Assembly: GCA_015065685.1 (NCBI GenBank)
Contig: SVPU01000009.1
Location: 1 to 63,215, forward strand
DNA from: Oscillospiraceae bacterium
Lineage (GTDB): Bacteria > Bacillota > Clostridia > Oscillospirales > Acutalibacteraceae
DNA length: 63,215 nt
Direction of reading: 5' to 3'
The notes under the pieces were generated by a model. It was not told the DNA's origin. It searched no databases and saw only the letters and a list, made by a program, of their open reading frames with translations. Shown here one piece after another: positions 1-63,215 of this stretch. A program made the translations under genes and the position numbers. The stretch's first letter is position 1, and every line of letters starts with the position of its first letter.

Positions 1-190
1 CAAGACCTCGACCATTATCCCATCGCATATGAATAGTACCCATGTCATCGACATGTTCGACTGTGCCACGGGTGCCGCTTTCTACGGGGTGGTGAGGATC
101 ATTCATACTTAGAAGCATAAGGCGAGTGCCAGGGGGATAAGCTTCTTTGTACTGTTGCGCTTGTCGATGTTGTCTTTCCCAATCATTCAC
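1..190 (-). CDS. DUF4314 domain protein, C-terminus cut by window edge
   Basis: The visible 63 codons start at a GTG with a good GGAGG nine bases upstream; that Shine-Dalgarno lies inside the last codons of the preceding gene. The product contains the YPPGTR segment, then GTRGTVEHVDDMGTIHMRWD, which is the signature of the DUF4314 family. Members are small proteins of unknown function that I know mainly from conjugative elements and phages of Firmicutes. The gene runs off the left edge, so its length is unknown. It follows its upstream neighbour by one base and is surely cotranscribed with it. Its base composition is visibly richer in GC than the core genes of the window, which fits transfer. 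Family assignment is confident, function is unknown. Confidence 0.8.
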   Translation of the reverse strand, partial: MNDWERQHRQAQQYKEAYPPGTRLMLLSMNDPHHPVESGTRGTVEHVDDMGTIHMRWDNGRGL

Positions 191-191
191 G

Positions 192-539
192 TTAGTTTAC
201 CTCCATATCAAATAGTTCTTCGGGAGACCATTGGATTGTAAAGTCCACGTCTTCGATGTTGTCACATCGAGAGAGGAAGGTGTCGTCCATTTCAATGCGC
301 TTCATAAAATATGCCACTTCTTCCGGTGTAGCTTTATATGTTTCTTCGCCACCGTATAGATAGGCTTTCGCATGAACGGATACTTCAGTTTCTTCATCAA
401 GGTCTTCCATAAAATTGTCGAAGGCAGTCCAGCCTTCAAGGTCATCAAATTCTCGAGGAATGCCACCTACAAGGAATTCGACTTCTTGGTCGTTTGCAGT
501 CACAGTTACTGCTGAGAATAACAGAGCCATATTTGTCAT
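192..539 (-). CDS. Acidic hypothetical protein of a mobile element
   Basis: An open frame of about 115 residues, rich in Asp and Glu throughout, with no signal peptide or membrane segment and no motif I recognise. The reading frame extends further upstream, but that part crosses a perfect terminator hairpin, so I start at the ATG closely preceded by GGAAAGGAG; the two ATGs at 542 and 539 and a third at 530 are all possible. It ends one base before the DUF4314 gene and carries that gene's ribosome-binding site, so the two form an operon. Small acidic proteins next to DUF4314 genes are typical cargo of integrative or conjugative elements. Function unknown. Confidence 0.6.
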   Translation of the reverse strand: MTNMALLFSAVTVTANDQEVEFLVGGIPREFDDLEGWTAFDNFMEDLDEETEVSVHAKAYLYGGEETYKATPEEVAYFMKRIEMDDTFLSRCDNIEDVDFTIQWSPEELFDMEVN

Positions 540-590
540 CATCTCCTTTCCAATGTATTTACTTATTTCTCCGTTGTGGAGAAGGAAGCA

Positions 591-635
591 CAAAATTAAA
601 AAGGAGGTTGCGCATAAAAAGCATGCGCAACCTCC
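591..635 (-). terminator. Intrinsic terminator, 13-bp perfect stem
   Basis: GGAGGTTGCGCAT (603-615) and its exact complement (623-635) enclose a 7-base loop. On the minus strand the stem is followed by TTTTTAATTTTG. It lies in the leader of the small acidic gene, so it either stops transcription arriving from the tRNA side or acts as an attenuator. Confidence 0.8.
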
Positions 636-660
636 AAGACACAAACATTTAACATTTATA

Positions 661-710
661 AAAACAAAAAAAGGGCAGACTTTACGAAATCAATCGCAAA
701 ATCTGCCCTT
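661..710 (-). terminator. Intrinsic terminator, 9-bp stem
   Basis: AAGGGCAGA (671-679) pairs with TCTGCCCTT (702-710). Read on the minus strand the stem is followed at once by a long T-run with one G. It is the second of three stacked terminator-like structures on this strand. Confidence 0.65.
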
Positions 711-797
711 ATTATCTATGGTATTTAGTTCAAGTCCCCCCAAGTATCCTTTTTATCGGGGATGCATCTTTTATTTTTCATTGCTTTTTTGGATAAG

Positions 798-833
798 AAA
801 AAACCCAGAAACCGTTGTGGTTACTGGGTTTTT
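798..833 (-). terminator. Terminator of tRNA-fMet
   Basis: AAAAACCCAG and CTGGGTTTTT form a stem with an inner AACC/GGTT extension and a GTTGT loop. T-runs flank it on both strands. It begins about 30 bases after the 3' CCA of the tRNA and is the natural end of that transcript. Confidence 0.8.
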
Positions 834-863
834 CTTGGCTGTATCTTTTTTGGTAGCCAACCA

Positions 864-939
<76 letters not shown>

Positions 940-957
940 ATATTTGACTGTATTACT

Positions 958-985
958 ATTATACACAAAAAAATAAATAATGCAA
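958..985 (-). promoter_or_regulatory. Promoter of tRNA-fMet
   Basis: On the minus strand TTGCAT, 16 bases, then TATAAT, ending 18 bases before the mature tRNA 5' end. Confidence 0.65.
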
Positions 986-994
986 CCCCTTTTT

Positions 995-1042
995 GAAAAA
1001 AAATAAAAATTATCGGTCAAACTTACAAATTCGGCCGATAAT
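995..1042 (-). terminator. Terminator of the glycosyltransferase operon
   Basis: ATTATCGG (1009-1016) pairs with CCGATAAT (1035-1042). On the minus strand it is followed by TTTTTATTTTTTTT. It stands just after the stop codon of the WecG/TagA-family gene. Confidence 0.75.
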
Positions 1043-1051
1043 ATTTATGGT

Positions 1052-1771
1052 TTATTTAATTTTACTCTCTCTTTTTACCGCAAAGATAAACTTAACATTT
1101 GAATTATAGAATCTTTTAAGGCGTGAGGGCTCTTTAAGTATACGGTATAGCCATTCAATATTACATTTAATAAAGAATTTAGGCGCACGAGCCTTGGCGC
1201 CGCTCAAAACATCAAAGCTTCCGCCAACACCAACAAAAATTCCTTTTTTAAAGTCGCTCAAATGCTTATAAATCAGCTTTTCCTGTGCAGGCACGCCGAG
1301 AGCCACAAGAACAATATCGGGGGAGAGGGTTTTAATTTGCTCGAAAACACCGTCTTTATCCTCGGTGTAACCATCCTCGCAACCCACAATATTTATATTG
1401 GGAAACTTTTCGCTTATAACACGGCAAAGAGCCTCCAAAATATCGCGCTTTGCACCGAAAAGAAAAAGCGAGCTTGAATTTTCGTTTGCAATCTGCAATA
1501 ATTTTTCGGAAACTTCAACACCCGGAATTCTCTCGGGGATATCAATGTTTAAAAGCTTAGCACATTTAACGATTCCAATGCCATCTGCTACTGTGGTAAC
1601 AGCGGAATCGGAGAGCATTTGGTTAACGGCCGAATCTTTTTCGCCCTGCATAAAAATTTCGGGGTTGGCAGTTATTATAAACTTCTTTTGTTCGGTTTTA
1701 ACCCATTGCTCTAATTCACTATAAAAGGCTTTGCAATCTTTTTTATAGAGATTTTCGAAATATTTTCTCAT
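1052..1771 (-). CDS. tagA: WecG/TagA/CpsF family glycosyltransferase
   Basis: A 239-residue cytoplasmic or membrane-associated enzyme of glycosyltransferase family 26, which adds an aminosugar (ManNAc or ManNAcA in studied members) to a lipid-linked GlcNAc-diphosphoundecaprenol during wall polymer or polysaccharide synthesis. Visible family motifs in order are TANPEIFMQ near residue 34, DGIGIV near 64, PERIPGVE near 79, ALGVPAQEKLIY near 157 and VGGSFDVLSGAKARAPKF near 182, followed by the conserved EWLYRILKEPSRLKR. Length is normal for the family. The ATG overlaps the stop of the upstream sugar transferase by four bases (ATGA), so the two are translationally coupled. The pair probably primes and extends one glycan; the sugar specificity cannot be told from sequence. 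Confidence 0.88.
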   Translation of the reverse strand: MRKYFENLYKKDCKAFYSELEQWVKTEQKKFIITANPEIFMQGEKDSAVNQMLSDSAVTTVADGIGIVKCAKLLNIDIPERIPGVEVSEKLLQIANENSSSLFLFGAKRDILEALCRVISEKFPNINIVGCEDGYTEDKDGVFEQIKTLSPDIVLVALGVPAQEKLIYKHLSDFKKGIFVGVGGSFDVLSGAKARAPKFFIKCNIEWLYRILKEPSRLKRFYNSNVKFIFAVKRESKIK

Positions 1772-3135
1772 TTTTCTTCTCTGATTTCCTGACTTTTTTC
1801 TTCGGTGAAGCCCTCGGTGCTTTCCTTCATAAAGAGAATCTTAACTGTCATAAACAACAGGCGTAAATCAAGAAGGAAAGAATAGTTTTGAATATACATT
1901 AAATCAAGCTGAAGCTTATCATAAGCCGAGGTGTTATACTTGCCGTAAAGCTGGGCATAGCCTGTAAGACCGCCACGAACCTTAAGGCGATATTTAAATT
2001 CAGGCACCTCCGCTGTATACATATCAACATGTTCAACTCTTTCGGGTCTTGGGCCCACAAGGCTCATATCACCCTTTAAAATGTCAATAAGCTGCGGAAG
2101 CTCGTCCATTCTGATAGCACGCAAAAACTTGCCGATGGGTGTGATTCTGGGGTCATCCTCAGTTGCAGGGTGGGGCTTACCATCACTCTCGGCATCAACA
2201 ATCATACTTCTGAATTTGTGAATCTTAAAAATTCTGCCGCCAATTGTATATCTTTCTTGGCGGTAAAACACGGGTCCGCCATCATAAAGCTTTATAATCA
2301 AAGCACAAAACAACATAAAAGGCGAGGTTATTATTAACAAAACAGAAGAAACCACAATATCTGTGAATCGCTTTATAAAACGCTGCTCAAATGTGAGGGC
2401 GGTGTTTCTGCAGAGAAGCAGAGGAGTATCAAACAAGTGAATTGTTTCTGCACTGCGGATAAGAATATCAGAAACCTTTGAGGTGGTATATGCTCTGATT
2501 TCTCTTGCATAGCACATCTTAACTAACTTGTTTCTGATTTCTGCGTGAACATCAAATATAATAACACCGTCTGACGAGTCGAGCATTTCGGAAATCTTTT
2601 CTAACCCAACAGATATATTAACAGCTTTTTCCACGATGTACTTATCTTTTCGTGTTTTGAGCTTTTCCATCATAAAATCGGGACAATATTCATCATATAT
2701 AAGTAAAAGCCGCTTTGCAGGGAAGCATCTGTTAAAAACAAATTCACTAAGCAGGGTAACAGCAAGGCAGAAAATAGCACCGGCAACCGAAATGGCAACT
2801 ATAGGCCAAAAGGTTATGAATCCCGCAGCAAGAAGCGCAATCTGAAGATATATCATCAAATTTGTGCAAAGCATTGCTAAAATTTGTGAAATAACCAAAT
2901 TCGACTTTTTAAAATACCCGAATTTCAGTCCATCAAAATTATATAAGAATATAAGCTCAAGAATCATATAATAAACCGCAATAAGCCAATTACCCTTATT
3001 AACAAAGGGAAGAGTGATACGGTCATTATATTGCGATACCCAATAATACATAAATATAAAAGACTGACCTATAACTAAAAGCAAAATAAAGGCATATCTT
3101 ATAAGTCGTTTAAACTGTTCTAATTTGTTTTTCAA
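1768..3135 (-). CDS. Undecaprenyl-phosphate sugar-1-phosphate transferase
   Basis: Polyprenyl glycosylphosphotransferase (WcaJ/EpsL type, bacterial sugar transferase family) that loads the first sugar phosphate onto undecaprenyl phosphate at the membrane. The N-terminal half has several membrane segments (four to five) followed by a soluble stretch. The catalytic C-terminal domain follows another hydrophobic segment: RFTDIVVSS, YRQERYTIGG, KIHKFRSM, MDELPQLIDILKGDMSLVGPRPE. I start at the TTG at 3135, giving 455 residues, because AGGAG lies seven bases upstream and the candidate ATGs further out fall within or before the predicted transcription start. It overlaps the following glycosyltransferase by four bases. 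Which sugar is transferred is unknown. Confidence 0.88.
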   Translation of the reverse strand: MKNKLEQFKRLIRYAFILLLVIGQSFIFMYYWVSQYNDRITLPFVNKGNWLIAVYYMILELIFLYNFDGLKFGYFKKSNLVISQILAMLCTNLMIYLQIALLAAGFITFWPIVAISVAGAIFCLAVTLLSEFVFNRCFPAKRLLLIYDEYCPDFMMEKLKTRKDKYIVEKAVNISVGLEKISEMLDSSDGVIIFDVHAEIRNKLVKMCYAREIRAYTTSKVSDILIRSAETIHLFDTPLLLCRNTALTFEQRFIKRFTDIVVSSVLLIITSPFMLFCALIIKLYDGGPVFYRQERYTIGGRIFKIHKFRSMIVDAESDGKPHPATEDDPRITPIGKFLRAIRMDELPQLIDILKGDMSLVGPRPERVEHVDMYTAEVPEFKYRLKVRGGLTGYAQLYGKYNTSAYDKLQLDLMYIQNYSFLLDLRLLFMTVKILFMKESTEGFTEEKSQEIREEK

Positions 3136-3170
3136 AAAATCACTCCTGTCAAACAAAAGCATACACATTA

Positions 3171-3198
3171 ATTATACCATAAAAAGCCAAAAAGTAAA
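3171..3198 (-). promoter_or_regulatory. Sigma-A promoter of the glycan operon
   Basis: On the minus strand TTTACT, 16 bases, TATAAT, with TG one base before the -10 (extended -10). Transcription should start near 3164, leaving a short leader before the TTG start of the sugar transferase. Confidence 0.7.
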
Positions 3199-3210
3199 GA
3201 ATATTTATAT

Positions 3211-3241
3211 TAAAAAACGGCTTTGGTAAAATCCAAAGCCG
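3211..3241 (-). terminator. Intrinsic terminator
   Basis: CGGCTTTGG (3218-3226) and CCAAAGCCG (3233-3241) with a 6-base loop, followed on the minus strand by six T. It ends the upstream secreted-protein gene. Confidence 0.85.
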
Positions 3242-3259
3242 CACATAATAAAAATAATT

Positions 3260-3868
3260 TTAAATTTCCTCGGTTTTTTCGCCGATATTCGAATGAACTA
3301 TATTAAAACCGAAAGAAGACTTTTCGTTTCTTACAAAGAGTGTTTCACAAACATCGGTATATACATCGCTGTCATGACTGTCGATTGTTACGGTTGTTTT
3401 AACTGTGTAGCTTCCGTCCTCATTCTCAGTAATTGATAAAATCTCGTGTGAGAAGGTTGCAAAGCCACAAGGCTTAATATAAACAAAACCGGGCTTTTGA
3501 GGGAAGTCGGCATTGATGGCCGAATAATCAATATCCTCAATTCCAAACATATCGAAAACATAGCCATCAACAATGTGCTGAGCAATAAATGAATCATCCT
3601 CACCGTCTCTAAAGTTGAGAAGGGCAATAACTGAAGAATTAACAACGCTCTCATAAGAGGCGATATCGTCGTCATAAACAAAGTTGTGGTTGAGCATATT
3701 TAAAAAACGTGCCTTTAAAATCTCATCAAACTCAGGGCCGCTTTCTTCTGTGGCAGAGTTTACATTCTGTGCACTAACCATATTATTTTGAGAATCGGTA
3801 ACAAAAGCTACAGAAACAATTAAAACAACAAGCAAAAGTGAAACAACGGCTAAGATTCTTTTTTTCAT
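3260..3868 (-). CDS. Secreted or membrane-anchored hypothetical protein
   Basis: A 202-residue protein beginning MKKRILAVVSLLLVVLIVSV, a clear signal peptide or single membrane anchor, with a stretch near residues 30-45 rich in Asn, Ser and Ala. No Cys follows the hydrophobic core, so it is not a lipoprotein. The rest is acidic and predicted soluble outside the membrane; the C-terminal half alternates Thr, Val and Ser in a beta-strand-like pattern. I do not recognise the family. The ATG at 3868 is set by AAGGAGG four to five bases upstream. The gene is monocistronic: it has its own terminator and faces away from the EF-G paralogue across a divergent intergenic region. Confidence 0.75.
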   Translation of the reverse strand: MKKRILAVVSLLLVVLIVSVAFVTDSQNNMVSAQNVNSATEESGPEFDEILKARFLNMLNHNFVYDDDIASYESVVNSSVIALLNFRDGEDDSFIAQHIVDGYVFDMFGIEDIDYSAINADFPQKPGFVYIKPCGFATFSHEILSITENEDGSYTVKTTVTIDSHDSDVYTDVCETLFVRNEKSSFGFNIVHSNIGEKTEEI

Positions 3869-4255
3869 TTTGTTACCTCCTTCAAAATTCACTACAATCA
3901 TTATAATGGTGTAGGTTAGGCGAAACTATCTTGTTTCATTACAAAATCATTATATACCAAATATATAAAAAATAGCAGAAACAATTCGGTTACAAAAAGT
4001 ATCAGATTTGTAACAGAATATTATTTATAAGCAGATTTAAATTACATTTTGTAATTTTTAAACCAATCTTTTCCTACACTTTTCGACTTTAAAGTGCCGT
4101 TTATGACTTTTGAATAAATTTTTTATAAAGTTGCGAAAAAATTTGTTGTATTTGCTAAAGGATTGTGTTATAATGATTTTAGTCGGTCAAAATGCTCAAA
4201 AAGCGTTTTGCCATAATTAATTTCACAAAGTTATTTCCCAAAGGAGCTGTTTATT
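3869..4255. promoter_or_regulatory. Divergent control region with repeated TTACAAA sites
   Basis: This 387-base gap separates the secreted protein (minus) from the EF-G paralogue (plus). It contains TTACAAAA at 3939-3946, a perfect 8-bp inverted pair GTTACAAA (3989-3996) and TTTGTAAC (4007-4014), and an inverted pair AAATTACA/TGTAATTT at 4039-4057. The repeated half-site suggests a binding region for a dimeric regulator, but none is identified. A TATAAT on the minus strand at 3900-3905 may be the -10 of the secreted-protein gene; its -35 is weak. Confidence 0.4.
4146..4174 (+). promoter_or_regulatory. Promoter of the EF-G paralogue
   Basis: TTGTAT, 17 bases, TATAAT. About 75 bases of leader precede the TTG start codon. 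Confidence 0.7.
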
Positions 4256-6292
4256 TTGAAACTATACCCTGAAAATTCAATTCGCAATATTGCACTTTTA
4301 GGTCATGGTGGCGCTGGTAAGACCACCCTTGCCGATGCAATTCTCTATTATGCCGGTGCGACTGACAGAATCGGCAAAACAGGTGAGAGCACAACCATGA
4401 TGGACTTTGACCCTGAAGAGAAAAAACGTAAGGTATCGGTTTCAACATCGGTATATGCTTTAGAATTAAAGGACAACAAGTTGAATCTTATTGATGCCCC
4501 CGGTTTATTTGATTTTGCGGGCGGTGTTAGTGAGGCATTGGCTGCTGCAGATAGCGGTGTTATCGTTATTTCGGGTAAGTCGGGTCTCACGGTTGGCGCA
4601 AAGCAAGCCTTTGAAAAATTGCGCAAGCAAAATAAGAGTGCGGCATTTTTCATTGGTAAGCTTGATTCCTCACACGCTCATTTCTATAGAGTTTTATCGG
4701 CATTGGTTGCAAACTACGGTGCGGTTATATGTCCGGTTGTTGTGCCTTTTGTTGAGGGCGATGAGGTTAAGTGTTACATAAATCTTATCGAAAACAAAGC
4801 TTATGGCTGTGATGGTATAACGTTAAAAGAAATGCGTATGCCTGTAAGCACTGAAATTGATGATATGCGCAGTATGCTTTTAGAGGCTATTGCTACCGCA
4901 GATGAAGAGCTTATGGAAAAATACTTCGCAGGCGAGGAATTCACCGAAGAAGAAATGCTTAAGGGCTTAGCTGCGGGTGTTAAGAGCGGCGATATCTGCC
5001 CTGTTTATTGCGGTGTTCAGCAAACAGGCGATGCTGTTGCTATGTTGGTTGATAATCTACTTAAAGTAATGCCTTCCGTGGCTGACAGCAAGTATATTAA
5101 TGCAGATGGTGAGGAATGCACATATTCCGCATCGGGTGATGCTGCGCTCACCATTTTCAAAACAATTGCCGACCCATTTGTTGGAAAGCTTTCATATTTC
5201 AAGGTGCTTTCGGGCGTTATCGGTAACGATACAAGACTTATAAATAGCAGAACAGGTACAGAAGAGCGTTTGTCCAAGGTACTTTATTTGAAGGGCGCTA
5301 AGCAAGAGGATGCCGATAAGATTACAGCGGGCGATATAGGTGCCGTTGCAAAACTCGGAAATGTTTTAACGGGCGACACATTATCGGTAAAGGGCAATGT
5401 TGCGGCAGCAGATATTGATTTCCCCGCACCTTCACTTTCGGTTGCGGTTTATCCCAAGGCTAAGGGTGATGAAGAAAAAATCACTGCAGCACTTAACCGC
5501 TTGATTGAAGAAGACCGCACAATTTCAGTTTATATGAACAACGAAACCAAAGAGCAGATTCTTTCAGCTCTTGGTGAACAGCATATAGATGTTATCGTTT
5601 CGCGTCTCAAATCAAAATTTGGTGCAGATGTTGAACTCAAGCAACCCAAGATTGCATACCGCGAGACAATAAGAAAATCCGTTAAGGTTCAGGGTAGACA
5701 CAAGAAGCAGTCGGGCGGTCACGGTCAGTTCGGTGATGTTTGGATTAGATTTGAGCCGTGCGATAGTGAAGAGCTCGTATTTGCAGATGAAGTGTTTGGC
5801 GGTGCAGTTCCCAAGAATTTCTTCCCTGCAGTTGAAAAGGGTCTTCGCGAATGTACCGCAAAGGGCGTTTTGGCAGGCTTCCCGCTTGTTGGCTTGAAGG
5901 CTACCTTGGTTGACGGCTCTTATCACCCTGTTGATTCTTCTGAAATGGCATTTAAAATGGCAGCTGCCATTGCTTATAAAGAAGGTATTCCTCAAACCTC
6001 ACCCGCATTGTTAGAGCCAATCGGAACTCTTAAGGTTTTGGTGCCGGATGAAATGCTCGGCGATGTTATAGGTGATATTAATAAGCGCAGAGGCCGTATA
6101 ATAGGTATGAATCCCGCAGAAAATAAAATGCAGGAAATCATCGGCGAAGTGCCAATGGCTGAAATGTCTGACTTTGCAACGGCAATGCGTTCTATCACTC
6201 AGGGAACTGCAACCTTCACATTAGAGCATGCAAGATATGAAGAAGTTCCGCAGATGATAGCACAAAAAATTATTGATGAAAATAAGCAGTAA
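4256..6292 (+). CDS. Elongation factor G-like GTPase (EF-G paralogue)
   Basis: A 678-residue protein with the full EF-G domain order: GTPase domain, domain II, and the later domains including the YRETIRKSVKVQGRHKKQSGGHGQFG segment near 465 and the C-terminal domain with VPDEMLGDVIGDINKRRGRI. The P-loop GHGGAGKTT is at 16-24. The switch I consensus RGITI is replaced by RKVSVS (58-63), the switch II His of D-x-P-G-H is Leu84 (DAPGL), and the G4 motif NKxD reads GKLD (134-137). It is therefore a divergent paralogue common in Firmicutes, not the housekeeping fusA of the str operon. The TTG start has AAGGAG nine bases upstream. It is monocistronic with its own promoter and terminator. Role unknown; ribosome recycling, rescue or a regulatory GTPase are possible. 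Confidence 0.88.
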   Translation: MKLYPENSIRNIALLGHGGAGKTTLADAILYYAGATDRIGKTGESTTMMDFDPEEKKRKVSVSTSVYALELKDNKLNLIDAPGLFDFAGGVSEALAAADSGVIVISGKSGLTVGAKQAFEKLRKQNKSAAFFIGKLDSSHAHFYRVLSALVANYGAVICPVVVPFVEGDEVKCYINLIENKAYGCDGITLKEMRMPVSTEIDDMRSMLLEAIATADEELMEKYFAGEEFTEEEMLKGLAAGVKSGDICPVYCGVQQTGDAVAMLVDNLLKVMPSVADSKYINADGEECTYSASGDAALTIFKTIADPFVGKLSYFKVLSGVIGNDTRLINSRTGTEERLSKVLYLKGAKQEDADKITAGDIGAVAKLGNVLTGDTLSVKGNVAAADIDFPAPSLSVAVYPKAKGDEEKITAALNRLIEEDRTISVYMNNETKEQILSALGEQHIDVIVSRLKSKFGADVELKQPKIAYRETIRKSVKVQGRHKKQSGGHGQFGDVWIRFEPCDSEELVFADEVFGGAVPKNFFPAVEKGLRECTAKGVLAGFPLVGLKATLVDGSYHPVDSSEMAFKMAAAIAYKEGIPQTSPALLEPIGTLKVLVPDEMLGDVIGDINKRRGRIIGMNPAENKMQEIIGEVPMAEMSDFATAMRSITQGTATFTLEHARYEEVPQMIAQKIIDENKQ

Positions 6293-6295
6293 ATA

Positions 6296-6330
6296 AAAAA
6301 TGTCGGTTCATTTGAACCGACATTTTTTTA
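6296..6330. terminator. Bidirectional terminator
   Basis: ATGTCGGTTCA and TGAACCGACAT form a perfect 11-bp stem (6300-6323) with a two-base spacer, A-rich before and T-rich after. It serves the converging EF-G paralogue and Nudix genes. Confidence 0.85.
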
Positions 6331-6876
6331 TATCTTTCCATTTTCTTTTAAATGATTTAATTTTAATATTGCCACCTGGGTTTTAGCATCCTTAATTTCG
6401 CCCGATAGTATCATCTCTACCGCTTTTTTAAGCGGTATTTTTTCTACCGTTAAAAATTCATCATCGTCAGGGTCTTGCTCGCCGAAAGAAAGGTTTGTTG
6501 CACCGAACATCCAGATGATTTCATCACAATAACCGGGAGTGGGGTAAAGCTCTCCCAGCGGAAAAATATTTTGTGCCACAGCGCCTGTTTCTTCCTTTAA
6601 TTCACGGATACCGCAGTCAATAGGGCTTTCATCTTTACTGTCGCGCTTACCCGCGGGAATTTCGAGTATGCTTTCAAAATAAGGATAGCGGAATTGCTTT
6701 ACAAAAAGAACTTCGTCATTGTCGGTTAAAGCGGCAACACAAACGCCGCCCGGGTGCTCAACGATTTCTCTTAATGCTGTTTTCCCGTTTGGAAGAAGGG
6801 CGGTGTCCCTTCGCATATTTATGATTTTACCCTTATAAATATATTCGTAATTCAGTTGTTTTTCATCCAAATTCAT
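6328..6876 (-). CDS. Nudix hydrolase, ADP-ribose pyrophosphatase type
   Basis: A 182-residue cytoplasmic Nudix enzyme of the ADP-ribose diphosphatase (NudF/YqkG) group, expected to split ADP-ribose or related nucleoside diphosphate sugars. It shows the HPGGVCVAAL and KQFRYPYFESILEIPAGK lead-in typical of that group and a Nudix box GKRDSKDESPIDCGIRELKEETGA-like segment at about residues 78-101 whose RELKEETG core is intact; the first loop carries one extra residue. An LYPTPGYCDE motif follows, also typical. I prefer the ATG at 6876, which has AGAAGG at a suitable distance, over the GTG three codons upstream. It converges on the EF-G paralogue and shares its terminator. Confidence 0.87.
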   Translation of the reverse strand: MNLDEKQLNYEYIYKGKIINMRRDTALLPNGKTALREIVEHPGGVCVAALTDNDEVLFVKQFRYPYFESILEIPAGKRDSKDESPIDCGIRELKEETGAVAQNIFPLGELYPTPGYCDEIIWMFGATNLSFGEQDPDDDEFLTVEKIPLKKAVEMILSGEIKDAKTQVAILKLNHLKENGKI

Positions 6877-6922
6877 TATTTTCACCTTCTATAAATATAT
6901 ATGTAATAGGGGAGTGGTTTTG

Positions 6923-7825
6923 ATGAAACCAATAGTTGAAGCAAAAGAATATGATTATATAACACGCCAAAAAATTATTGGTCAGATATGTGATGAATAT
7001 AAATTCTTAAAGAAAAGTACCATAGGTAAAAGTGTTCTAGGTAAGGAAATAAATGCGATAAAAATAGGCGATACTGCGGAATATAGCATTATTGCCGCGG
7101 CTTTTCACGGCAGCGAGCGGATTACCGCCACAATTTTACTTATGTTCATTGAGCAGCTGTCCTTCGCTTATAAAAACAATTTAAGTATTGCGGGATTTAA
7201 TGCAAGGGCGGCGTTGAGGGGCAGAGGGGTTATATTTATTCCTTGTGTTAACCCCGACGGTTGCGATATTTCTCTGCTTGGTAAAAAAGGGTGCGGAGCA
7301 CTCTATGAAAAAATAGGCAGAATTTGCAAAAACGACTTTACCTATTGGAACGCTAATGCAAGGGGCGTTGATATAAACCACAATTTTAATGCGGGGTGGA
7401 AAGAACTACGCGAGCTTGAGAGAAAAGAGGGGATATACGGCCCATCTCCCACAAGATTCGGCGGCTTTAAGCCTGAAAGTGAGCCCGAAACAATAGCACT
7501 CACCGATTTATGCCAAAAAACGAAAATAAGGCATGTTACGGCCTTGCACTCACAGGGCGAGGTTATTTATTGGACCTATGGCGACAAAACACCTAAGAAA
7601 AGCAAACGAATGGCTGAAATAATGGCAACCTCTTCGGGTTATGCGCTCGATGTGCCTTGTCTTATTGCAACGGGCGGTGGTTTTAAGGATTGGTTTATAA
7701 GTGAATTTGACCGCCCCGGTTTCACGATTGAGCTTGGAAAAGGCAAAAATCCTTTGCCGACTGAAACGGCAAAGGACATTTACTTGAAAGTTCGAGAAAT
7801 GCTGATGCTTTGCTGCATAATGTAA
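6923..7825 (+). CDS. M14 family zinc carboxypeptidase
   Basis: A 300-residue metallopeptidase related to gamma-D-glutamyl-L-diamino acid endopeptidases (M14C), which cut peptidoglycan stem peptides. Zinc ligands are visible as H62 and E65 in FHGSERIT and H209 in ALHSQGE; E270 in FTIELGKG is the catalytic glutamate. DINHNFN at 150-156 replaces the DLNRNF substrate-binding motif, an Arg-to-His change seen in the M14C branch. There is no signal peptide, so it is likely cytoplasmic and may act in wall recycling or at sporulation. The ATG at 6923 has AGGGGAG eight bases upstream; a GTG three codons earlier overlaps that site. The stop is almost back to back with the converging potD stop. Confidence 0.85.
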   Translation: MKPIVEAKEYDYITRQKIIGQICDEYKFLKKSTIGKSVLGKEINAIKIGDTAEYSIIAAAFHGSERITATILLMFIEQLSFAYKNNLSIAGFNARAALRGRGVIFIPCVNPDGCDISLLGKKGCGALYEKIGRICKNDFTYWNANARGVDINHNFNAGWKELRELERKEGIYGPSPTRFGGFKPESEPETIALTDLCQKTKIRHVTALHSQGEVIYWTYGDKTPKKSKRMAEIMATSSGYALDVPCLIATGGGFKDWFISEFDRPGFTIELGKGKNPLPTETAKDIYLKVREMLMLCCIM

Positions 7826-7826
7826 A

Positions 7827-8933
7827 TCAGTGGAGCTTAACATCTATCCAAAGCATTTCGTAATGCATGCGGATTTCATCCTCTATATCGTGGTAATACT
7901 GTACCTTGGGGGTATCTTTCTCATCGGGGTATAGTATTTTATTTTGATAATAGTAATAATCGGGGTTGTTTATAACCGCAGTGTTTGGCGATGCATAACC
8001 GATATAATCAGCGTTAGCTGTTGCAATTTCGGGCTCTAGAAGAAAGTTGATATACATAAGCGCTGCCTCATAATTTTTTGAGGACTTGGGAATACAGATA
8101 GAATCTATAAAGATATTTGTGCCTTCCTCGGGGTAGAAGAATTCCAAATCCGAATTGACTTCCTTCATTGTTAGATAGTCGCCAGCATAATATGGGGCTA
8201 TTGCGGCTTCGCCGGTTTCCATTTTACCGTAAACCTCATCCATTACATAAGACTGAAGATTGTCTTTACCTTTTTTAAGGAGCTCAGCAGCGGCTTCCCA
8301 ATCGGCTTTGTTGGTCGAATTAAGGTCTTGCCCCAAAAGCATTTGCGCGGTCATAAAGGCATCGCGCGGGTTGTTGAAATTAAGTGCCTTGTCCTTATAT
8401 TTTTTATCCCACAAAACATTCCACGAATGTTCAATATCGGCGCCGACCTGGGCGGTGTTGTAAATAACACCAACCATACCCACGCTGTAAGGAACGCTGT
8501 ATTTATTTTCGGGGTCGAAATACACATTCTTATATTTTTCATCAATTAAGTGATAATTTGAAATTTTGGATGTGTCAATCTCCAAAAGCTCATTTTCGCG
8601 GATAAGCCGTTCAATCATATAATCCGAAGGGATTATGATATCGTAGGTGATAGCGCCGCTTTTGATTTGCGAATACATTGTCTCGTTGCTTTCGAACATC
8701 AAATAGTTAACGTTAATACCCGTAAGGCGTTCGAATTCGGCATTAACATCTATCATATCATCGCTACCATCAGAAATGTATTCACCCCAGTTGTAAACCG
8801 TGATAGATGTGCCCGCCAAATCGCGTGTGTAGTTACTCTTAAGGTCAAGATCAAAATACTTGTAAGAATATTCACAAGCGCAAAGCGAAAGAATAAGTGC
8901 AAAACACAAAAGAAGGGTTAAAAGCTTTTTCAT
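7827..8933 (-). CDS. potD: Polyamine ABC transporter substrate-binding lipoprotein
   Basis: A 368-residue extracellular lipoprotein that captures spermidine or putrescine for the PotABC importer. The signal peptide ends in a lipobox-like LCAC with Cys20 as the likely lipidated residue. The mature part has the family's TSITVYNWGEYI opening, NYLMFESNETMYSQIKSG, IIIPSDYMIERL and PYSVGMVGVIYNT, in the usual order. It is the last gene of the potABCD operon, starting one base after potC with AAGGAGGG inside the potC end as its ribosome-binding site. No terminator is obvious between it and the converging M14 gene. Substrate choice between putrescine and spermidine cannot be decided here. Confidence 0.93.
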   Translation of the reverse strand: MKKLLTLLLCFALILSLCACEYSYKYFDLDLKSNYTRDLAGTSITVYNWGEYISDGSDDMIDVNAEFERLTGINVNYLMFESNETMYSQIKSGAITYDIIIPSDYMIERLIRENELLEIDTSKISNYHLIDEKYKNVYFDPENKYSVPYSVGMVGVIYNTAQVGADIEHSWNVLWDKKYKDKALNFNNPRDAFMTAQMLLGQDLNSTNKADWEAAAELLKKGKDNLQSYVMDEVYGKMETGEAAIAPYYAGDYLTMKEVNSDLEFFYPEEGTNIFIDSICIPKSSKNYEAALMYINFLLEPEIATANADYIGYASPNTAVINNPDYYYYQNKILYPDEKDTPKVQYYHDIEDEIRMHYEMLWIDVKLH

Positions 8934-8934
8934 A

Positions 8935-9741
8935 TCACACCCTCCTTTTTGCCGCTCTGCTTTCGGCTTTACTGCTTAATGCATTGTAAAGTATAAGCAA
9001 AACGAAAATCACAATAAATATAAGGGTTGAAAGGGCGTAGGTGTCAGGCGTAACCGATTTTTTAGTCATATTGTAAATGATAATCGGCAGAGTCTGATAA
9101 TCGCCACAGGTGAAATAGCTTATTACAAAGTCATCAAGAGAGAGTGTAAAGGCCATTATCATACCCGTTACAATTCCTGTTGAAATTGAGGGGAGAATAA
9201 CCTTAAAAAATGCTTTCACAGGGGTGCAGCCAAGGTCTAACGCCGCCTCGTGCAAATGAGCATCGGTTTGCTTTAATTTCGGCAAAACCGAAAGAATAAC
9301 ATAAGGCAGATTAAAGGTTATGTGTGCTATAAGCACAGTGATAAAGCCCAACGATTCGGTAAGACCGATGATTTTGCCGATAAAAACAAATAAAAACATA
9401 AGTGAAATACCCGTAACAATATCGGCATTCATCATAGGGATATTTGTGGTGCCCATAATAATGCGGTTTGCCAATTTACTGCGTATTGCCATAATGCCCA
9501 CTGCAGCAGCGGTACCGAGCACGGTTGAAATAAGTGAAGAAAGCACAGCAATAATAAGCGTATGCTTTAATGCGCCGAGCATAACGTCATCCGAAATAAG
9601 TCCCAAATACCAATCAAGCGAAAAGCCTTCAAACACCCAAACACTTGAAGAAGAGTTGAATGAAAAGAAAATCATCACGAGTATTGGTGCGTAAAGGAAA
9701 AACAAGATGAGCATTATATAAAGGCGGGATAAAATTTTCAT
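8935..9741 (-). CDS. potC: Polyamine ABC transporter permease
   Basis: A 268-residue inner-membrane permease with six hydrophobic segments and the cytoplasmic EAA loop AALDLGCTPVKAFFKVILPSISTGI near residue 160, which docks on the ATPase. The following ALTLSLDDFVISYFTCG is characteristic of PotC. It overlaps potB by four bases (ATGA), so translation is coupled, and forms the channel heterodimer with it. Confidence 0.93.
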   Translation of the reverse strand: MKILSRLYIMLILFFLYAPILVMIFFSFNSSSSVWVFEGFSLDWYLGLISDDVMLGALKHTLIIAVLSSLISTVLGTAAAVGIMAIRSKLANRIIMGTTNIPMMNADIVTGISLMFLFVFIGKIIGLTESLGFITVLIAHITFNLPYVILSVLPKLKQTDAHLHEAALDLGCTPVKAFFKVILPSISTGIVTGMIMAFTLSLDDFVISYFTCGDYQTLPIIIYNMTKKSVTPDTYALSTLIFIVIFVLLILYNALSSKAESRAAKRRV

Positions 9742-10565
9742 ATTATCACACCCCCGCTATCATCATCGGAGAATCTGTTCATAATAAACAGACTAATCAT
9801 AATAAGCACCATAAGCACAAGCGAAATGGCTGATGCAATATTATAATAATCGGGACCGATATTGTAGAAATACTCAATAGCATCGCCTATGAGCATTGTT
9901 TTGTTACCGCCAAGCTTTTGTGAAATATAAAATGTGCTTACACTCGGCACAAAAACCATTGTGATTCCCGAAATAACACCGGGGCGGCTAAGCGGAAAGA
10001 TAACCCTTTTGAATTTGTTGAAAGCGTTAGCACCTAAATCATCACTTGCTTCCAAAAGTGAGTTATCAATTTTGCTCATAACCGAATAAATCGGCAAAAT
10101 CATATAAGGTATAAAATCATAAACCATACCTAAAATTACAGCGCCGGGAGTGTTTATTAGCTTTAAGGGACCAAGCCCTAATTTACCTAAAAATGAGTTT
10201 ATAATACCCGTGTTGGCAAGGATTGTTATCCAAGAATATGTGCGGATAAGGAAATTCATCCACATAGGAAGCATAACAATCATCATAATCATTTTTTGTG
10301 AGCTTATTTTAAGCTTGGTCATAAAATAAGCCATGGGGTAGGCGAGCAAAAAGGTTATAAAGGTTGCAATAATCGCATAAACAATTGAAATTGCAAAGGC
10401 CTTTTTAAAGCGCCCGAGAGATGCCAAATTAGCAAGGGTGAAAACACCGTTTTGGTCGGTTAAGGCAAAATAAAACATAATAAGAAGCGGAACAATTATA
10501 AAAATTGCCGACCACACGATATACGGACACGCTATAAGCTTGTTGCCGAAGGATTTTTTATTCAA
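9738..10565 (-). CDS. potB: Polyamine ABC transporter permease
   Basis: A 275-residue membrane protein with six predicted transmembrane segments, the [21 protein letters not shown] motif split across residues 100-120, and the EAA loop [25 protein letters not shown]. Both are typical of PotB. It overlaps potA and potC by four bases on either side, so the operon is tightly coupled. Confidence 0.93.
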
Positions 10566-11683
10566 TCTGACACCTCCTGAACATCATTCAGTTGGTCGAT
10601 TTCCTCACTGTAGCTGGAATAGTCGCCGTAAAGACCCGAATATTCGCTTCGTTTCATAATGTGAATAGCATCAGGCTCAATGAAAAGTCCAACCTTTTCA
10701 TCTACCTTGTGTTCGTCGGTGGTTTGAATCATCCACTTAAAGCCGCCGATATCAACAATTATTTCATAATGAACACCAAGGAAGGAAACTGAGGTTACAA
10801 CACCCTTAAGCATACCCTGATCCACTGGAACAATGTCAACATCTTCCGGACGAACTACAACCTCAACTGCCTCATTTTCTAAGAAGCCCTTGTCCAAGCA
10901 ATCAAAACGAGCACCTGAGAATTCAACATAATAGTCTTTAAGCATAACACCGTCAACAATGTTGGATTCGCCGATAAAGTCCGCAACGAAGGCGTTCTGC
11001 GGCTCGTTATAAATATCCTGTGGAGTGCCGATTTGTTGAATTTTGCCGTTATCCATAACAACCACACGGTCGGACATGGTTAAGGCTTCTTCCTGATCGT
11101 GAGTTACAAAAATGAAGGTGATGCCGAGCTGCTGCTGAATTTTTTTAAGCTCCTTTTGCATATCCTTACGAAGCTTAAGGTCAAGAGCGGCCAAGGGCTC
11201 ATCAAGGAGCAAAACCTTTGGGTGATTCGCAATAGCGCGGGCAATTGCTATGCGCTGCTGCTGACCGCCCGAAAGGGTATCAATACTGCGCTTTTCAAGC
11301 CCCGAAAGGTTAACAAGGCTTAGCATTTCACTAACCTTTTCTTTAATTTCCTTCTCGGGCAGTTTTTTAACCCTTAAACCAAAGGCTATGTTTTCATAAA
11401 CATTAAGGTGTGGGAAAAGGGCGTAACGCTGAAAAATGGTGTTGACCTGTCGCTTATAAGCGGGCACACCATTTATTTTTTTATTTTCGAAAATTATTTC
11501 GCCGCTGTCCGGCTCTAAAAAGCCTGCAATTAAACGCAGGGTTGTTGTTTTGCCACAACCCGAAGGGCCGAGCAAAGTTATAAACTCTTTATCTTTAATT
11601 TCAAGGTTTAATCCGTCGAGCACGAGCTCATCATCGAATGAAACCGAAATGTCTTTAAGCTCAACAATATTTTCATTTTTCAT
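10562..11683 (-). CDS. potA: Polyamine ABC transporter ATP-binding protein
   Basis: A 373-residue ATPase powering the importer. Visible elements are Walker [10 protein letters not shown] at 39-47, the Q-loop FQRYALFPH, the signature LSGGQQQR, Walker B VLLLDEP, the D-loop and the H-loop VTHDQEEA, followed by the C-terminal TOBE-like domain. [10 protein letters not shown] is the PotA variant of the Q-loop region. First gene of the operon, with GGGAGG before its ATG and a consensus promoter about 75 bases upstream. Confidence 0.94.
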
Positions 11684-11761
11684 TAAACATCCTCCCAGCC
11701 AATTTTAAGGTCTTGCCAAAAGGCGATTTTATGGTATTTTATCATTCTTTTTATATAGTAA

Positions 11762-11790
11762 AATATACATTGAAAACACGTATATGTCAA
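11762..11790 (-). promoter_or_regulatory. Promoter of potABCD
   Basis: On the minus strand TTGACA, 17 bases, TATATT. Confidence 0.75.
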
Positions 11791-11908
11791 GTATATTTTG
11801 CTTTTATTCAACATTTTTTCGTAGAAATCTTTTTTGGTTTTAAGAAAACTTATAAATACTCGTTTTTTCTCTGCTTTCCTCCCGAATACTCGGAATTTGT
11901 GACGAAAC

Positions 11909-11937
11909 TTGACAAAGGGGATTTTTGGGTGTAAAAT
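11909..11937 (+). promoter_or_regulatory. Promoter of the membrane-anchored protein gene
   Basis: TTGACA, 17 bases, TAAAAT. Its position rules out the more upstream TTG as the start codon of the gene behind it, because that TTG lies between the -35 and -10. Confidence 0.8.
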
Positions 11938-11969
11938 TAAGAAAAAAGACAAGTTTCGAGGTGGATGAA

Positions 11970-12767
11970 TTGAAAAACATTTTTATAGGCCTTAAATCTA
12001 AAAAAATCACATGTCTTTTTTGTGTTCTTTTATTGGTTTTAATCGCTGTTTTTGTCATGGCTTTTTTCATAAATAGCCGTGGTTTTAAGAGCGGTTATGA
12101 AATAATTACCGATTTTGATAGTGAGCGGTATGCCTCGGGTTCGGTTTATTTTTATGCGCAAAAGACTAAAGAAAACGATATTCCGCAAATTAAAAACTAT
12201 GCCAAAATGGAAGATGTGCCAGAGTTTTTGAACCTTTTAAAGCAACAAAAATGGGTTGATGATGCTCTTGTTGACCGCACGGAATTTGAGTTTGACGGCA
12301 AGGTGTTTCACAATGGCTGGATATATTTCGGTTATGACAGCGTGATATTTTACAATGGTTATTTTTGTAACACAACAGAAGAAATTGATGCTATTTTAAA
12401 GGAATGTTATGAGAATTCAAAACCTTATTATAACGGTGAGTTGGGAGAAGGGAAGCTGACCTTTGAATATAATAGCTCCTTAGAACCGTTTAACCCAAGT
12501 GTTATAATTTTTCCGCAAGAGAACAAATATCAATTTATTTATTCGGGCTTTAGCAGTTATGTTCCTGACGGAGAATATGAATTGACTGAAGAAAGGCTTG
12601 TCTTAAAATCGGTTGACGGGGATTTTGTTTTCGATGTTGTACCATCGGGCTTTAAATTCAATGCTGAAAAATCGGTAAAAATTCCCGAGTATAAATATTC
12701 GGGTGATTCCGCAGAAAAAAAGAGTCCTGTTCCTGATGGTGCGGTGTTTAAATTGAGGAAGTCGTGA
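11970..12767 (+). CDS. Membrane-anchored hypothetical protein
   Basis: A 265-residue protein with one N-terminal transmembrane helix (about residues 12-35, CLFCVLLLVLIAVFVMAFF) and an extracellular remainder rich in Tyr, Phe and Glu. I do not recognise a domain. The start is taken as the TTG with GAGGTGG just upstream; an earlier in-frame TTG at 11925 falls inside the promoter and cannot be in the mRNA. The stop codon lies in the loop of its terminator. It is monocistronic and divergent from potABCD. Possibly a lineage-specific envelope protein. Confidence 0.72.
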   Translation: MKNIFIGLKSKKITCLFCVLLLVLIAVFVMAFFINSRGFKSGYEIITDFDSERYASGSVYFYAQKTKENDIPQIKNYAKMEDVPEFLNLLKQQKWVDDALVDRTEFEFDGKVFHNGWIYFGYDSVIFYNGYFCNTTEEIDAILKECYENSKPYYNGELGEGKLTFEYNSSLEPFNPSVIIFPQENKYQFIYSGFSSYVPDGEYELTEERLVLKSVDGDFVFDVVPSGFKFNAEKSVKIPEYKYSGDSAEKKSPVPDGAVFKLRKS

Positions 12768-12782
12768 GACTTCCTTTTTTTG
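12756..12782 (+). terminator. Intrinsic terminator overlapping a stop codon
   Basis: AGGAAGTC and GACTTCCT form an 8-bp stem around GTGA, followed by T6-7. The TGA stop of the gene before it is in the loop. Confidence 0.8.
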
Positions 12783-12824
12783 TTATATTTAATTAAATAT
12801 TTAGTAGATTTTTTAAAAGTAGTA

Positions 12825-12833
12825 TGATATACT
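12825..12833 (+). promoter_or_regulatory. Possible extended -10 promoter of ruvCAB
   Basis: TGATATACT fits an extended -10 (TG, one base, TATACT), about 40 bases before the ruvC start. No good -35 is seen at the right distance. Confidence 0.4.
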
Positions 12834-12874
12834 AAAATAGATTAAGTATTTTTTGATTTTGGGAGGCGGTAAAT

Positions 12875-13381
12875 TTGCGCATTTTAGGTATTGACCCGGG
12901 GTATGCCATTGTGGGCTACGGCGTGGTGGATTATATCGGAAATAAGTTTACCGTTGTGGGTTGCGGTGCTATAACAACCGAAGCTAAAAAACCTTTTCCC
13001 GAAAGACTAGAGGATATACATAAGGATATGCTCGCAATAATTGAAAAATATAAGCCTGACTGTCTTGCTATTGAAAAACTTTTTTTCAACACCAACACAA
13101 CAACGGCTATTGATGTTGCTCAGGCAAGGGGTGTTATAGTTCTTTCGGCGCAAATGATGGGACTTAGTATTAACGAGTATACACCTCTTCAGGTTAAGCA
13201 GGCGGTTACGGGATACGGTAGAGCCGAAAAGCATCAGGTTATGGATATGGTGAAGAATTTGCTTTCGCTAAGCCGAGTTCCAAAGCCGGACGACACGGCT
13301 GACGCATTGGCGCTTGCCGTTTGTCATGGACATTATTCGGGTTCGTCGTACTCAGAATTAGTTAAGGAGGCACAAAAATGA
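12875..13381 (+). CDS. ruvC: Holliday junction resolvase RuvC
   Basis: A 168-residue endonuclease that cuts Holliday junctions in the RuvABC pathway. The RNase H-like active site is seen as D7 in GIDPG, E67 in LAIEKLFF and the acidic pair in KPDDTADALALAVCH near residue 140. FNTNTTTAIDVAQARGV is the conserved dimer and DNA-binding segment. The start is a TTG with GGGAGG eight bases upstream. It overlaps ruvA by four bases. Confidence 0.95.
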   Translation: MRILGIDPGYAIVGYGVVDYIGNKFTVVGCGAITTEAKKPFPERLEDIHKDMLAIIEKYKPDCLAIEKLFFNTNTTTAIDVAQARGVIVLSAQMMGLSINEYTPLQVKQAVTGYGRAEKHQVMDMVKNLLSLSRVPKPDDTADALALAVCHGHYSGSSYSELVKEAQK

Positions 13382-13980
13382 TTGCATCGGTAAGAGGAAA
13401 GCTTTTATATTCAGATGCCGTATCGGTGGTAGTTGAATGCGGCGGTGTGGGATATAAATGCTTTGTTACAAAAAACACGCTTTATAATCTTCCAGAAAAA
13501 GGGGATGAGGTATTTCTTTACACTCATCTTGCGGTGAGAGAGGATGCTATGGACCTTTACGGCTTCGGCAGCCTTGACGAGCTGAATGCATTTAAGCTCA
13601 TAACTTCGGTCAACGGTGTTGGTGCAAAAATAGGAATTGCCATTCTTTCTGAGTTTTCGGCTCAAAGATTATTGCTTACGATTGCGAGCAACGATGCTAA
13701 AATGCTTACTGCTGCCGCAGGTGTTGGAATTAAGCTAGCGCAAAGAATCGTTCTTGAGTTAAAGGACAAGGTTGGCTCGGTTGAGGGGACTGATTCCTCT
13801 GCAATTTCGGCAGTTAGCGTAGCAAGAGAAAGCTCTTCTTCGGCAGAGGCAATAGAAGCGCTTGTGTCTCTCGGATATAACAAATCAGAGGCTACCTTGG
13901 CAGTTTCAAGGCTTGATGGAAGTCTCGCTTCGGACCAGCTTATCAAAGAAGCATTAAAGACATTAGCAAGGAGGTTTTAA
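13378..13980 (+). CDS. ruvA: Holliday junction DNA helicase subunit RuvA
   Basis: A 200-residue junction-binding protein that loads RuvB. It has the N-terminal OB fold (MIASVRGKLLY...VECGGVGY), the helix-hairpin-helix region with LITSVNGVGAKIGIAILS and AAAGVGIKLAQRIVLELKDK, and a C-terminal three-helix domain (EAIEALVSLGYNKSEA) that contacts RuvB. Length is normal. It sits between ruvC and ruvB in an operon. Confidence 0.95.
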   Translation: MIASVRGKLLYSDAVSVVVECGGVGYKCFVTKNTLYNLPEKGDEVFLYTHLAVREDAMDLYGFGSLDELNAFKLITSVNGVGAKIGIAILSEFSAQRLLLTIASNDAKMLTAAAGVGIKLAQRIVLELKDKVGSVEGTDSSAISAVSVARESSSSAEAIEALVSLGYNKSEATLAVSRLDGSLASDQLIKEALKTLARRF

Positions 13981-13983
13981 ACC

Positions 13984-15027
13984 TTGATAGAACAAGAAAT
14001 GGATTTTGAAAACCGCATAGTATCTCCCGATTATAGCTTTACTCAGGATGATGCGGAGTTGTCTCTCAGACCTAAAAATTTGAGCGAATATATCGGACAA
14101 GATAAGGTTAAGGAAAATTTAAAAATTTATATAACCGCTGCCTTGCAGAGAAACGAAAGCCTTGACCATGTGCTTTTATATGGCCCTCCCGGACTTGGTA
14201 AAACCACGCTTGCGGGCATTGTTGCAAAAGAGATGGGTGTTAACTTAAGGGTTACATCGGGTCCCGCAATAGAAAAGCAGGGCGACCTTGTTGCAATTCT
14301 CACTTCTCTTCAAGAGGGGGATGTGCTTTTTATCGATGAAATTCACAGACTGCCCCGTAATGTTGAAGAGATACTTTATCCCGCAATGGAAGATTTTTCA
14401 CTTGATATTATAATCGGCAAAGGACCTTCGGCAAGGTCGATAAGACTTGATGTTCCGCACTTTACACTTGTGGGTGCTACCACCCGTTCGGGACAGCTGA
14501 CAGCGCCCTTGCGCGACCGCTTCGGTGTGCTTTTGCGCCTCGATTTATACACCCCCGAGCAGTTAGCAGAAATTGTTATTCGTTCAGCGGGAATTTTGGG
14601 TATCGGAATCGAAAAAGACGGTGCTTTGGAAATTGCATCACGTTCAAGAGGAACCCCGAGAATTGCCAACCGCTTGCTTAAGCGTGTGAGAGATATTGCA
14701 CAGGTTGAGTTTGATGGTGTTATAACCGAGCAAACCGCAAGAGCGGCTCTTTCAAGATTTGAAATAGATGAATTGGGTCTTGATGATTTTGACCGAAAGA
14801 TGCTTTCCACCATAATTACAAATTACGGCGGTGGCCCCGTTGGTCTTGATACACTCGCGGCGGCAATTGGCGAAGAGGCGGTTACAATTGAGGATGTTTA
14901 CGAGCCCTATTTAATGCAGATTGGCTTTTTAACAAGAACTGCAAGGGGCAGATGCGTTACAAAGCTTGCGTACGACCATTTGGGATTCAATTTTGGAAAC
15001 GATACAAAGCAACAATCAATGTTTTAA
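13984..15027 (+). CDS. ruvB: Holliday junction branch migration ATPase RuvB
   Basis: A 347-residue AAA+ motor. Walker [10 protein letters not shown], Walker [10 protein letters not shown], sensor 1 GATTRSG and the arginine finger region APLRDRFG are all intact, followed by the winged-helix C-terminal domain ending with [18 protein letters not shown]. The TTG start has AAGGAGG nine bases upstream inside the end of ruvA; an ATG six codons in is the alternative. Confidence 0.96.
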
Positions 15028-15038
15028 GGCAGGACTAA

Positions 15039-15902
15039 ATGAGAACAGTAGAAGGATTTAACGATTACGAGCTTATAGATGCCGATTCGGGCGAAAGACT
15101 TGAGCGGTGGGGAGATATTATTTTAATTCGCCCCGACCCGCAGGTTATTTGGTCGGGAAAAAGAAAAGATAGCCGTTGGCATAATGCAAACGCTATCTAT
15201 CACCGTTCTGCTTCGGGCGGCGGATATTGGGAAAAACTAAAGAATGTGCCTGATGTGTGGAGTGTGTCTTACGGCGATTTAACCTTTCGATTAAAGCCGA
15301 TGGGCTTTAAGCACACCGGTCTTTTCCCCGAGCAAGCGGTTAACTGGAGCTTGGCAGAAGAGCTTATAAAAAAAGCAAATAGAGAGGTTTCTGTGCTAAA
15401 CCTTTTTGCCTACACGGGTGCCGCAACCATCGCTTGTCTAAAAGCGGGGGCTAAGGTTACCCATGTTGATGCTTCAAAGGGTATGGTGCAATGGGCAAAG
15501 GAAAACGCTTTGGCTTCGGGTGTGGCGGATAAAAATGTTCGTTGGCTTGTTGACGATTGCCTTAAATTTGTGAAAAGAGAAATCAGAAGAGGCAATAAAT
15601 ATGATGCCATAATTATGGACCCGCCATCTTACGGCAGAGGTCCTAACGGTGAAGTGTGGAAGTTGGAACAACAACTTGCAGAGCTGCTTGGCGAAACGGG
15701 CAAACTTTTATCCGACGATGCGATATTCTTCTTTCTTAATTCATACACAGGCGGACTGTCGCCGACAATTTTAAATTATATGGTAAAAAGATACGTAACT
15801 GGAGACCGTGAAGGCGAAATTTTCACCGATGAAATAGGCCTTCATGTTACAAACAAGGGGATTAGTCTTCCTTGCGGAAATACTACTGTTTGGAAAAGGT
15901 AG
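15039..15902 (+). CDS. Class I SAM-dependent methyltransferase, RlmI/RlmK-like
   Basis: A 287-residue methyltransferase of the COG1092 type, whose studied members methylate 23S rRNA. The SAM-binding motif I is VLNLFAYTGAATIACLKAG, the acidic post-I motif is VTHVDASKGMVQWA, and motif IV is IIMDPPSYGRGP. The N-terminal part differs from E. coli RlmI and lacks a recognisable PUA domain. The N-terminal GGGYWEKLKNVPDVWSV and RLKPMGFKHTGLFPEQ segments are typical of the shorter Firmicutes proteins annotated only as rRNA methyltransferases. It lies 12 bases after ruvB and a few bases before ecfA1, in one run. The exact target base is unknown. Confidence 0.82.
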   Translation: MRTVEGFNDYELIDADSGERLERWGDIILIRPDPQVIWSGKRKDSRWHNANAIYHRSASGGGYWEKLKNVPDVWSVSYGDLTFRLKPMGFKHTGLFPEQAVNWSLAEELIKKANREVSVLNLFAYTGAATIACLKAGAKVTHVDASKGMVQWAKENALASGVADKNVRWLVDDCLKFVKREIRRGNKYDAIIMDPPSYGRGPNGEVWKLEQQLAELLGETGKLLSDDAIFFFLNSYTGGLSPTILNYMVKRYVTGDREGEIFTDEIGLHVTNKGISLPCGNTTVWKR

Positions 15903-15904
15903 AA

Positions 15905-16756
15905 ATGGATAATATAATTGAACTTAAAAATGTAACCTTTGAATACACCGAAGAGGATGCGGTGTATGCAGCGGTTAAAGATTTAAATCTTAATATAAAA
16001 CGCGGAGACTTCACGGTTGTTTTAGGGCATAACGGCTCGGGCAAATCAACCTTGGCAAAGCTGCTTAACGGACTTAATAAGCCCACACACGGCGATGTTT
16101 TGGTTGATGGCATAAACACCAGGGATGAAGAGAACGAAATAAATATTAAGCGCAAGGTTGGAATGGTGTTTCAAAACCCCGATAATCAGCTCGTGGCATC
16201 TATCGTTGAAGAGGATGTTGCATTCGGCCCCGAAAATTTAGGCCTTGCACCCGATGTTATAAGAAGCCGCGTGGATGATGCTTTAAAGGCGGTTGGAATG
16301 TATGAATTCAAGGATTCCACACCGCACAGGCTCTCGGGTGGACAAAAGCAGAGAATTGCCATTGCGGGAATAATTGCAATGGAGCCCGAATGCCTTGTTT
16401 TAGATGAGCCCACCGCAATGCTTGACCCTAAGGGAAGAGCGGAAATTATTGAAACGGTATTAAGACTTAATAAAGAAAAGGGCATTACCGTTGTGCTTAT
16501 TACTCACTATATGGAAGAGGCTGAAAAGGCAGATAGAGTGATAGTTATGAACGACGGTGTTATAATTGAGGATAACACTCCAAAAGAGGTTTTTAAAAAT
16601 GTTGAAAGCCTTAAAAAAGTGGGACTTGATGTTCCCCAAACCACCGAATTGCTATATGAGTTAAGCAAAAACGGGTTTGAAATAAATACAAATATAATTT
16701 CTATTGAAGAAGCAGCAAAAGAAATAAAAAATGCGCTTCATTTGGAGGAAAATTAG
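15905..16756 (+). CDS. ecfA1: ECF transporter ATPase subunit A1
   Basis: A 283-residue ATPase of the shared energy-coupling module that serves vitamin and metal S-components. Walker A GHNGSGKST near 41-49, FQNPDNQLVASIVEEDVAFGPENLG (the Q-loop with the PDNQ signature of EcfA), LSGGQKQR, Walker B CLVLDEPT and H-loop ITHYMEEA are present. The ATG at 15905 follows the previous stop by two bases with AAAAGG upstream. Part of ecfA1-ecfA2-ecfT. Confidence 0.94.
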   Translation: MDNIIELKNVTFEYTEEDAVYAAVKDLNLNIKRGDFTVVLGHNGSGKSTLAKLLNGLNKPTHGDVLVDGINTRDEENEINIKRKVGMVFQNPDNQLVASIVEEDVAFGPENLGLAPDVIRSRVDDALKAVGMYEFKDSTPHRLSGGQKQRIAIAGIIAMEPECLVLDEPTAMLDPKGRAEIIETVLRLNKEKGITVVLITHYMEEAEKADRVIVMNDGVIIEDNTPKEVFKNVESLKKVGLDVPQTTELLYELSKNGFEINTNIISIEEAAKEIKNALHLEEN

Positions 16757-16757
16757 T

Positions 16758-17621
16758 TTGGCAATTTTAGAGGTTAAAAATTTAACTCACACCTATGGTG
16801 GAAGCTCGCCGTTTATTAACGATGCCGTGAAAAATGTGAGCTTCTGCGTAGAAAAGGGTGAGATTATTGGAATAATCGGGCACACGGGCTCGGGTAAATC
16901 TACCTTGGTTCAGCACCTTAACGGTCTTTTAAAGCCTACCGAGGGCGAAATTTTATTTGAGAACACAGATATTTGGGAAAACCCTAAGGAAATAAGAAAA
17001 ATCCGTTCGAAAATCGGGCTTGTTTTTCAGTATCCGGAGTATCAGCTGTTTGAAGAAACCGTTTTCGCAGACATAGCCTTTGGACCGAAGAATATGGGTC
17101 TTAAGGATGAGGAGCTCACCGCGTGCGTTAATGAAATTTGCGAAATAGTGGGCGTAAAAAAGGAATACCTACAAAAATCACCCTTCGATTTATCGGGCGG
17201 AGAGAAGCGCAGAGTGGCAATAGCGGGCGTTATGGCTATGAAACCGCAGGTTATAGTTTTTGATGAGCCGACCGCCGGCCTTGACCCCAAGGGTCGAGAA
17301 GATGTTATGCAGATTATTAAGGACTACCGTGCCGCCACTAATGCTACTGTTATAATAATTTCTCACAGTATGGAAGATATGGCACTTCTTGCCGATAAAA
17401 TTCTTGTTTTAAGCAAGGGCGAGGTTTATAAATTCGGCAAGGTGGAGGAGGTTTTCGCCTCTGCAGAGGAGCTTCGGAAAATCGGTCTTAATGTTCCGAT
17501 TGTAACAAGAGTTTTTTATGAGCTTAAAAAACAGGGGCTTGATGTTAAAACCGATATTTTCACGGTGGATAGCGCTGCCCAATATTTAAAAACGCTGAAA
17601 GAAGGTAAAGAAAATGCTTAA
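16758..17621 (+). CDS. ecfA2: ECF transporter ATPase subunit A2
   Basis: A 287-residue partner ATPase with Walker A GHTGSGKST, the EcfA2-type Q-loop FQYPEYQLFEETVFADIAFGPKN, signature LSGGEKRRVAIAG, Walker B VIVFDEPTAGLDP and H-loop SHSMEDMA. The start is the TTG two bases after the ecfA1 stop, with GGAGG nine bases upstream; an in-frame ATG nine codons earlier would overlap ecfA1 and has no ribosome site. It overlaps ecfT by eight bases. Confidence 0.94.
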   Translation: MAILEVKNLTHTYGGSSPFINDAVKNVSFCVEKGEIIGIIGHTGSGKSTLVQHLNGLLKPTEGEILFENTDIWENPKEIRKIRSKIGLVFQYPEYQLFEETVFADIAFGPKNMGLKDEELTACVNEICEIVGVKKEYLQKSPFDLSGGEKRRVAIAGVMAMKPQVIVFDEPTAGLDPKGREDVMQIIKDYRAATNATVIIISHSMEDMALLADKILVLSKGEVYKFGKVEEVFASAEELRKIGLNVPIVTRVFYELKKQGLDVKTDIFTVDSAAQYLKTLKEGKENA

Positions 17622-18423
17622 AGACATAACCTTCGGTCAGTATTTTGACAGTAAATCGATAATTCACAGAATCGACCCAAGAAATAAAATTATCTTAATG
17701 ATTTTGTTTATTGTGTTTATATTTCTTTCGCAGAACTTTTTCGCACTGCTTTTGGCGTGTGCTTGTGTTTTTTCGGTTATTTTGGTTTCAAAAGTGCCTT
17801 TGAAAATGTATCTCAAAAATATGAAGGCAATTTTGCCTGTGCTTATTTTCACCGCGATTATCAATTTGTTTTACGGTGAGGGCGGGAAGGTGCTTTTATC
17901 GTTTTGGTTTATTGAAATAACAACTGTGGGTATTTATAAGTCGCTTTTTATGGCGCTTAGAATTTTGCTTCTTATTTTCATAAGCTCGGCGCTAACCTAC
18001 ACAACAACACCTAACGATTTAACCGATGCGATTGAGAGTCTTCTCAGTCCTTTAAGGTTTATAGGTCTTGGCTCTGCTGTGCATATTCTTGCTATGATGA
18101 TGAGCATTGCGTTAAGATTTATTCCAACCTTAATTGAAGAGGCGGAAAAGATTATGAATGCGCAAAAGGCAAGAGGTGCAGACCTTGAAAACGGAACCCT
18201 TATTGAAAGGGTTAAAGCGCTTATTCCCATATTGATTCCTTTGCTCATATCTTCTGTGAGAAGAGCCTATGAATTGGCTGAGGCAATGGAGTGCCGCTGT
18301 TATAACGGCGGGGAAGGAAAAACCCGAATGAAGCAAATGCATTTGGGGCTTATAGATTTAGGCTCGTGCATTGCGGTTGTTATTATGTGCAGCGCAATTA
18401 TTCTTTGTAATATTTTATTTTGA
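17614..18423 (+). CDS. ecfT: ECF transporter transmembrane subunit T
   Basis: A 269-residue integral membrane protein with about five to six hydrophobic helices. The two coupling helices are seen around IALRFIPTLIEEAEKIMNAQKARGAD and RAYELAEAMECRCYNGG; the A-R-G and the related second motif contact the two ATPases. No S-component gene is next to it, so this is a group II ECF module that shares S-components encoded elsewhere. Same order in many Firmicutes, followed by truA as here. Confidence 0.93.
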   Translation: MLKDITFGQYFDSKSIIHRIDPRNKIILMILFIVFIFLSQNFFALLLACACVFSVILVSKVPLKMYLKNMKAILPVLIFTAIINLFYGEGGKVLLSFWFIEITTVGIYKSLFMALRILLLIFISSALTYTTTPNDLTDAIESLLSPLRFIGLGSAVHILAMMMSIALRFIPTLIEEAEKIMNAQKARGADLENGTLIERVKALIPILIPLLISSVRRAYELAEAMECRCYNGGEGKTRMKQMHLGLIDLGSCIAVVIMCSAIILCNILF

Positions 18424-18433
18424 GTGGTGTTAA

Positions 18434-19168
18434 ATGAAAAAGGTATTGTTGACCATATGTTATGACGGTACTGATTATCACGGTTGGCAGATTCAGCCCA
18501 ATGCGGTTACTGTTCAAGAGGTTTTACAGGCCTCGCTTTCGAAATTGCTCGGAAAGGAAACGGGGGCCACGGGCTGCAGCAGAACAGATGCAGGGGTTCA
18601 CGCTAAAGAATTTTGCTGCCATATAGAGTGCGATGATAATATCCCCGATACCGCATTTTTAAAAGGTCTTAATGCAATTTTACCGAAGGATATTGCGGTT
18701 AAAGACTGCAAAACGGTTGAAAGTGATTTTCATGCAAGGTATTCCGCAAAGGGTAAAACCTATGTTTACAGAATTAACAACAGCGGTGTTAAAGACGCTT
18801 TTCTTTCGCGTTACAGTTGGGATATTGAAAGACCGATTTTTATTGATAAAATGAACGAATTTTGCAAAACTTTAATAGGCACTCACGATTTTTATGCTTT
18901 TTCTTCTTCGGGAAGAACTGTTGAAGACACCGTTAGAGAAGTGAGTGAATGTTATTGCGAACAAAACGGCGATATTATAACCCTTAAAATCACCGCAAAC
19001 GGTTTTCTTTATAATATGGTGAGAATTATTGTGGGTACCGCTGTCGAGGTTTCGGACGGCAGGTTAAAGACAACCTGTGCCGAAGAAATTTTCGCTCTCA
19101 AAAAAAGAGAATTAGCAGGAATAACAGCACCGCCACAGGGTCTGTTTTTAGAGAAAGTTATATATTAA
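18434..19168 (+). CDS. truA: tRNA pseudouridine(38-40) synthase TruA
   Basis: A 244-residue enzyme that isomerises uridines 38-40 in the tRNA anticodon arm. GCSRTDAGVHA near residue 48 holds the catalytic aspartate; KTYVYRI and FLYNMVRIIVGTAVEV are family blocks. Length is typical. Ten bases after ecfT, the common Firmicutes arrangement. Confidence 0.95.
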   Translation: MKKVLLTICYDGTDYHGWQIQPNAVTVQEVLQASLSKLLGKETGATGCSRTDAGVHAKEFCCHIECDDNIPDTAFLKGLNAILPKDIAVKDCKTVESDFHARYSAKGKTYVYRINNSGVKDAFLSRYSWDIERPIFIDKMNEFCKTLIGTHDFYAFSSSGRTVEDTVREVSECYCEQNGDIITLKITANGFLYNMVRIIVGTAVEVSDGRLKTTCAEEIFALKKRELAGITAPPQGLFLEKVIY

Positions 19169-19178
19169 GGTGGTAAAA

Positions 19179-20447
19179 ATGCCTGATTATAAAAAGAAAA
19201 AACATAGCAAGCTTTTTAGGCCAAAGCCTAAAAAAATAAAGAAAAGCGCCCAGAAGTTTGATATTGAAATGGAAGCGCAAAAACCTAGGCCAAAGAGACA
19301 AAAACCATCTTCAATGAAGGTTGTAAAGGGTAAAAAAGAAGAACACCTGCGCAGATGGAAAATAACTGCAATAGGTGTGGCTTTAGCGCTGGTTTTGGTT
19401 GTGGTGCTGAATCTTATTTTCCCTGCGGGACTATTTCAGTCGGTTTCGAATGCTGTTTCAATAATAGGAACAGGAAGCTTTCCGATAGAAACTGATGGCA
19501 CACAAACAATTAATACTGTATCAAAAGGAAATTATTTTTATGTTTTAACAAACTCGCATATAAGTGCTATTTCGAATTCCGGAAAGAAAATCTTTTCTTT
19601 CGCACACGGTTTCGATAATCCTGTTATTAAAACCTCATCAGACTTTTCTTTGGTTTATGAGCAGGGCGGCAAGCAGGTTTTAATCTTTGATTTGAAGGGA
19701 TTAAAGAGGTCTGCTGAAGCCAAAAAAGCAATCTTAACTGCGGCAATTTCAGATTCGGGAGCTTATGCTATTGCAACGCGTTCTGAAAAATATAATAGTG
19801 CAGTTACGGTCTATAGCAAAAAAGGTAAAATGCTTTATGAATGGTATTCGGCAGAAGATACTGTTAACAATGTGGTGATTTCACCCAGAGCAAATAAGAT
19901 TGCGGTTTCAACCTTTAATGCTTCTTCGGGGCAGTTTGCTTCATCTGTAAAGGTTTTAAGCTTTAAATCTCCCACTCCGCTTTTTACCTATAATATCAGC
20001 GGCAGCTTGGTATATAACCTTGATAATTCTTCAAGAAGCGGGTTTACAATTATTGAGTCCAATACCCTTAAATTCGTAAAGTGGTCTAACTATAAAACCT
20101 TAGAATATACGAATGAATATAACACATCAATGCTCCGCACCTCAAAAAACGGCAAAATTGCTGTTTTTAACCGCGAGAGCGATAAAACCGACAATAAAAT
20201 AGCGGTTTTCGCAAAAAATGGCAAATGCAAGTATGAACTGCAGTATAAAGGGATTATAAGTGATATTGCATTGCTTGGCAGACATATTTATTGTATAAGT
20301 GATACCGATGTGTTTGTTTTGGATACAAACGGCGAAGTGATAAACCGTATGCAATACGGCTTTGGCGCAACGCGTATTTCAGTAACCGGCAATAATACAG
20401 TGGCAATTATCACGGATAATAAAATTGAAAAACAAAAACTCGAATAG
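19179..20447 (+). CDS. DUF5711-like membrane-anchored beta-propeller protein
   Basis: A 422-residue protein with a very basic cytoplasmic N-terminus of about 60 residues (repeated KKK, PKPKK, KPRPKRQK), one transmembrane helix near residues 64-86 and an extracellular part built of short beta-rich repeats such as GKKIFSFAHGF, KKGKMLYEWYS and NGKCKYELQYKG. This layout matches the DUF5711 group of Clostridia, function unknown. I start at the ATG at 19179 with AAGGTGG upstream rather than the GTG three codons before it. It is followed closely by the CvpA-family gene, so a shared envelope role is possible. Confidence 0.75.
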   Translation: MPDYKKKKHSKLFRPKPKKIKKSAQKFDIEMEAQKPRPKRQKPSSMKVVKGKKEEHLRRWKITAIGVALALVLVVVLNLIFPAGLFQSVSNAVSIIGTGSFPIETDGTQTINTVSKGNYFYVLTNSHISAISNSGKKIFSFAHGFDNPVIKTSSDFSLVYEQGGKQVLIFDLKGLKRSAEAKKAILTAAISDSGAYAIATRSEKYNSAVTVYSKKGKMLYEWYSAEDTVNNVVISPRANKIAVSTFNASSGQFASSVKVLSFKSPTPLFTYNISGSLVYNLDNSSRSGFTIIESNTLKFVKWSNYKTLEYTNEYNTSMLRTSKNGKIAVFNRESDKTDNKIAVFAKNGKCKYELQYKGIISDIALLGRHIYCISDTDVFVLDTNGEVINRMQYGFGATRISVTGNNTVAIITDNKIEKQKLE

Positions 20448-20458
20448 GGGAATGCTTT

Positions 20459-21154
20459 GTGAATTGGATTATTGATTTAATTATATTGGCGATTGTTCTT
20501 TTCTTTGTTATCACATCGGCAAAGAGAGGCTTTGTGAAGGTTCTGATTGAAACTGTTGGCATAATAGCGGCTATTGTCATTGCGTTCACAGTTAGTTCAC
20601 CAATAAGTGAAGCGGTTTATGATAAAATAATCGAGCCACCCATTGTTGAAGCTGTTGGCGAAAAGGCAGAGGCTACCTTTGAAGAAACCGAGGAATCTTT
20701 GCTTGATAAATTGCCTGATTTTATAGGCTTTGGCAGTGAAAAGTTTGGAATTTCTATTTCAGAATTTTCCGATAAAATAGAAGAGAATATGTCGGCAGGG
20801 GCCGAAACGGCCATTAAGAATGCTTCGCAAGAGATAATAAAACCCGTTGCGGTTAAAATTCTCGGTCTTGTGGTTTCGGCGATACTGATGGTTGTGTTAT
20901 TTATCTTGGTTAAATTCTTGGCTAAGTTAATAAATAAAATGTTCTCATTCAGCGTGGTGGGTAAAATTAACCGTTCTTTAGGCGGTGTTATTGGTCTTTT
21001 CAAGGGTGCAGTTTTTGCTATGCTGTTTTGTGTGATAATATCGGCAATAATTGCTTTTAGCAAGGAAGGATTTTTAATATTCACAGCAGAAAATGTTAAT
21101 AATACATATCTGTTTAAATTCTTAATGGGATTAATTCCGTTTAATATTTTTTAA
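20459..21154 (+). CDS. CvpA family membrane protein
   Basis: A 231-residue protein with four hydrophobic segments: two at the N-terminus (WIIDLIILAIVLFFVITSAKRGFVKVLIETVGIIAAIVIA), one at about 145-165 and one at about 185-205, with a charged loop between. The RGFVK motif after the first segment and GKINRSLGGVIGLFKGAVFA before the last are typical of the CvpA (colicin V production) family. The GTG start has AGGGGA seven bases before it. The role in Clostridia is unproven; relatives affect envelope stress and peptidoglycan turnover. Confidence 0.82.
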   Translation: MNWIIDLIILAIVLFFVITSAKRGFVKVLIETVGIIAAIVIAFTVSSPISEAVYDKIIEPPIVEAVGEKAEATFEETEESLLDKLPDFIGFGSEKFGISISEFSDKIEENMSAGAETAIKNASQEIIKPVAVKILGLVVSAILMVVLFILVKFLAKLINKMFSFSVVGKINRSLGGVIGLFKGAVFAMLFCVIISAIIAFSKEGFLIFTAENVNNTYLFKFLMGLIPFNIF

Positions 21155-21184
21155 ATGTCTAGCTTAGAGGAGTTCTAAAAAATT

Positions 21185-23473
21185 ATGAAGCTTTGTTCAA
21201 AGTGTAAAAAACGCCCGGCAGTTGTTTTTATGTCGGATATGTCTAACCCAAACGCAGAGCCGCAGGGTCTTTGTCTTGTTTGTGCAAAGGAAATGGGTAT
21301 AAAGCCTGTTGATGATATGCTTAAGAGAATGAATATTTCTGATGAAGATATCGAGCAGATGAGTGAACAGTTTATGGATTTAATGTCGGTCGATGATATG
21401 GATGACGCGGCACTAAATGATGAAACTTTTGACCTTGGCACAGCCCCTGCAATGCCGTTTATAAATAAAATTTTTAATAGCTTTACGGGTGAAAAGTCCG
21501 AAAAGGAAACAAAATCCGAAAACGGTGAAGCCAAGGAAAAGGAGCCCAAGAAAAAGCGCCGCAGATTTATGGAGCAATATTGCACCAACCTTACCGAAAA
21601 GGCAAGGGAGGGCAAAATTGATGTTATAATCGGCAGAGATAAAGAGCTTTACCGAACAATTCAAATTCTTTCCAGAAGAACTAAAAATAATCCTTGCCTT
21701 ATTGGCGAGCCTGGTGTTGGTAAAACCGCTATTGCAGAGGGCTTGGCGCTTCAAATTGCAAACGGCAAAGCCCCTGCGAGACTTCTTGACAAAGAAATTT
21801 TCTTGCTTGACCTTACGGGTCTTGTGGCAGGAACACAGTTCAGAGGTCAGTTTGAAAGCCGTGTTAAAGGCCTTGTTGAAGAAATTAAGTCGGCAGGGAA
21901 TATTATTCTCTTTATTGATGAAATTCACAATCTTGTGGGCGCGGGCGATTCTGCCGAGGGCTCTATGAATGCCGCCAATATTTTAAAGCCCGCTTTGTCG
22001 AGAGGCGAAATTCAGGTTATCGGCGCCACAACCTTTAAGGAATATAGAAAATATATCGAAAAGGATGCCGCGCTTGAGCGCCGCTTCCAGCCCGTAACCA
22101 TAGAGGAGCCCTCAATCAGCGAGGCTATCAATATTCTTATGGGTGTTAAGGGCTATTACGAGGGCTTCCATAATGTTGTTATTCCCGATAGCATTATAAG
22201 AAAAGCGGTTACACTTTCCGAAAGATATGTAACCGACAGATACTTGCCCGATAAGGCCATTGACCTTTTGGATGAGGCTTGCGCGTGCGCGAGTCTTGAA
22301 AACAAGGCTATTGACGAGCTTTGTCTTGCTAACAAAAAGGTGGCAGAGTGCTCAGTTAAGCTTGAAGAATTGGAAGCAGATGTTGAAAATCCCAACTATG
22401 AGCAACAAGCACTTGTTAAAGCCGACCTTGAAAAATATAAGAAAATGGCCGAATCGCTTTATGAGCCCGCTTCCAATAATACAGTTAAGGATTCGGACAT
22501 AGCAAAGGTTATTGAGCTTTGGACAGGTATTCCGGCAACCAAGGTAGAAGAAAGCGATTTCCAAAAGCTTTCTCAGCTTGAGGATGAACTCAATAAGAAG
22601 ATTATCGGTCAAGGCGAGGCTACAAAGCTCGTGGCTTCGGCAGTTAAGCGCTCGAGGGTTAAAACGGGAAATCAGCACCGCCCCGCATCGTTTATCTTTG
22701 TGGGCCCCACAGGTGTTGGAAAAACACAGCTTGTGAAAATTCTCTCTGAGCAGTTATTTGATACACCCGAAACACTTATCCGCCTTGATATGTCGGAATT
22801 TATGGAGAAGCACTCGGTTTCAAGAATAATCGGAGCGCCTCCCGGATATGTTGGATATGATGAGGCGGGTCAGCTCACAGAAAAGGTGAGAAGAAAGCCT
22901 TATTCGGTAGTGCTTTTTGATGAAATTGAAAAAGCACACCCCGATGTGCTTAATATTCTTTTGCAGATTCTTGATGATGGCAGAATCACCGATGCGGGCG
23001 GCAGAACAGTTAATTTTGAAAACACAATTATTGTTATGACCTCTAATGCGGGAAGTGATAGAAGCGATAATCTTTTAGGCTTTGGTAAAACCGTTGCAGA
23101 TGCTTCAAAGGAAAAGGCGATGAAGGCTTTAGAAGAGTTTTTGCGACCCGAGTTCATTGCAAGAGTTGATGAAATTGTTGTTTTCTCACCGCTTAGTGAG
23201 GCTTCAATGGTTAAAATTGCGGCATTAATGCTTGACGAATTAAAGCCATCTCTTGAAGAAAAGGGTATTGCATTTAATTACGATAAGAAAATATGCGAAT
23301 ATTTAGCCGCTAAAGCAACCAACGCAAAGCGCGGTGCAAGAGAGCTCAGAAACGCAATAAGAAGAGAAATTGAAAGCAGAATAGTTGATGCAATAATTGA
23401 AGATGTGAAACAAGAAATTAAAGAGATTTCAGTTTCTGCAGATTCGAAAGAGATAAAGGTTAATATTAAATAA
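21185..23473 (+). CDS. clpE: ClpE-like AAA+ chaperone with N-terminal zinc finger
   Basis: A 762-residue double AAA+ unfoldase. Cys4, Cys7, Cys30 and Cys33 form a zinc finger in place of the double Clp-N repeat, the arrangement of ClpE. AAA-1 has Walker A GEPGVGKTA and Walker B ILFIDEIHNL; a short coiled middle domain follows (about 405-450); AAA-2 has GPTGVGKTQ and VVLFDEIEKAH. The sequence LLGFGK after the second sensor region supplies the LGF loop that docks on ClpP, so it can probably feed a protease. No CtsR or McsAB genes are next to it and no CIRCE or CtsR box was recognised. It ends at a strong terminator. Confidence 0.9.
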   Translation: MKLCSKCKKRPAVVFMSDMSNPNAEPQGLCLVCAKEMGIKPVDDMLKRMNISDEDIEQMSEQFMDLMSVDDMDDAALNDETFDLGTAPAMPFINKIFNSFTGEKSEKETKSENGEAKEKEPKKKRRRFMEQYCTNLTEKAREGKIDVIIGRDKELYRTIQILSRRTKNNPCLIGEPGVGKTAIAEGLALQIANGKAPARLLDKEIFLLDLTGLVAGTQFRGQFESRVKGLVEEIKSAGNIILFIDEIHNLVGAGDSAEGSMNAANILKPALSRGEIQVIGATTFKEYRKYIEKDAALERRFQPVTIEEPSISEAINILMGVKGYYEGFHNVVIPDSIIRKAVTLSERYVTDRYLPDKAIDLLDEACACASLENKAIDELCLANKKVAECSVKLEELEADVENPNYEQQALVKADLEKYKKMAESLYEPASNNTVKDSDIAKVIELWTGIPATKVEESDFQKLSQLEDELNKKIIGQGEATKLVASAVKRSRVKTGNQHRPASFIFVGPTGVGKTQLVKILSEQLFDTPETLIRLDMSEFMEKHSVSRIIGAPPGYVGYDEAGQLTEKVRRKPYSVVLFDEIEKAHPDVLNILLQILDDGRITDAGGRTVNFENTIIVMTSNAGSDRSDNLLGFGKTVADASKEKAMKALEEFLRPEFIARVDEIVVFSPLSEASMVKIAALMLDELKPSLEEKGIAFNYDKKICEYLAAKATNAKRGARELRNAIRREIESRIVDAIIEDVKQEIKEISVSADSKEIKVNIK

Positions 23474-23479
23474 GAAAAG

Positions 23480-23508
23480 TAGCCACTGTTTGAACAGTGG
23501 CTATTTTT
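23480..23508 (+). terminator. Intrinsic terminator of the long plus-strand run
   Basis: TAGCCACTGTT and AACAGTGGCTA form an 11-bp perfect stem separated by TG, followed by T5. Confidence 0.9.
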
Positions 23509-23517
23509 AATAAAATA

Positions 23518-23546
23518 TTGCATTTTATTTTTTTATGTGGTAAAAT
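23518..23546 (+). promoter_or_regulatory. Promoter of the folded RNA
   Basis: TTGCAT, 17 bases, TAAAAT, with TG one base before the -10. Transcription would begin at or next to the first base of the outer stem of the RNA. Confidence 0.65.
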
Positions 23547-23552
23547 GTAGAT

Positions 23553-23772
23553 GCCAAACTAACTGAATATTGTGTGAAATTGGGTGTATTTTCTTTTTTA
23601 TGGGATAATTACGCTTGTTTTTCGCAACCTAAAATTGTTATGAATTTGATAAAAATGCAAATTTCGACGATTGTAGGTTGCGAGCGTTTTACGCCCTATT
23701 TCACACTCGGTTAGTTTGGCGACTATCGGAGTTTGCGTTTTTTGTGCGTCTGCTTCGGTGGGCGCACTTTTT
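23553..23772 (+). ncRNA. Candidate structured RNA with own promoter and terminator
   Basis: The segment folds into a long rod. Outer stem: 23553-23563 with 23710-23720, 11 bp perfect (GCCAAACTAAC). Next: 23572-23580 with 23698-23706, 9 bp perfect, continued by GGGTGT (23582-23587) with ACGCCC (23691-23696). Then ACGCT (23611-23615) with AGCGT (23683-23687), the 10-bp stem TCGCAACCTA (23622-23631) with TAGGTTGCGA (23674-23683), and a smaller apical stem at 23643-23663. A terminator follows: 10-bp stem 23744-23767 with a TTCG loop, then T5. A promoter sits at the correct distance upstream. I cannot assign it to a known class; standalone clostridial RNAs such as the raiA motif should be tested. 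It could also be a leader controlling the surface protein gene 75 bases downstream. Confidence 0.6.
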
Positions 23773-23778
23773 ATTTTT
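23744..23778 (+). terminator. Terminator ending the folded RNA
   Basis: GTGCGTCTGC and GTGGGCGCAC pair over ten positions with three G-U pairs and a TTCG tetraloop, followed by TTTTTATTTTT. Confidence 0.8.
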
Positions 23779-23845
23779 AAGGGGGTAAATTTTTTAAACC
23801 ACAAAAACAGCGATTATATCGCAAAAATTTACGAGGTGAAATTAA

Positions 23846-26173
23846 ATGAAAAAATTATTAGCAATTATTTTAACAGTTTGCTTAATGCTAACTGTTGTAC
23901 CGCTTGGGTTATTTGGAATGACCGCAAGTGCGTTAACTAATGGTTACTATACCTATACCGTCGAAAACGGCGAAGCAACCATAACCAGTTGCGATACTTC
24001 AATCAGCGGTGATATAACCATTCCGAGCATTTTAGGTGGTTATGAGGTTACGAGTATAGGTTATAGGGCATTTTATTTTTGCAAAAATCTTACAAGTATT
24101 GAAATACCTGACAGTGTAACAAGTATTGATGCATCGGCGTTTGAGAGATGCGAAAGTCTTGTAAACATAACAATCGGCGGTAGTGTAAAAAGTATTGACG
24201 GACGAGCATTTGATTTTTGTAATAATCTCACAAGTATTAATGTAGATTCGAATAATCCTAATTTCTTATCTGAAGACGGTATATTGTTTAATAAAGACAA
24301 AACAAATCTTATCCGTTGTCCTGCTGGTAAAAACGCGACAACATATACCATTCCTGATAGTGTTAAAAACATATGCAATAAGGCATTTTATGGGTGCAGA
24401 AGTCTTAAAAGCATAACAATCCCAGATAGTGTTACTAGTATTGGCGAAGGTGCGTTTGCTGGTACTGTTTATTACAATTTGTATTATGGCGAGTGGTTAA
24501 ACAGTGCACTTTATATTGGAAATCATTTAATAGAAGCTGATTCTGGAATAACAGGTAATTATCAAATAAAACCCGGTACAAAAACCATTGCTGATGGAGC
24601 GTTTTGCAATAGCAGTAGTCTTAAAAGCATCACCATTCCTGATAGTGTTACAAGTATAGGTGCTTCTGCGTTTGGATTTTGTGATGCTCTTGAAAGTGTG
24701 ATTATTGGTAATTCTGTTACAAGTATAGGCAATTCTGCATTTGAATACTGTGAAAGTCTTACGAGTATCACCATTCCTGATAGTGTTACAAGTATAGGCG
24801 GTTCTGCCTTTGCTTGGTGTGGTCCTCTTAAAAGTGTAATTATTGGTAATTCTGTTACAAGCATTGAAGATAATATATTTGAAGGTTGTTATGCTCTTGA
24901 AAGTATAATTATTGGTGATTCTGTTACAAGTATAGGTAATAATACATTTGAAGATTGTGGCGTTCTTGAAAGTGTAATTATTGGTGATTCTGTTACAAGT
25001 ATAGGTGATTGGGCATTTGCTGGTTGCAACAGTCTTACAAGTATCACTATCCCCGAAAATGTTAAAAGCATAGGTTATAAAGCATTCAGAGGTTGCGAAA
25101 ACCTTACAAGTATCACTATTCCAAAAGGTCTTATCGATCTTAATTCTTCCGCATTTATGGATTGTTGTAACCTTACAGACGTATGGTATACAGGAAGCGA
25201 AGCCGATAAAAATAATATTCCTAATATTTCTTACAGTGAGGAATTGATGAATGCTACATGGCACTATAATTCTATTATTGTTGATGTTGCCGCAACAAAG
25301 GGTACATTAACAGGTACTCTTGGATTTGCTTATAACACACCTATTAATTTTGAGATTGATGAAGGTGCAACGGCTTACGGTGTTGAGGTTTCACGCTCGG
25401 CAGATGATAGCAACCCTGTGGATATTCAATTTGAAAAGGGTGAAAAAACTGTTGTCGGAATTTCTAATATTTCGCTTTATGCTATTACAAGAGAATATAC
25501 CTTTAAGCCATATGCCATTGTTAACGGAGAAAAAGTATACGTCCCATCATTCACATCATCTTATGCAGAGTTCCTTGTTTCTAAAAAGGACCACGCAACC
25601 TATGGCGCAAACGTGAGAAACATTCTTGATACATACGCCGCCGCAACAGGTGAGATGCTTTATGAAGGCCAAGTGCCTAATTTAGAGTCTGCCCCCGAAG
25701 GCGCGTGGGTTGCTGCTAACGGGTACACCGAAAGCAGTGAAGGTGGTTACGGTCTTGCCGCAGCAAACCCTGTACAAGGAAGTTTAACTGGCGGTAAATT
25801 AAGAGTGAATTTCAATCTCCCGACCAATGCAGAAAATAACGGCGTTTTGGTTTATAAATGGGGTAATGAATTCAACGCTGATGACATTTCAAATGCATTT
25901 GCAAATGTTGTTTTCGAAGCAGGAGATTTGAGAAGCATTGACATCACTAACATTGCTTTTGCAAATATTGCAAAACAATATACCTTTGTTCCTTATGAAT
26001 ATGATACCGAGTTCGAGTCTTATACATTCGGCAAGGTTTCGAAGGCTTCTTTTGCTGACTTTGTAGCGTATGCTCTCAATAAAGGAAATGCCGCACAAAA
26101 AGCTCAGGCTTATGGAATCTGCAAGGCTTATAAAGCCGCATACGGCAAAGACCTTTGTAAAATTGTTGAGTAA
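23846..26173 (+). CDS. BspA-type leucine-rich-repeat surface protein
   Basis: A 775-residue exported protein. The signal peptide MKKLLAIILTVCLMLTVVPL ends near an ASA cleavage site at about residue 31. From about 50 to 450 it is made of LRR_5 (BspA-like) units of roughly 23 residues with the pattern ITIPDSVTSIGxxAFxxCxxL; at least a dozen are visible, one interrupted by an insertion near 130-170 and another near 212-245. The last 300 residues are a non-repeat region containing two related beta-rich segments starting TKGTLTGTLGFAYN and VQGSLTGGKLRVNFN. There is no LPXTG motif and no obvious C-terminal anchor. GAGGTG lies seven bases before the ATG. BspA-type proteins usually act in adhesion; the ligand is unknown. 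Confidence 0.87.
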   Translation: MKKLLAIILTVCLMLTVVPLGLFGMTASALTNGYYTYTVENGEATITSCDTSISGDITIPSILGGYEVTSIGYRAFYFCKNLTSIEIPDSVTSIDASAFERCESLVNITIGGSVKSIDGRAFDFCNNLTSINVDSNNPNFLSEDGILFNKDKTNLIRCPAGKNATTYTIPDSVKNICNKAFYGCRSLKSITIPDSVTSIGEGAFAGTVYYNLYYGEWLNSALYIGNHLIEADSGITGNYQIKPGTKTIADGAFCNSSSLKSITIPDSVTSIGASAFGFCDALESVIIGNSVTSIGNSAFEYCESLTSITIPDSVTSIGGSAFAWCGPLKSVIIGNSVTSIEDNIFEGCYALESIIIGDSVTSIGNNTFEDCGVLESVIIGDSVTSIGDWAFAGCNSLTSITIPENVKSIGYKAFRGCENLTSITIPKGLIDLNSSAFMDCCNLTDVWYTGSEADKNNIPNISYSEELMNATWHYNSIIVDVAATKGTLTGTLGFAYNTPINFEIDEGATAYGVEVSRSADDSNPVDIQFEKGEKTVVGISNISLYAITREYTFKPYAIVNGEKVYVPSFTSSYAEFLVSKKDHATYGANVRNILDTYAAATGEMLYEGQVPNLESAPEGAWVAANGYTESSEGGYGLAAANPVQGSLTGGKLRVNFNLPTNAENNGVLVYKWGNEFNADDISNAFANVVFEAGDLRSIDITNIAFANIAKQYTFVPYEYDTEFESYTFGKVSKASFADFVAYALNKGNAAQKAQAYGICKAYKAAYGKDLCKIVE

Positions 26174-26214
26174 TCTTAAGATTATCAAAGCCTATGAAAA
26201 GGAGAGTAATAATT

Positions 26215-26331
26215 ATGAAATTTGAAATGCCTGAAATTGAGGTTTATTCATTTGATTTAAACCAAAATATCGCTGCTTTAAAAGGCGATGAGGTTGTAAT
26301 AAGTAAGGGCGAAATTTCTAATGCATTTTAA
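26215..26331 (+). CDS. 38-residue peptide gene
   Basis: A short frame with a good AAGGAG ten bases before the ATG. The product starts MKFEMPEIEVYSFDLNQNI and is mildly acidic, without Cys residues or a membrane segment. Short Clostridia peptides beginning with this kind of M-K-x-E-x-P-x-x-E-V pattern are frequent and usually unannotated. It begins 41 bases after the surface-protein stop on the same strand and is followed by a terminator, so it is probably the second gene of that unit. Function unknown; a precursor peptide is one option but no maturase is nearby. Confidence 0.55.
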   Translation: MKFEMPEIEVYSFDLNQNIAALKGDEVVISKGEISNAF

Positions 26332-26380
26332 TTAAATAAAATGATTTGTAAAGACGGTAACGGTTTCGTTACACAACAAA

Positions 26381-26412
26381 ATATCCGCTGTTTGCACAGC
26401 GGATATTTTTTT
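26381..26412. terminator. Intrinsic terminator between converging units
   Basis: ATATCCGCTGT and ACAGCGGATAT, 11 bp perfect with a TTGC loop, followed by T7 on the plus strand and TTTTGTTG on the minus strand. Confidence 0.85.
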
Positions 26413-26419
26413 ATTTTAA

Positions 26420-27100
26420 TTAAAGTAAATTTTCGAGTTCTGAAAGTTTCTTTATTTCATAGGTTATTTTATATTCTGTTTTTTTGTGATTTGGGTTAAA
26501 CCAGCAGGTATCAATATTTGAATTGATGCCGCCCAAAATATCAGAGCTAAGACTATCTCCAACAACCAACATTTTAGAGCGGTCCTTTTCGGGAATATTA
26601 TCTATAACATAATCAAAATATTCCTTTTCGGGCTTTTGGTGTCCCGCACTCTCGGAAACGAATATATCATCAAAATATTTTTCTATCCCTGAATTTTTAA
26701 TTCTTCTGTATTGTGTTGAAGCAAGGCCGTTTGTTGTGGCATAAAGCCGATAGCCCTTTGCGGTGAGATATTCGAGAATATCTATGGCACCGTCAATCTT
26801 AAAATACTGAACTGAAAGCTCATTTTTATAGTCTTCTGAAATAGCCGCGGTATCGGCTTTTTGATTAAAAAATTCGGCGAAGGTTCTAAAACGACCCTCA
26901 TATATTTCATTTTTTTCTATTTCGCCTTTTTCAAAACGCTCCCAATAGGTTTGGTTTATAGCGGAATATTTGGCGATAGCGGCCTCGTTGTGAGGTAGAC
27001 CGTGGTTTTTAAGCACAGTGCCAACCGCAACCTCTTCGGCTTTGGTAAAATCAAGCAAGGTGTTATCAATATCTAAAAAAAGGGATGTGTATTTTACCAT
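26420..27100 (-). CDS. YjjG-type HAD hydrolase (pyrimidine 5'-nucleotidase family)
   Basis: A 226-residue HAD phosphatase. Motif I is FLDIDNTLLDF (Asp10 and Asp12 region), motif II is ATTNGLA, motif III uses the Lys in GHQKPEKEYF, and motif IV is VVGDSLSSDILGG. The helical cap between motifs I and II and the overall length fit YjjG, which removes phosphate from dUMP, dTMP and other nucleotides. Last gene on the minus strand before the terminator; 19 bases from its upstream neighbour. Confidence 0.88.
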   Translation of the reverse strand: MVKYTSLFLDIDNTLLDFTKAEEVAVGTVLKNHGLPHNEAAIAKYSAINQTYWERFEKGEIEKNEIYEGRFRTFAEFFNQKADTAAISEDYKNELSVQYFKIDGAIDILEYLTAKGYRLYATTNGLASTQYRRIKNSGIEKYFDDIFVSESAGHQKPEKEYFDYVIDNIPEKDRSKMLVVGDSLSSDILGGINSNIDTCWFNPNHKKTEYKITYEIKKLSELENLL

Positions 27101-27119
27101 TTTTAACTCCCGTCAAATT

Positions 27120-27947
27120 TTATTTAAGGAATGAATATAAAAGCGACATAACAAGGGGAATTTCACTCACGGTTATGAGAATTATAATTCCGACAAAAAG
27201 CATACCGCCTGAAACTCCGCCTAATGAAATTAAGCCGAGATTATAATACCGTGAATCTTTAACAGAAGATTTAAAAGCATTTATTTTTTTTATGCAATGT
27301 TTCTTGTAAATGTAATAACCGTATAGTCCGCAAATAATTGAGGTGCCGAGTCCTGTTATACTTTCAATAAAATCCGCGAATTTTGAAGCAGGGGTTTCGG
27401 TGTTGTCGGACTCGAGAAATTCCTCAAGAGTAGTTAATGCACCTATATAATCGCCGTTTTTAAAACTATCCGCAGCCTTATCAAAAATTTCGGGGTTGGC
27501 GGTGGCGGTAAAAAATGAAGTTAGTATTATAATAACTGTGCCAACTATAGAAAGAATAACGGCGGGTTTATACATTTTGCGGTAGAAAAACCATAAAGCC
27601 GCGCCGATAGGACCCAAAAACAAACCTAAAACGGAGGCGGGCCAACACCAAGAAACTTTAGAATCGGAGACTTCCATTTTGCAGAATTTAGGTAAAATTT
27701 CATATTCCTTGCGACCAACAAAAAGCGCCACATCTTCTCTCGGAACACCATCAAATTCTTCAACGCAATCATAAAGGAAATATTTATTGCCAAACCTTTG
27801 TGCTTTTATGTAATCGTTGCTTTGGAAATCACTTTTAGGTGATGCTTTGGATTCCTCTTTTTCAAAGAGAGGAGTGCCGCAGTTTTTGCAATATTTATAA
27901 TCCTGTTCATTTTCTGTTCCGCATTCGTTACAAATATTTTTATTCAT
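27120..27947 (-). CDS. Zinc-ribbon membrane protein
   Basis: A 275-residue protein. A zinc ribbon CNECG...CKNCG occupies residues 6-24. A soluble linker follows, then about four membrane segments; LPKFCKMEVSDSKVSWCWPASVLGLFLGPIGAALWFFYRKMYKPAVIL resembles the DUF2628 membrane family and mirrors the corresponding block in the next gene upstream, so the two are paralogues that differ in their N-terminal zinc module. I chose the ATG at 27947, which has AAGGA eight bases upstream. Function unknown. Confidence 0.72.
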   Translation of the reverse strand: MNKNICNECGTENEQDYKYCKNCGTPLFEKEESKASPKSDFQSNDYIKAQRFGNKYFLYDCVEEFDGVPREDVALFVGRKEYEILPKFCKMEVSDSKVSWCWPASVLGLFLGPIGAALWFFYRKMYKPAVILSIVGTVIIILTSFFTATANPEIFDKAADSFKNGDYIGALTTLEEFLESDNTETPASKFADFIESITGLGTSIICGLYGYYIYKKHCIKKINAFKSSVKDSRYYNLGLISLGGVSGGMLFVGIIILITVSEIPLVMSLLYSFLK

Positions 27948-27960
27948 TTTCAAAATCCTT

Positions 27961-28890
27961 TCATAGAAGACTAAAAATTATAACCGGAAGATACTGTAAA
28001 GCAAAATATGAAAGCAAGAATATGAACATATCAACGCTGCCTTTTCTGCGGTAGTCAAATTCTATATCTTCGCTTTCGGCTTTAATCTTTTTAACCTTTT
28101 GAATAACATGATTGCGATATAAGGAATCGCCCTTAAGACCGCAAAATATGCGTATCGCCAATTCAGATATTGCGCTGAAAAAACATGCGGCTAATAAGAA
28201 TGGATTGATTTGCGGCATAACCTCATAAAGTCTTTTAACCATTTCTGTAGTGGATTCCAGGCCCAGAACACCGAGGTTATTTAAAGCCACTTGTAAAGGA
28301 AACGAAAATAGCACCACCGAAATAAGCAAAACTGCAGTTATAACGCCATTCTTGAACATTTTTCTTGAAAACATCCACTGTGCAGGGAATAAGAAAGCAA
28401 GCCAGTTCCACGAGGTTTTCTTGCCGTTTTGAAGCATAACAAACCTAGGGAGATAGCGCTGGGTGTTAACCGCAACAAATTTCTTAACATCGTTTGCTGT
28501 TACATTATCATCAAACTTATGATCTTCAGGCACGCCGCCTAACAAATCAAAAGAATTAAAATGCTCGTAATTCTTCAAGTTGGGAGTGCCGCATTTGGGG
28601 CACGCTTTAAGTGCACTGTCATAGTTTTCAGAACACATTTTACAAACGGTTGTATCAGAGTCTTGAGAATTGGTTTGTGCTTTTTCTTCCTCGGCAACTT
28701 CTTGTGTGGGCTCGGGTTTTGAGTATTCATTTTCGGTTCCGTGAAATTCCTCTAAAGCACAGTGGCCTAAGGCATTATAGCATTCTCTGTGATGAGGTGC
28801 CCCGCAAATTGGACAGTAAATAACATCGTCTTCTTCAAATAGATAGGACTTGCATCGTACACAATTTATGCCGTCTATTTGCTTACTCAT
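27961..28890 (-). CDS. RING-like zinc-finger and DUF2628-type membrane protein
   Basis: A 309-residue protein with two zinc modules: a prokaryotic RING-like finger at about 9-45 (CVRC, then CPICGAPHHRECY, then C) and a zinc ribbon near 83-102 (CKMCSENYDSALKACPKCG). After a linker, the motif LPRFVMLQNGKKTSWNWLAFLFPAQWMFSRKM leads into four to five membrane segments. The start overlaps the stop of the Nudix gene by four bases. Proteins like this are annotated in Clostridia only as zinc-ribbon or DUF2628 proteins. It may sense or bind a partner at the membrane; nothing in the sequence says what. Confidence 0.75.
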   Translation of the reverse strand: MSKQIDGINCVRCKSYLFEEDDVIYCPICGAPHHRECYNALGHCALEEFHGTENEYSKPEPTQEVAEEEKAQTNSQDSDTTVCKMCSENYDSALKACPKCGTPNLKNYEHFNSFDLLGGVPEDHKFDDNVTANDVKKFVAVNTQRYLPRFVMLQNGKKTSWNWLAFLFPAQWMFSRKMFKNGVITAVLLISVVLFSFPLQVALNNLGVLGLESTTEMVKRLYEVMPQINPFLLAACFFSAISELAIRIFCGLKGDSLYRNHVIQKVKKIKAESEDIEFDYRRKGSVDMFIFLLSYFALQYLPVIIFSLL

Positions 28891-29411
28891 GCTAACACAC
28901 CTCTGAAATTGCTGATTTTTTCGAAAACCCTTGAAAAATATTCGTTTCCGTAATTGTGGAAATTACCGTTTTTTATCATTTCTTTGAACTCTTGCTCGGT
29001 TACGAGCTTAACCTCTGATACCTCAGAAGCTTGAAGCTTTAAATTCTCTATCGGGGTATCGCAAACGGTGAACCATATATCTAACAAAGAATTACGCCTT
29101 TTAATGCGAAGAATTTTTTTGAGGGTTTCTTTTGTTGAAGAAATGCTGAGTTCCTCAAAAAGCTCGCGCTTGGCGGCTGAAAAAGAATCCTCTCCCGAAA
29201 TTGCGGCACCGCCTGTTGCGGCCCATTCGCCAGGCATATGCTTTTTTGTATCCGAACGGCGCTGAATTAAAAATCTTCCGTCCCTTGTCATTATCCAGAT
29301 ATGCACAACTAAATGATACTCGCCGCTACCGAGAAAATTTCTGCCGCGAAGGGTGGTTTTTCCGGTTGGAGTACCGTTTTCGTCAAGTATATCCCATTTT
29401 TCAGTTATCAT
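28887..29411 (-). CDS. Nudix hydrolase, IPP-isomerase-like subgroup
   Basis: A 174-residue protein with the opening EKWDILDENGTPTGKTTLRG and a Nudix box GAAISGEDSFSAAKRELFEELSI at about 68-90; the last Gly of the box is Ser. The lead-in HLVVHIWIMTRDGRFLIQRRS and HMPGEWAATGGA are typical of the subgroup related to isopentenyl diphosphate isomerase and YfcD. The isomerase itself needs further Cys and Glu residues that I do not see, so a pyrophosphatase is more likely. First gene of a minus-strand set with the two zinc-finger genes. Confidence 0.82.
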   Translation of the reverse strand: MITEKWDILDENGTPTGKTTLRGRNFLGSGEYHLVVHIWIMTRDGRFLIQRRSDTKKHMPGEWAATGGAAISGEDSFSAAKRELFEELSISSTKETLKKILRIKRRNSLLDIWFTVCDTPIENLKLQASEVSEVKLVTEQEFKEMIKNGNFHNYGNEYFSRVFEKISNFRGVLA

Positions 29412-29513
29412 ATTTTTATTACCTCGTCGGTTTTGTCATAAATAGTGTTTTTAATACTTATTAATCATTATAGCAATAATATTATTTTTTTTCAACATTT
29501 TCTGTGTTGGGTA

Positions 29514-29542
29514 TTGTAAAAAAATAAAAATTGTGTTAAAAT
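29514..29542 (+). promoter_or_regulatory. Promoter of SRP RNA
   Basis: TTGTAA, 17 bases, TAAAAT with TG one base before the -10. Confidence 0.65.
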
Positions 29543-29548
29543 CATATA

Positions 29549-29706
29549 AGATGAGTTTTGCGTATCGAAGTGTGCGAATGGGCAGGTCCTGTGCGACGGG
29601 GCGCTACGAACCATGTCAGGCGGGGAACCGAGCAGCATTAAGTAGTTTTCTCCGTGCGCCGCAGTCAATCGGTTCATTCGTACACTTGGATGCGCAAATT
29701 GTTTTT
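29549..29706 (+). ncRNA. ffs: Signal recognition particle RNA
   Basis: The conserved helix 8 core is present: GTCAGG, CGG, a GGAA tetraloop, CCG, then AGCAGC. The ends pair over more than 20 positions (TTTGCGTATC and GATGCGCAAA outermost), and the 3' arm runs into TTGTTTTTTATT. At about 150 bases it is longer than E. coli 4.5S RNA but shorter than the Bacillus RNA with its Alu domain, which I do not see here. Position directly before dnaX is the usual one in Firmicutes. End coordinates are good to a few bases. Confidence 0.92.
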
Positions 29707-29731
29707 TATTGAATTTTAATGAGGTGAAAAA

Positions 29732-31366
29732 ATGGCATATCAAGCGCTTTACAGAAAATATCGTCCACAAACATTTTCTGAGGTTTCGGGGCAAGAGCAT
29801 ATAACCGAAACACTCAAAAATGAGCTTGCGAGCGGCAAAACTGTTCACGCTTATCTTTTCACGGGAACAAGGGGAACGGGAAAAACCAGTTGTGCCAAAA
29901 TTTTGGCAAAGGCAATCAACTGCACCGCACATAAAAATGGCGACCCTTGCCTTGAGTGTGAAAGCTGCAAAAATATTGCGTCTGGCGAGAATACCGATAT
30001 TGTTGAGATTGATGCGGCTTCTAACAACAGTGTTGACAGTATTAGAGAGCTGCGAGACCTTATAAACTTTTCACCCGCCAATTCAAAATACCGCGTTTAT
30101 ATCATAGATGAGGTTCATATGCTGAGTATCAGTGCATTTAATGCGCTTCTTAAAACTCTCGAAGAACCGCCTGAGCATGTTATATTTATTTTGGCAACAA
30201 CCGAGGTGCACAAGCTTCCCGCAACAATTCTTTCGAGGTGCCAGCGATTTGATTTCAGAAGAATTGATAACGAGAAAATTTGCGAAAGATTGCAGTTTAT
30301 CGCAAAAGAAGAGGGGCTTTCCTTAACTGATGACGCAGCAACACTAATAGCTGCAGCAGCCGATGGCGGAATGCGAGATGCACTCTCAATTCTTGACCTT
30401 TGCGCTTCAAGCAGCAAGGAGATTGATGAAAATATAGTCGAAACCGTTTGTGCAATGGCGGGTAATGAATATCTTTTGGAAATGGCCGATTGCATTAAGG
30501 CTAAGGATACCGAAAAGGCTTTGATGCTTATTGATAGGCTACACAATTCCTCGGTTGATATGCAAAGGCTTCTTTCAGAGCTCACCGCGCATTATCGCGA
30601 CCTGATGATTGTTAAAACTGTTAAGGGTAAAAAGAAGCCTATAATCTGCTCGGCAGCCAAATTAAAGGCGCTTAATTCACAAGCAGAAAGCTATGATATA
30701 AGAGAGATAATGTATGCATTATCGGTTTTGAGCTCGGCATTTTCTGCTATGCAAACAGGCAACCGCAGATGCGAAATGGAAATGGCAATTATAAAAATGT
30801 GCAATCCATCTCTCTCGGCGGATATTGAAGCTCTGGAATTAAGAATAAGTGCGCTCGAAAAAGGAAATTTTGCTTCGGCACCGCCAAAGGTTGAAGAAAG
30901 AGCTGCCGAAGCGATAACCGAAGAGCCGGAAATTTCACAAGAGAATGAAAACGAAGATTACAATGAGGAAATTCCGCTTCCCACTGAAGAGGATTTGCCC
31001 CCTTCGGAGCCGACCGAAGACGCGACCGCTTCAAAAGAGCCGATAAGCGATGAGTTAACAGAGCTCTCAAGATGGAAAGAGGTGCTCTCAAGGCTCACGG
31101 TAGAATGTCCGCTTATTGCGGGCGTTTTAAAGGGCTCTAAGGCTTATACTAAAGGCGATTTTCTTCTTATCGATGCGCCAAATAGTCAATTCCGTTCGCT
31201 TATAAACAGCGGAAACGCTTATTATAAAAATAGCATCAGAAAAGCGGCTTTAAGTGTGCTCGGACATACCTATAAGCTGGGACCATATTCGCCCGAAAAG
31301 CCAAAGGATGAGACCGACCCACTAACACAGTTAGCTGAAAGACTTAAAAATTTTGAAATAAACTGA
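29732..31366 (+). CDS. dnaX: DNA polymerase III subunits gamma/tau
   Basis: A 544-residue clamp-loader subunit. Walker A GTRGTGKTS, zinc-binding Cys residues in CTAHKNGDPCLECESC, Walker B VYIIDEVHMLS and the SRC arginine-finger motif in TILSRCQRF are intact. After about residue 370 there is an acidic linker rich in Glu and Pro, then a short C-terminal tau region. No internal frameshift slip site is obvious. It heads dnaX-ybaB-recR. Confidence 0.95.
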   Translation: MAYQALYRKYRPQTFSEVSGQEHITETLKNELASGKTVHAYLFTGTRGTGKTSCAKILAKAINCTAHKNGDPCLECESCKNIASGENTDIVEIDAASNNSVDSIRELRDLINFSPANSKYRVYIIDEVHMLSISAFNALLKTLEEPPEHVIFILATTEVHKLPATILSRCQRFDFRRIDNEKICERLQFIAKEEGLSLTDDAATLIAAAADGGMRDALSILDLCASSSKEIDENIVETVCAMAGNEYLLEMADCIKAKDTEKALMLIDRLHNSSVDMQRLLSELTAHYRDLMIVKTVKGKKKPIICSAAKLKALNSQAESYDIREIMYALSVLSSAFSAMQTGNRRCEMEMAIIKMCNPSLSADIEALELRISALEKGNFASAPPKVEERAAEAITEEPEISQENENEDYNEEIPLPTEEDLPPSEPTEDATASKEPISDELTELSRWKEVLSRLTVECPLIAGVLKGSKAYTKGDFLLIDAPNSQFRSLINSGNAYYKNSIRKAALSVLGHTYKLGPYSPEKPKDETDPLTQLAERLKNFEIN

Positions 31367-31385
31367 TTTTAAGGAGATATAAAAA

Positions 31386-31727
31386 ATGAAGGTTAGAATT
31401 CCTAATTCCGGCGGACCGGGAAATATGAATCAAATGCTCAAAACCGCTCAGAAAATGCAGGCAGATATGGCAGCACTACAAGAAGACCTCGAAAACCGCG
31501 AATTCACTGCCACCTCAGGCGGCGGTATGGTAGAGGTTACGGTTGATGGCAAGCATCTTATAAAGAGCATAAAAATAAATCCCGATGCAGTTGACCCTGA
31601 TGATGCCGAGATGCTCGAAGATTTAATTACAGTTGCTGTTAATGAAGCAATAACAAACGCAATAAAAACCTCAGAGGAGGAAATGGGCGCTATAACCGGC
31701 GGACTTAATATGCCGGGGCTCTTTTAA
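31386..31727 (+). CDS. ybaB: YbaB/EbfC nucleoid-associated protein
   Basis: A 113-residue protein with the family order: MNQMLKTAQKMQADMAALQEDLE coiled helix, then the beta-sheet segment FTATSGGGMVEVTVDGK, then the EMLEDLITVAVNEAITNA helix. It binds DNA as a dimer and is encoded between dnaX and recR in most bacteria, as here. Confidence 0.94.
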   Translation: MKVRIPNSGGPGNMNQMLKTAQKMQADMAALQEDLENREFTATSGGGMVEVTVDGKHLIKSIKINPDAVDPDDAEMLEDLITVAVNEAITNAIKTSEEEMGAITGGLNMPGLF

Positions 31728-31732
31728 AAGGA

Positions 31733-32332
31733 ATGGCTAATAATATTATACCCTTAACCGAGCTTATTTCTCAGTTCGAGCGGTTGCCCGGTATTGGCAA
31801 AAAAACCGCACAAAGATTGGCTTATAATATTTTGGAACAACCCGAGGAATATGCCCAAAGGTTTGCAGATGCGCTCGTTAATGCGCGAAAGAAAATTCAT
31901 TTTTGCAAGGTTTGCCAAGCATTAACAGATAGGGAAACCTGTCTTATCTGTGATGATGCTTCGCGCGATAAATCGGTGGTTTGCGTAGTTGCAGAGCCAC
32001 GCGATGTAATGGCTTTTGAGCGCACACGCGAATTTAAAGGCGTTTATCACGTGCTTCACGGTGTTATTTCTCCGCTTGATGGCATTGGCCCTGAGCAGTT
32101 GCACATAAAAGAGCTTATGGCTCGCTTATCTTCGGGCGAAATTAAGGAGATAATTATGGCAACAAACCCAACTGTTGAGGGTGAGGCTACCGCAAGCTAT
32201 ATTTCGAGACTTGTGAAGCCGATGGGGGTTAAGGTTACCCGCTTGGCTTACGGTATACCCGTAGGAAGCGACCTTGAATATGCCGATGAATTCACCTTAG
32301 CTAGAGCACTTCAAGGCAGAAACGAAATTTAG
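31733..32332 (+). CDS. recR: Recombination mediator RecR
   Basis: A 199-residue protein acting with RecF and RecO in loading RecA at gaps. It has the N-terminal HhH (FERLPGIGKKTAQRLAY), a four-Cys zinc finger (CKVCQALTDRETCLIC) and a Toprim domain (VVAEPRDVMAFERT, then MATNPTVEGEATASYI). Starts five bases after the ybaB stop. Confidence 0.95.
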   Translation: MANNIIPLTELISQFERLPGIGKKTAQRLAYNILEQPEEYAQRFADALVNARKKIHFCKVCQALTDRETCLICDDASRDKSVVCVVAEPRDVMAFERTREFKGVYHVLHGVISPLDGIGPEQLHIKELMARLSSGEIKEIIMATNPTVEGEATASYISRLVKPMGVKVTRLAYGIPVGSDLEYADEFTLARALQGRNEI

Positions 32333-32341
32333 GAGCAATTT

Positions 32342-32560
32342 ATGACACAGGAAAAAATTGACAGAATAAACTTTCTTGCCCGAAAGCAAAAAGCTGAAGG
32401 GCTTACCGAAGAAGAAAAGCAAGAGCAGTTTATTTTAAGACGAGAATATATTGAAAGCTATAAAGCTTCTCTTATAGCTCAGTTGGATAACACATATATT
32501 GTTGAGCCTGACGGAACAAAAAGAAAGGTAACAAGAAAAGGTGAAAATACTACTAACTGA
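32342..32560 (+). CDS. DUF896 (YnzC-like) small protein
   Basis: A 72-residue protein with the family pattern IDRINFLARKQKAEGLTEEEKQEQ and LRREYIESYKASL, two helices forming a hairpin. The Bacillus relative YnzC is SOS-associated; the function is not established. AGGAGC precedes the ATG. Its last 20 bases overlap the start of the next gene. Confidence 0.88.
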   Translation: MTQEKIDRINFLARKQKAEGLTEEEKQEQFILRREYIESYKASLIAQLDNTYIVEPDGTKRKVTRKGENTTN

Positions 32561-33494
32561 TGTTGCAACCGTTGTTTCAAATAACGATTTATCCTTAGAT
32601 ATTTTTACAAACTTTGGCGAGACAGTGGAATATGCAAACATCACTCACGAAGAGCTTTTAGAGGCTGTGAGTGATGTGGATATTATTTTGTGCAATAAAA
32701 CAGTTATTAACCGCGAGATAATGAATGCGGCAAAAAACTTGAAATATATAGGCACATTTGCAACGGGATATAATAACATTGATATAGATGCGGCAAGAGA
32801 GAAGGGAATAACCGTTTTAAATGCGGCTGAATATTCAACCAATGCAGTAGCACAGCAAGTAATTGCTTACATTTTATTGCATTACACTAAAATCAGTAAT
32901 TACGATGCCTTTGTGAAAGAGGGCGGTTGGAAAAAATCTCTTTTGTTTTCGCCACTGGTTTTCGCAACAGATGAGGTTTTTGGTAAAACGCTCGGCATTG
33001 TGGGTTATGGCAGCATTGGTAAAGCGGTCGAAAAGGCAGCACTAGGACTTGGAATGAAGGTTTTGGTTTACACACGAACACCGAAACCTAACGGAGTTAC
33101 CGAATTTGTGAGTTTTGAAGAACTATTGAGCCGCAGTGATGTTTTAACGTTGCATTGTCCTTTGAACGAGCAAAGTGCTAATTTGATGAACTGTGAAACC
33201 TTTGCTAAGATGAAGGATGGAGCGTTTTTTATCAACACTGCCCGCGGAGGCGTTGTGGTTGAAGCGCATTTGCTCGAGGCGTTACAAAGCGGAAAGCTTT
33301 CGGGCGCGGCAATCGATGTTTTAACAAAAGAACCGATGAGTGAAGAGTGCTTTTTGCAAAATGTACCCAATTTAATCATCACACCGCATACTGCTTGGGC
33401 ACCGCTTACAACCAGAAAAAGACTTGTTGATTTGGTTGCTAACAACCTAAGAGCGTTTTTAAACGGTGAAGAAGTAAATAATTTAGCTAAATAA
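32541..33494 (+). CDS. D-2-hydroxyacid dehydrogenase
   Basis: A 317-residue NAD-dependent dehydrogenase. The nucleotide-binding loop is GIVGYGSIGKAV (about 148-159). Catalytic residues follow the family order: Arg in NTARGGVV near 235, Glu in the DVLTKEP region near 261 and His in ITPHTAWA near 283. The ITPHTAWAP form and TGYNNID near residue 74 fit glycerate/hydroxypyruvate-type enzymes, but the substrate is not fixed by sequence. The GTG start overlaps the DUF896 end, with AAAGG sites upstream. Confidence 0.85.
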   Translation: MKILLTDVATVVSNNDLSLDIFTNFGETVEYANITHEELLEAVSDVDIILCNKTVINREIMNAAKNLKYIGTFATGYNNIDIDAAREKGITVLNAAEYSTNAVAQQVIAYILLHYTKISNYDAFVKEGGWKKSLLFSPLVFATDEVFGKTLGIVGYGSIGKAVEKAALGLGMKVLVYTRTPKPNGVTEFVSFEELLSRSDVLTLHCPLNEQSANLMNCETFAKMKDGAFFINTARGGVVVEAHLLEALQSGKLSGAAIDVLTKEPMSEECFLQNVPNLIITPHTAWAPLTTRKRLVDLVANNLRAFLNGEEVNNLAK

Positions 33495-33509
33495 GAGAAG
33501 GGGAAGTTT

Positions 33510-35033
33510 ATGTTTTCAAGGCTTAAGGGAATTGGACTATTTGGAATAGATTCATATCCGATTGATATTGAAGCCGATGTGTCAACAGGGCTTCCCGCTT
33601 TTGATATAGTGGGCCTTCCGGACACGGCGGTAAAGGAATCGAGAGACAGAGTGCGCTCTGCCATAAAGAATAGCGGACTAAAATTCCCAATGGGAAGAAT
33701 AACCGTGAATTTGGCCCCGGCTGACAGAAAAAAAGAGGGCTCGGTTTATGATTTGCCCGTTTTACTCGCGATTTTAAAGGCTTCGGGACAGTTAAAAGCA
33801 GAACTCGAAGATTCTATAGCTGTGGGTGAGGTTTCACTTGATGGTAAAATCAGAGCGGTTAACGGAATTATAGCTATTGCGATTACCGCCCGACAAAACG
33901 GCATAAAAAATATCTTTGTGCCTGTGCAAAACGCAGCAGAAGCAGCTATTATTGAGGGAATCAATATTTACGGTGTTGATAGCGTTACTGAGCTTTTACA
34001 GCACCTTAACGGTTCTCGGTTAATTGAAAAAACAGAGAATAGGAAAATTGATGAAAAAAGGTTAATCGATTTTCCCGATTTCAGCGATGTTAAGGGACAA
34101 ATTATTCCTAAAAAAGCGTTAGAAGTTGCGGCTGCAGGTGGGCATAATATTCTGCTAATCGGCCCACCCGGTGCGGGTAAGAGTATGCTTGCAAAGCGTT
34201 TGCCCGGAATTTTGCCCGAGATGACCTTCGAAGAATCGATTGAAGCCACAAAAATCCATTCGGTTGCGGGAACTTTAAATAAAAATCATCCGCTTATAAC
34301 CGAGCGGCCCTTCCGTTCGCCTCATCATACTGTTTCTGTTGCAGGTGTTGCGGGAGGAGGCACTGTGCCAAAACCGGGTGAAATATCACTCGCGCATAAC
34401 GGCGTTTTGTTTTTAGATGAATTACCCGAATTCAAAAGAGATGTTATGGAGGCGTTAAGGCAACCGCTTGAGGATGGAAAGGTAACGATTTCGCGTGTTG
34501 CAGGGTCGCTTACATATCCTAGTTCAATAATGCTTGTTGCGGCAATGAATCCTTGTCCTTGCGGATTTTTCGGTCATCCAACAAAGCAATGTATTTGTTC
34601 TCAAAATGCGGTGCACAAATATCTTAACAGAATTTCAGGGCCTATGCTTGACAGACTCGATTTGCATGTTGAAGTGCCGCCAGTGGATTATGCTGCTTTA
34701 AGCGCCGAAACCAAAGAAGAAAGCTCGGCTCAAATAAGAGAGAGAGTGAACAAAGCTCGCAAGATTCAAACCGAGCGTTATAAGGGCACGGGTATCACCT
34801 GCAACGCAAGACTTACGCCCGCAATGCTTAAAAAATACTGTATTATGACCGATGAAGCCAAGAAATATCTCGAGCTGTCTTTCGAGAGGCTTGGAATGTC
34901 TGCCCGAGCGTACGACAGAATTTTAAAGGTTTCAAGAACTGTTGCAGACCTTGCGGGACACGAAAAAATTGAGAAAAATGATATTTTCTCAGCAATCTCC
35001 TTTAGAAGTCTTGATAGAAAGTATTGGAGTTAA
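33510..35033 (+). CDS. comM: YifB/ComM family Mg-chelatase-like AAA ATPase
   Basis: A 507-residue protein. The N-terminal Lon-protease-like domain (DIVGLPDTAVKESRDRVRSAI, inactive in this family) is followed by an AAA+ domain with Walker A GPPGAGKSM and Walker B VLFLDELPEF, a CPCGFFGHPTKQCICS cysteine cluster and a C-terminal helical domain. ComM promotes branch migration during natural transformation in Vibrio; clostridial copies are little studied. It closes the plus-strand run before a bidirectional terminator. Confidence 0.92.
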   Translation: MFSRLKGIGLFGIDSYPIDIEADVSTGLPAFDIVGLPDTAVKESRDRVRSAIKNSGLKFPMGRITVNLAPADRKKEGSVYDLPVLLAILKASGQLKAELEDSIAVGEVSLDGKIRAVNGIIAIAITARQNGIKNIFVPVQNAAEAAIIEGINIYGVDSVTELLQHLNGSRLIEKTENRKIDEKRLIDFPDFSDVKGQIIPKKALEVAAAGGHNILLIGPPGAGKSMLAKRLPGILPEMTFEESIEATKIHSVAGTLNKNHPLITERPFRSPHHTVSVAGVAGGGTVPKPGEISLAHNGVLFLDELPEFKRDVMEALRQPLEDGKVTISRVAGSLTYPSSIMLVAAMNPCPCGFFGHPTKQCICSQNAVHKYLNRISGPMLDRLDLHVEVPPVDYAALSAETKEESSAQIRERVNKARKIQTERYKGTGITCNARLTPAMLKKYCIMTDEAKKYLELSFERLGMSARAYDRILKVSRTVADLAGHEKIEKNDIFSAISFRSLDRKYWS

Positions 35034-35053
35034 AGATAAAAAAATAGGGATAC

Positions 35054-35084
35054 AAAAAGCCACCTTTAAAGGTGGCTTTTAATT
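35054..35084. terminator. Bidirectional terminator
   Basis: AAAAAGCCACCTTT pairs with AAAGGTGGCTTTT, followed by AATTTT. It lies between converging comM and the TrpR-like gene. Confidence 0.85.
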
Positions 35085-35360
35085 TTACTTTAAATATGTT
35101 GTATAACCTTTGCCGTATTTAGTGCACCGCGAAACTCGGGAAAGGGTTGCGGTTGAAATATCACAAGCTTCAGTTACCTGCTGATAAGTCTTGCCCTCAA
35201 GCAACAGCTTTGCAGCTTTAATTCTTTGAGCCATTTGTTCAATCTCTTTAACGGTACAAAGGTCTTCAAATAGAATTTTACAGTCTTGCTTTGTTTTGAG
35301 TGATGAAATAAGCTCAAACAGTTCATCAATCATTTTTTCATCAGCTTTTTTATTAACCAT
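35085..35360 (-). CDS. YerC/YecD TrpR-related DNA-binding protein
   Basis: A 91-residue helix-turn-helix protein of the TrpR superfamily, YerC/YecD group: FEDLCTVKEIEQMAQRIKAAKLLLEGKTYQQVTEACDISTATLSRV, where the last part is the recognition helix, then KYGKGY. The ATG at 35360 overlaps the end of the ATPase gene in another frame, so it is translationally coupled to the amino-acid importer. It may regulate that operon; its effector is unknown. Confidence 0.87.
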   Translation of the reverse strand: MVNKKADEKMIDELFELISSLKTKQDCKILFEDLCTVKEIEQMAQRIKAAKLLLEGKTYQQVTEACDISTATLSRVSRCTKYGKGYTTYLK

Positions 35361-36114
35361 TGGTCTCAATATCCTTGTTTAAAAAACTTCGGGTTTTCTG
35401 CGATTTTGGATTTAAGAAAACCTCTTCGGGTGTGCCGAATTCTTCGATAACACCATCTGCCATAAATATAACCTTGTCCGAAACATTTCTTGCAAATTCC
35501 ATTTCGTGAGTTACCACAATCATTGTGCTGTCTCCGCTTTTAAGGTCTTTAATAACCCTTAAAACCTCACCTGTGAGCTCGGGGTCTAAAGCCGAGGTTG
35601 GCTCATCAAAGCAGAGGATATCAGGTTTCATGGCAAGGGCACGTGCGATTGCTACTCGCTGCTGCTGACCGCCCGAAAGCTGACAGGGATAGCTTTCAAG
35701 CTTGTCGGTAAGGCCAACTCGTTCTATTAAAGCCTTGGCTTCTGCTTCGATTTCTTCGGGGGTGCCTCTTTTTAAAAGGGAGGGGGCTAGGGTTATGTTG
35801 CCCAGAACAGTGTATTGCGGGAAAAGGTTAAAGGACTGAAAAACAAGACCGAAATGCAAGCGGTTTTCTCTGATTTCATTATCGCTCAATTGCTTGTGTA
35901 AAGAACTGTCAAAAATGGTTTTGCCATTTACCGAAATTATACCCTCATCGGCAGTTTCAAGAAAATTAAGGCAACGAAGAAGGGTGGTTTTGCCGCTACC
36001 CGATGAGCCGATAATTGATAAAACCTCACCTTTTTCGAGGCAAAAGTCAATTCCTTTCAAAACCTCAACCTTGCCGAAGCTTTTCTTAATTCCTTTTACT
36101 TCTAAAACAGACAT
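35353..36114 (-). CDS. glnQ: Polar amino acid ABC transporter ATP-binding protein
   Basis: A 253-residue ATPase of the GlnQ/HisP group with Walker A GSSGSGKTT (about 36-44), Q-loop FQSFNLFPQYT, signature LSGGQQQR, Walker B ILCFDEPTSALDPE and H-loop VTHEMEFA. The gene follows the permease by 13 bases and overlaps the TrpR-like regulator. Confidence 0.92.
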   Translation of the reverse strand: MSVLEVKGIKKSFGKVEVLKGIDFCLEKGEVLSIIGSSGSGKTTLLRCLNFLETADEGIISVNGKTIFDSSLHKQLSDNEIRENRLHFGLVFQSFNLFPQYTVLGNITLAPSLLKRGTPEEIEAEAKALIERVGLTDKLESYPCQLSGGQQQRVAIARALAMKPDILCFDEPTSALDPELTGEVLRVIKDLKSGDSTMIVVTHEMEFARNVSDKVIFMADGVIEEFGTPEEVFLNPKSQKTRSFLNKDIETNG

Positions 36115-36127
36115 AAACTCACCCTCC

Positions 36128-36853
36128 TTAATTAAAATAGCTGAGCTTCTTTTCTAATTTACCGAGCAGAATTGTTAGCAATCCCACAAAAAGAAGATAG
36201 AAAACGCCGGTATAGAAAAGTGGCCATACCATAGCCTTGGTGGCGGCAAGCTCTTTTGCTTGTTTTATGATTTCGGGAATCATAATGCAGTTGGCGAGTG
36301 CAGTGTCCTTTATAAGAGTTATAATTTCGTTGGACATTGGCGGAACAATGCGTTTTATAACCTGCTTGAGCACAATTTTTCTGAAAACCTGAGATTTCGT
36401 GAGACCTAAAACATAACCCGCCTCATACTGTCCGCGAGAAATACTCTCAATTCCACCGCGGTAAATCTCCGAAAAATAGCAAGCATAATTAACAGAAAAC
36501 GCAATTAAAACAGCACACAAGCCGCCCGCGTTTATAAGCAATAATTGCAATACTCCGCCATCATTTGGGATGGTGAAATTTTCGATTATGTAACGGTCGA
36601 TATGGGTAAAAACGGGGTTTCCGAATAAAAGACCGGGAACATAATAGAAAATAAATATCTGCAGCATCAACGGTATTCCTCTTACAATCCACACAAATGT
36701 CTTGGCAACTGCTCTGAGTGGTGCGAATTTGCTCATAGAGCAAAAGGCAATGGGAAGACCTAACGGTATACCGCAAATCAGGGTTACCGCAAAGATAATA
36801 AGAGAGATTATAAAACCGTTTGCTAAAAATGATGTAACTTCCAAAAAAGTCAT
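36128..36853 (-). CDS. Polar amino acid ABC transporter permease
   Basis: A 241-residue membrane protein of the HisMQ family with about five transmembrane segments, the RGIPLMLQIFIFYY motif after the second and the EAA loop EAGYVLGLTKSQVFRKIVLKQVIKRIVPP. It likely forms a homodimer with the ATPase pair below it. Confidence 0.91.
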   Translation of the reverse strand: MTFLEVTSFLANGFIISLIIFAVTLICGIPLGLPIAFCSMSKFAPLRAVAKTFVWIVRGIPLMLQIFIFYYVPGLLFGNPVFTHIDRYIIENFTIPNDGGVLQLLLINAGGLCAVLIAFSVNYACYFSEIYRGGIESISRGQYEAGYVLGLTKSQVFRKIVLKQVIKRIVPPMSNEIITLIKDTALANCIMIPEIIKQAKELAATKAMVWPLFYTGVFYLLFVGLLTILLGKLEKKLSYFN

Positions 36854-36870
36854 AATTTCTTCCTTACATA

Positions 36871-36909
36871 ACTTTGCTGACGGGATGTTTTTATCTCGCC
36901 AGCAAAAGT
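36871..36909 (-). promoter_or_regulatory. Intercistronic stem-loop, probable mRNA stabiliser
   Basis: A stem of about 15 positions with a few mismatches (CTTTGCTG and CAGCAAAAG outermost) lies between the binding-protein and permease genes. There is no T-run after it on the minus strand, so it is not a standard terminator. Such stems often keep binding-protein mRNA in excess over permease mRNA. Confidence 0.6.
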
Positions 36910-36938
36910 AATTTTTTTAAAATTTCAAGTGATAATTA

Positions 36939-37757
36939 TTATTTCTGGTCTGAAAAATCAGTAATAGCGGTGGTTTCAACGCCGTATTTCTTAGCCAAAG
37001 CAGCAATTGTGCCGTCTTCTGCTAACTTTTCAAGTTCAGCGTTTACCTTAGCGGTGAGTTCACTACCTTTTTTGAAACCGATAGCATAATATTCAACATC
37101 ACTTGAAAGACCTTCAACGATTTCGAGGTTTGCATAGTCACCCTTGCCGCAGTAGCTCTTAGCAAGCTGATTATCAAGAACAGCAAAATCTGCAGTGCCT
37201 GCATTTACAGCCATAAGAGAATCGGTCTGAACGCCTGCGCTCTTAAATACGATACCCTCAAATGTTTTAGCGTATGTTTCACCTGCAGAGCCGCCTTCAG
37301 CAGAAGCAATCTTGCCCTTTAAATCAGCAGCAGTTTTAATGCCTGAATCCTTCTTTGCAACAACAACCTGAAGATTTTCCATATAGTTATATGAGAAATC
37401 AACCTTGTCTTTACGAGCAATGCCATCATCATCAGCAGTGTTACAGGTAAATCCGTTCCATATACAGTCGATAACGTTTGAATTAAGGTCTGTATACTTA
37501 TTTTCCCAAACGATTTCCTTGAAGTTTACGTCATAACCGAGGTTTCCGAACACCTTTTCAGCAAGTTCGGTATCAAAACCAACAAGTTTACCTGATTCAT
37601 CCTTGTAGTTCATGGGCTCATAAATTGTGTAACCCACAACAATTGTTTCTTTCTTTGCATCAGCATCAGCATCGGTTGATGTTACATCTGCTTGGCCGCA
37701 AGCTGCAACGCTGAATACCATAAGAAGACATAAGATAAGTGCTAAAAGTTTTTTCAT
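36939..37757 (-). CDS. Amino acid ABC transporter substrate-binding lipoprotein
   Basis: A 272-residue family 3 solute-binding protein. The signal peptide ends in the lipobox SVAAC with Cys20 lipidated. The mature part shows VVGYTIYEPMNYKDESGKLVGFDTELAEKV, the DCIWNGFT strand, and the domain-2 motif AADLKGKIASAEGGSAGE. First gene of the importer operon with a strong promoter. The amino acid is not identifiable from sequence alone. Confidence 0.92.
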   Translation of the reverse strand: MKKLLALILCLLMVFSVAACGQADVTSTDADADAKKETIVVGYTIYEPMNYKDESGKLVGFDTELAEKVFGNLGYDVNFKEIVWENKYTDLNSNVIDCIWNGFTCNTADDDGIARKDKVDFSYNYMENLQVVVAKKDSGIKTAADLKGKIASAEGGSAGETYAKTFEGIVFKSAGVQTDSLMAVNAGTADFAVLDNQLAKSYCGKGDYANLEIVEGLSSDVEYYAIGFKKGSELTAKVNAELEKLAEDGTIAALAKKYGVETTAITDFSDQK

Positions 37758-37794
37758 TTCAATTTTCCCCTTTAAAATTTAAGTTTATGAATGT

Positions 37795-37823
37795 ATTATA
37801 CTTTATTAAGATGAAGTTGTAAA
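37795..37823 (-). promoter_or_regulatory. Promoter of the amino acid importer
   Basis: On the minus strand TTTACA, 17 bases, TATAAT. Confidence 0.8.
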
Positions 37824-37872
37824 GTGTTTTTTTAAAAAATTTTTAAATTTTTTCATTAAAAGCTATGTTTAA

Positions 37873-37901
37873 TTGATTTTATTCGGCAATTATGATACAA
37901 T
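37873..37901 (+). promoter_or_regulatory. Promoter of the branching enzyme gene
   Basis: TTGATT, 17 bases, TACAAT with TG one base before the -10. Confidence 0.65.
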
Positions 37902-37933
37902 ATTAATAAGAAAAATTACGAGAGGGATAATAT

Positions 37934-39922
37934 ATGGCATATAAAATTTTAAAAATTGATCCATATCTTAAAGACTATGAGCAAGATATTATTCTTCGAA
38001 TGAAAAATTTCGAAACCAAGCGTGCAGAGCTTTTGGGCGAAAAGGGCGATATAGAAAGCTTTGCTAACGGATATAATTATTTTGGTTTTCACAGAACAAA
38101 AGACGGCTGGGTTTACAGAGAGTGGGCACCCGCTGCAGAGGAAATGTATCTAACCGGCGATTTTAACGGCTGGAATCTCACCGCCACTCCGATGACAAGG
38201 CTGGAGAATGGGGTATTTGAGGTTACACTTGAGGGCAGGGATGCTTTAAAGGTAGGTCAAAAGGTTCAGGCGATTATTCTTTCCAACGGTCAGCTTCTTC
38301 GCAGAATCCCGCTTTATGCAACCCGCGTGGTGCAGGATAGCGAAACTTATCTCTGGTGCGCCGAAATTGAAGACACATTAAAGGAATTTTGTTGGGAAGA
38401 TGAAAAATTCAAAATCCCCCAGACACCTATTATATATGAATGCCACATAGGAATGGCACAGGAAAAATATGATATTGGAAGCTATGAGGAATTCAGCGAA
38501 AATGTGCTTCCTCGCATAAAAAAGCTTGGGTATAACACCATTCAGATAATGGCGGTTATGGAGCACCCGTATTATGCTTCGTTCGGCTATCAGGTTTCGA
38601 ACTTTTTTGCCGCTTCTTCGCGTTACGGAAAAAGCGAGGATTTGAAAAAGCTCATTAACAAAGCACATAAAATGGGGATTGCGGTGCTTCTTGATGTTGT
38701 GCACTCCCACGCGATTAAAAATGAGGGCGATGGGCCAAATAGGTTCGATGGCACAGAATATCAGTTTTTCCACGAGGGAGAAAAGGGCAATCATTCTGCT
38801 TGGGGCACAAAGCTGTTTAATTACGGCAAAAACGAGGTTTTGCATTTCCTTTTATCTAACCTTAAATACTGGATGGAGGTTTTCCATTTTGATGGTTTCC
38901 GTTTTGACGGTGTTACCTCTATGCTTTATCACGACCACGGCCTTGGCAGTGCGTTTTCGAATTATGATATGTATTTTTCAATGAATACCGATACAGAGGC
39001 TGTTACCTATCTGCAGCTTGCAAATGAGCTTATTCACAAAATCAATCCAAAGGCTATAACCGTGGCAGAGGATATGTCGGGAATGCCGGGTATGTGCATT
39101 AAAATAGAGGATGGAGGAATAGGCTTTGATTACAGGCTTTCTATGGGTGTGCCTGACCTTTGGATAAAGTATCTCAAAGAATATAAAGATGAAGATTGGG
39201 ATATGTGGGGGCTTTGGTATGAGCTTTGCGGCAGAAGACCCAAGGAAAAAAATATCGGATACTGCGAATCGCACGATCAGGCCTTGGTTGGCGATAAAGC
39301 CATTATGTTCCGACTTTGTGATGCCGATATGTATTCTAAAATGAACAAGTTCTCTGAAAGCGTTGTTGTTGACAGGGGAATAGCTCTCCATAAAATGATA
39401 AGGCTTATAACCTCTTCTCTTGCGGGCGAGGGCTATCTTAATTTTATGGGTAACGAATTCGGCCACCCTGAATGGATAGATTTCCCGCGCGAGGGTAACA
39501 ACTGGAGTTATCATTACTGCCGCAGACAGTGGAGTCTTGTGGATAATGAAAATTTGAGATACAGAGAACTCAACGATTTCGACGGTGCAATGATAAAACT
39601 GCTTAAAACCAACCGGGTTCTTAGAAAAAAAGCAGAAAGCCGCTGGATTCATCAGGATGACAAGGTGATAATTTACACCAAGGGTGATTTGTGCTTTGCT
39701 TTTAATTTTAACTCCAATAAGTCTTTCGAAGGATATTTCGTGCCTATCGGTCAAAAAGGTGATTACAAGGTTGTGCTTTCTACTGATGATGGTCTTTACG
39801 GCGGACACGACAGAATAGATAAAGACTATGTTTACACCTGTGAAGTGACAGCGGATAATCGAATAGGCTTCAACTGTTATTTACCGTCGAGAAGTGCGGT
39901 TGTTTTTAAAAGGGTGAAGTAA
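37934..39922 (+). CDS. glgB: 1,4-alpha-glucan branching enzyme, eukaryotic-like type
   Basis: A 662-residue GH13 enzyme that makes alpha-1,6 branches in glycogen. A carbohydrate-binding module 48 lies at about 45-140 (WAPAAEEMYLTGDFNGWN). Catalytic residues are visible: the nucleophile Asp in FDGFRFDGVTSM, the acid/base Glu in TVAEDMSG and the third Asp in CESHDQ. The forms FRFDGVTSMLYHDHG, FFAASSRYG and GNEFGHPEWIDFPREGNNWSY are those of animal and fungal GBE1 and of a minority bacterial lineage, not of the E. coli GlgB type (FRVDAVASM). The rest of a glycogen operon is not next to it. Good promoter upstream. Confidence 0.9.
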   Translation: MAYKILKIDPYLKDYEQDIILRMKNFETKRAELLGEKGDIESFANGYNYFGFHRTKDGWVYREWAPAAEEMYLTGDFNGWNLTATPMTRLENGVFEVTLEGRDALKVGQKVQAIILSNGQLLRRIPLYATRVVQDSETYLWCAEIEDTLKEFCWEDEKFKIPQTPIIYECHIGMAQEKYDIGSYEEFSENVLPRIKKLGYNTIQIMAVMEHPYYASFGYQVSNFFAASSRYGKSEDLKKLINKAHKMGIAVLLDVVHSHAIKNEGDGPNRFDGTEYQFFHEGEKGNHSAWGTKLFNYGKNEVLHFLLSNLKYWMEVFHFDGFRFDGVTSMLYHDHGLGSAFSNYDMYFSMNTDTEAVTYLQLANELIHKINPKAITVAEDMSGMPGMCIKIEDGGIGFDYRLSMGVPDLWIKYLKEYKDEDWDMWGLWYELCGRRPKEKNIGYCESHDQALVGDKAIMFRLCDADMYSKMNKFSESVVVDRGIALHKMIRLITSSLAGEGYLNFMGNEFGHPEWIDFPREGNNWSYHYCRRQWSLVDNENLRYRELNDFDGAMIKLLKTNRVLRKKAESRWIHQDDKVIIYTKGDLCFAFNFNSNKSFEGYFVPIGQKGDYKVVLSTDDGLYGGHDRIDKDYVYTCEVTADNRIGFNCYLPSRSAVVFKRVK

Positions 39923-40441
39923 ATGAAAGCAGTTTTTATTGACCGCGACGGAACAATGGGCGGAAGTTATTATGTTGAATTCCCGCAGGATTATTATGCT
40001 TATGAGGGAACAAAAGAAGCGTTCGATTTGTTAAATGAAAACGGCTTTTTGCCTATGATTTTTACAAATCAGTCTTGCATAGCAAGGGGGAAAGACGGCG
40101 GTTATGATTTCGCTGCTGAATTTAAAGAAATCGGCGCTAGGGATTGGTTTATTTGCCCACACGATGATGCCGATAACTGTAACTGCCGCAAGCCTAAAAC
40201 AGGACTTTTGGAACAAGCGAAGAATAAATATAACCTTGATATGAAAGATTGCTATGTTATAGGGGACCGATGGAGTGATATGGCATCTGGAGGAAAAATG
40301 GGTTGTAAACTCATTCTTGTGTTGACAGGTAGGGGAAAAGAATCTCTCGGGTGCGACCGAGAAAAATGGGCAGAGTATGAGCCCATTTACATAGCAAAAA
40401 ATTTATATGAAGCAGCCAAATGGTTGTGTAACAAAAAATAA
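39923..40441 (+). CDS. HAD-IIIA phosphatase, GmhB/HisB-like
   Basis: A 172-residue phosphatase. Motif I is FIDRDGTMGG, motif II FTNQS, a Cys/His zinc loop CPHDDADNCNCRKPKTG and motif IV YVIGDRWSDM follow, in the order of GmhB, the heptose bisphosphate phosphatase. No heptose pathway genes are near it, and the YEGTKEAFDLLNENGF part suits sugar bisphosphates in general, so the substrate is open. The ATG directly follows the glgB stop. Confidence 0.85.
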   Translation: MKAVFIDRDGTMGGSYYVEFPQDYYAYEGTKEAFDLLNENGFLPMIFTNQSCIARGKDGGYDFAAEFKEIGARDWFICPHDDADNCNCRKPKTGLLEQAKNKYNLDMKDCYVIGDRWSDMASGGKMGCKLILVLTGRGKESLGCDREKWAEYEPIYIAKNLYEAAKWLCNKK

Positions 40442-40452
40442 AAAAAGAATAA

Positions 40453-40485
40453 AAAACACCGAGTGTCCAACTCGGTGTTTTGCTT
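40453..40485. terminator. Bidirectional terminator
   Basis: AAAACACCGAGT and ACTCGGTGTTTT pair over 12 bp around a GTCCA loop. It serves converging glgB-phosphatase and CapA genes. Confidence 0.88.
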
Positions 40486-41820
40486 TTATTCCACAAATGT
40501 TAATTTACAACCAATGTTATTTTGACATTCGCTTAGCCCCTCGGCAACGATTGCTTTTGTGCGGTCATAAGATTTTTGCGCCTTTGCAACCGCTGTGGCG
40601 TCAAGTCCGTATTTTGTTGCATCTTCGCGGGTGGCAAGCGGATAAACTGTGTAAAGATGTCCGCCTCCGCCTTTATATTTGTTAACCCAAGTGGGAATAA
40701 GACCTATTGAATCAAGTGTTACATCATCGCCGTATTTTCTTAATGTGTAACTGAAAATCAAACCGTCTTCTGTGTGACCTGAGGGACAACTGTCCATAAG
40801 TTCTTGGCGTTGGTTGGAAACGGCGTTGCCCGTTGAGTAAAGACAAACTGTGGTGTTCTGACCATCTTCAGAATGAATAAGTTCAATGGGTTGAACAACA
40901 TGCGGATGGCTGCCGATTATAATATCGACACCAAGGTTAGAAAGCCTTTGTGCTATCGTTTTTTGCCAGGTATTTGGGGTTAGCTTATATTCATTGCCCC
41001 AATGCATATAAAACACAATAAATTCGGCACCCTTGGACTTCATATCATTTATGGTAGCCTGCGCTTCTGAATAGAATGTTTCTAAAGCGGCATTGTCATA
41101 AACAAAGGTGCTGATAAGGTTTTCGGCCTCTGCCTTCATCTGATTTCCGTTAAGGTTTTTTCTGCCGTTTGAGATGGAAGAATAGGTATAATTTGCCATA
41201 CCTATTTTAATGTCATTTATTTCTTTTACGGTGTAAATCGGTTCTTCTACAGTTTCTCTTGTGCCGATAAAATCAAAGCCCTTTTGCTTTAAAATCTGTG
41301 CGGTGCGCTGAAGACCGAACATTCCCGTGTCATAACTATGATTATTCGCGGTAAGGAGGAAGTTTATACCATCGTTTTTGAGGGCATCTGCAAGACTGTC
41401 GGGCGTGTTAAAAGCGGGATAACCGCTGAATTTACCCGATTCTGTGCCGCCAAATGTAACCTCAAGGTTAGCAACGGCAAGGTCGGCTTGTTTGAAAAGG
41501 GGAGCAGCCTCTTTAAAATAACAGCTAAAATCATATTCACCCGTCTGGCTGTTATATGCGCCTGTAAGCTGAGTGCTGTGCACCATAATATCTCCGGTGC
41601 TCATAACCGTGGCATAGCTTTCCTTCGGCTTTTCTTCTGAAGAGTTTATTTCTGAGCTATTGGTCGAAGGATTACCCGAGGGGTTATCATCAGCTTTAAA
41701 GATTGAAGCTGCTATGAATGAAATCAAAGCAATAACACCGGCTAAAATCAATGCGCAAAGGGAAAGGAAAATGCGACGTCGGATAATGGCTTGCTGCCTT
41801 TTTGTTCTGTTCTTTTTCAT
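40486..41820 (-). CDS. CapA family (PGA synthesis-like) protein
   Basis: A 444-residue protein with a basic N-terminus, one transmembrane segment at about 14-40 and a Ser/Asn/Glu-rich spacer. The PGA_cap metallophosphatase-like domain follows: STGDIMVHSTQ, LAVANLEVTFGG, FNTPDSLADALKNDGINFLLTANNHSYDTGMFGL, VFYMHWGNEY, ADIIIGSHPHVVQP-like VDIIIGSHPHVVQP. Members include CapA of poly-gamma-glutamate capsule synthesis, but no capBC genes are near it, so the role may be another envelope function. Confidence 0.86.
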   Translation of the reverse strand: MKKNRTKRQQAIIRRRIFLSLCALILAGVIALISFIAASIFKADDNPSGNPSTNSSEINSSEEKPKESYATVMSTGDIMVHSTQLTGAYNSQTGEYDFSCYFKEAAPLFKQADLAVANLEVTFGGTESGKFSGYPAFNTPDSLADALKNDGINFLLTANNHSYDTGMFGLQRTAQILKQKGFDFIGTRETVEEPIYTVKEINDIKIGMANYTYSSISNGRKNLNGNQMKAEAENLISTFVYDNAALETFYSEAQATINDMKSKGAEFIVFYMHWGNEYKLTPNTWQKTIAQRLSNLGVDIIIGSHPHVVQPIELIHSEDGQNTTVCLYSTGNAVSNQRQELMDSCPSGHTEDGLIFSYTLRKYGDDVTLDSIGLIPTWVNKYKGGGGHLYTVYPLATREDATKYGLDATAVAKAQKSYDRTKAIVAEGLSECQNNIGCKLTFVE

Positions 41821-41838
41821 TTTAAAAACTCCTGTATT

Positions 41839-42541
41839 TTAAAATATAAGGCATAAAATAAGCGGTAAGAAAATGGCGGGAACATAATTCATAACTTTAA
41901 TTTTTGTGATTCCCAACATATTAAGGCCTAAGGCAATTATGAGAATTGAGCCTATAACCGAGAAATGTGCTATAACCTCGGTTGTCATAACAGGTTCAAC
42001 AACAACTGCGAGAAGTGTGAGACCTCCTTCAATAATAAGCACCGAAATGCACGAAAGCATTACACCTATGCCAAGGCTTGAGGTGAGCGCCATTGCGGCA
42101 ACGCAATCTATAACCGATTTTGAATAAAGGGTGGAATTATCACCCGTAATGCCGCTGTTTAAAGAGCCGACGATGGTCATAGCGCCAACACAGAAAAGAA
42201 CTGTTGCTGTTACAAAGCCTTCTGCAAAGTGTGATTCATTGCCGCCAAGCTTTCTTTCAAAAAAACCGCCCAATTTTTTAACAAGCGCATCAAAATCTGC
42301 AAGCTCACCCAAAACCGCACCCAAAGCAAAGGATATTATAATTATTATAACATTTATTCCTTCTTCGAAAAGGCCTGTTATTCCAATATAAATCACGCAA
42401 AGCGCCATACCGTTCATTAGTGTGGTTTTGATTTTTTCAGGTATGCCCTTTTTAAAGGCTAAGCCTAAAAGGCAACCTAAAACAACCAAAAAAAAGTTAA
42501 CAACTGCACCGCTTGTTATAACGCGGTTAAAAACGCTCATT
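41839..42541 (-). CDS. DUF554 family membrane protein (YdfK-like)
   Basis: A 233-residue protein with seven or so membrane segments and the family blocks SGAVVNFFLVVLGCLLG, VIYIGITGLFE, GAVLGELADFD and FVTATVLFCVGAMTIVGSLNSGITGD. Function unknown, possibly a transporter. The ATG at 42541 is set by GGAAG eight bases upstream; the frame extends further but without a ribosome site. Just upstream of CapA in the same direction. Confidence 0.87.
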
Positions 42542-42656
42542 TTTTTCACTTCCGTCTTAGACTTACGTATATAAATATATAATATAAACAATAAAAAATC
42601 AATATTTTTTCGTTTTATGTAAATACTTATATTAAAATTATTGGAGGGAATAGAAA

Positions 42657-43091
42657 ATGATTGAAAAAGATACGGTGCGATTGCTTAGAGAATGCGATGC
42701 GGGGGTTAAAATGGGTGTCAGCTCAATAGATGATGTTCTCGAATACACCTCTGACAGAGAATTAAAAAAGCTCTTATCAGACTGCAAGGATGAACACGAA
42801 AAGCTTAACCGCGAGCTACAGGAATTGCTCGAAAAATATAAGGATGAGGGCAAAGAGCCTAACCCTATTGCCAAGGGGATGTCCTGGATGAAGACCAATA
42901 TGAAGCTCACCCTTAATGAATCGGATTCCACTATTGCTGACTTAATTACCGATGGCTGCAATATGGGTGTTAAATCACTTAACAAATATCTTAACGAATA
43001 TAAAGCGGCAGATGAGGTTTCAAAAGATATTTGCAAACGACTCATAAACCTTGAAGAAAAATTAGCGGTGGATATAAGAAAATTTTTGTAA
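42657..43091 (+). CDS. All-helical DUF2383-like or ferritin-like hypothetical protein
   Basis: A 144-residue soluble protein made of about four amphipathic helices, with regularly placed charged residues and no Cys. Glu and His at EHEKLNRELQELL resemble a ferritin-like fold of the DUF2383 sort, but the paired E-x-x-H iron motifs are incomplete, so I do not claim metal binding. Start follows GGAGGG. It is monocistronic with a terminator directly after. Confidence 0.68.
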   Translation: MIEKDTVRLLRECDAGVKMGVSSIDDVLEYTSDRELKKLLSDCKDEHEKLNRELQELLEKYKDEGKEPNPIAKGMSWMKTNMKLTLNESDSTIADLITDGCNMGVKSLNKYLNEYKAADEVSKDICKRLINLEEKLAVDIRKFL

Positions 43092-43100
43092 TGTAAAAGA

Positions 43101-43128
43101 ACAGTCCTTTAAAATGGGCTGTTTTTTA
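43101..43128 (+). terminator. Intrinsic terminator
   Basis: ACAGTCC and GGGCTGT (one G-U pair) around an 8-base loop, followed by T6. Its T-run touches the promoter of the citrate synthase gene. Confidence 0.75.
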
Positions 43129-43157
43129 TTGAAAAGCGTTTTTGAAAATGTTATAAT
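43129..43157 (+). promoter_or_regulatory. Promoter of citrate synthase
   Basis: TTGAAA, 17 bases, TATAAT. Confidence 0.75.
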
Positions 43158-43216
43158 ATGTTAAATAATGGTTAATATTTTGCTTTTAAAATAGGAAAAG
43201 AAAAAAGGTGATATTT

Positions 43217-44587
43217 ATGAGCAGTAATAAACTTAGTGAAAAAACTCTTGAAAAAATTGAAAATTATTCAGAGAAGTGTTTGCAAAACTGTGTTATAGAG
43301 CAAGGCTTGTATATTGAACATAAAGTAAATAGAGGCCTTAGAGACCTTAACGGTAAGGGCGTTTTAACGGGTCTTACAGAAATTTCAGATATTATTTCAA
43401 AAAAGAATGTTAACGGTCAAGAGGTGCCTTGCGAGGGCGAGCTTTATTACCGTGGATATAAAATAGATGATATTGTTAACGGAATTTTAAAGGATAACAG
43501 ATTCGGCTTTGAAGAAATAATTTATTTGTTAATCTTCGGCGAGCTTCCCAGCAAAGCGGAGCTTGAAGAGTTTAAATCTGTGCTTTTCTCAATGCGCCCT
43601 TTGCCCGATAATTTTGTGCGCGATGTAATAATGAAGGCACCGGCGGTGGATATGATGAATTCACTCGCACGAAGTGTGCTTATGCTTTATTCTTATGACC
43701 GCAATGCAGATGATATAAGCATACCGAATGTTTTGCGCCAATGCTTGCAGCTTATAGCGCGTTTTCCGCAGCTTGCGGTTTACGGTTATCATGCTCATAA
43801 TTATGATTTCGGCAATAGCAACAGTTTCTTTATTCACGAGCCCGACCCCAAGCTTTCAACTGCCGAGAATTTGCTTTATATGTTAAGGCTTGATGGTAAG
43901 TTCACTCCTTTGGAAGCAAAGGTGCTTGATATAGCATTGATTCTTCACGCCGAGCACGGAGGCGGTAATAACTCAACCTTTACCACCCATGTTGTTTCTT
44001 CCTCGGGAACAGATACCTATTCGGCAATCGCTGCCGCATTGGGCTCGCTTAAAGGTCCAAAGCACGGTGGCGCTAACCTTAAGGTTTCTGCTATGTTCAA
44101 AGATATAAAGCAGAACATCAAAGATTGGGAGGATAGGGAAGAGATTTCCAATTATCTTAACAAAATTCTCAATAAAGAGGCTTTTGATAAAGCAGGATTA
44201 ATTTATGGTATTGGCCACGCTATATACTCGGTTTCAGACCCAAGAGCGAAGGTTTTCAAGTCCTTTGTTAAAAGTCTTTCAGAAGAAAAAGGGCTCACTA
44301 AAGAGTTTGAACTTTATTCGCTTATTGAGGAATTGGCACCTCAGGTGATTGCCGAGAAGAGAAAAATGTATAAAGGTGTAAGCGCCAATGTTGATTTTTA
44401 CAGCGGCTTTGTTTATGATATGTTAGGCTTGCCTCACGAGCTTTTCACACCTATTTTTGCGATTGCAAGAATATCGGGTTGGAGTGCGCATCGCATTGAA
44501 GAGCTTATAAATGCGGGTAAAATTATAAGACCTGCATATATGAATGTTCAGGAGCATAGAGAATATATAGAGATGGGCGAGAGATGA
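43217..44587 (+). CDS. gltA: Citrate synthase
   Basis: A 456-residue enzyme condensing acetyl-CoA and oxaloacetate. Active-site blocks are HAEHGGGNNSTFTTHVV, KHGGANLKV, YGIGHAIYSVSDPRAKVF (His) and the catalytic Asp in SANVDFYSGFVYDMLG. The long N-terminal helix region and GELYYRGYKIDD suit the longer bacterial form. The ATG at 43217 has AAGGTG six bases upstream; a GTG three codons earlier is the alternative. In anaerobes it usually feeds 2-oxoglutarate synthesis. Gene neighbours do not include aconitase. Confidence 0.93.
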   Translation: MSSNKLSEKTLEKIENYSEKCLQNCVIEQGLYIEHKVNRGLRDLNGKGVLTGLTEISDIISKKNVNGQEVPCEGELYYRGYKIDDIVNGILKDNRFGFEEIIYLLIFGELPSKAELEEFKSVLFSMRPLPDNFVRDVIMKAPAVDMMNSLARSVLMLYSYDRNADDISIPNVLRQCLQLIARFPQLAVYGYHAHNYDFGNSNSFFIHEPDPKLSTAENLLYMLRLDGKFTPLEAKVLDIALILHAEHGGGNNSTFTTHVVSSSGTDTYSAIAAALGSLKGPKHGGANLKVSAMFKDIKQNIKDWEDREEISNYLNKILNKEAFDKAGLIYGIGHAIYSVSDPRAKVFKSFVKSLSEEKGLTKEFELYSLIEELAPQVIAEKRKMYKGVSANVDFYSGFVYDMLGLPHELFTPIFAIARISGWSAHRIEELINAGKIIRPAYMNVQEHREYIEMGER

Positions 44588-44591
44588 TTAA

Positions 44592-45461
44592 ATGAAAATT
44601 TTAAAAAACATTGAAATTAAAAAAATAATTATGCTGACAGTGGCAGGTATTATTAATGCAATAGGTGTTACGATGTTTTTATCCCCCGTGAATCTTTATG
44701 ACAGTGGCATATCGGGAACTTCTATTTTATTATCACAAGTAACGCCTGAGTTTTTCACCTTGTCGTTTTTTCTTGTTGTGCTTAATGTTCCGCTTTTTCT
44801 TTTCGGAACAAAGAAATTAGGACTTGAATTTACCGTTTATGCTATTTACACGGTGGTTATTTATTCTATATCCGCCTGGCTTATAACCGATGTATTGCCT
44901 ATTGATGTTAGCTTTGCTTCGCCGCTCGCAGGGGATGACCTCTTGCTTTGCGCCCTTTTTGGCGGACTTATTTCGGGTATGGGAAGCGGTTTGGCAATCC
45001 GCTTCGGCGGTGCGATGGATGGCATTGAGGTTATGGCGGTTATTTTTGCAAAGAAGCTTGGAATCACGGTTGGAACCTTTGTGATGATTTATAATGTTTC
45101 ACTTTATGTTATTTGCGGAATAGTGCTTCGCAGTTGGATTTTGCCGCTTTATTCAATAGTTACTTATGCTGCGGAAATCAAAACGGTTGACTTTATTGTT
45201 GAAGGCTTTGACCGTTCGAAAGCCGCTATGATAATAACGGTTATGCCTGATGAAATCTGTGCGGCCCTCTCAGATGCATTCGGTAGCGGAGCTACCAAGA
45301 TAGATGCTACGGGCAGTTATTCTAACACGCAAAAAACGGTTGTTTATTTTGTGCTTAATCGTTTTCAAATCGGTAAAATGAAGGATATTGTTCACGAAAC
45401 CGACCCACATGCTTATATAACCATCAGTGAAGTGGCCGATGTATTTAAAGCAAATATTTAA
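44592..45461 (+). CDS. YitT family membrane protein
   Basis: A 289-residue protein with five to six N-terminal membrane segments (FLSPVNLYDSGISGTSILL is a family block) and a C-terminal DUF2179 domain of about 90 residues (GATKIDATGSYSNTQKTVVYFVLNRFQ). Function unknown. It begins four bases after citrate synthase, in the same unit, and ends at a bidirectional terminator. Confidence 0.9.
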   Translation: MKILKNIEIKKIIMLTVAGIINAIGVTMFLSPVNLYDSGISGTSILLSQVTPEFFTLSFFLVVLNVPLFLFGTKKLGLEFTVYAIYTVVIYSISAWLITDVLPIDVSFASPLAGDDLLLCALFGGLISGMGSGLAIRFGGAMDGIEVMAVIFAKKLGITVGTFVMIYNVSLYVICGIVLRSWILPLYSIVTYAAEIKTVDFIVEGFDRSKAAMIITVMPDEICAALSDAFGSGATKIDATGSYSNTQKTVVYFVLNRFQIGKMKDIVHETDPHAYITISEVADVFKANI

Positions 45462-45466
45462 ATAAA

Positions 45467-45503
45467 AAAGCAACTGAAAGTTTTAAACTCTCAGTTGCTT
45501 TAT
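45467..45503. terminator. Bidirectional terminator
   Basis: AAGCAACTGA and TCAGTTGCTT pair, extended inward by AGTTT/AAACT; A-run before, T-rich after. Between converging YitT and proS. Confidence 0.82.
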
Positions 45504-45507
45504 GTTT

Positions 45508-46941
45508 TTAATAAGCTTTTCCCCAGTAGAGCATATGCTTTGCTTTTTTGCCGCAGCACACACAGGTTGCTTCAATTTCTTCCTGCTCGAAGGGGATGCA
45601 ACGTGATGTTACGCCGGTGATTTCTTTAAGCTTGTCTTCACATTCTCTGTCTCCGCACCACATTGCACGAATGAAACCGGGCTTGTTATCAGCGATTTCT
45701 TTCATTTCATCAAGGCTGTGCGCATCATAGGTCATAACATTTCTGCGCTCTAAAGCTTTGTTATAAAGTCCATCGTGAACAGCCTTTAAAAGCTCGGGAA
45801 TTTTGGTTTCAAGTTCATCTAATGAAACAACTGTTTTTTCGCCGTTGTCTCTGCGAACAACCACGCAAACATTGTTTTCAATATCGCGGGGACCGATTTC
45901 AACACGAAGCGGAACGCCCTTCATTTCATATTCTGCAAACTTCCAACCGGGAGATTGCTCGCTTTCATCGAGCTTTACTCTGCAAACCTTCTTTAACTGC
46001 TCGCAAACCTCTCTCGATTTTTCAAGCACGCCCTCTTTGTGAGAAGCAATGGGAACGATAACTGCCTGAATAGGAGCAACAGCAGGGGGGAGAACCAAAC
46101 CATTGTCATCACCGTGAGTCATAATAACTGCACCGATAAGTCTTGTGGTTGTTCCCCAAGAGGTCTGGAAGGGGTTAACCATTTGGTTGTTTTTATCTGT
46201 GAACTGAATATCAAATGCTTTTGCAAAACCATCGCCAAAATAGTGTGATGTGCCGCTTTGCAAAGCCTTACCGTCGTGCATGAGGGCTTCGATTGTGTAT
46301 GTAGCCTCTGCACCTGCAAAACGCTCTTTTTCGGTTTTGATTCCTTTAACAACGGGAATAGCCAAAACATTCTCTGCAAATTCGGCATAAACATTAAGCA
46401 TCTGAATGGTTTCTGCCTTTGCCTCTTCGGCGGTTGAGTGAAGGGTATGACCTTCCTGCCACAAGAATTCGCGCGAACGAAGGAAGGGGCGGGTTGTCTT
46501 TTCCCAGCGCACAACATTACACCACTGATTATAAAGCTTTGGTAAATCGCGGTAAGAATGAACAATGTTTTTAAAGTGATCGCAGAAAAGTGTTTCGGAT
46601 GTGGGGCGAACACACATTCTCTCTTCCAACTTTTCTTCACCGCCGTGTGTTACCCACGCAACCTCGGGCGCAAAGCCTTCAACATGGTCCTTTTCCTTTT
46701 GGAGAAGACTTTCGGGGATGAACAAAGGCATATAAACATTTTCGTGGCCTGTTGCTTTAAAGCGAGAATCCATCTCACTTTGAATATTTTCCCAGATAGC
46801 GTATCCATATGGTCGGATTATCATACAGCCTTTTACAGAGGCATAATCAATAAGTTCTGCTTTGATACAAACATCAGTATACCATTTAGCAAAGTCCTCT
46901 TCCATAGAGGTGATTTCTTTAACGAGTTTTTCTTTTGCCAT
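45508..46941 (-). CDS. proS: Prolyl-tRNA synthetase, short archaeal-like type
   Basis: A 477-residue class II synthetase charging tRNA-Pro. It lacks the editing insertion of the E. coli type and instead has the archaeal/eukaryotic-like layout: [29 protein letters not shown] (motif 2 region), [32 protein letters not shown], and a C-terminal zinc-like region with Cys residues ([18 protein letters not shown]) ending in Tyr. The ATG has no Shine-Dalgarno next to it; see the hairpin described separately. Own promoter upstream, and no T-box fits in the short leader. Confidence 0.94.
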
Positions 46942-46976
46942 ATCGGGAGTGCTCTATAGCACCCGTTCCCACCTTT
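46942..46976 (-). promoter_or_regulatory. proS ribosome site separated from the start by a hairpin
   Basis: On the minus strand AAAGGTGGGAA is followed by a stem-loop of about 21 bases (CGGGTGCT, ATAG loop, AGCACTCCCG) and then AT and the ATG. Without folding the Shine-Dalgarno is some 25 bases away from the start; folding brings it to a normal distance. Confidence 0.55.
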
Positions 46977-46997
46977 CATATTTACATATACCAATAC

Positions 46998-47026
46998 ATT
47001 ATAAAATAGATTTTAAAATTTTGCAA
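46998..47026 (-). promoter_or_regulatory. Promoter of proS
   Basis: On the minus strand TTGCAA, 17 bases, TATAAT. The -35 lies within the left copy of the 22-bp direct repeat. Confidence 0.75.
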
Positions 47027-47039
47027 CAGTTTTTGAATT
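47018..47039 (+). repeat. Left copy of 22-bp direct repeat bounding the island
   Basis: Begins ATTTTGCAACAG and ends TTTTTGAATT. An identical copy is at 50112-50133. The two copies enclose the 3-kb accessory island. Confidence 0.75.
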
Positions 47040-47098
47040 GAAAGTGAAATTAAGGTGGGGTTATCAATAAATCAGGGTTTATTTCATAAATTAAGTAA

Positions 47099-47127
47099 TT
47101 GACAAATTTTTCTTGATATGTTAAAAT
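47099..47127 (+). promoter_or_regulatory. Strong promoter of the leader-peptide unit
   Basis: TTGACA, 17 bases, TAAAAT, with TG one base before the -10. Confidence 0.8.
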
Positions 47128-47158
47128 TTTGTTAGAAAACTTAAAGGATGTGTTTCCG

Positions 47159-47212
47159 ATGAATTATTCAGTTTTTTATAGCTTTGATTTATGCGGGAAC
47201 CATTATGATTAA
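47159..47212 (+). CDS. Orphan 17-residue leader peptide, Tyr/Phe-rich
   Basis: The frame MNYSVFYSFDLCGNHYD contains three Tyr and two Phe in 17 residues plus His, Cys and Asn. AAAGGA lies about ten bases upstream and a consensus promoter 25 bases further. A strong terminator follows 24 bases after the stop. Peptide, short spacer and terminator together look like an amino-acid attenuator of the Phe/Tyr class, but nothing is encoded behind it on the same strand for 900 bases. It may be the remnant of a leader whose operon was displaced, or an independent small RNA or peptide. Confidence 0.45.
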   Translation: MNYSVFYSFDLCGNHYD

Positions 47213-47236
47213 TTTTAATAATTACACTTAAAGTTT

Positions 47237-47270
47237 GCGCATAGGTTAAGGCTTGACCTATGCGCTTTTT
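47237..47270 (+). terminator. Terminator of the leader-peptide unit
   Basis: GCGCATAGGT and ACCTATGCGC, 10 bp perfect, loop of nine with further possible pairing, followed by T5. Confidence 0.88.
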
Positions 47271-47293
47271 GTTATAGAGTAAAGTATGCGAAC

Positions 47294-47312
47294 ACAGGGG
47301 ACCGTCCCCTGT
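47294..47312. repeat. Palindromic GGGGAC repeat, copy 1
   Basis: ACAGGGGA and TCCCCTGT flank CCG, an almost perfect palindrome related to the repeats at 48046-50094. Confidence 0.7.
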
Positions 47313-47364
47313 CTTCCATAGGTATAAAACTCCTTTAAATTATATGTGCAACTATAATTAAATT

Positions 47365-47913
47365 TTAATCGTCCCATTTTTCTATGGTTTCTATAGCTTT
47401 TCTGAGTTCGTTTTTCATATGAGGTAGCATAGTTAAACCACGGCTTTTTCGTGCTTTTACAGAACTGCGTTCGTTTATTGTAATAAAGAAACCTAACAAT
47501 AAGGATATTATCAAAGTCGAGATATTAAACATAGCTCTTTTAAGTAAGGAAAAGCAAATAAGAGGAAACAATAAAACAGCTAAAATTGACCACAAGCATT
47601 GGATATATATTTCGGATTTTTTATAAACAGATGTCATATGTATATATGTTTTATTATCCTTGGAAATAACCTGTCCGTATACGTAATATAACGGATATTG
47701 ATTATCATAGCTCTTCGCTAGCGTAGTCGGATTATATATAGTAATTGTGATTTTCCCTTTTTTGGAGCCCCTACATATAATTACAGTGTCAGTACGAATC
47801 GGCTTACTGTGTAAACCACCTAATTCAGTTATGTGTTGTATGGTTTTTGAAACACTTTTATTAACTTCGATATATTCTTCATCAAGTATTTCTTGAAATA
47901 TTGTTGTTTTCAT
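47365..47913 (-). CDS. Island hypothetical membrane protein
   Basis: About 182 residues. The N-terminal 110 are soluble and mixed alpha/beta; two hydrophobic segments follow (IYIQCLWSILAVLLFPLICFSLL and MFNISTLIISLLLGFFI), then a basic tail rich in Lys and Arg. No known domain recognised. I start at the ATG preceded by GGTGG, four codons into the open frame. It is the only minus-strand gene in the island and is more AT-rich than the core genes. Function unknown. Confidence 0.65.
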   Translation of the reverse strand: MKTTIFQEILDEEYIEVNKSVSKTIQHITELGGLHSKPIRTDTVIICRGSKKGKITITIYNPTTLAKSYDNQYPLYYVYGQVISKDNKTYIHMTSVYKKSEIYIQCLWSILAVLLFPLICFSLLKRAMFNISTLIISLLLGFFITINERSSVKARKSRGLTMLPHMKNELRKAIETIEKWDD

Positions 47914-48045
47914 TTTTACCACCATTTAAATAATAAAATCATATTTGATTTTTTTATTGTTAAAATATCTTTTTTTAAATTAGTCACCTCAATATATATT
48001 ATATAACATAAATGATTTTTTTCAACTGAAATATTATTGAAAAAG

Positions 48046-48107
48046 GACAATCAGGGAACGGTTCTTCAATTGACAGGTTGAAAGACAGGGGACGGTTCTA
48101 TGTCTTG
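48046..48107. repeat. GGGGACGGTTC repeats, copies 2 and 3
   Basis: A degraded copy (48046-48076, CAGGGAACGGTTCTTC core) is followed by a complete one at 48082-48107 that begins AAGACAGGGGACGGTTC and ends TGTCTTG; its ends pair as AAGACA/TGTCTT. The bases GATGAATATTCCTGTC after it recur, with one change, after copy 4. Confidence 0.75.
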
Positions 48108-48181
48108 ATGAATATTCCTGTCTTCCGGTCACCAAATTACGATTTTTTGAATTCACCTAAAATGTAGGAGGGTGTATTAAG

Positions 48182-48619
48182 TTGTTTAAAAAAATCCTAA
48201 TCTTTTTAGTAATTGTGATATTTTGTTCTGGGTGTTATGAGGTTGATGAAAACTCTCCACAATTTTTCCCATTCACAAAGTGGCAATCAAAAGATAAGAG
48301 CATTACTCTCTATATATCAGATGATCAGATCGGTTACGGAAGTATAAACATAGACGACAAAAATATTGATGTTTATTTTGACTTCTATAATGGATTAAGG
48401 ATGTGGGGTAGCCATTATTCTGAGTATTTTAAAGAAGGAACACCAATTACTATAGAAGATTGGGAAATGGATTGTAGTGAAGGTGAATTTACGGCAACGG
48501 TTATAGATACCACTTATTTTGAGATTGGCGAAGAAATAGTTTTTGAACTTGTTGAGGAAAAGATTGATGAGAGCGAGATTCCATATCCGGAGAAGACAGG
48601 GGACGGTTCTATGTCTTGA
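48182..48619 (+). CDS. Island lipoprotein of unknown function
   Basis: A 145-residue lipoprotein. Hydrophobic residues 5-14 lead to FCSGC with Cys18 as the lipid site. The mature part is acidic and beta-rich (SKDKSITLYISDDQIGYGSINID, FTATVIDTTYFEIGEEIVFEL), like small outer-surface proteins of Clostridia, but no family is recognised. The TTG start has GGAGG ten bases upstream. The last nine codons and the stop, including KTGDGSMS, are supplied by a dispersed repeat, so the original C-terminus has probably been replaced. Confidence 0.7.
   Translation: MFKKILIFLVIVIFCSGCYEVDENSPQFFPFTKWQSKDKSITLYISDDQIGYGSINIDDKNIDVYFDFYNGLRMWGSHYSEYFKEGTPITIEDWEMDCSEGEFTATVIDTTYFEIGEEIVFELVEEKIDESEIPYPEKTGDGSMS
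48593..48618. repeat. GGGGACGGTTC repeat, copy 4, inside a coding end
   Basis: Identical over 26 bases to copy 3, and followed by the same GA, one variable base, GAATATTCCTGTC tail. It overlaps the last codons and stop of the lipoprotein gene. Confidence 0.8.
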
Positions 48620-48635
48620 CGAATATTCCTGTCCT

Positions 48636-48722
48636 CCTTTAAAAGTATTACCATATGCAATTTTAGCAATAATTATTGTAGCATTGATTTCTTTTTGTCC
48701 GGGTCTTGCGTTAGCCCTTTGA
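48636..48722 (+). pseudogene. Possible remnant of a transporter C-terminus
   Basis: The frame PLKVLPYAILAIIIVALI continues SFCPGLALAL and stops. A hydrophobic helix ending in a F-x-P-G-L-x-L motif at the very C-terminus recalls the last helix of TRAP-type large permeases (DctM). The frame is open leftwards only through the repeat, has no start codon or ribosome site and is just 28 codons, so this would be a fragment. Weak call. Confidence 0.3.
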
Positions 48723-48763
48723 TGAAAATCGGTTTTTAACGAGTATGAAATGAGGTGTATCTT

Positions 48764-49219
48764 GTGATAAAGATTAAGCGGTTTAAAAATATCGATACTT
48801 TCTATCAAAATTTAGAAGCGTTTGCTGACCAAGTTTATAGTAGCGTTAAAATTTTTAAAGCTAATACTTTTTACGATGATACTCCTGGATTTTACTTTAG
48901 GAAAATCAGCAAAACTACAACGGCAATATATTACGAAAGTGGAGAGTGGATTAGATTTTACGAGTTAAAACCAAATAAAACTTTTTTAATATGCAAAAAT
49001 TTTAAATTTTTCAAAAAAGATTTTATAGCTGCTTTTATTTTAGTTAATCCTGCACTCGTCGCTTGTTTGCCAATATGTTTGATTTCTGGATTTTTCTTTC
49101 AATCGGTAAAGGAACTTTTAATTATTATACCAATACTATTGTTAGTTAGTCTTATTATTGATTTATCAGCAGTTCTTAAGCTATTGGACTTTTTTGATGA
49201 TATCGCAAATGAGAGATAA
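48764..49219 (+). CDS. Island hypothetical membrane protein
   Basis: A 151-residue protein. Soluble N-terminal 90 residues with Tyr and Phe-rich strands (ATTTYYESGEWIRFYEL-like block near 60), then two adjacent membrane segments (FILVNPALVACLPICLISGFFF and LLIIIPILLLVSLIIDLSAVL) and a short acidic tail. The GTG at 48764 has GAGGTG seven bases upstream; a GTG three codons earlier is possible. A repeat copy begins inside the stop codon. Layout resembles the minus-strand island gene at 47365 (soluble domain then two helices) though I see no clear sequence identity. Confidence 0.65.
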   Translation: MIKIKRFKNIDTFYQNLEAFADQVYSSVKIFKANTFYDDTPGFYFRKISKTTTAIYYESGEWIRFYELKPNKTFLICKNFKFFKKDFIAAFILVNPALVACLPICLISGFFFQSVKELLIIIPILLLVSLIIDLSAVLKLLDFFDDIANER

Positions 49220-49243
49220 CACAGGGGACGGTTCTATGTCTTG
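49218..49243. repeat. GGGGACGGTTC repeat, copy 5
   Basis: AACACAGGGGACGGTTCTAT then TGTCTTG. It starts at the stop codon of the preceding gene. Confidence 0.8.
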
Positions 49244-49360
49244 CAGTCACGGCCGTAAATTTGAAAAAGCCTTTTTCAAGTAAGTGGTATTCAAGAAGGG
49301 TTGGGTACGGATATGCTTGGGGAAAAAATCATTATTTATATAATTAAAAGGGGAATTTGC

Positions 49361-49981
49361 ATGAAAAAATTATCAACCGTACAAATATTATATGTTTACT
49401 TGATAAGCAAAATTTTTGTGATATCAGCAAGTTTTATTCTTGTTGTTATTTTTGGTGAAAATGCTGTTAGTATTGTAAAAGAAAGCGCTTTGTATATCGT
49501 TTTAGATGCACTTATCGTGATTTTTGCTTTTTTTAACTTATCATTTATAAATAATAATTTTAAAAAAGCCGCAATTTTCAAAATCGCTACAGTAATTATT
49601 TCTGTTATAGGAAGTTTAGCGGCTAATTCATCGCCTGTTATTACATATAATTTTTTCTTGTCAGATATTTTGCAATTTTTAGAACTTGTGCTAGCATTGC
49701 CCACGGTTTATTATCTTTACAGCGGTTTCGGTGAGTTGGCGACAGTGAATAATGATAATTTTTTATCTGCAAAATGGCAGAAAATTAGATATATAAGAAT
49801 TTTCTTTGCGGTTCTTTCTATAATTGGATGTTTACTTTTCTTATATGAATTTTTTGCAACCAATTTATTGTTTGCCATGTTGTTTTCAATACTTTTACCA
49901 TTAGTTTCGTTTATTATTGAAATTATTGAACTTTTATATGCTGTGAAAACAATAAAAATAACAAAAGAGACAATCAATTAG
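49361..49981 (+). CDS. Island integral membrane protein
   Basis: A 206-residue protein with six hydrophobic segments and short loops, ending in a basic tail (KTIKITKETIN). No charged residues inside the segments that would suggest a transporter class, and no family recognised. AAGGGGA lies about nine bases before the ATG. A repeat copy begins two bases after the stop. It is AT-rich like the rest of the island. Confidence 0.68.
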   Translation: MKKLSTVQILYVYLISKIFVISASFILVVIFGENAVSIVKESALYIVLDALIVIFAFFNLSFINNNFKKAAIFKIATVIISVIGSLAANSSPVITYNFFLSDILQFLELVLALPTVYYLYSGFGELATVNNDNFLSAKWQKIRYIRIFFAVLSIIGCLLFLYEFFATNLLFAMLFSILLPLVSFIIEIIELLYAVKTIKITKETIN

Positions 49982-49983
49982 GA

Positions 49984-50094
49984 AAGACAGGGGACGGTTC
50001 TATGTCTTGCGCCATCGGGGACAAATTACAGAACACAAGGGGACAGTTCTCCTGTGTTGACAAATGTAACACAAGGGACGGTTCTCCTGTCTCC
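49984..50094. repeat. GGGGACGGTTC repeats, copies 6 to 8
   Basis: Copy 6 (49984-50009) matches copies 3 and 4. Copies 7 (50032-50059) and 8 (50068-50094) have AACACA at the start, AGTTCTCC or GGTTCTCC in the centre and TGTGTTG or TGTCTCC at the end, so they are diverged members in tandem. Confidence 0.75.
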
Positions 50095-50111
50095 GTAATA
50101 TGAGTTTTATG

Positions 50112-50133
50112 ATTTTGCAACAGTTTTTGAATT
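50112..50133 (+). repeat. Right copy of 22-bp direct repeat bounding the island
   Basis: Identical to 47018-47039. It lies about 35 bases before the acpP promoter and just after the last palindromic repeat. Confidence 0.75.
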
Positions 50134-50167
50134 TTAAGCCTGATTCTAACATAAACTTATAAAAAAC

Positions 50168-50196
50168 TTGACAAAAACGACAAATGCTAATATTAT
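50168..50196 (+). promoter_or_regulatory. Promoter of acpP
   Basis: TTGACA, 17 bases, TATTAT. Confidence 0.75.
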
Positions 50197-50246
50197 TTAT
50201 TTGTAATGTTTAAGTTTTCGAACTTTAATTTACAGGAGGATTATTT

Positions 50247-50474
50247 ATGGTATTTGAAAAAATTAAAAAGATGTTAGCTGAGCAGCTCGATGCAGAAGAA
50301 AGCGAGCTTACAATGGAAACCGATATCGCCAGAGACCTTGGCGCAGACAGCCTTGATGTTGTTGAATTGCTTATGGCAATTGAAGGCGAGTTTGGTGTTG
50401 AGGTTCCCGATGAGGAGATTGAAAACATTAAAACAATCGGAGATTTGGCAGAATACATTCAAAACAATAGTTAA
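50247..50474 (+). CDS. acpP: Acyl carrier protein
   Basis: A 75-residue acidic carrier that holds acyl chains on a phosphopantetheine arm. LGADSLDVVELLMAIEGEFGVEVPDEE is the classic motif, with Ser35 as the attachment site. CAGGAGG precedes the ATG by seven bases. Monocistronic with promoter and terminator, apart from the other fatty acid genes. Confidence 0.95.
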   Translation: MVFEKIKKMLAEQLDAEESELTMETDIARDLGADSLDVVELLMAIEGEFGVEVPDEEIENIKTIGDLAEYIQNNS

Positions 50475-50481
50475 TACATAT

Positions 50482-50520
50482 AAAACCGAAGCCGCAAGAC
50501 ATTTGCCAGCTTCGGTTTTT
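50482..50520 (+). terminator. Terminator of acpP
   Basis: AAAACCGAAGC and GCTTCGGTTTT, 11 bp, loop of 16, followed by T and A. Confidence 0.78.
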
Positions 50521-50601
50521 ATAATTTTCAACAAAAAACAGTTTTTAAATACAGTAAAACCGTTATTTCTTTAAATTTTTTAAAAAAATAAATAAAATGT
50601 A

Positions 50602-50630
50602 TTTACAATAAATGAAAAAAGTGTTATTAT
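50602..50630 (+). promoter_or_regulatory. Promoter of the PFOR gene
   Basis: TTTACA, 17 bases, TATTAT, with a second possible -10 TATAAT three bases further. A leader of about 80 bases precedes the GTG start. Confidence 0.7.
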
Positions 50631-50715
50631 AATATGCGTATGAGTGTGTCAATTGTTAATTTTTTATCACTTTTTTTGATTTCACTCAAGAAAAAATAAT
50701 TAGGAGGAATTTTAG

Positions 50716-53700
50716 GTGTCCAGAAAATTCAAAACGATGGACGGTAACAACGCTGCGGCTCACGTTTCCTATGCGTTTACAGAAGTAGCCGGTATTTATC
50801 CGATTACACCGTCAAGCCCTATGGCTGACTATGTTGATCAGTGGTCTGCTCAGGGCCTTAAAAACATTTTCGGCACAACCGTTAAGGTTTCCGAAATGCA
50901 GTCTGAAGCAGGTGCTGCAGGTACTGTGCACGGTTCACTTAATGCCGGCGCTCTCACAACAACATACACTGCTTCACAGGGTCTCTTACTTATGATACCC
51001 AATATGTACAAAATAGCAGGTGAATTACTTCCTTGCGTATTCCATGTGTCTGCTCGTTGTGTAGCTTCACACGCGCTCAACATTTTTGGCGACCATTCAG
51101 ACGTTTACGCTTGCCGCCAGACAGGCTTTGCAATGCTTGCTGAAACAAATACACAGGAAGTTATGGACCTTGGTGCTGTTGCTCACCTTGCAACAATTAA
51201 ATCAAGAGTTCCTTTCCTTAACTTCTTTGACGGTTTCCGTACCTCACACGAAATCCAGAAGATTCAGGTTTGGGATTTTGAAGACCTTAAAGAAATGTGC
51301 GATATGGATGCAGTTGCTGCATTCCGTAAGCGTGCTTTAAACCCTGAGCATCCTGTAATGCGCGGTTCACACGAGAACGGCGATATCTTCTTCCAGCACA
51401 GAGAGGCTTGTAATAAATATTACGATGCTGTTCCTGCTATCGTTGAAGAATATATGGATAAGGTTAATGCTAAGCTTGGCACAGATTACAAGCTCTTCAA
51501 CTACTACGGTGCTCCCGATGCTGAGAAGATTATCATCGCAATGGGCTCTGTATGTGATGTTATTGAAGAAGTAATTGACTATATGGTAGCAGCAGGCGAG
51601 AAGGTTGGTCTTGTAAAGGTTAGACTTTACCGTCCTTTCTCTGCAGAAAAGTTGGTTGAAGCTATTCCTGCAACTGTTAAGAAGATTGCTGTTCTTGACA
51701 GAACAAAGGAACCCGGTTCTCTCGGTGAGCCTCTCTATCTTGATGTTGTTACATCTCTTGCTGCAACAGGCAGAAAGATTGACACAGTAATTGGTGGCCG
51801 TTATGGTCTTGGCTCTAAGGATACTCCTCCTTCAAGCATTTTTGCTGTATATAAGGAACTCGCTAAGGATGCGCCTAAGGCTCAGTTTACAATGGGTATT
51901 GTTGACGATGTTACAGGTCTTTCTCTCGATGAAGAAGAAGCTCCCAACACCGCAGCAGAAGGCACAATCGAGTGTAAGTTCTGGGGTCTCGGTGGCGACG
52001 GTACCGTTGGTGCTAACAAAGACTCTATCAAGATTATCGGTGATCATACCGATAAGTATGTTCAGGCATACTTCCAGTATGACTCTAAGAAGACCGGCGG
52101 TATCACAATTTCTCACTTGAGATTCGGTGATAAGCCCATCAAGAGTCCTTACTACATTAACAAGGCTGACTTTGTTGCTTGTCATAACCCCTCTTATGTA
52201 ATCAAGGGTTACAAGATGGTTAACGATGTTAAGCCCGGCGGTGTATTCCTTATCAACTGTCAGTGGTCTGCTGAAGAGTTGGACAAGCATATGCCTGCTG
52301 AAGCTAAGCGTTACATTGCTAAGAACAACATTCAGCTTTACACAGTTAACGCTATTGACTTGGCTGCAGAAATCGGTCTTGGCAAGCGCACAAACACTGT
52401 TTTACAGTCTGCATTCTTCTCACTTTCTAAGGTTCTTCCTGCAGAAGAGGCTATCGGCTACATGAAGGAAAAAGCTCAGAAGTTTATGAAGAAGGGTATT
52501 GAAATCGTTCAGATGAACGAGAAGGCTATCGATGCAGGTGCAACCGCTTATGTTAAGATTGATGTTCCTGCTTCTTGGGCAGATGCAGTTGATGCTAATG
52601 TTGCAGCTGAAAACGCTGATACATCTAAGCTCATTAAGATGGTTGACAATATTATGAAGCCCGTTGGTCTTATGAACGGTGATTCTCTCCCTGTTTCTGC
52701 ATTTATTGACCACGCTGACGGTACATTTGAGCAGGGTGCTTCTGCACACGAGAAACGCGGCGTTGCTGTTATGGTTCCTGAGTGGAACAATGAAACATGT
52801 ATCGGATGTAACAAGTGTGCATTCGTTTGTCCTCATGCTACAATCCGTCCTTATGCATTATCAGCTGAAGAAAAGGCTGCTGCTCCTGCAAACACAAAGG
52901 TTGCAGTAAAAGAAAAGCTTGTTACAAACAAGGGCTATTCATATGTTATGACTGTTTCTCCGCTTGACTGTATGGGTTGCGGCGTTTGCGTTGGCGAATG
53001 TCCCACAAACTCACTCAAGATGGTTTCACAGGAATCACAGCTTGCAGAGCAGGATGTATTTGATTACTGCGTAGCTAATGTTACTGAAAAGGCTGACGTT
53101 GCTTCTGATGCAAACGTTATCACTTCTCAGTTTAAGAAGCCCTTACTCGAGTTCTCAGGCTCTTGCGCAGGCTGTGCTGAAACTGCTTATGCACGTCTCG
53201 TTACTCAGCTCTTTGGTGATAAGATGTACATCTCTAACGCAACAGGTTGTTCTTCAATCTGGGGTGGTCCTGCTGCTACATCACCTTACACTGTTGATGC
53301 TAAGGGCCATGGTCCTGCTTGGGCTAACTCACTCTTTGAAGACAATGCTGAACACGGTTACGGTATGTATCTCGGTCAGAAGGCTCTTCGTGACGGTCTT
53401 GCTGCTAAGGTTAAGGAAATGGCTGATTCTGACAAGGCATCCGATGAATTCAAGGCTGCTGCTGATGCTTATTTTGCTACCTTTGATGATAGCAACAAGA
53501 ATGCTGCTGCAACAGAAGCTCTTATTGCTGAAATCGAGAAGGCTGCAGCTAAGGGTTGTCCGACAGCTCCTTCTATCCTTGCTGACAAGGAATATCTCGC
53601 TAAGAAGTCTATCTGGATCTTCGGTGGCGACGGTTGGGCATACGACATCGGCTTCGGCGGTGTTGACCACGTTCTCGCTACAGGCGAAAATGTAAACATT

Positions 53701-54264
53701 ATGGTATTTGATACCGAAGTTTACTCTAACACAGGCGGTCAGGCTTCTAAGGCTTCTAACATTGGTCAGGTTGCTCAGTTTGCTGCTGCAGGTAAAGCAA
53801 TCAACAAGAAGAGCCTTGCTGAAATCGCTATGTCTTATGGCTATGTATATGTAGCTCAGATTGCTATGGGCGCTGATATGAATCAGACACTTAAGGCAAT
53901 TAAGGAAGCTGAAGCTTATAACGGTCCTTCAATCGTTATCTGTTATGCTCCTTGCGAAATGCACTCAATTAAGGGCGGTATGGTTAACTGCCAGAAAGAA
54001 ATGAAGAAGGCTGTAGCCGCTGGTTATTGGGATATGTTCCGTTATAACCCTGCTCTTAAGGCAGAAGGCAAGAACCCCTTCAGTCTTGATAGCAAGCCAG
54101 CTACTGCTGATTATAAAGAGTTTATCCTTGGTGAAGCTCGCTATGCTTCGCTTACACGCTCATTCCCCGAACGTGCAGAAGCATTGTTTGATCGGGCTGC
54201 AGAGGCTGCAAAGGCTCGCCGCGCTCACCTTGAAAAACTCGTTGAGCTTTATGGCAAACAGTAA
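50716..54264 (+). CDS. nifJ: Pyruvate:ferredoxin (flavodoxin) oxidoreductase
   Basis: A 1182-residue single-chain enzyme that oxidises pyruvate to acetyl-CoA and CO2 and reduces ferredoxin. Domains in order: pyrimidine-binding (YPITPSSPMADYVDQW, TASQGLLLMIPNMYKIAGE), transketolase C-like, gamma, ferredoxin-like with two 4Fe-4S motifs (Cys695 in CIGCNKCAFVCP and Cys752 in CMGCGVCVGECP), and the TPP-binding domain (SGSCAGCAETAY, GDGWAYDIGFGG, NTGGQASKAS). The C-terminal extension is present. GTG start with AGGAGG eight bases upstream. Codon choice is strongly biased to GCT, GGT and AAG, unlike neighbours, indicating high expression. Confidence 0.96.
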   Translation: MSRKFKTMDGNNAAAHVSYAFTEVAGIYPITPSSPMADYVDQWSAQGLKNIFGTTVKVSEMQSEAGAAGTVHGSLNAGALTTTYTASQGLLLMIPNMYKIAGELLPCVFHVSARCVASHALNIFGDHSDVYACRQTGFAMLAETNTQEVMDLGAVAHLATIKSRVPFLNFFDGFRTSHEIQKIQVWDFEDLKEMCDMDAVAAFRKRALNPEHPVMRGSHENGDIFFQHREACNKYYDAVPAIVEEYMDKVNAKLGTDYKLFNYYGAPDAEKIIIAMGSVCDVIEEVIDYMVAAGEKVGLVKVRLYRPFSAEKLVEAIPATVKKIAVLDRTKEPGSLGEPLYLDVVTSLAATGRKIDTVIGGRYGLGSKDTPPSSIFAVYKELAKDAPKAQFTMGIVDDVTGLSLDEEEAPNTAAEGTIECKFWGLGGDGTVGANKDSIKIIGDHTDKYVQAYFQYDSKKTGGITISHLRFGDKPIKSPYYINKADFVACHNPSYVIKGYKMVNDVKPGGVFLINCQWSAEELDKHMPAEAKRYIAKNNIQLYTVNAIDLAAEIGLGKRTNTVLQSAFFSLSKVLPAEEAIGYMKEKAQKFMKKGIEIVQMNEKAIDAGATAYVKIDVPASWADAVDANVAAENADTSKLIKMVDNIMKPVGLMNGDSLPVSAFIDHADGTFEQGASAHEKRGVAVMVPEWNNETCIGCNKCAFVCPHATIRPYALSAEEKAAAPANTKVAVKEKLVTNKGYSYVMTVSPLDCMGCGVCVGECPTNSLKMVSQESQLAEQDVFDYCVANVTEKADVASDANVITSQFKKPLLEFSGSCAGCAETAYARLVTQLFGDKMYISNATGCSSIWGGPAATSPYTVDAKGHGPAWANSLFEDNAEHGYGMYLGQKALRDGLAAKVKEMADSDKASDEFKAAADAYFATFDDSNKNAAATEALIAEIEKAAAKGCPTAPSILADKEYLAKKSIWIFGGDGWAYDIGFGGVDHVLATGENVNIMVFDTEVYSNTGGQASKASNIGQVAQFAAAGKAINKKSLAEIAMSYGYVYVAQIAMGADMNQTLKAIKEAEAYNGPSIVICYAPCEMHSIKGGMVNCQKEMKKAVAAGYWDMFRYNPALKAEGKNPFSLDSKPATADYKEFILGEARYASLTRSFPERAEALFDRAAEAAKARRAHLEKLVELYGKQ

Positions 54265-54286
54265 TTTGCAAACTCAATAATTAAGG

Positions 54287-54322
54287 AAGGCTATGTACCA
54301 TTGGTGCATAGCCTTTTTTATG
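54287..54322 (+). terminator. Terminator of the PFOR gene
   Basis: AAGGCTATGTACC and GGTGCATAGCCTT pair with one mismatch, followed by T5-6. Confidence 0.88.
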
Positions 54323-54341
54323 TTAAAATGTGCCCGTTTCA

Positions 54342-54370
54342 TTGACAAACAGTGCGTTTGATAGTATAAT
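54342..54370 (+). promoter_or_regulatory. Consensus promoter of alaS
   Basis: TTGACA, 17 bases, TATAAT. The leader is too short for a T-box. Confidence 0.85.
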
Positions 54371-54407
54371 ATATGAGTAAAAATTTGCTTTTTAAGGATG
54401 TATCAAT

Positions 54408-57035
54408 ATGAAATGGACTTCACTTAATGATTTGAGAGAAAAATATCTTGAATTTTTCGAATCAAAGGGACATTTGCGCCTTGGCAGCTTTTCGCTTGTT
54501 CCACAGGGCGATAAATCACTTTTGCTTATAAATTCGGGTATGGCGCCTATGAAGAAATACTTCACGGGCGAGGTAACACCCCCACGCAACCGCGTTACCA
54601 CCTGCCAGAAATGTATCAGAACACCCGACCTTGAGCGTGTTGGTATTACAGCACGCCACGGAACATTTTTTGAAATGCTCGGAAACTTTTCTTTTGGCGA
54701 CTATTTCAAAAACGAAGCAATTCCGTGGGCTTGGGAGTTTTTAACCGAAACTCTTGAAATTCCCGCAGAGCTTTTATGGCCCTCTGTTTATGAAGAGGAT
54801 GATGAGGCTTACGCTTTGTGGCGCGATGTTATAGGTGTGCCCGAAGAAAGAATTATAAGAATGGGTAAAGAGGATAACTTCTGGGAGCACGGCACAGGTC
54901 CTTGCGGTCCTTGCAGTGAAATTTATTTCGACCGTGGCGAGAAATATGGCTGCGGCAGTCCCGATTGTAAGCCCGGCTGTGAGTGCGACAGATATATGGA
55001 AATCTGGAACAATGTTTTCTCACAGTTTAATAATATGGGTGATGGTACTTATACAGAGCTTGAGCATAAAAATATTGATACCGGTATGGGTCTTGAGCGC
55101 CTTGCTTGCGTTATGCAGGGTGTTGATAATATGTTCGAGGTTGATACAATCCGCAATATTCTTGATAAGGTGTGTGAAATTTCGGGCAAGGAATACGGCA
55201 AGGATAATAAGACCGATATTTCTATCCGTGCTATAACCGACCACGCAAGAGCATCAACCTTTATGATTAGTGATGGTATTATCCCTTCAAACGAGGGCAG
55301 AGGATATGTGCTTAGAAGAATTATCCGCCGTGCAGTGCGCCACGGTAAGCTTATAGGCATCAGTCGTCCTTTCTTTATGGAGCTTTGCGATGCGGTTATA
55401 AATGAAAATAAGTCGGGCTATCCCGAACTTATTGAAAAGAGGGAGCTTATTGCGAAGGTTATCACTAACGAAGAGGCTTCCTTCAATAAAACTATCGACC
55501 AAGGTCTCTCAATGCTCGAAGAGCTCACAAAGGATGGCGGTGTGCTTTCGGGTGAGGATGCATTCAAGCTCTACGATACTTATGGATTCCCGGTGGATTT
55601 AACAAAGGATATTTTAAACGAAAAGGGAATGACCTTAGACGAAGATAAGTTTAAGGAATGTATGAATGAGCAACGCGAAAAGGCAAGAAATGCGCGCAAG
55701 GCCTCTGATGGAGAGAGCTGGAAAAGTGATGGCATTGCCTTTGAAAATATTACTGCTACTGAATTTTTGGGTTACACAGAAAGCACCTGCTCTGCCACTG
55801 TGCTTGATATTGTTAGTGAGGGTGAGCATGTTGGAACAGTAGGCGAGGGTGCAAATGCCGTTATTGTTCTTGATAAAACTGTTCTATATGCTGAAAGCGG
55901 CGGTCAGGTTGGAGATAAAGGCTCGTTAGCAAATGAAAATTCCTCATTCCTTGTAAGCGATACAAAGAAAACTGTTGACGGAATCTTCACACACTTCGGT
56001 ACAGTTAAAAACGGCACTATTTCGGTTGGCGATAAGCTTGAGACTTCGTTTATGCTCGAGCGCAGAAATGCAATAAAGCGTAACCACACCGCAGCCCACC
56101 TCTTGCAAGCAGCACTTCGTTCTGTGCTTGGCACCCACGTTGAGCAGGCGGGTCAGTTGGTTAATGAAAAAGCAGTTCGTTTTGACTTTACTCATTTCTC
56201 CGCACTCACCGATGAGGAAATTTCAAAAGTAGAAGCATTTGTAAACAATGCTATTTTGAGTGGCATTGCAGTTAAAAACGAAGAAATGCCTATTGCCGAG
56301 GCTAAAAAAATGGGTGCTATGGCACTCTTTGGTGAGAAATACGGCGAAGTTGTTCGTGTTGTTGCTGCAGATAACACATCTGTTGAACTTTGCGGCGGTA
56401 CCCACGTTGATAACACTGCAAAAATCGGTCTTTTCCACATAATTTCCGAGTCAAGTGTTGCTGCAGGTGTTAGAAGAATTGAAGCTGTAACAGGTCTCGG
56501 CGTTATGAATGTAATTTACAATAACACCGTTTTAATGAATGAAACGGCTGCTAGCCTTAAGGCACAAAATGCAAATGACATTGCAAAACGCGCCGAAGCT
56601 GTTATGAATGAGCTTAAAGAAACAAAACAAGCTCTCGAAAATGCCGAAAGTAAGCTCGCAGGTTCGAAGCTTGATGAAATTCTTAAATTCTCGATTTCTG
56701 TAGGTGAGGTTAAGGTTGCAACTTGTTTGTTCCAAGGTGTATCTGCCGACGAACTTCGTAAGATGACCGATGCCGCAAAGGCAGAGAATCCAAACCTTGT
56801 AATCGTTTTGGCGGCTGTTAACGGTGAAAAATTAACATTCTGCGTTTCTTGCGGTAAGAATGCCGTGTCTGCAGGTGCTCACGCAGGTAATCTTGTTCGT
56901 GAAATTGCAAAAATTGCCGGCGGTAACGGTGGTGGCAAGCCCGACAGTGCAATGGCGGGAGGCAAGGATGCTTCTCGAGCAGAAGAAGCACTTAATGCGG
57001 CTGCAAATATAGTTAAAGCTCAAATTGGGGGTTAA
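54408..57035 (+). CDS. alaS: Alanyl-tRNA synthetase
   Basis: An 875-residue class II synthetase of normal length. The catalytic domain shows FFESKGHLRLGSFSLVP, ARHGTFFEMLGNFSFGDYFK and GRGYVLRRIIRRAVRHG; the editing domain has the zinc residues HTAAHLLQAAL and CGGTHVDNTAKIG; the C-Ala domain ends with GGGKPDSAMAGGKD. AAGGATG lies eight bases before the ATG. Followed closely by the HIT gene. Confidence 0.97.
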   Translation: MKWTSLNDLREKYLEFFESKGHLRLGSFSLVPQGDKSLLLINSGMAPMKKYFTGEVTPPRNRVTTCQKCIRTPDLERVGITARHGTFFEMLGNFSFGDYFKNEAIPWAWEFLTETLEIPAELLWPSVYEEDDEAYALWRDVIGVPEERIIRMGKEDNFWEHGTGPCGPCSEIYFDRGEKYGCGSPDCKPGCECDRYMEIWNNVFSQFNNMGDGTYTELEHKNIDTGMGLERLACVMQGVDNMFEVDTIRNILDKVCEISGKEYGKDNKTDISIRAITDHARASTFMISDGIIPSNEGRGYVLRRIIRRAVRHGKLIGISRPFFMELCDAVINENKSGYPELIEKRELIAKVITNEEASFNKTIDQGLSMLEELTKDGGVLSGEDAFKLYDTYGFPVDLTKDILNEKGMTLDEDKFKECMNEQREKARNARKASDGESWKSDGIAFENITATEFLGYTESTCSATVLDIVSEGEHVGTVGEGANAVIVLDKTVLYAESGGQVGDKGSLANENSSFLVSDTKKTVDGIFTHFGTVKNGTISVGDKLETSFMLERRNAIKRNHTAAHLLQAALRSVLGTHVEQAGQLVNEKAVRFDFTHFSALTDEEISKVEAFVNNAILSGIAVKNEEMPIAEAKKMGAMALFGEKYGEVVRVVAADNTSVELCGGTHVDNTAKIGLFHIISESSVAAGVRRIEAVTGLGVMNVIYNNTVLMNETAASLKAQNANDIAKRAEAVMNELKETKQALENAESKLAGSKLDEILKFSISVGEVKVATCLFQGVSADELRKMTDAAKAENPNLVIVLAAVNGEKLTFCVSCGKNAVSAGAHAGNLVREIAKIAGGNGGGKPDSAMAGGKDASRAEEALNAAANIVKAQIGG

Positions 57036-57039
57036 TTTT

Positions 57040-57381
57040 ATGACAGACTGTTTATTTTGTAAAATAGTTGCAGGAACCATTCCAAGCACACCTGTTTATG
57101 AAGATGAATTTGTTTATGCCTTTTTGGATATCGACCCCAAGGCGCCTTTTCACGCAGTTGTGATTCCTAAAAAGCATATTTCTTCAGCAGATGAAATTGA
57201 TTCCGAGAACAGCTTTTTAATAGGCAAGGTTTTTGAGGCGATTGCTAAAATCTCCCGCCAAGAAAATTTGGAAAAGGGCTATCGCGTGGTTAACAATTGC
57301 GGTGAAGATGGCGGACAAACTGTTCACCACATCCATTTTCATTTGTTGGCAAGAAGAAATTTAGCTTGGCCTCCCGGCTGA
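57040..57381 (+). CDS. HIT family hydrolase (HinT-like)
   Basis: A 113-residue nucleotide-binding protein. CLFCKIVAGTIPS at the N-terminus and the histidine triad HHIHFHLLA at about 96-104 are intact. HinT enzymes split aminoacyl-AMP and other AMP-amides, which fits a position just behind an aminoacyl-tRNA synthetase. Starts four bases after the alaS stop, with GGGGG upstream. Confidence 0.93.
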   Translation: MTDCLFCKIVAGTIPSTPVYEDEFVYAFLDIDPKAPFHAVVIPKKHISSADEIDSENSFLIGKVFEAIAKISRQENLEKGYRVVNNCGEDGGQTVHHIHFHLLARRNLAWPPG

Positions 57382-57530
57382 GTTTTAATAAAATCGTCCA
57401 CAGCACCATTTTTCGCTCGGGGCAGTACTTTTGTACGGCACCACTCGCTATAAACGGCACTGTGAACAATTTTCTTTAAAACTGATATATTGGTCCAATA
57501 GAGATATTTTTTAAAAAAGGAAGATTGATT
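57382..57530 (+). other. Structured intergenic segment
   Basis: Between the HIT and phosphoribosyltransferase genes. CCACAG (57398-57403 region) can pair with the CTGTG near 57461-57466, and a GTAC-TTTT-GTAC hairpin lies between; two similar CGCTCG and ACTCGC stretches flank it. An AATTTTCTTT follows, so it may be a poor terminator for alaS-HIT. It does not match a purine riboswitch. Confidence 0.35.
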
Positions 57531-58070
57531 ATGTCTGAATTTTATACTATGAAAATTGCAGGATTAGAGCGCAATCTTGAAAAGTTTCCTGTAAACGATA
57601 AGCTCGATATCGCCGCGTTTATAATTTTTGGTGATGTTGAACTTACAATTAAAGGCTGCGAAGAACTGCTTAAGCGTGTCCCTGAATTTGATGTTATCTT
57701 AACTCCCGAAGCTAAGAGTATTCCTATGGCGTATGAAATGGCTCGTCAGTCGGGAAAACCTTACATCATTGCCCGCAAGGGTGTTAAGGTTTATATGAGA
57801 AATCCGATTGAGGTTAATGTTACTTCAATCACCACTCAAAAAGAGCAAAAGCTCTTCCTTGGCGAAACCGAGGTTAATCAAATCAAAGGTAAAAAAGTTT
57901 TGATTATTGATGATGTTATAAGCACGGGCGAATCACTTGCCGCTGTAAGAGAGCTGCTCAGAAAAGCTGGTGCTATCGAGGCTGCTGCATGTGCATTTTT
58001 AGCTGAGGGCGATGCCGCCGACAGAGATGATATAATATTCCTCGAAAAGCTTCCGTTATTCTTTAAATAA
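57531..58070 (+). CDS. Purine phosphoribosyltransferase-like protein
   Basis: A 179-residue PRTase. The PRPP-binding loop is VLIIDDVISTGESLAAV at about 125-141, and a further segment VILTPEAKSIPMAYEMARQSGKPYIIARKG matches the adenine or xanthine phosphoribosyltransferase group. Clostridial proteins of this type are often annotated as apt-like or as regulators with a PRT fold; the hypoxanthine/guanine type is less likely. The ATG has GGAAG seven bases upstream. It precedes the alpha-galactosidase by 22 bases. Confidence 0.8.
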   Translation: MSEFYTMKIAGLERNLEKFPVNDKLDIAAFIIFGDVELTIKGCEELLKRVPEFDVILTPEAKSIPMAYEMARQSGKPYIIARKGVKVYMRNPIEVNVTSITTQKEQKLFLGETEVNQIKGKKVLIIDDVISTGESLAAVRELLRKAGAIEAAACAFLAEGDAADRDDIIFLEKLPLFFK

Positions 58071-58092
58071 TCCATTAAAACGGGTGATATAA

Positions 58093-60261
58093 ATGTCAAT
58101 TAAATTTAATCAGAACACACAAACCTTCTATCTCGAGGGAAAAAATATTTCTTATGTTTTCCGCATAAACGAGGTGGGATTTGCCGAGCATTTATATTTT
58201 GGTAAAACAATCGGCGAGGATGAAATTTCATATCTTCGTTGCTTTGGCGGAAGAAGCTGTGTGCCCACTGTTCCGGGTAAGGATGGATTCTTTTATTCGC
58301 ATTATGCGCCCGAAATTTCTTTTTTTGGAACAGGTGATTACCGCGAGCCAACGGTCTGTGTTACTAATGACCTTGGCGACCGTTTGTGTGAGCTGCTTTA
58401 TGAAAGTTATGAAATAGTGCCCGAAAAACCTGCAATTAAGGGGATGCCCTCACTAAAAGGCGGGGAGACACTTGTTCTTCATTTGCTTGATAAAATCACA
58501 GGTTTTGGTGCGGATTTATATTACACTGTTTATGATGATTGCCCCGTAATTGCAAGAAGAATTGTTTATAAGAATAACAGCAAAAAAACCATTCGGCTTG
58601 ACCGCGCATATTCTTTTGCGTTAAGCATTCCAAAGAGCGATTTTGTTTGTTTGACGCTTGAGGGAGCGTGGGGTTGCGAGAGACATATTCAAAAAGCCCC
58701 AATGCACAAGGGCGTAGTATCTATTGATTCAAAGAGAACTTCTTCTTCGGCTGTGCTTAATCCGTTTATGGCTCTTTTAAGTCCCGATGCTACCGAAGAA
58801 AGCGGTGAAGCGATAGGTGTTAACCTTGTTTATTCTTCCTCTTTCGTGTTAAAGGCAGAGGGCTCGCCCGATGGAAAAACCTTATTGCTTGGCGGTATAA
58901 ACGATTTCGATTTTTCTTGGGAACTTGGTGCAGGTGAGGAATTTGCCACACCTGAAGCGGTTATTGCTTATTCTGATAACGGAATAGGCCAAATGAGTCG
59001 CGCTTTTCACGATGCTTATAGAAAATATTTAATAAACCCCAACTTTGTCAACAAAGAAAGACCGATTGTTATAAACAACTGGGAAGGCACCTATTTCGAT
59101 TTCGATAATGATAAGCTCAAATCAATTGCAAAAGCAGTTGAAGGCACAGGAATAGATACCTTTGTTCTTGATGACGGTTGGTTTGGCAAACGGAATGATG
59201 ATTCATCCGGCCTTGGCGATTGGGTGGTTAACACCCGAAAATTAGAGGGTGGACTTAAAACCATAATTGACTATGTGCACAGTCTTGGAATGAAGTTTGG
59301 CTTGTGGTTTGAGCCCGAAATGGTCAACGAAGATTCTGATTTGTTCCGTGCTCATCCCGATTACGCAATTGGTGTTCCAAACAGAGCACGATGCTACACA
59401 AGGCATCAATATATGCTCGATTTAACAAGACAAGAGGTAAGAGATTACATAGTTGAAGCGATAAATAAGGTGTTAAAAGAAAACGAGATTGATTATGTTA
59501 AGTGGGATTATAACCGCAACGTAACCGAATCCTTTTCTTTGGGACTTTCTGCTTCATCACAGAAGGAATTTGCCCATAGATATGTCTTGGGTGTTTATGA
59601 TATTTGCGAGAGAATAGTGGGTGCTAATCCGCATATCTTCTTTGAGGGATGCTCAAGCGGTGGTGCTCGTTTTGACCCCGCTATGCTTTATTATTTCCCC
59701 CAAATCTGGACAAGTGATGATTCTGATGCTGAAGAGAGAACAAAAATTCAGTATGGCACTTCAATGGTTTATCCGTTGTCTACGATGAGCTGTCATGTAT
59801 CAATTGTGCCTAATCATCAGACACACCGCGTAACTGATGTTAAAACGCGTGCTGATATTGCACATCTCGGCGCTACCGGCTATGAGCTTGATACCTCGGA
59901 TTTTGGCGATGAGCAACGCCTAGAAACCAAGGCACAGGTAGAAGAGTTCCGCGCAATGCAGAATTTGGTGCTCTCGGGCGATTTATATCGCATTGAAAAC
60001 CCATTTGAAAGCAATTTCTTTGGTTTTATGGTGGTTTCAAAGGATAAAACGCGAGCGGATTTAACACTATATCGCAGACTCACAGGTGCTAACAACAGAA
60101 TTAAACTTGTTTTTCCAAAGGGACTTGATGAAACCAAAAAATATTATATTCCCGAAATGGATAAAACTCTTTGTGGCAGCACTATAATGAATGCGGGGCT
60201 AGTTCCCGAATTTGAATTGGGCGATTTTAAAACCGTTAAATATCATTTTATAGAAAAATAG
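58093..60261 (+). CDS. GH36 alpha-galactosidase
   Basis: A 722-residue enzyme releasing terminal alpha-galactose from oligosaccharides such as raffinose or melibiose. N-terminal beta-sandwich, then the TIM barrel with the nucleophile Asp in IDYVKWDYNR (near 472) and acid/base Asp in IWTSDDSDAEER (near 542); TFVLDDGWFGKRNDD and GLWFEPEMVN are family blocks. No signal peptide, so it is intracellular and acts on imported sugars, yet no sugar transporter is adjacent. Length matches the clostridial type. Confidence 0.94.
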   Translation: MSIKFNQNTQTFYLEGKNISYVFRINEVGFAEHLYFGKTIGEDEISYLRCFGGRSCVPTVPGKDGFFYSHYAPEISFFGTGDYREPTVCVTNDLGDRLCELLYESYEIVPEKPAIKGMPSLKGGETLVLHLLDKITGFGADLYYTVYDDCPVIARRIVYKNNSKKTIRLDRAYSFALSIPKSDFVCLTLEGAWGCERHIQKAPMHKGVVSIDSKRTSSSAVLNPFMALLSPDATEESGEAIGVNLVYSSSFVLKAEGSPDGKTLLLGGINDFDFSWELGAGEEFATPEAVIAYSDNGIGQMSRAFHDAYRKYLINPNFVNKERPIVINNWEGTYFDFDNDKLKSIAKAVEGTGIDTFVLDDGWFGKRNDDSSGLGDWVVNTRKLEGGLKTIIDYVHSLGMKFGLWFEPEMVNEDSDLFRAHPDYAIGVPNRARCYTRHQYMLDLTRQEVRDYIVEAINKVLKENEIDYVKWDYNRNVTESFSLGLSASSQKEFAHRYVLGVYDICERIVGANPHIFFEGCSSGGARFDPAMLYYFPQIWTSDDSDAEERTKIQYGTSMVYPLSTMSCHVSIVPNHQTHRVTDVKTRADIAHLGATGYELDTSDFGDEQRLETKAQVEEFRAMQNLVLSGDLYRIENPFESNFFGFMVVSKDKTRADLTLYRRLTGANNRIKLVFPKGLDETKKYYIPEMDKTLCGSTIMNAGLVPEFELGDFKTVKYHFIEK

Positions 60262-60264
60262 ATT

Positions 60265-61488
60265 ATGAATTATACAGAAACTTTAAATTTTATTCACTCA
60301 CTCGGAAATTTTTCTTTGCCTGCAGGTTTAGACAGGATTAAGGCTGCTCTAGAATTGCTTGGGCACCCCGAAAAAAGCCTTAAAGCAATTCACATTGCGG
60401 GAACAAACGGAAAAGGCTCGGTTTCGGCAATGGTTGCCAAGATATTTGAAATGTCAGGCTATAAAACAGGCCTATTTATTTCACCGTTTATTATAGATTT
60501 CAGAGAAAGAATTCAAATAAACGGTGAATATATTTCCAAAAGCCAATTAATTGCTTATGCGAAAAAGGTTATGGCAACCAACATTCAGTTGACTGAGTTT
60601 GAATTTATAACTGCACTGGCCTTCACTTTTTTCAAAGCCAGAAAAATTGATGTTTTGGTTTGCGAAACGGGGCTTGGCGGCAGGCTTGATGCCACCAATA
60701 CGCTCGAAGAAAAAATAGCAACCGTTATAACAAAAATAGGGCTTGACCATACTGCGATTTTGGGTGATAAGGTTGAGGATATTGCATTCGAAAAATGCGG
60801 AATCTTGAGGGACTGTGTAACTATAACAACCCATAATCAACCTAAAGCTGCATTAGAAGTTATAAAAAAGAACGCAAACGGAAAACTTTATATTACCGAC
60901 AAAGCTTCCCTTAATGTGAAGAATGCAAGTGAAAATCAATTTGAATATAAGGGAAGAGAATACAAATTAAATCTACTGGGCGATTTTCAAATTGAAAATG
61001 CATTGGTTGCTATAGAAACTATAGAACAATGTGGGTTTAATATACCTTATAATATAATATATAAGGCACTCGGCGAAGTATCTTTTCCTGCAAGAATGGA
61101 AGTGTTCTCAAAAGAACCGCTTGTTGTTCTCGACGGCGCTCATAATCCCGATGGTGCCAAGGTTATCGCAAACGAGCTTAAAAAGCAGAATGGCCGTGCC
61201 GTTGCAATTATCGGTATGATGAAGGATAAGGATTATGAAGAGGTTTTGAGTGAAACCCTCAAATTTTGCGAAAGAGCAATTGCGGTTAAGGTTGAGGATT
61301 GTCCGCGTTCGCTTTCGGCTGAAGAGCTATGCGAATGCGCCAATAAATATTGCAAGTGCACGGTGGCTTCAAACTATGTTTCGGCTATGATGAAAGCCCA
61401 AGAGGATGAGACTTCGCCCATCTTTATATTTGGCTCACTTTATCTAGCATCATCAATGAGACCGTTGCTTAAAATATTTTTTGAATAA
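60265..61488 (+). CDS. folC: Folylpolyglutamate/dihydrofolate synthase
   Basis: A 407-residue Mur-ligase-like enzyme adding glutamate to dihydropteroate or folates. P-loop HIAGTNGKGSVSAM near residue 42, FISPFIIDFRERIQING, CETGLGGRLDATN, KIGLDHTAILG and VLDGAHNPDGAKV are all present. Begins three bases after the alpha-galactosidase stop with no clear ribosome site, suggesting coupling. Confidence 0.93.
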   Translation: MNYTETLNFIHSLGNFSLPAGLDRIKAALELLGHPEKSLKAIHIAGTNGKGSVSAMVAKIFEMSGYKTGLFISPFIIDFRERIQINGEYISKSQLIAYAKKVMATNIQLTEFEFITALAFTFFKARKIDVLVCETGLGGRLDATNTLEEKIATVITKIGLDHTAILGDKVEDIAFEKCGILRDCVTITTHNQPKAALEVIKKNANGKLYITDKASLNVKNASENQFEYKGREYKLNLLGDFQIENALVAIETIEQCGFNIPYNIIYKALGEVSFPARMEVFSKEPLVVLDGAHNPDGAKVIANELKKQNGRAVAIIGMMKDKDYEEVLSETLKFCERAIAVKVEDCPRSLSAEELCECANKYCKCTVASNYVSAMMKAQEDETSPIFIFGSLYLASSMRPLLKIFFE

Positions 61489-61514
61489 AATTACTTTTTA
61501 TGACAATATTTTTA

Positions 61515-61550
61515 AAGACAAGCTTTTATTATATAATAAGAGCTTGTCTT
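61515..61550 (+). promoter_or_regulatory. 36-base near-perfect palindrome before spoIIAA
   Basis: AAGACAAGCT and AGCTTGTCTT form a 10-bp stem around the AT-rich palindrome TTATTATATAATAA, followed by ATTTTATTT. It can act as the folC terminator or as an operator or attenuator of the sporulation operon. I could not find a convincing sigma-H promoter near it. Confidence 0.6.
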
Positions 61551-61573
61551 ATTTTATTTAAAGGAGAAATGTT

Positions 61574-61885
61574 ATGTCGGTTGAAATTAATGTAACAGGC
61601 GAAGTGGTTACGGCGTATCTCAAGGGTGAGCTTGACCACCACACCGCTAAGGGTATGAGGGAAACGATAGACAGCGCGGTAGACCTTAATATGCCTTCAC
61701 TGCTCATACTCGATTTTAAAGGAATCACCTTTATGGATAGTTCGGGTATAGGTCTTGTTATGGGAAGATACAGAAATCTTTTAAAAAGCGGGGCAGAGCT
61801 TCATATAATGGGAGCATCTCCGCAAATACACAAAATGATGAAATTGGCCGGTATAGAAAAACTGGCAAAACTTGAAGGAAGGTAA
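61574..61885 (+). CDS. spoIIAA: Anti-sigma F factor antagonist SpoIIAA
   Basis: A 103-residue STAS-domain protein. The phosphorylated serine is in FMDSSGIGLVMGRY near residue 57. In the forespore the unphosphorylated form takes SpoIIAB away from sigma F. Order and spacing with spoIIAB and sigF are as in Bacillus. AAAGGAG lies seven bases before the ATG. Confidence 0.95.
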   Translation: MSVEINVTGEVVTAYLKGELDHHTAKGMRETIDSAVDLNMPSLLILDFKGITFMDSSGIGLVMGRYRNLLKSGAELHIMGASPQIHKMMKLAGIEKLAKLEGR

Positions 61886-61891
61886 ATTAAA

Positions 61892-62341
61892 ATGCAAGTA
61901 AAAAACAAATTTTCAATGAAGCTTATGTCATGCTCTGCAAATGAGGGATTCGCCAGAGCGTGTGTGTCGGCCTTTGCTGCACAGCTCGATCCGACCATTG
62001 ATGAAATAAGCGATATTAAAACGGCGGTTTCCGAGGCGGTTACAAACTGTATTGTTCACGCTTATAGAGATGCGATAGGAATAATTTACATAACCGCCGA
62101 GCTTTTAGAGAGCAACTCAATAAGAATTAAAATAAAAGATAAGGGCTGCGGAATTGAGAATATCGAAAAGGCAATGGAGCCGCTTTATACATCCCTCGGC
62201 GGTGAAAGGGCGGGACTCGGCTTTGCGGTTATGCAAAGCTTTATGGACAATGTTAAGGTAACCTCCCAAAAGGGTAAGGGCACAACCGTAACAATGATAA
62301 AAAATATTGGCTGCCGTTTCAGAGTTAATGTTAGAGGTTAA
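61892..62341 (+). CDS. spoIIAB: Anti-sigma F factor and kinase SpoIIAB
   Basis: A 149-residue GHKL-type ATPase that binds sigma F and phosphorylates SpoIIAA. The N-box TAVSEAVTNCIVHAY and the G-boxes DKGCGIENIEKAMEPLY and ERAGLGFAVMQSFMD are present. Starts six bases after spoIIAA and overlaps the sigF start. Confidence 0.94.
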   Translation: MQVKNKFSMKLMSCSANEGFARACVSAFAAQLDPTIDEISDIKTAVSEAVTNCIVHAYRDAIGIIYITAELLESNSIRIKIKDKGCGIENIEKAMEPLYTSLGGERAGLGFAVMQSFMDNVKVTSQKGKGTTVTMIKNIGCRFRVNVRG

Positions 62342-62990
62342 ACCGAAAAGGGACCTGTTTATCGAAGAAAATCTCGGGTTAGTTCATTCTGTGTGTAAAC
62401 GCTTTAGCGGCAGGGGCGTGGAATATGATGATTTATTCCAAGCGGGCTGCATAGGTCTTATAAAGGCTGCCGATGCTTTTGATGAAGAGCGTGGCTTTTG
62501 CTTTTCAACCTATGCAGTCCCTGTTATAATGGGTGAAATAAGGCGTATTTTCAGAGATGGCGGGTCGGTCAAAGTTTCAAGAAGTGTAAAGGAATTGGGA
62601 ATTCATATAAACCGCGAAAAAAACATTTTGGAACAAAAGCTTAATAGGGAACCAACAGTCAGTGAAATAGCGGGCGCACTCGGAGTTAGTAAAGAGCAGA
62701 TTGCTGAAGCTATTTGTGCATCGCAGCCAACGGTTTCTCTGACATATAAGGATGATGGTATGTCAGAGGCGGATTTACCTATTATAAATAACGAGGAACA
62801 GATTACAAATAAGCTTGATTTGGATAAGGCGTTCTTAAATTTGAGTCCACAAGAAAGGGTGCTTATTAAATGCAGATACTATAAATTTATGACCCAAAGC
62901 CAAACAGCAGAGATTTTAAAAATGACTCAGGTTCAGGTTTCGCGAGCCGAAAAAAAGGTTTTAATGAAATTAAGGGATTATTTGGATTGA
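62328..62990 (+). CDS. sigF: RNA polymerase sporulation sigma factor F
   Basis: A 220-residue sigma-70 family factor directing the first forespore program. Region 2 is LVHSVCKRFSGRGVEYDDLFQAGCIGLIKAADAFDEERG followed by FSTYAVPVIMGEIRRIFRDGG; region 3 is REPTVSEIAGALGVS; region 4 is LSPQERVLIKCRYYKFMTQSQTAEILKMTQVQVSRAEK. I use the ATG at 62328, which overlaps the end of spoIIAB by 14 bases; the more upstream TTG has no ribosome site. Sigma G is closely similar, but the spoIIA context settles it as sigma F. Confidence 0.94.
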   Translation: MLEVKPKRDLFIEENLGLVHSVCKRFSGRGVEYDDLFQAGCIGLIKAADAFDEERGFCFSTYAVPVIMGEIRRIFRDGGSVKVSRSVKELGIHINREKNILEQKLNREPTVSEIAGALGVSKEQIAEAICASQPTVSLTYKDDGMSEADLPIINNEEQITNKLDLDKAFLNLSPQERVLIKCRYYKFMTQSQTAEILKMTQVQVSRAEKKVLMKLRDYLD

Positions 62991-63097
62991 TTTTATTGAT
63001 TTTATTGCCGAAAATCACATAAAATACGCCTAAATTGGAAAAAATTTAGGAATAAGAACCTATTTTAAAAAAAGTTCAAAAAAAACTTAAAAAAGTG

Positions 63098-63126
63098 TTG
63101 ACAAAAGGGGTTGGATGTGGTAATAT
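63098..63126 (+). promoter_or_regulatory. Promoter of an rRNA operon
   Basis: TTGACA, 17 bases, TAATAT, in the spacing and style of clostridial rrn promoters. Confidence 0.75.
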
Positions 63127-63215
63127 AATCGAGCGCCTTGAAAAAGGGGCTGCAAAAAAACGGACCTTGAAAATTAAACAACGAAGAAATAAGGACCCGA
63201 CGATTCTTATGAGAA
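63127..63215 (+). other. Leader of a probable rRNA operon
   Basis: After the promoter come GCGCCTTGAAAAAGGGGC and ACCTTGAAAATTAAACAAC, a phrase typical of the 16S rRNA leader in Firmicutes. The 16S gene itself would begin beyond the window edge. Confidence 0.65.

Follow-up and report, generated by a model that had tools for sequence, protein, structure and literature searches.

A putative three-helix transcription-attenuation leader dispersed with accessory genes of gut Clostridia

A segment at positions 23518 to 23775 (+) of the window, the whole 63,215-nucleotide stretch of Oscillospiraceae DNA analyzed here, is best read from its sequence and that of its relatives as a member of an attenuator-leader class that is absent from Rfam 15, undescribed as far as our searches reach, and dispersed with accessory genes of gut Clostridia. 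We put at roughly three in four the probability that it would act in cis as a transcription-attenuation leader in which three helices share one tail, and we have much lower confidence in any particular signal for it. The helices, their conservation and covariation, and their place before genes can be read directly from the copies compared.

All parts of the window copy lie on the plus strand, in the order extended −10 promoter element, rod, near-invariant tail, UUCG terminator, start codon. With the −10 element, TGTGGTAAAAT, at 23536 to 23546 and the 5′ arm of P1 at 23553 to 23565, transcription would begin where the rod does, at about 23551 to 23553; the output of a generic sigma-70 promoter scan did not include the TGTGGTAAAAT promoter. 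The minimum free energy (MFE) fold continues with the 5′ arm of P2 (23572 to 23588), a large asymmetric loop that contains GGGATAATTA and is a putative hinge (23589 to 23616), the 5′ arm of P3 (23623 to 23642), and the rod-tip hairpin (23643 to 23664), and returns through the 3′ arms of P3 (23666 to 23682), P2 (23690 to 23706), and P1 (23708 to 23720, supported also by pair conservation). At the tip, alignment and swap tests mark out a 15-mer, AAAAATGCAAATTTC (23651 to 23665), as the complement of the tail. The tail itself spans 23721 to 23743; its bases 23728 to 23742 pair with the tip, and 23723 to 23732 form the 5′ arm of the antiterminator. The rod closes at 23720, and 23 nt further on begins the stem (23744 to 23767) of the intrinsic terminator, which extends with its U run to 23772 and was recognized by a terminator scan and by covariation. 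The 3′ arm of the antiterminator (23752 to 23761, from alignment and a swap test) consists of the terminator loop and the first bases of the terminator 3′ arm. Behind the leader, at 23846 to 26173, lies the gene for a 775-aa BspA-type leucine-rich-repeat protein (LRR_5, E = 1.7e-93, first 478 aa).

A blastn search of 99 related genomes, the source genome included, gave matches in 42, and a covariance model placed relatives in at least 45 of the genus's 61 genomes, the richest of which had 11 listed matches (some listed matches are opposite-strand echoes of a listed copy, as is one of the 11 in genome G007); these genome-search counts are lower bounds, only part of the first-look candidates having been scored. 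Under stricter filters, the covariance model matched the source genome alone in a 119-genome sample of the phylum. The source genome has one close and one diverged copy; the latter, L180 (G000:C12:24515-24689, minus strand), stands before a gene that reads like that of a secreted protein. The exact tail pattern was present in at least 119 stretches of genome contigs, and its carriers among the matches listed were uncultured Clostridia, many of them from herbivore gut samples, together with Pumilibacter intestinalis (Pumilibacteraceae). When up to three mismatches were allowed, the tail occurred in 24 of 394 genomes of the order, with one or two copies in each, and in 20 of 168 genera, its spread over families being patchy; a reversed control pattern had no match in the same 394 genomes. 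Plasmids gave no leader match. A search of viral contigs for the tail found none, and a search for the tip found one contig, which carries a diverged leader. Among phages there was one partial hit, over 19% of the query, in MT835503.1 (1 to 6000, locus L177), an unverified phage entry from human faeces that has a diverged leader; its genes, read by eye, are presumably an EcoRI-type methylase behind the leader and then MATE and ABC transporters; the scaffold is likely a bacterial contig rather than a phage.

Copies take two main forms, a long one of about 200 to 225 nt, as in the window, and a short one of about 155 to 175 nt. The parsed set comprised 118 copies; 10 others were unparsable, and duplicates and copies too near contig ends were skipped. 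Since 91 of the 118 were found by the exact tail, the invariance of the tail among those reflects how they were selected. A diverged set of 40 loci, mostly of the short form, is called type II, and an alignment designated A1 holds 43 copies that are less than 70% identical to each other.

The long rod-like fold proposed by an earlier, sequence-only reading of the window is borne out. The stretch 23518 to 23775 (+) has an MFE of −96 kcal/mol (z = −9.28; none of 200 shuffles matched it), and the rod by itself, 23551 to 23722, gives z = −10.97; the reverse strand folds too, more weakly (z = −7.17). The extended −10 element at the foot of the rod and the UUCG-loop terminator with its T run after the rod, which completed that proposal, are likewise present. 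Among 132 copies (a survey that left out L026, for which the pattern was too strict), the inner rod had z below −2 in 131, with a mean of −5.8. In A1, the 10 outer pairs of P1 were held in 100% of cells, and 4 of them had changed on both sides; pairing was kept in 99.5% of cells for the terminator and 91.7% for the tip hairpin. Together these three stems covary, with two-sided changes at 14 of 30 pairs, a level reached in 0 of 500 shuffles, and with a covariation score of 0.280 against at most 0.079 in slid registers. A TAnnnT motif lies within 22 nt before P1 in all 118 parsed copies, where the choice of P1 favored this outcome, and before P1 in 38 of the 40 diverged copies.

The asymmetric loop measures 22 nt on its 5′ side and 2 nt on its 3′ side in the window copy, with medians of 31 and 2 nt across the 132 copies. 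The earlier suggestion that a conserved site lies here thus holds insofar as the loop is kept as a feature, while its part as a hinge is a matter of interpretation. Measured along the 3′ strand, the medians for the rod's two halves are 28 and 30 nt, which would allow the rod to fold in half; yet the two lengths correlate negatively (r = −0.31) where a strict fold in half might predict a positive correlation, and half-folding therefore stays a presumption.

Three helices compete for the tail: the 15-bp helix with the tip, the antiterminator, and the terminator. The tip-tail helix is fully paired (15/15) in 121 of 133 copies, and the antiterminator (10/10) in 123 of 133. Of the 643 cells in A1 that set the tip 15-mer against the tail, 99.2% are standard pairs, as are 99.3% of the 430 that set one antiterminator arm, CUAUCGGAGU, against the other, RCUUCGGURG. 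Both helices are nearly invariant in that alignment, and many shuffles reach the observed values; because they vary so little, their support within A1 rests on complementarity. Covariation of the two stems comes mainly from the diverged copies, which are themselves interrelated. Counting G-U pairs, the tail could also pair elsewhere in the rod: its best alternative site without gaps reaches 11 to 13 of 15 pairs in 127 copies out of 133, 14 in four, and 15 in one. The antiterminator was computed to be stabler than the terminator in 116 of 133 copies, with medians of −14.9 and −13.8 kcal/mol.

Swap tests compared the pairing energy of each copy's own partners with that in 2000 permutations among copies. 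A first run, which excluded L180, picked the tip by pairing energy, a choice that favors own partners; a repeat run picked it by motif and excluded 6 of 173 copies, including L216 and L222, which the first run had retained and for which the model match looks truncated. In the diverged set, own tip-tail partners (38 copies, tip by motif) averaged −15.48 against −12.48 for permuted ones (sd 0.39), and own tail-terminator loop partners (40 copies) −14.21 against −11.75 (sd 0.42); in both tests 0 of 2000 permutations were as good, the permutations being among related copies with kinship ignored. The long form and all copies combined behaved likewise, the long-form differences being small (0.14 and 0.15 kcal/mol).

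Individual copies illustrate how partners change together. In L158, GAGG replaces GGAG in the tail and CTTC replaces TTCC in the tip. L151, L153, and L154 have CAATC for CTATC in the tail, accompanied by TTG for TRG in the terminator, so that the T-to-A change at the second antiterminator pair is met in all three by T in place of A or G opposite; L178 shows it too. L180, with CAAAG for CGGAG in its tail, has a matching base in the terminator loop (CTTTG) for the first change and in the tip for the second, and leaves one of four tail positions unpaired with the tip (A against C). Compensatory changes occur in L214 and L236 as well. Among the diverged loci, all four tail pentamers whose second base is A (CAGAG twice, CAAAG, and TAAAG) are matched by T in the loop (CTCTG or CTTTG); three diverged copies with G at that base also have a loop T, with which a G-U pair is still possible. 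Mismatches at the second antiterminator pair are T opposite T in seven copies and C opposite T in one.

These helices suggest the following model. RNA polymerase would start at the foot of the rod, and the asymmetric loop would probably let the rod fold in half, bringing the tip to the tail. In the presumed OFF state, the 15-bp tip-tail helix would hide the antiterminator arm and so leave the terminator free; the UUCG terminator would then form, and transcription would stop before the gene. In the presumed ON state, with the tail free of the tip, CUAUCGGAGU would pair with the terminator loop and 3′ arm (RCUUCGGURG), a partner that would be transcribed before the terminator 3′ arm is complete, and polymerase would read through into the gene. 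A cellular signal, whether metabolite, ion, or protein, would probably shift the balance by binding the rod.

The position of the copies is that expected of a leader. An ORF follows in 111 of the 118 parsed copies, and its start codon lies 66 to 72 nt past the CTATC of the tail, or 16 to 22 nt past the U run, in 57 of them; in 81 it lies no more than 92 nt past the tail (42 nt past the U run), and in 30 at least 100 nt past the tail. The window copy has its start codon 73 nt past the U run. In the diverged set, a Shine-Dalgarno (SD) sequence and an ATG occur within 90 nt in 32 of 40 copies, 29 of these at 15 to 23 nt past the terminator, and 8 of the 40 have no SD plus ATG within that distance. 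The sequence-only reading had entertained both a standalone RNA and a leader controlling the downstream gene; the start codons close behind the terminator and the covarying antiterminator favor the latter, and on this evidence we take the stretch to be a 5′ leader and not a standalone RNA. A leader peptide read from the ATG in the tip was considered and set aside, its T being replaced by C in 20 of 118 copies and by A in 2.

The genes behind the leader have little in common. Among 111 first genes, 16 encode BspA-type leucine-rich-repeat proteins, 6 AMP-binding proteins, 5 zinc ribbon proteins, 3 dockerin proteins, and 2 EcoRI-type methylases. By a simple ad hoc signal-peptide rule, 51 of 93 genes behind the leader look secreted or membrane anchored, against 10 of 102 upstream neighbors; by the same rule, so do 12 of 32 in the diverged set. 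Anti-phage defense as a shared theme was rejected, with type II methyltransferase in 2 of 111 and four other models in 1 each.

Such diversity bears on what might set the switch. It is possible, though clearly short of an even chance, that a protein, or the transcription or translation machinery, binds the rod and chooses the fold, much as protein-dependent attenuation works elsewhere; such control would suit any gene. Some rod bases in the window copy are conserved without an evident need for pairing, namely AATA after P1 (at least 90% in A1) and, more loosely, a GGGATA-like motif in the asymmetric loop, and these speak for such a reading; against it, no common partner gene was found among the downstream genes or among 60 neighbors scanned from 13 tRNA-linked loci, and the patchy spread over families would need a partner in all hosts. 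Somewhat less probable is an attenuator with no ligand, constitutive or stochastic, whose helices would set a fixed low or a variable read-through for new cargo. The near-equal computed energies of terminator and antiterminator would fit it, as would functionally unrelated genes that point to no pathway from which a ligand might be guessed, but a 150-nt rod with a kept asymmetric loop would be a costly way to fix a ratio, and the tip-tail pairing has been retained over large divergence. That the terminated 220-nt RNA is instead a trans-acting product of a mobile promoter, with the gene behind it incidental, is very unlikely: it has its own promoter and terminator, and many genomes of the genus hold several copies, but the start codon lies within 42 nt of the terminator in 81 of 111 copies and close to it in 29 of 40 diverged ones, and the antiterminator covaries.

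The leader is also dispersed. Copies whose flanks and genes are unrelated can be as much as 96% identical over the leader block, the borders of which are often near the −10 element and just past the terminator. Among 1488 pairs of copies with an alignment across the leader, the match ran on for over 150 nt on the upstream side in 8 and on the downstream side in 3, some being cut short by the end of a contig. Two pairs of loci are instructive. L171 and L172 share a collinear stretch of 7.5 kb (75%) that ends, as homology does, at the terminator; between the terminator and the gene that directly follows the leader in L172, L171 has an extra gene for 172 aa (7840 to 8355), for which there was no Pfam match. 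The gene shared by the two loci has a form in L010 that is 47% identical to the BspA-type protein of the window. L134 and L139 agree at 81% as far as the terminator; some 200 extra nt follow in L134, and then the two are 98% identical over an AMP-binding gene.

Some of the copies, not all, are on recognizable islands. A co-oriented tRNA gene lies within 1.5 kb upstream in 20 of 115 copies, with 2 opposed upstream, 2 in the same direction downstream, and 0 opposed downstream, in a survey that covered slightly fewer bases downstream (150,106) than upstream (158,495). Upstream protein genes are co-oriented with the leader at the usual rate (56 against 22 near the leader, 141 against 55 in general), so the bias in orientation is limited to tRNA genes. 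In L047, L060, and L134, the 3′ end of the tRNA gene is repeated past the cargo (at least 45 nt exact), as in site-specific integration, and L060 has a phage-type integrase between tRNA and leader. In L173 and L174, the leader-gene unit lies between repeats of what we take to be the 3′ end of a sporulation protease gene. Several details of these islands may be recorded. L070, L134, and L139 have a gene for a 23S rRNA-intervening-sequence (S23-type) protein between tRNA and leader. Islands of 1.3 to 3.2 kb sit at tRNA-Arg(CCT) in L134 (1217 to 5714) and L047 (2379 to 4393), bounded by exact repeats of 45 nt or more; a right end of about 190 nt in which GCTAAT-like words recur is common to L139, L070, L099, and in part L053 and L170. 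No integrase was found among the ORFs scanned inside the tRNA-Arg(CCT) islands, one unit of which contains a nucleotidyltransferase/HEPN pair.

Sharp borders and dispersal raise the question of whether the block is selected as DNA, as a hairpin recombination site or a MITE-like element that moves itself before genes, and the sequence-only reading had named a dispersed MITE as the finding that would undo it. The block is indeed dispersed with sharp borders, homology stops at the 3′ end of the leader in L171/L172 and L134/L139, and att-like repeats surround some leader-gene units, yet those att-like repeats that were examined are found at the 3′ end of a tRNA or a gene and not where the leader ends, and flanking repeats occur around 8 of 62 loci, compared with 74 of 1104 control positions within them, a control that also catches these repeats. 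Copies stand preferentially before start codons; there are two in the source genome; and no exact direct repeat of 12 nt or more joins 23300 to 23530 with 26101 to 30500 around the window unit, the best matches to whose flanks are never on one contig (genomes compared by eye). Homologous exchange within the leader could account for the borders. A covarying antiterminator and a preferred distance to the start codon would be superfluous in a pure DNA element, and we consider selection of the block as DNA very unlikely.

For a correctly placed leader with a covarying antiterminator, we offer more tentatively a role as a gate for mobile cargo. One family of signal-sensing attenuators, with a half-folding rod and a tail common to three helices, may have been adopted by unrelated and partly island-borne accessory genes across gut Clostridia, such that cargo arriving by any route would answer one cellular signal and the leader would serve as the joint at which cargo is exchanged. 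If the attenuator reading is right, an RNA switch outside Rfam is common to uncultured gut Clostridia, before surface and other accessory genes, and offers a handle on how horizontally acquired genes are held off or on. There are well over a hundred natural copies to learn from, and the pairing of the tail with both the rod tip and the terminator loop yields clear, testable predictions.

The scan of Rfam that the sequence-only reading had called for gave no match to the leader at gathering threshold, which supports its suggestion of a new class as far as Rfam 15 and the titles and abstract openings listed reach. Among those titles and abstract openings, none described such a leader, and the tail 16-mer was absent from the papers searched. 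In Rfam 15, nothing at 23518 to 23775 reached the gathering threshold, and a search up to E = 10 gave 12 hits, all far below their gathering scores; the best, RsaJ (E = 0.0015, 23.2 bits with 100 needed), fell on the minus strand at a hairpin at 23480 to 23503. This inverted repeat lies just 3′ of the upstream ORF, presumably Clp-type, and is terminator-like on the minus strand; the low-scoring Rfam hits trace to it. The window's only matches at gathering threshold were a bacterial small SRP RNA (29580 to 29678, plus strand) and a tRNA (867 to 939, minus strand). Forty loci with relatives gave one tRNA only at that threshold, and a search of two loci up to E = 0.5 gave four hits, all below gathering scores.

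The raiA motif (RF03072), the first candidate of that reading, fell away: it was not among the 12 hits, its covariance model matched neither the window copy nor any of 40 related loci, and it found nothing in the source genome, as it found nothing in 14 control genomes. The RNA of that motif, ModT, is likewise about 200 nt long, structured, and present in Bacillota; as excerpted, the published account presents it as a noncoding RNA of very high abundance, currently modeled with eight paired regions and two pseudoknots (PMC11706538). Whereas ModT is noncoding in that excerpt, here 81 of 111 copies, and 29 of the 40 in the diverged set, have a start codon closely behind the terminator. Integron attC sites end in RYYYAAC and GTTRRRY at the cassette junction; the P1 ends in the window, GCCAAAC and GTTTGGC, differ from these at one position, other copies have quite unlike ends, and P1 is followed by a conserved tail, so an attC site was rejected. 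Putative mobile promoters are nearly identical promoter blocks before unrelated genes, whereas here the block amounts to some 220 nt of covarying leader, terminator included, and some of its loci are on tRNA-linked islands. In cobalamin-type riboswitches, a distant loop-loop contact decides the expression platform; the distant contact predicted here is alike in kind but would be a 15-bp helix between rod tip and tail, and has no such Rfam match. Closest in general kind are the transcription-terminating riboswitches and attenuators of Bacillota, which combine a 5′ leader, a sensor, an antiterminator, and a terminator. The copies resemble them in having a 5′ leader with a structured, putative sensor part, an intrinsic terminator between the leader and the start codon of the gene behind, and a predicted antiterminator that excludes the terminator and is kept by covariation; they differ from those riboswitches in having no Rfam-matched aptamer and no common pathway behind them, and in a tail that would pair with the tip of the sensor rod itself.
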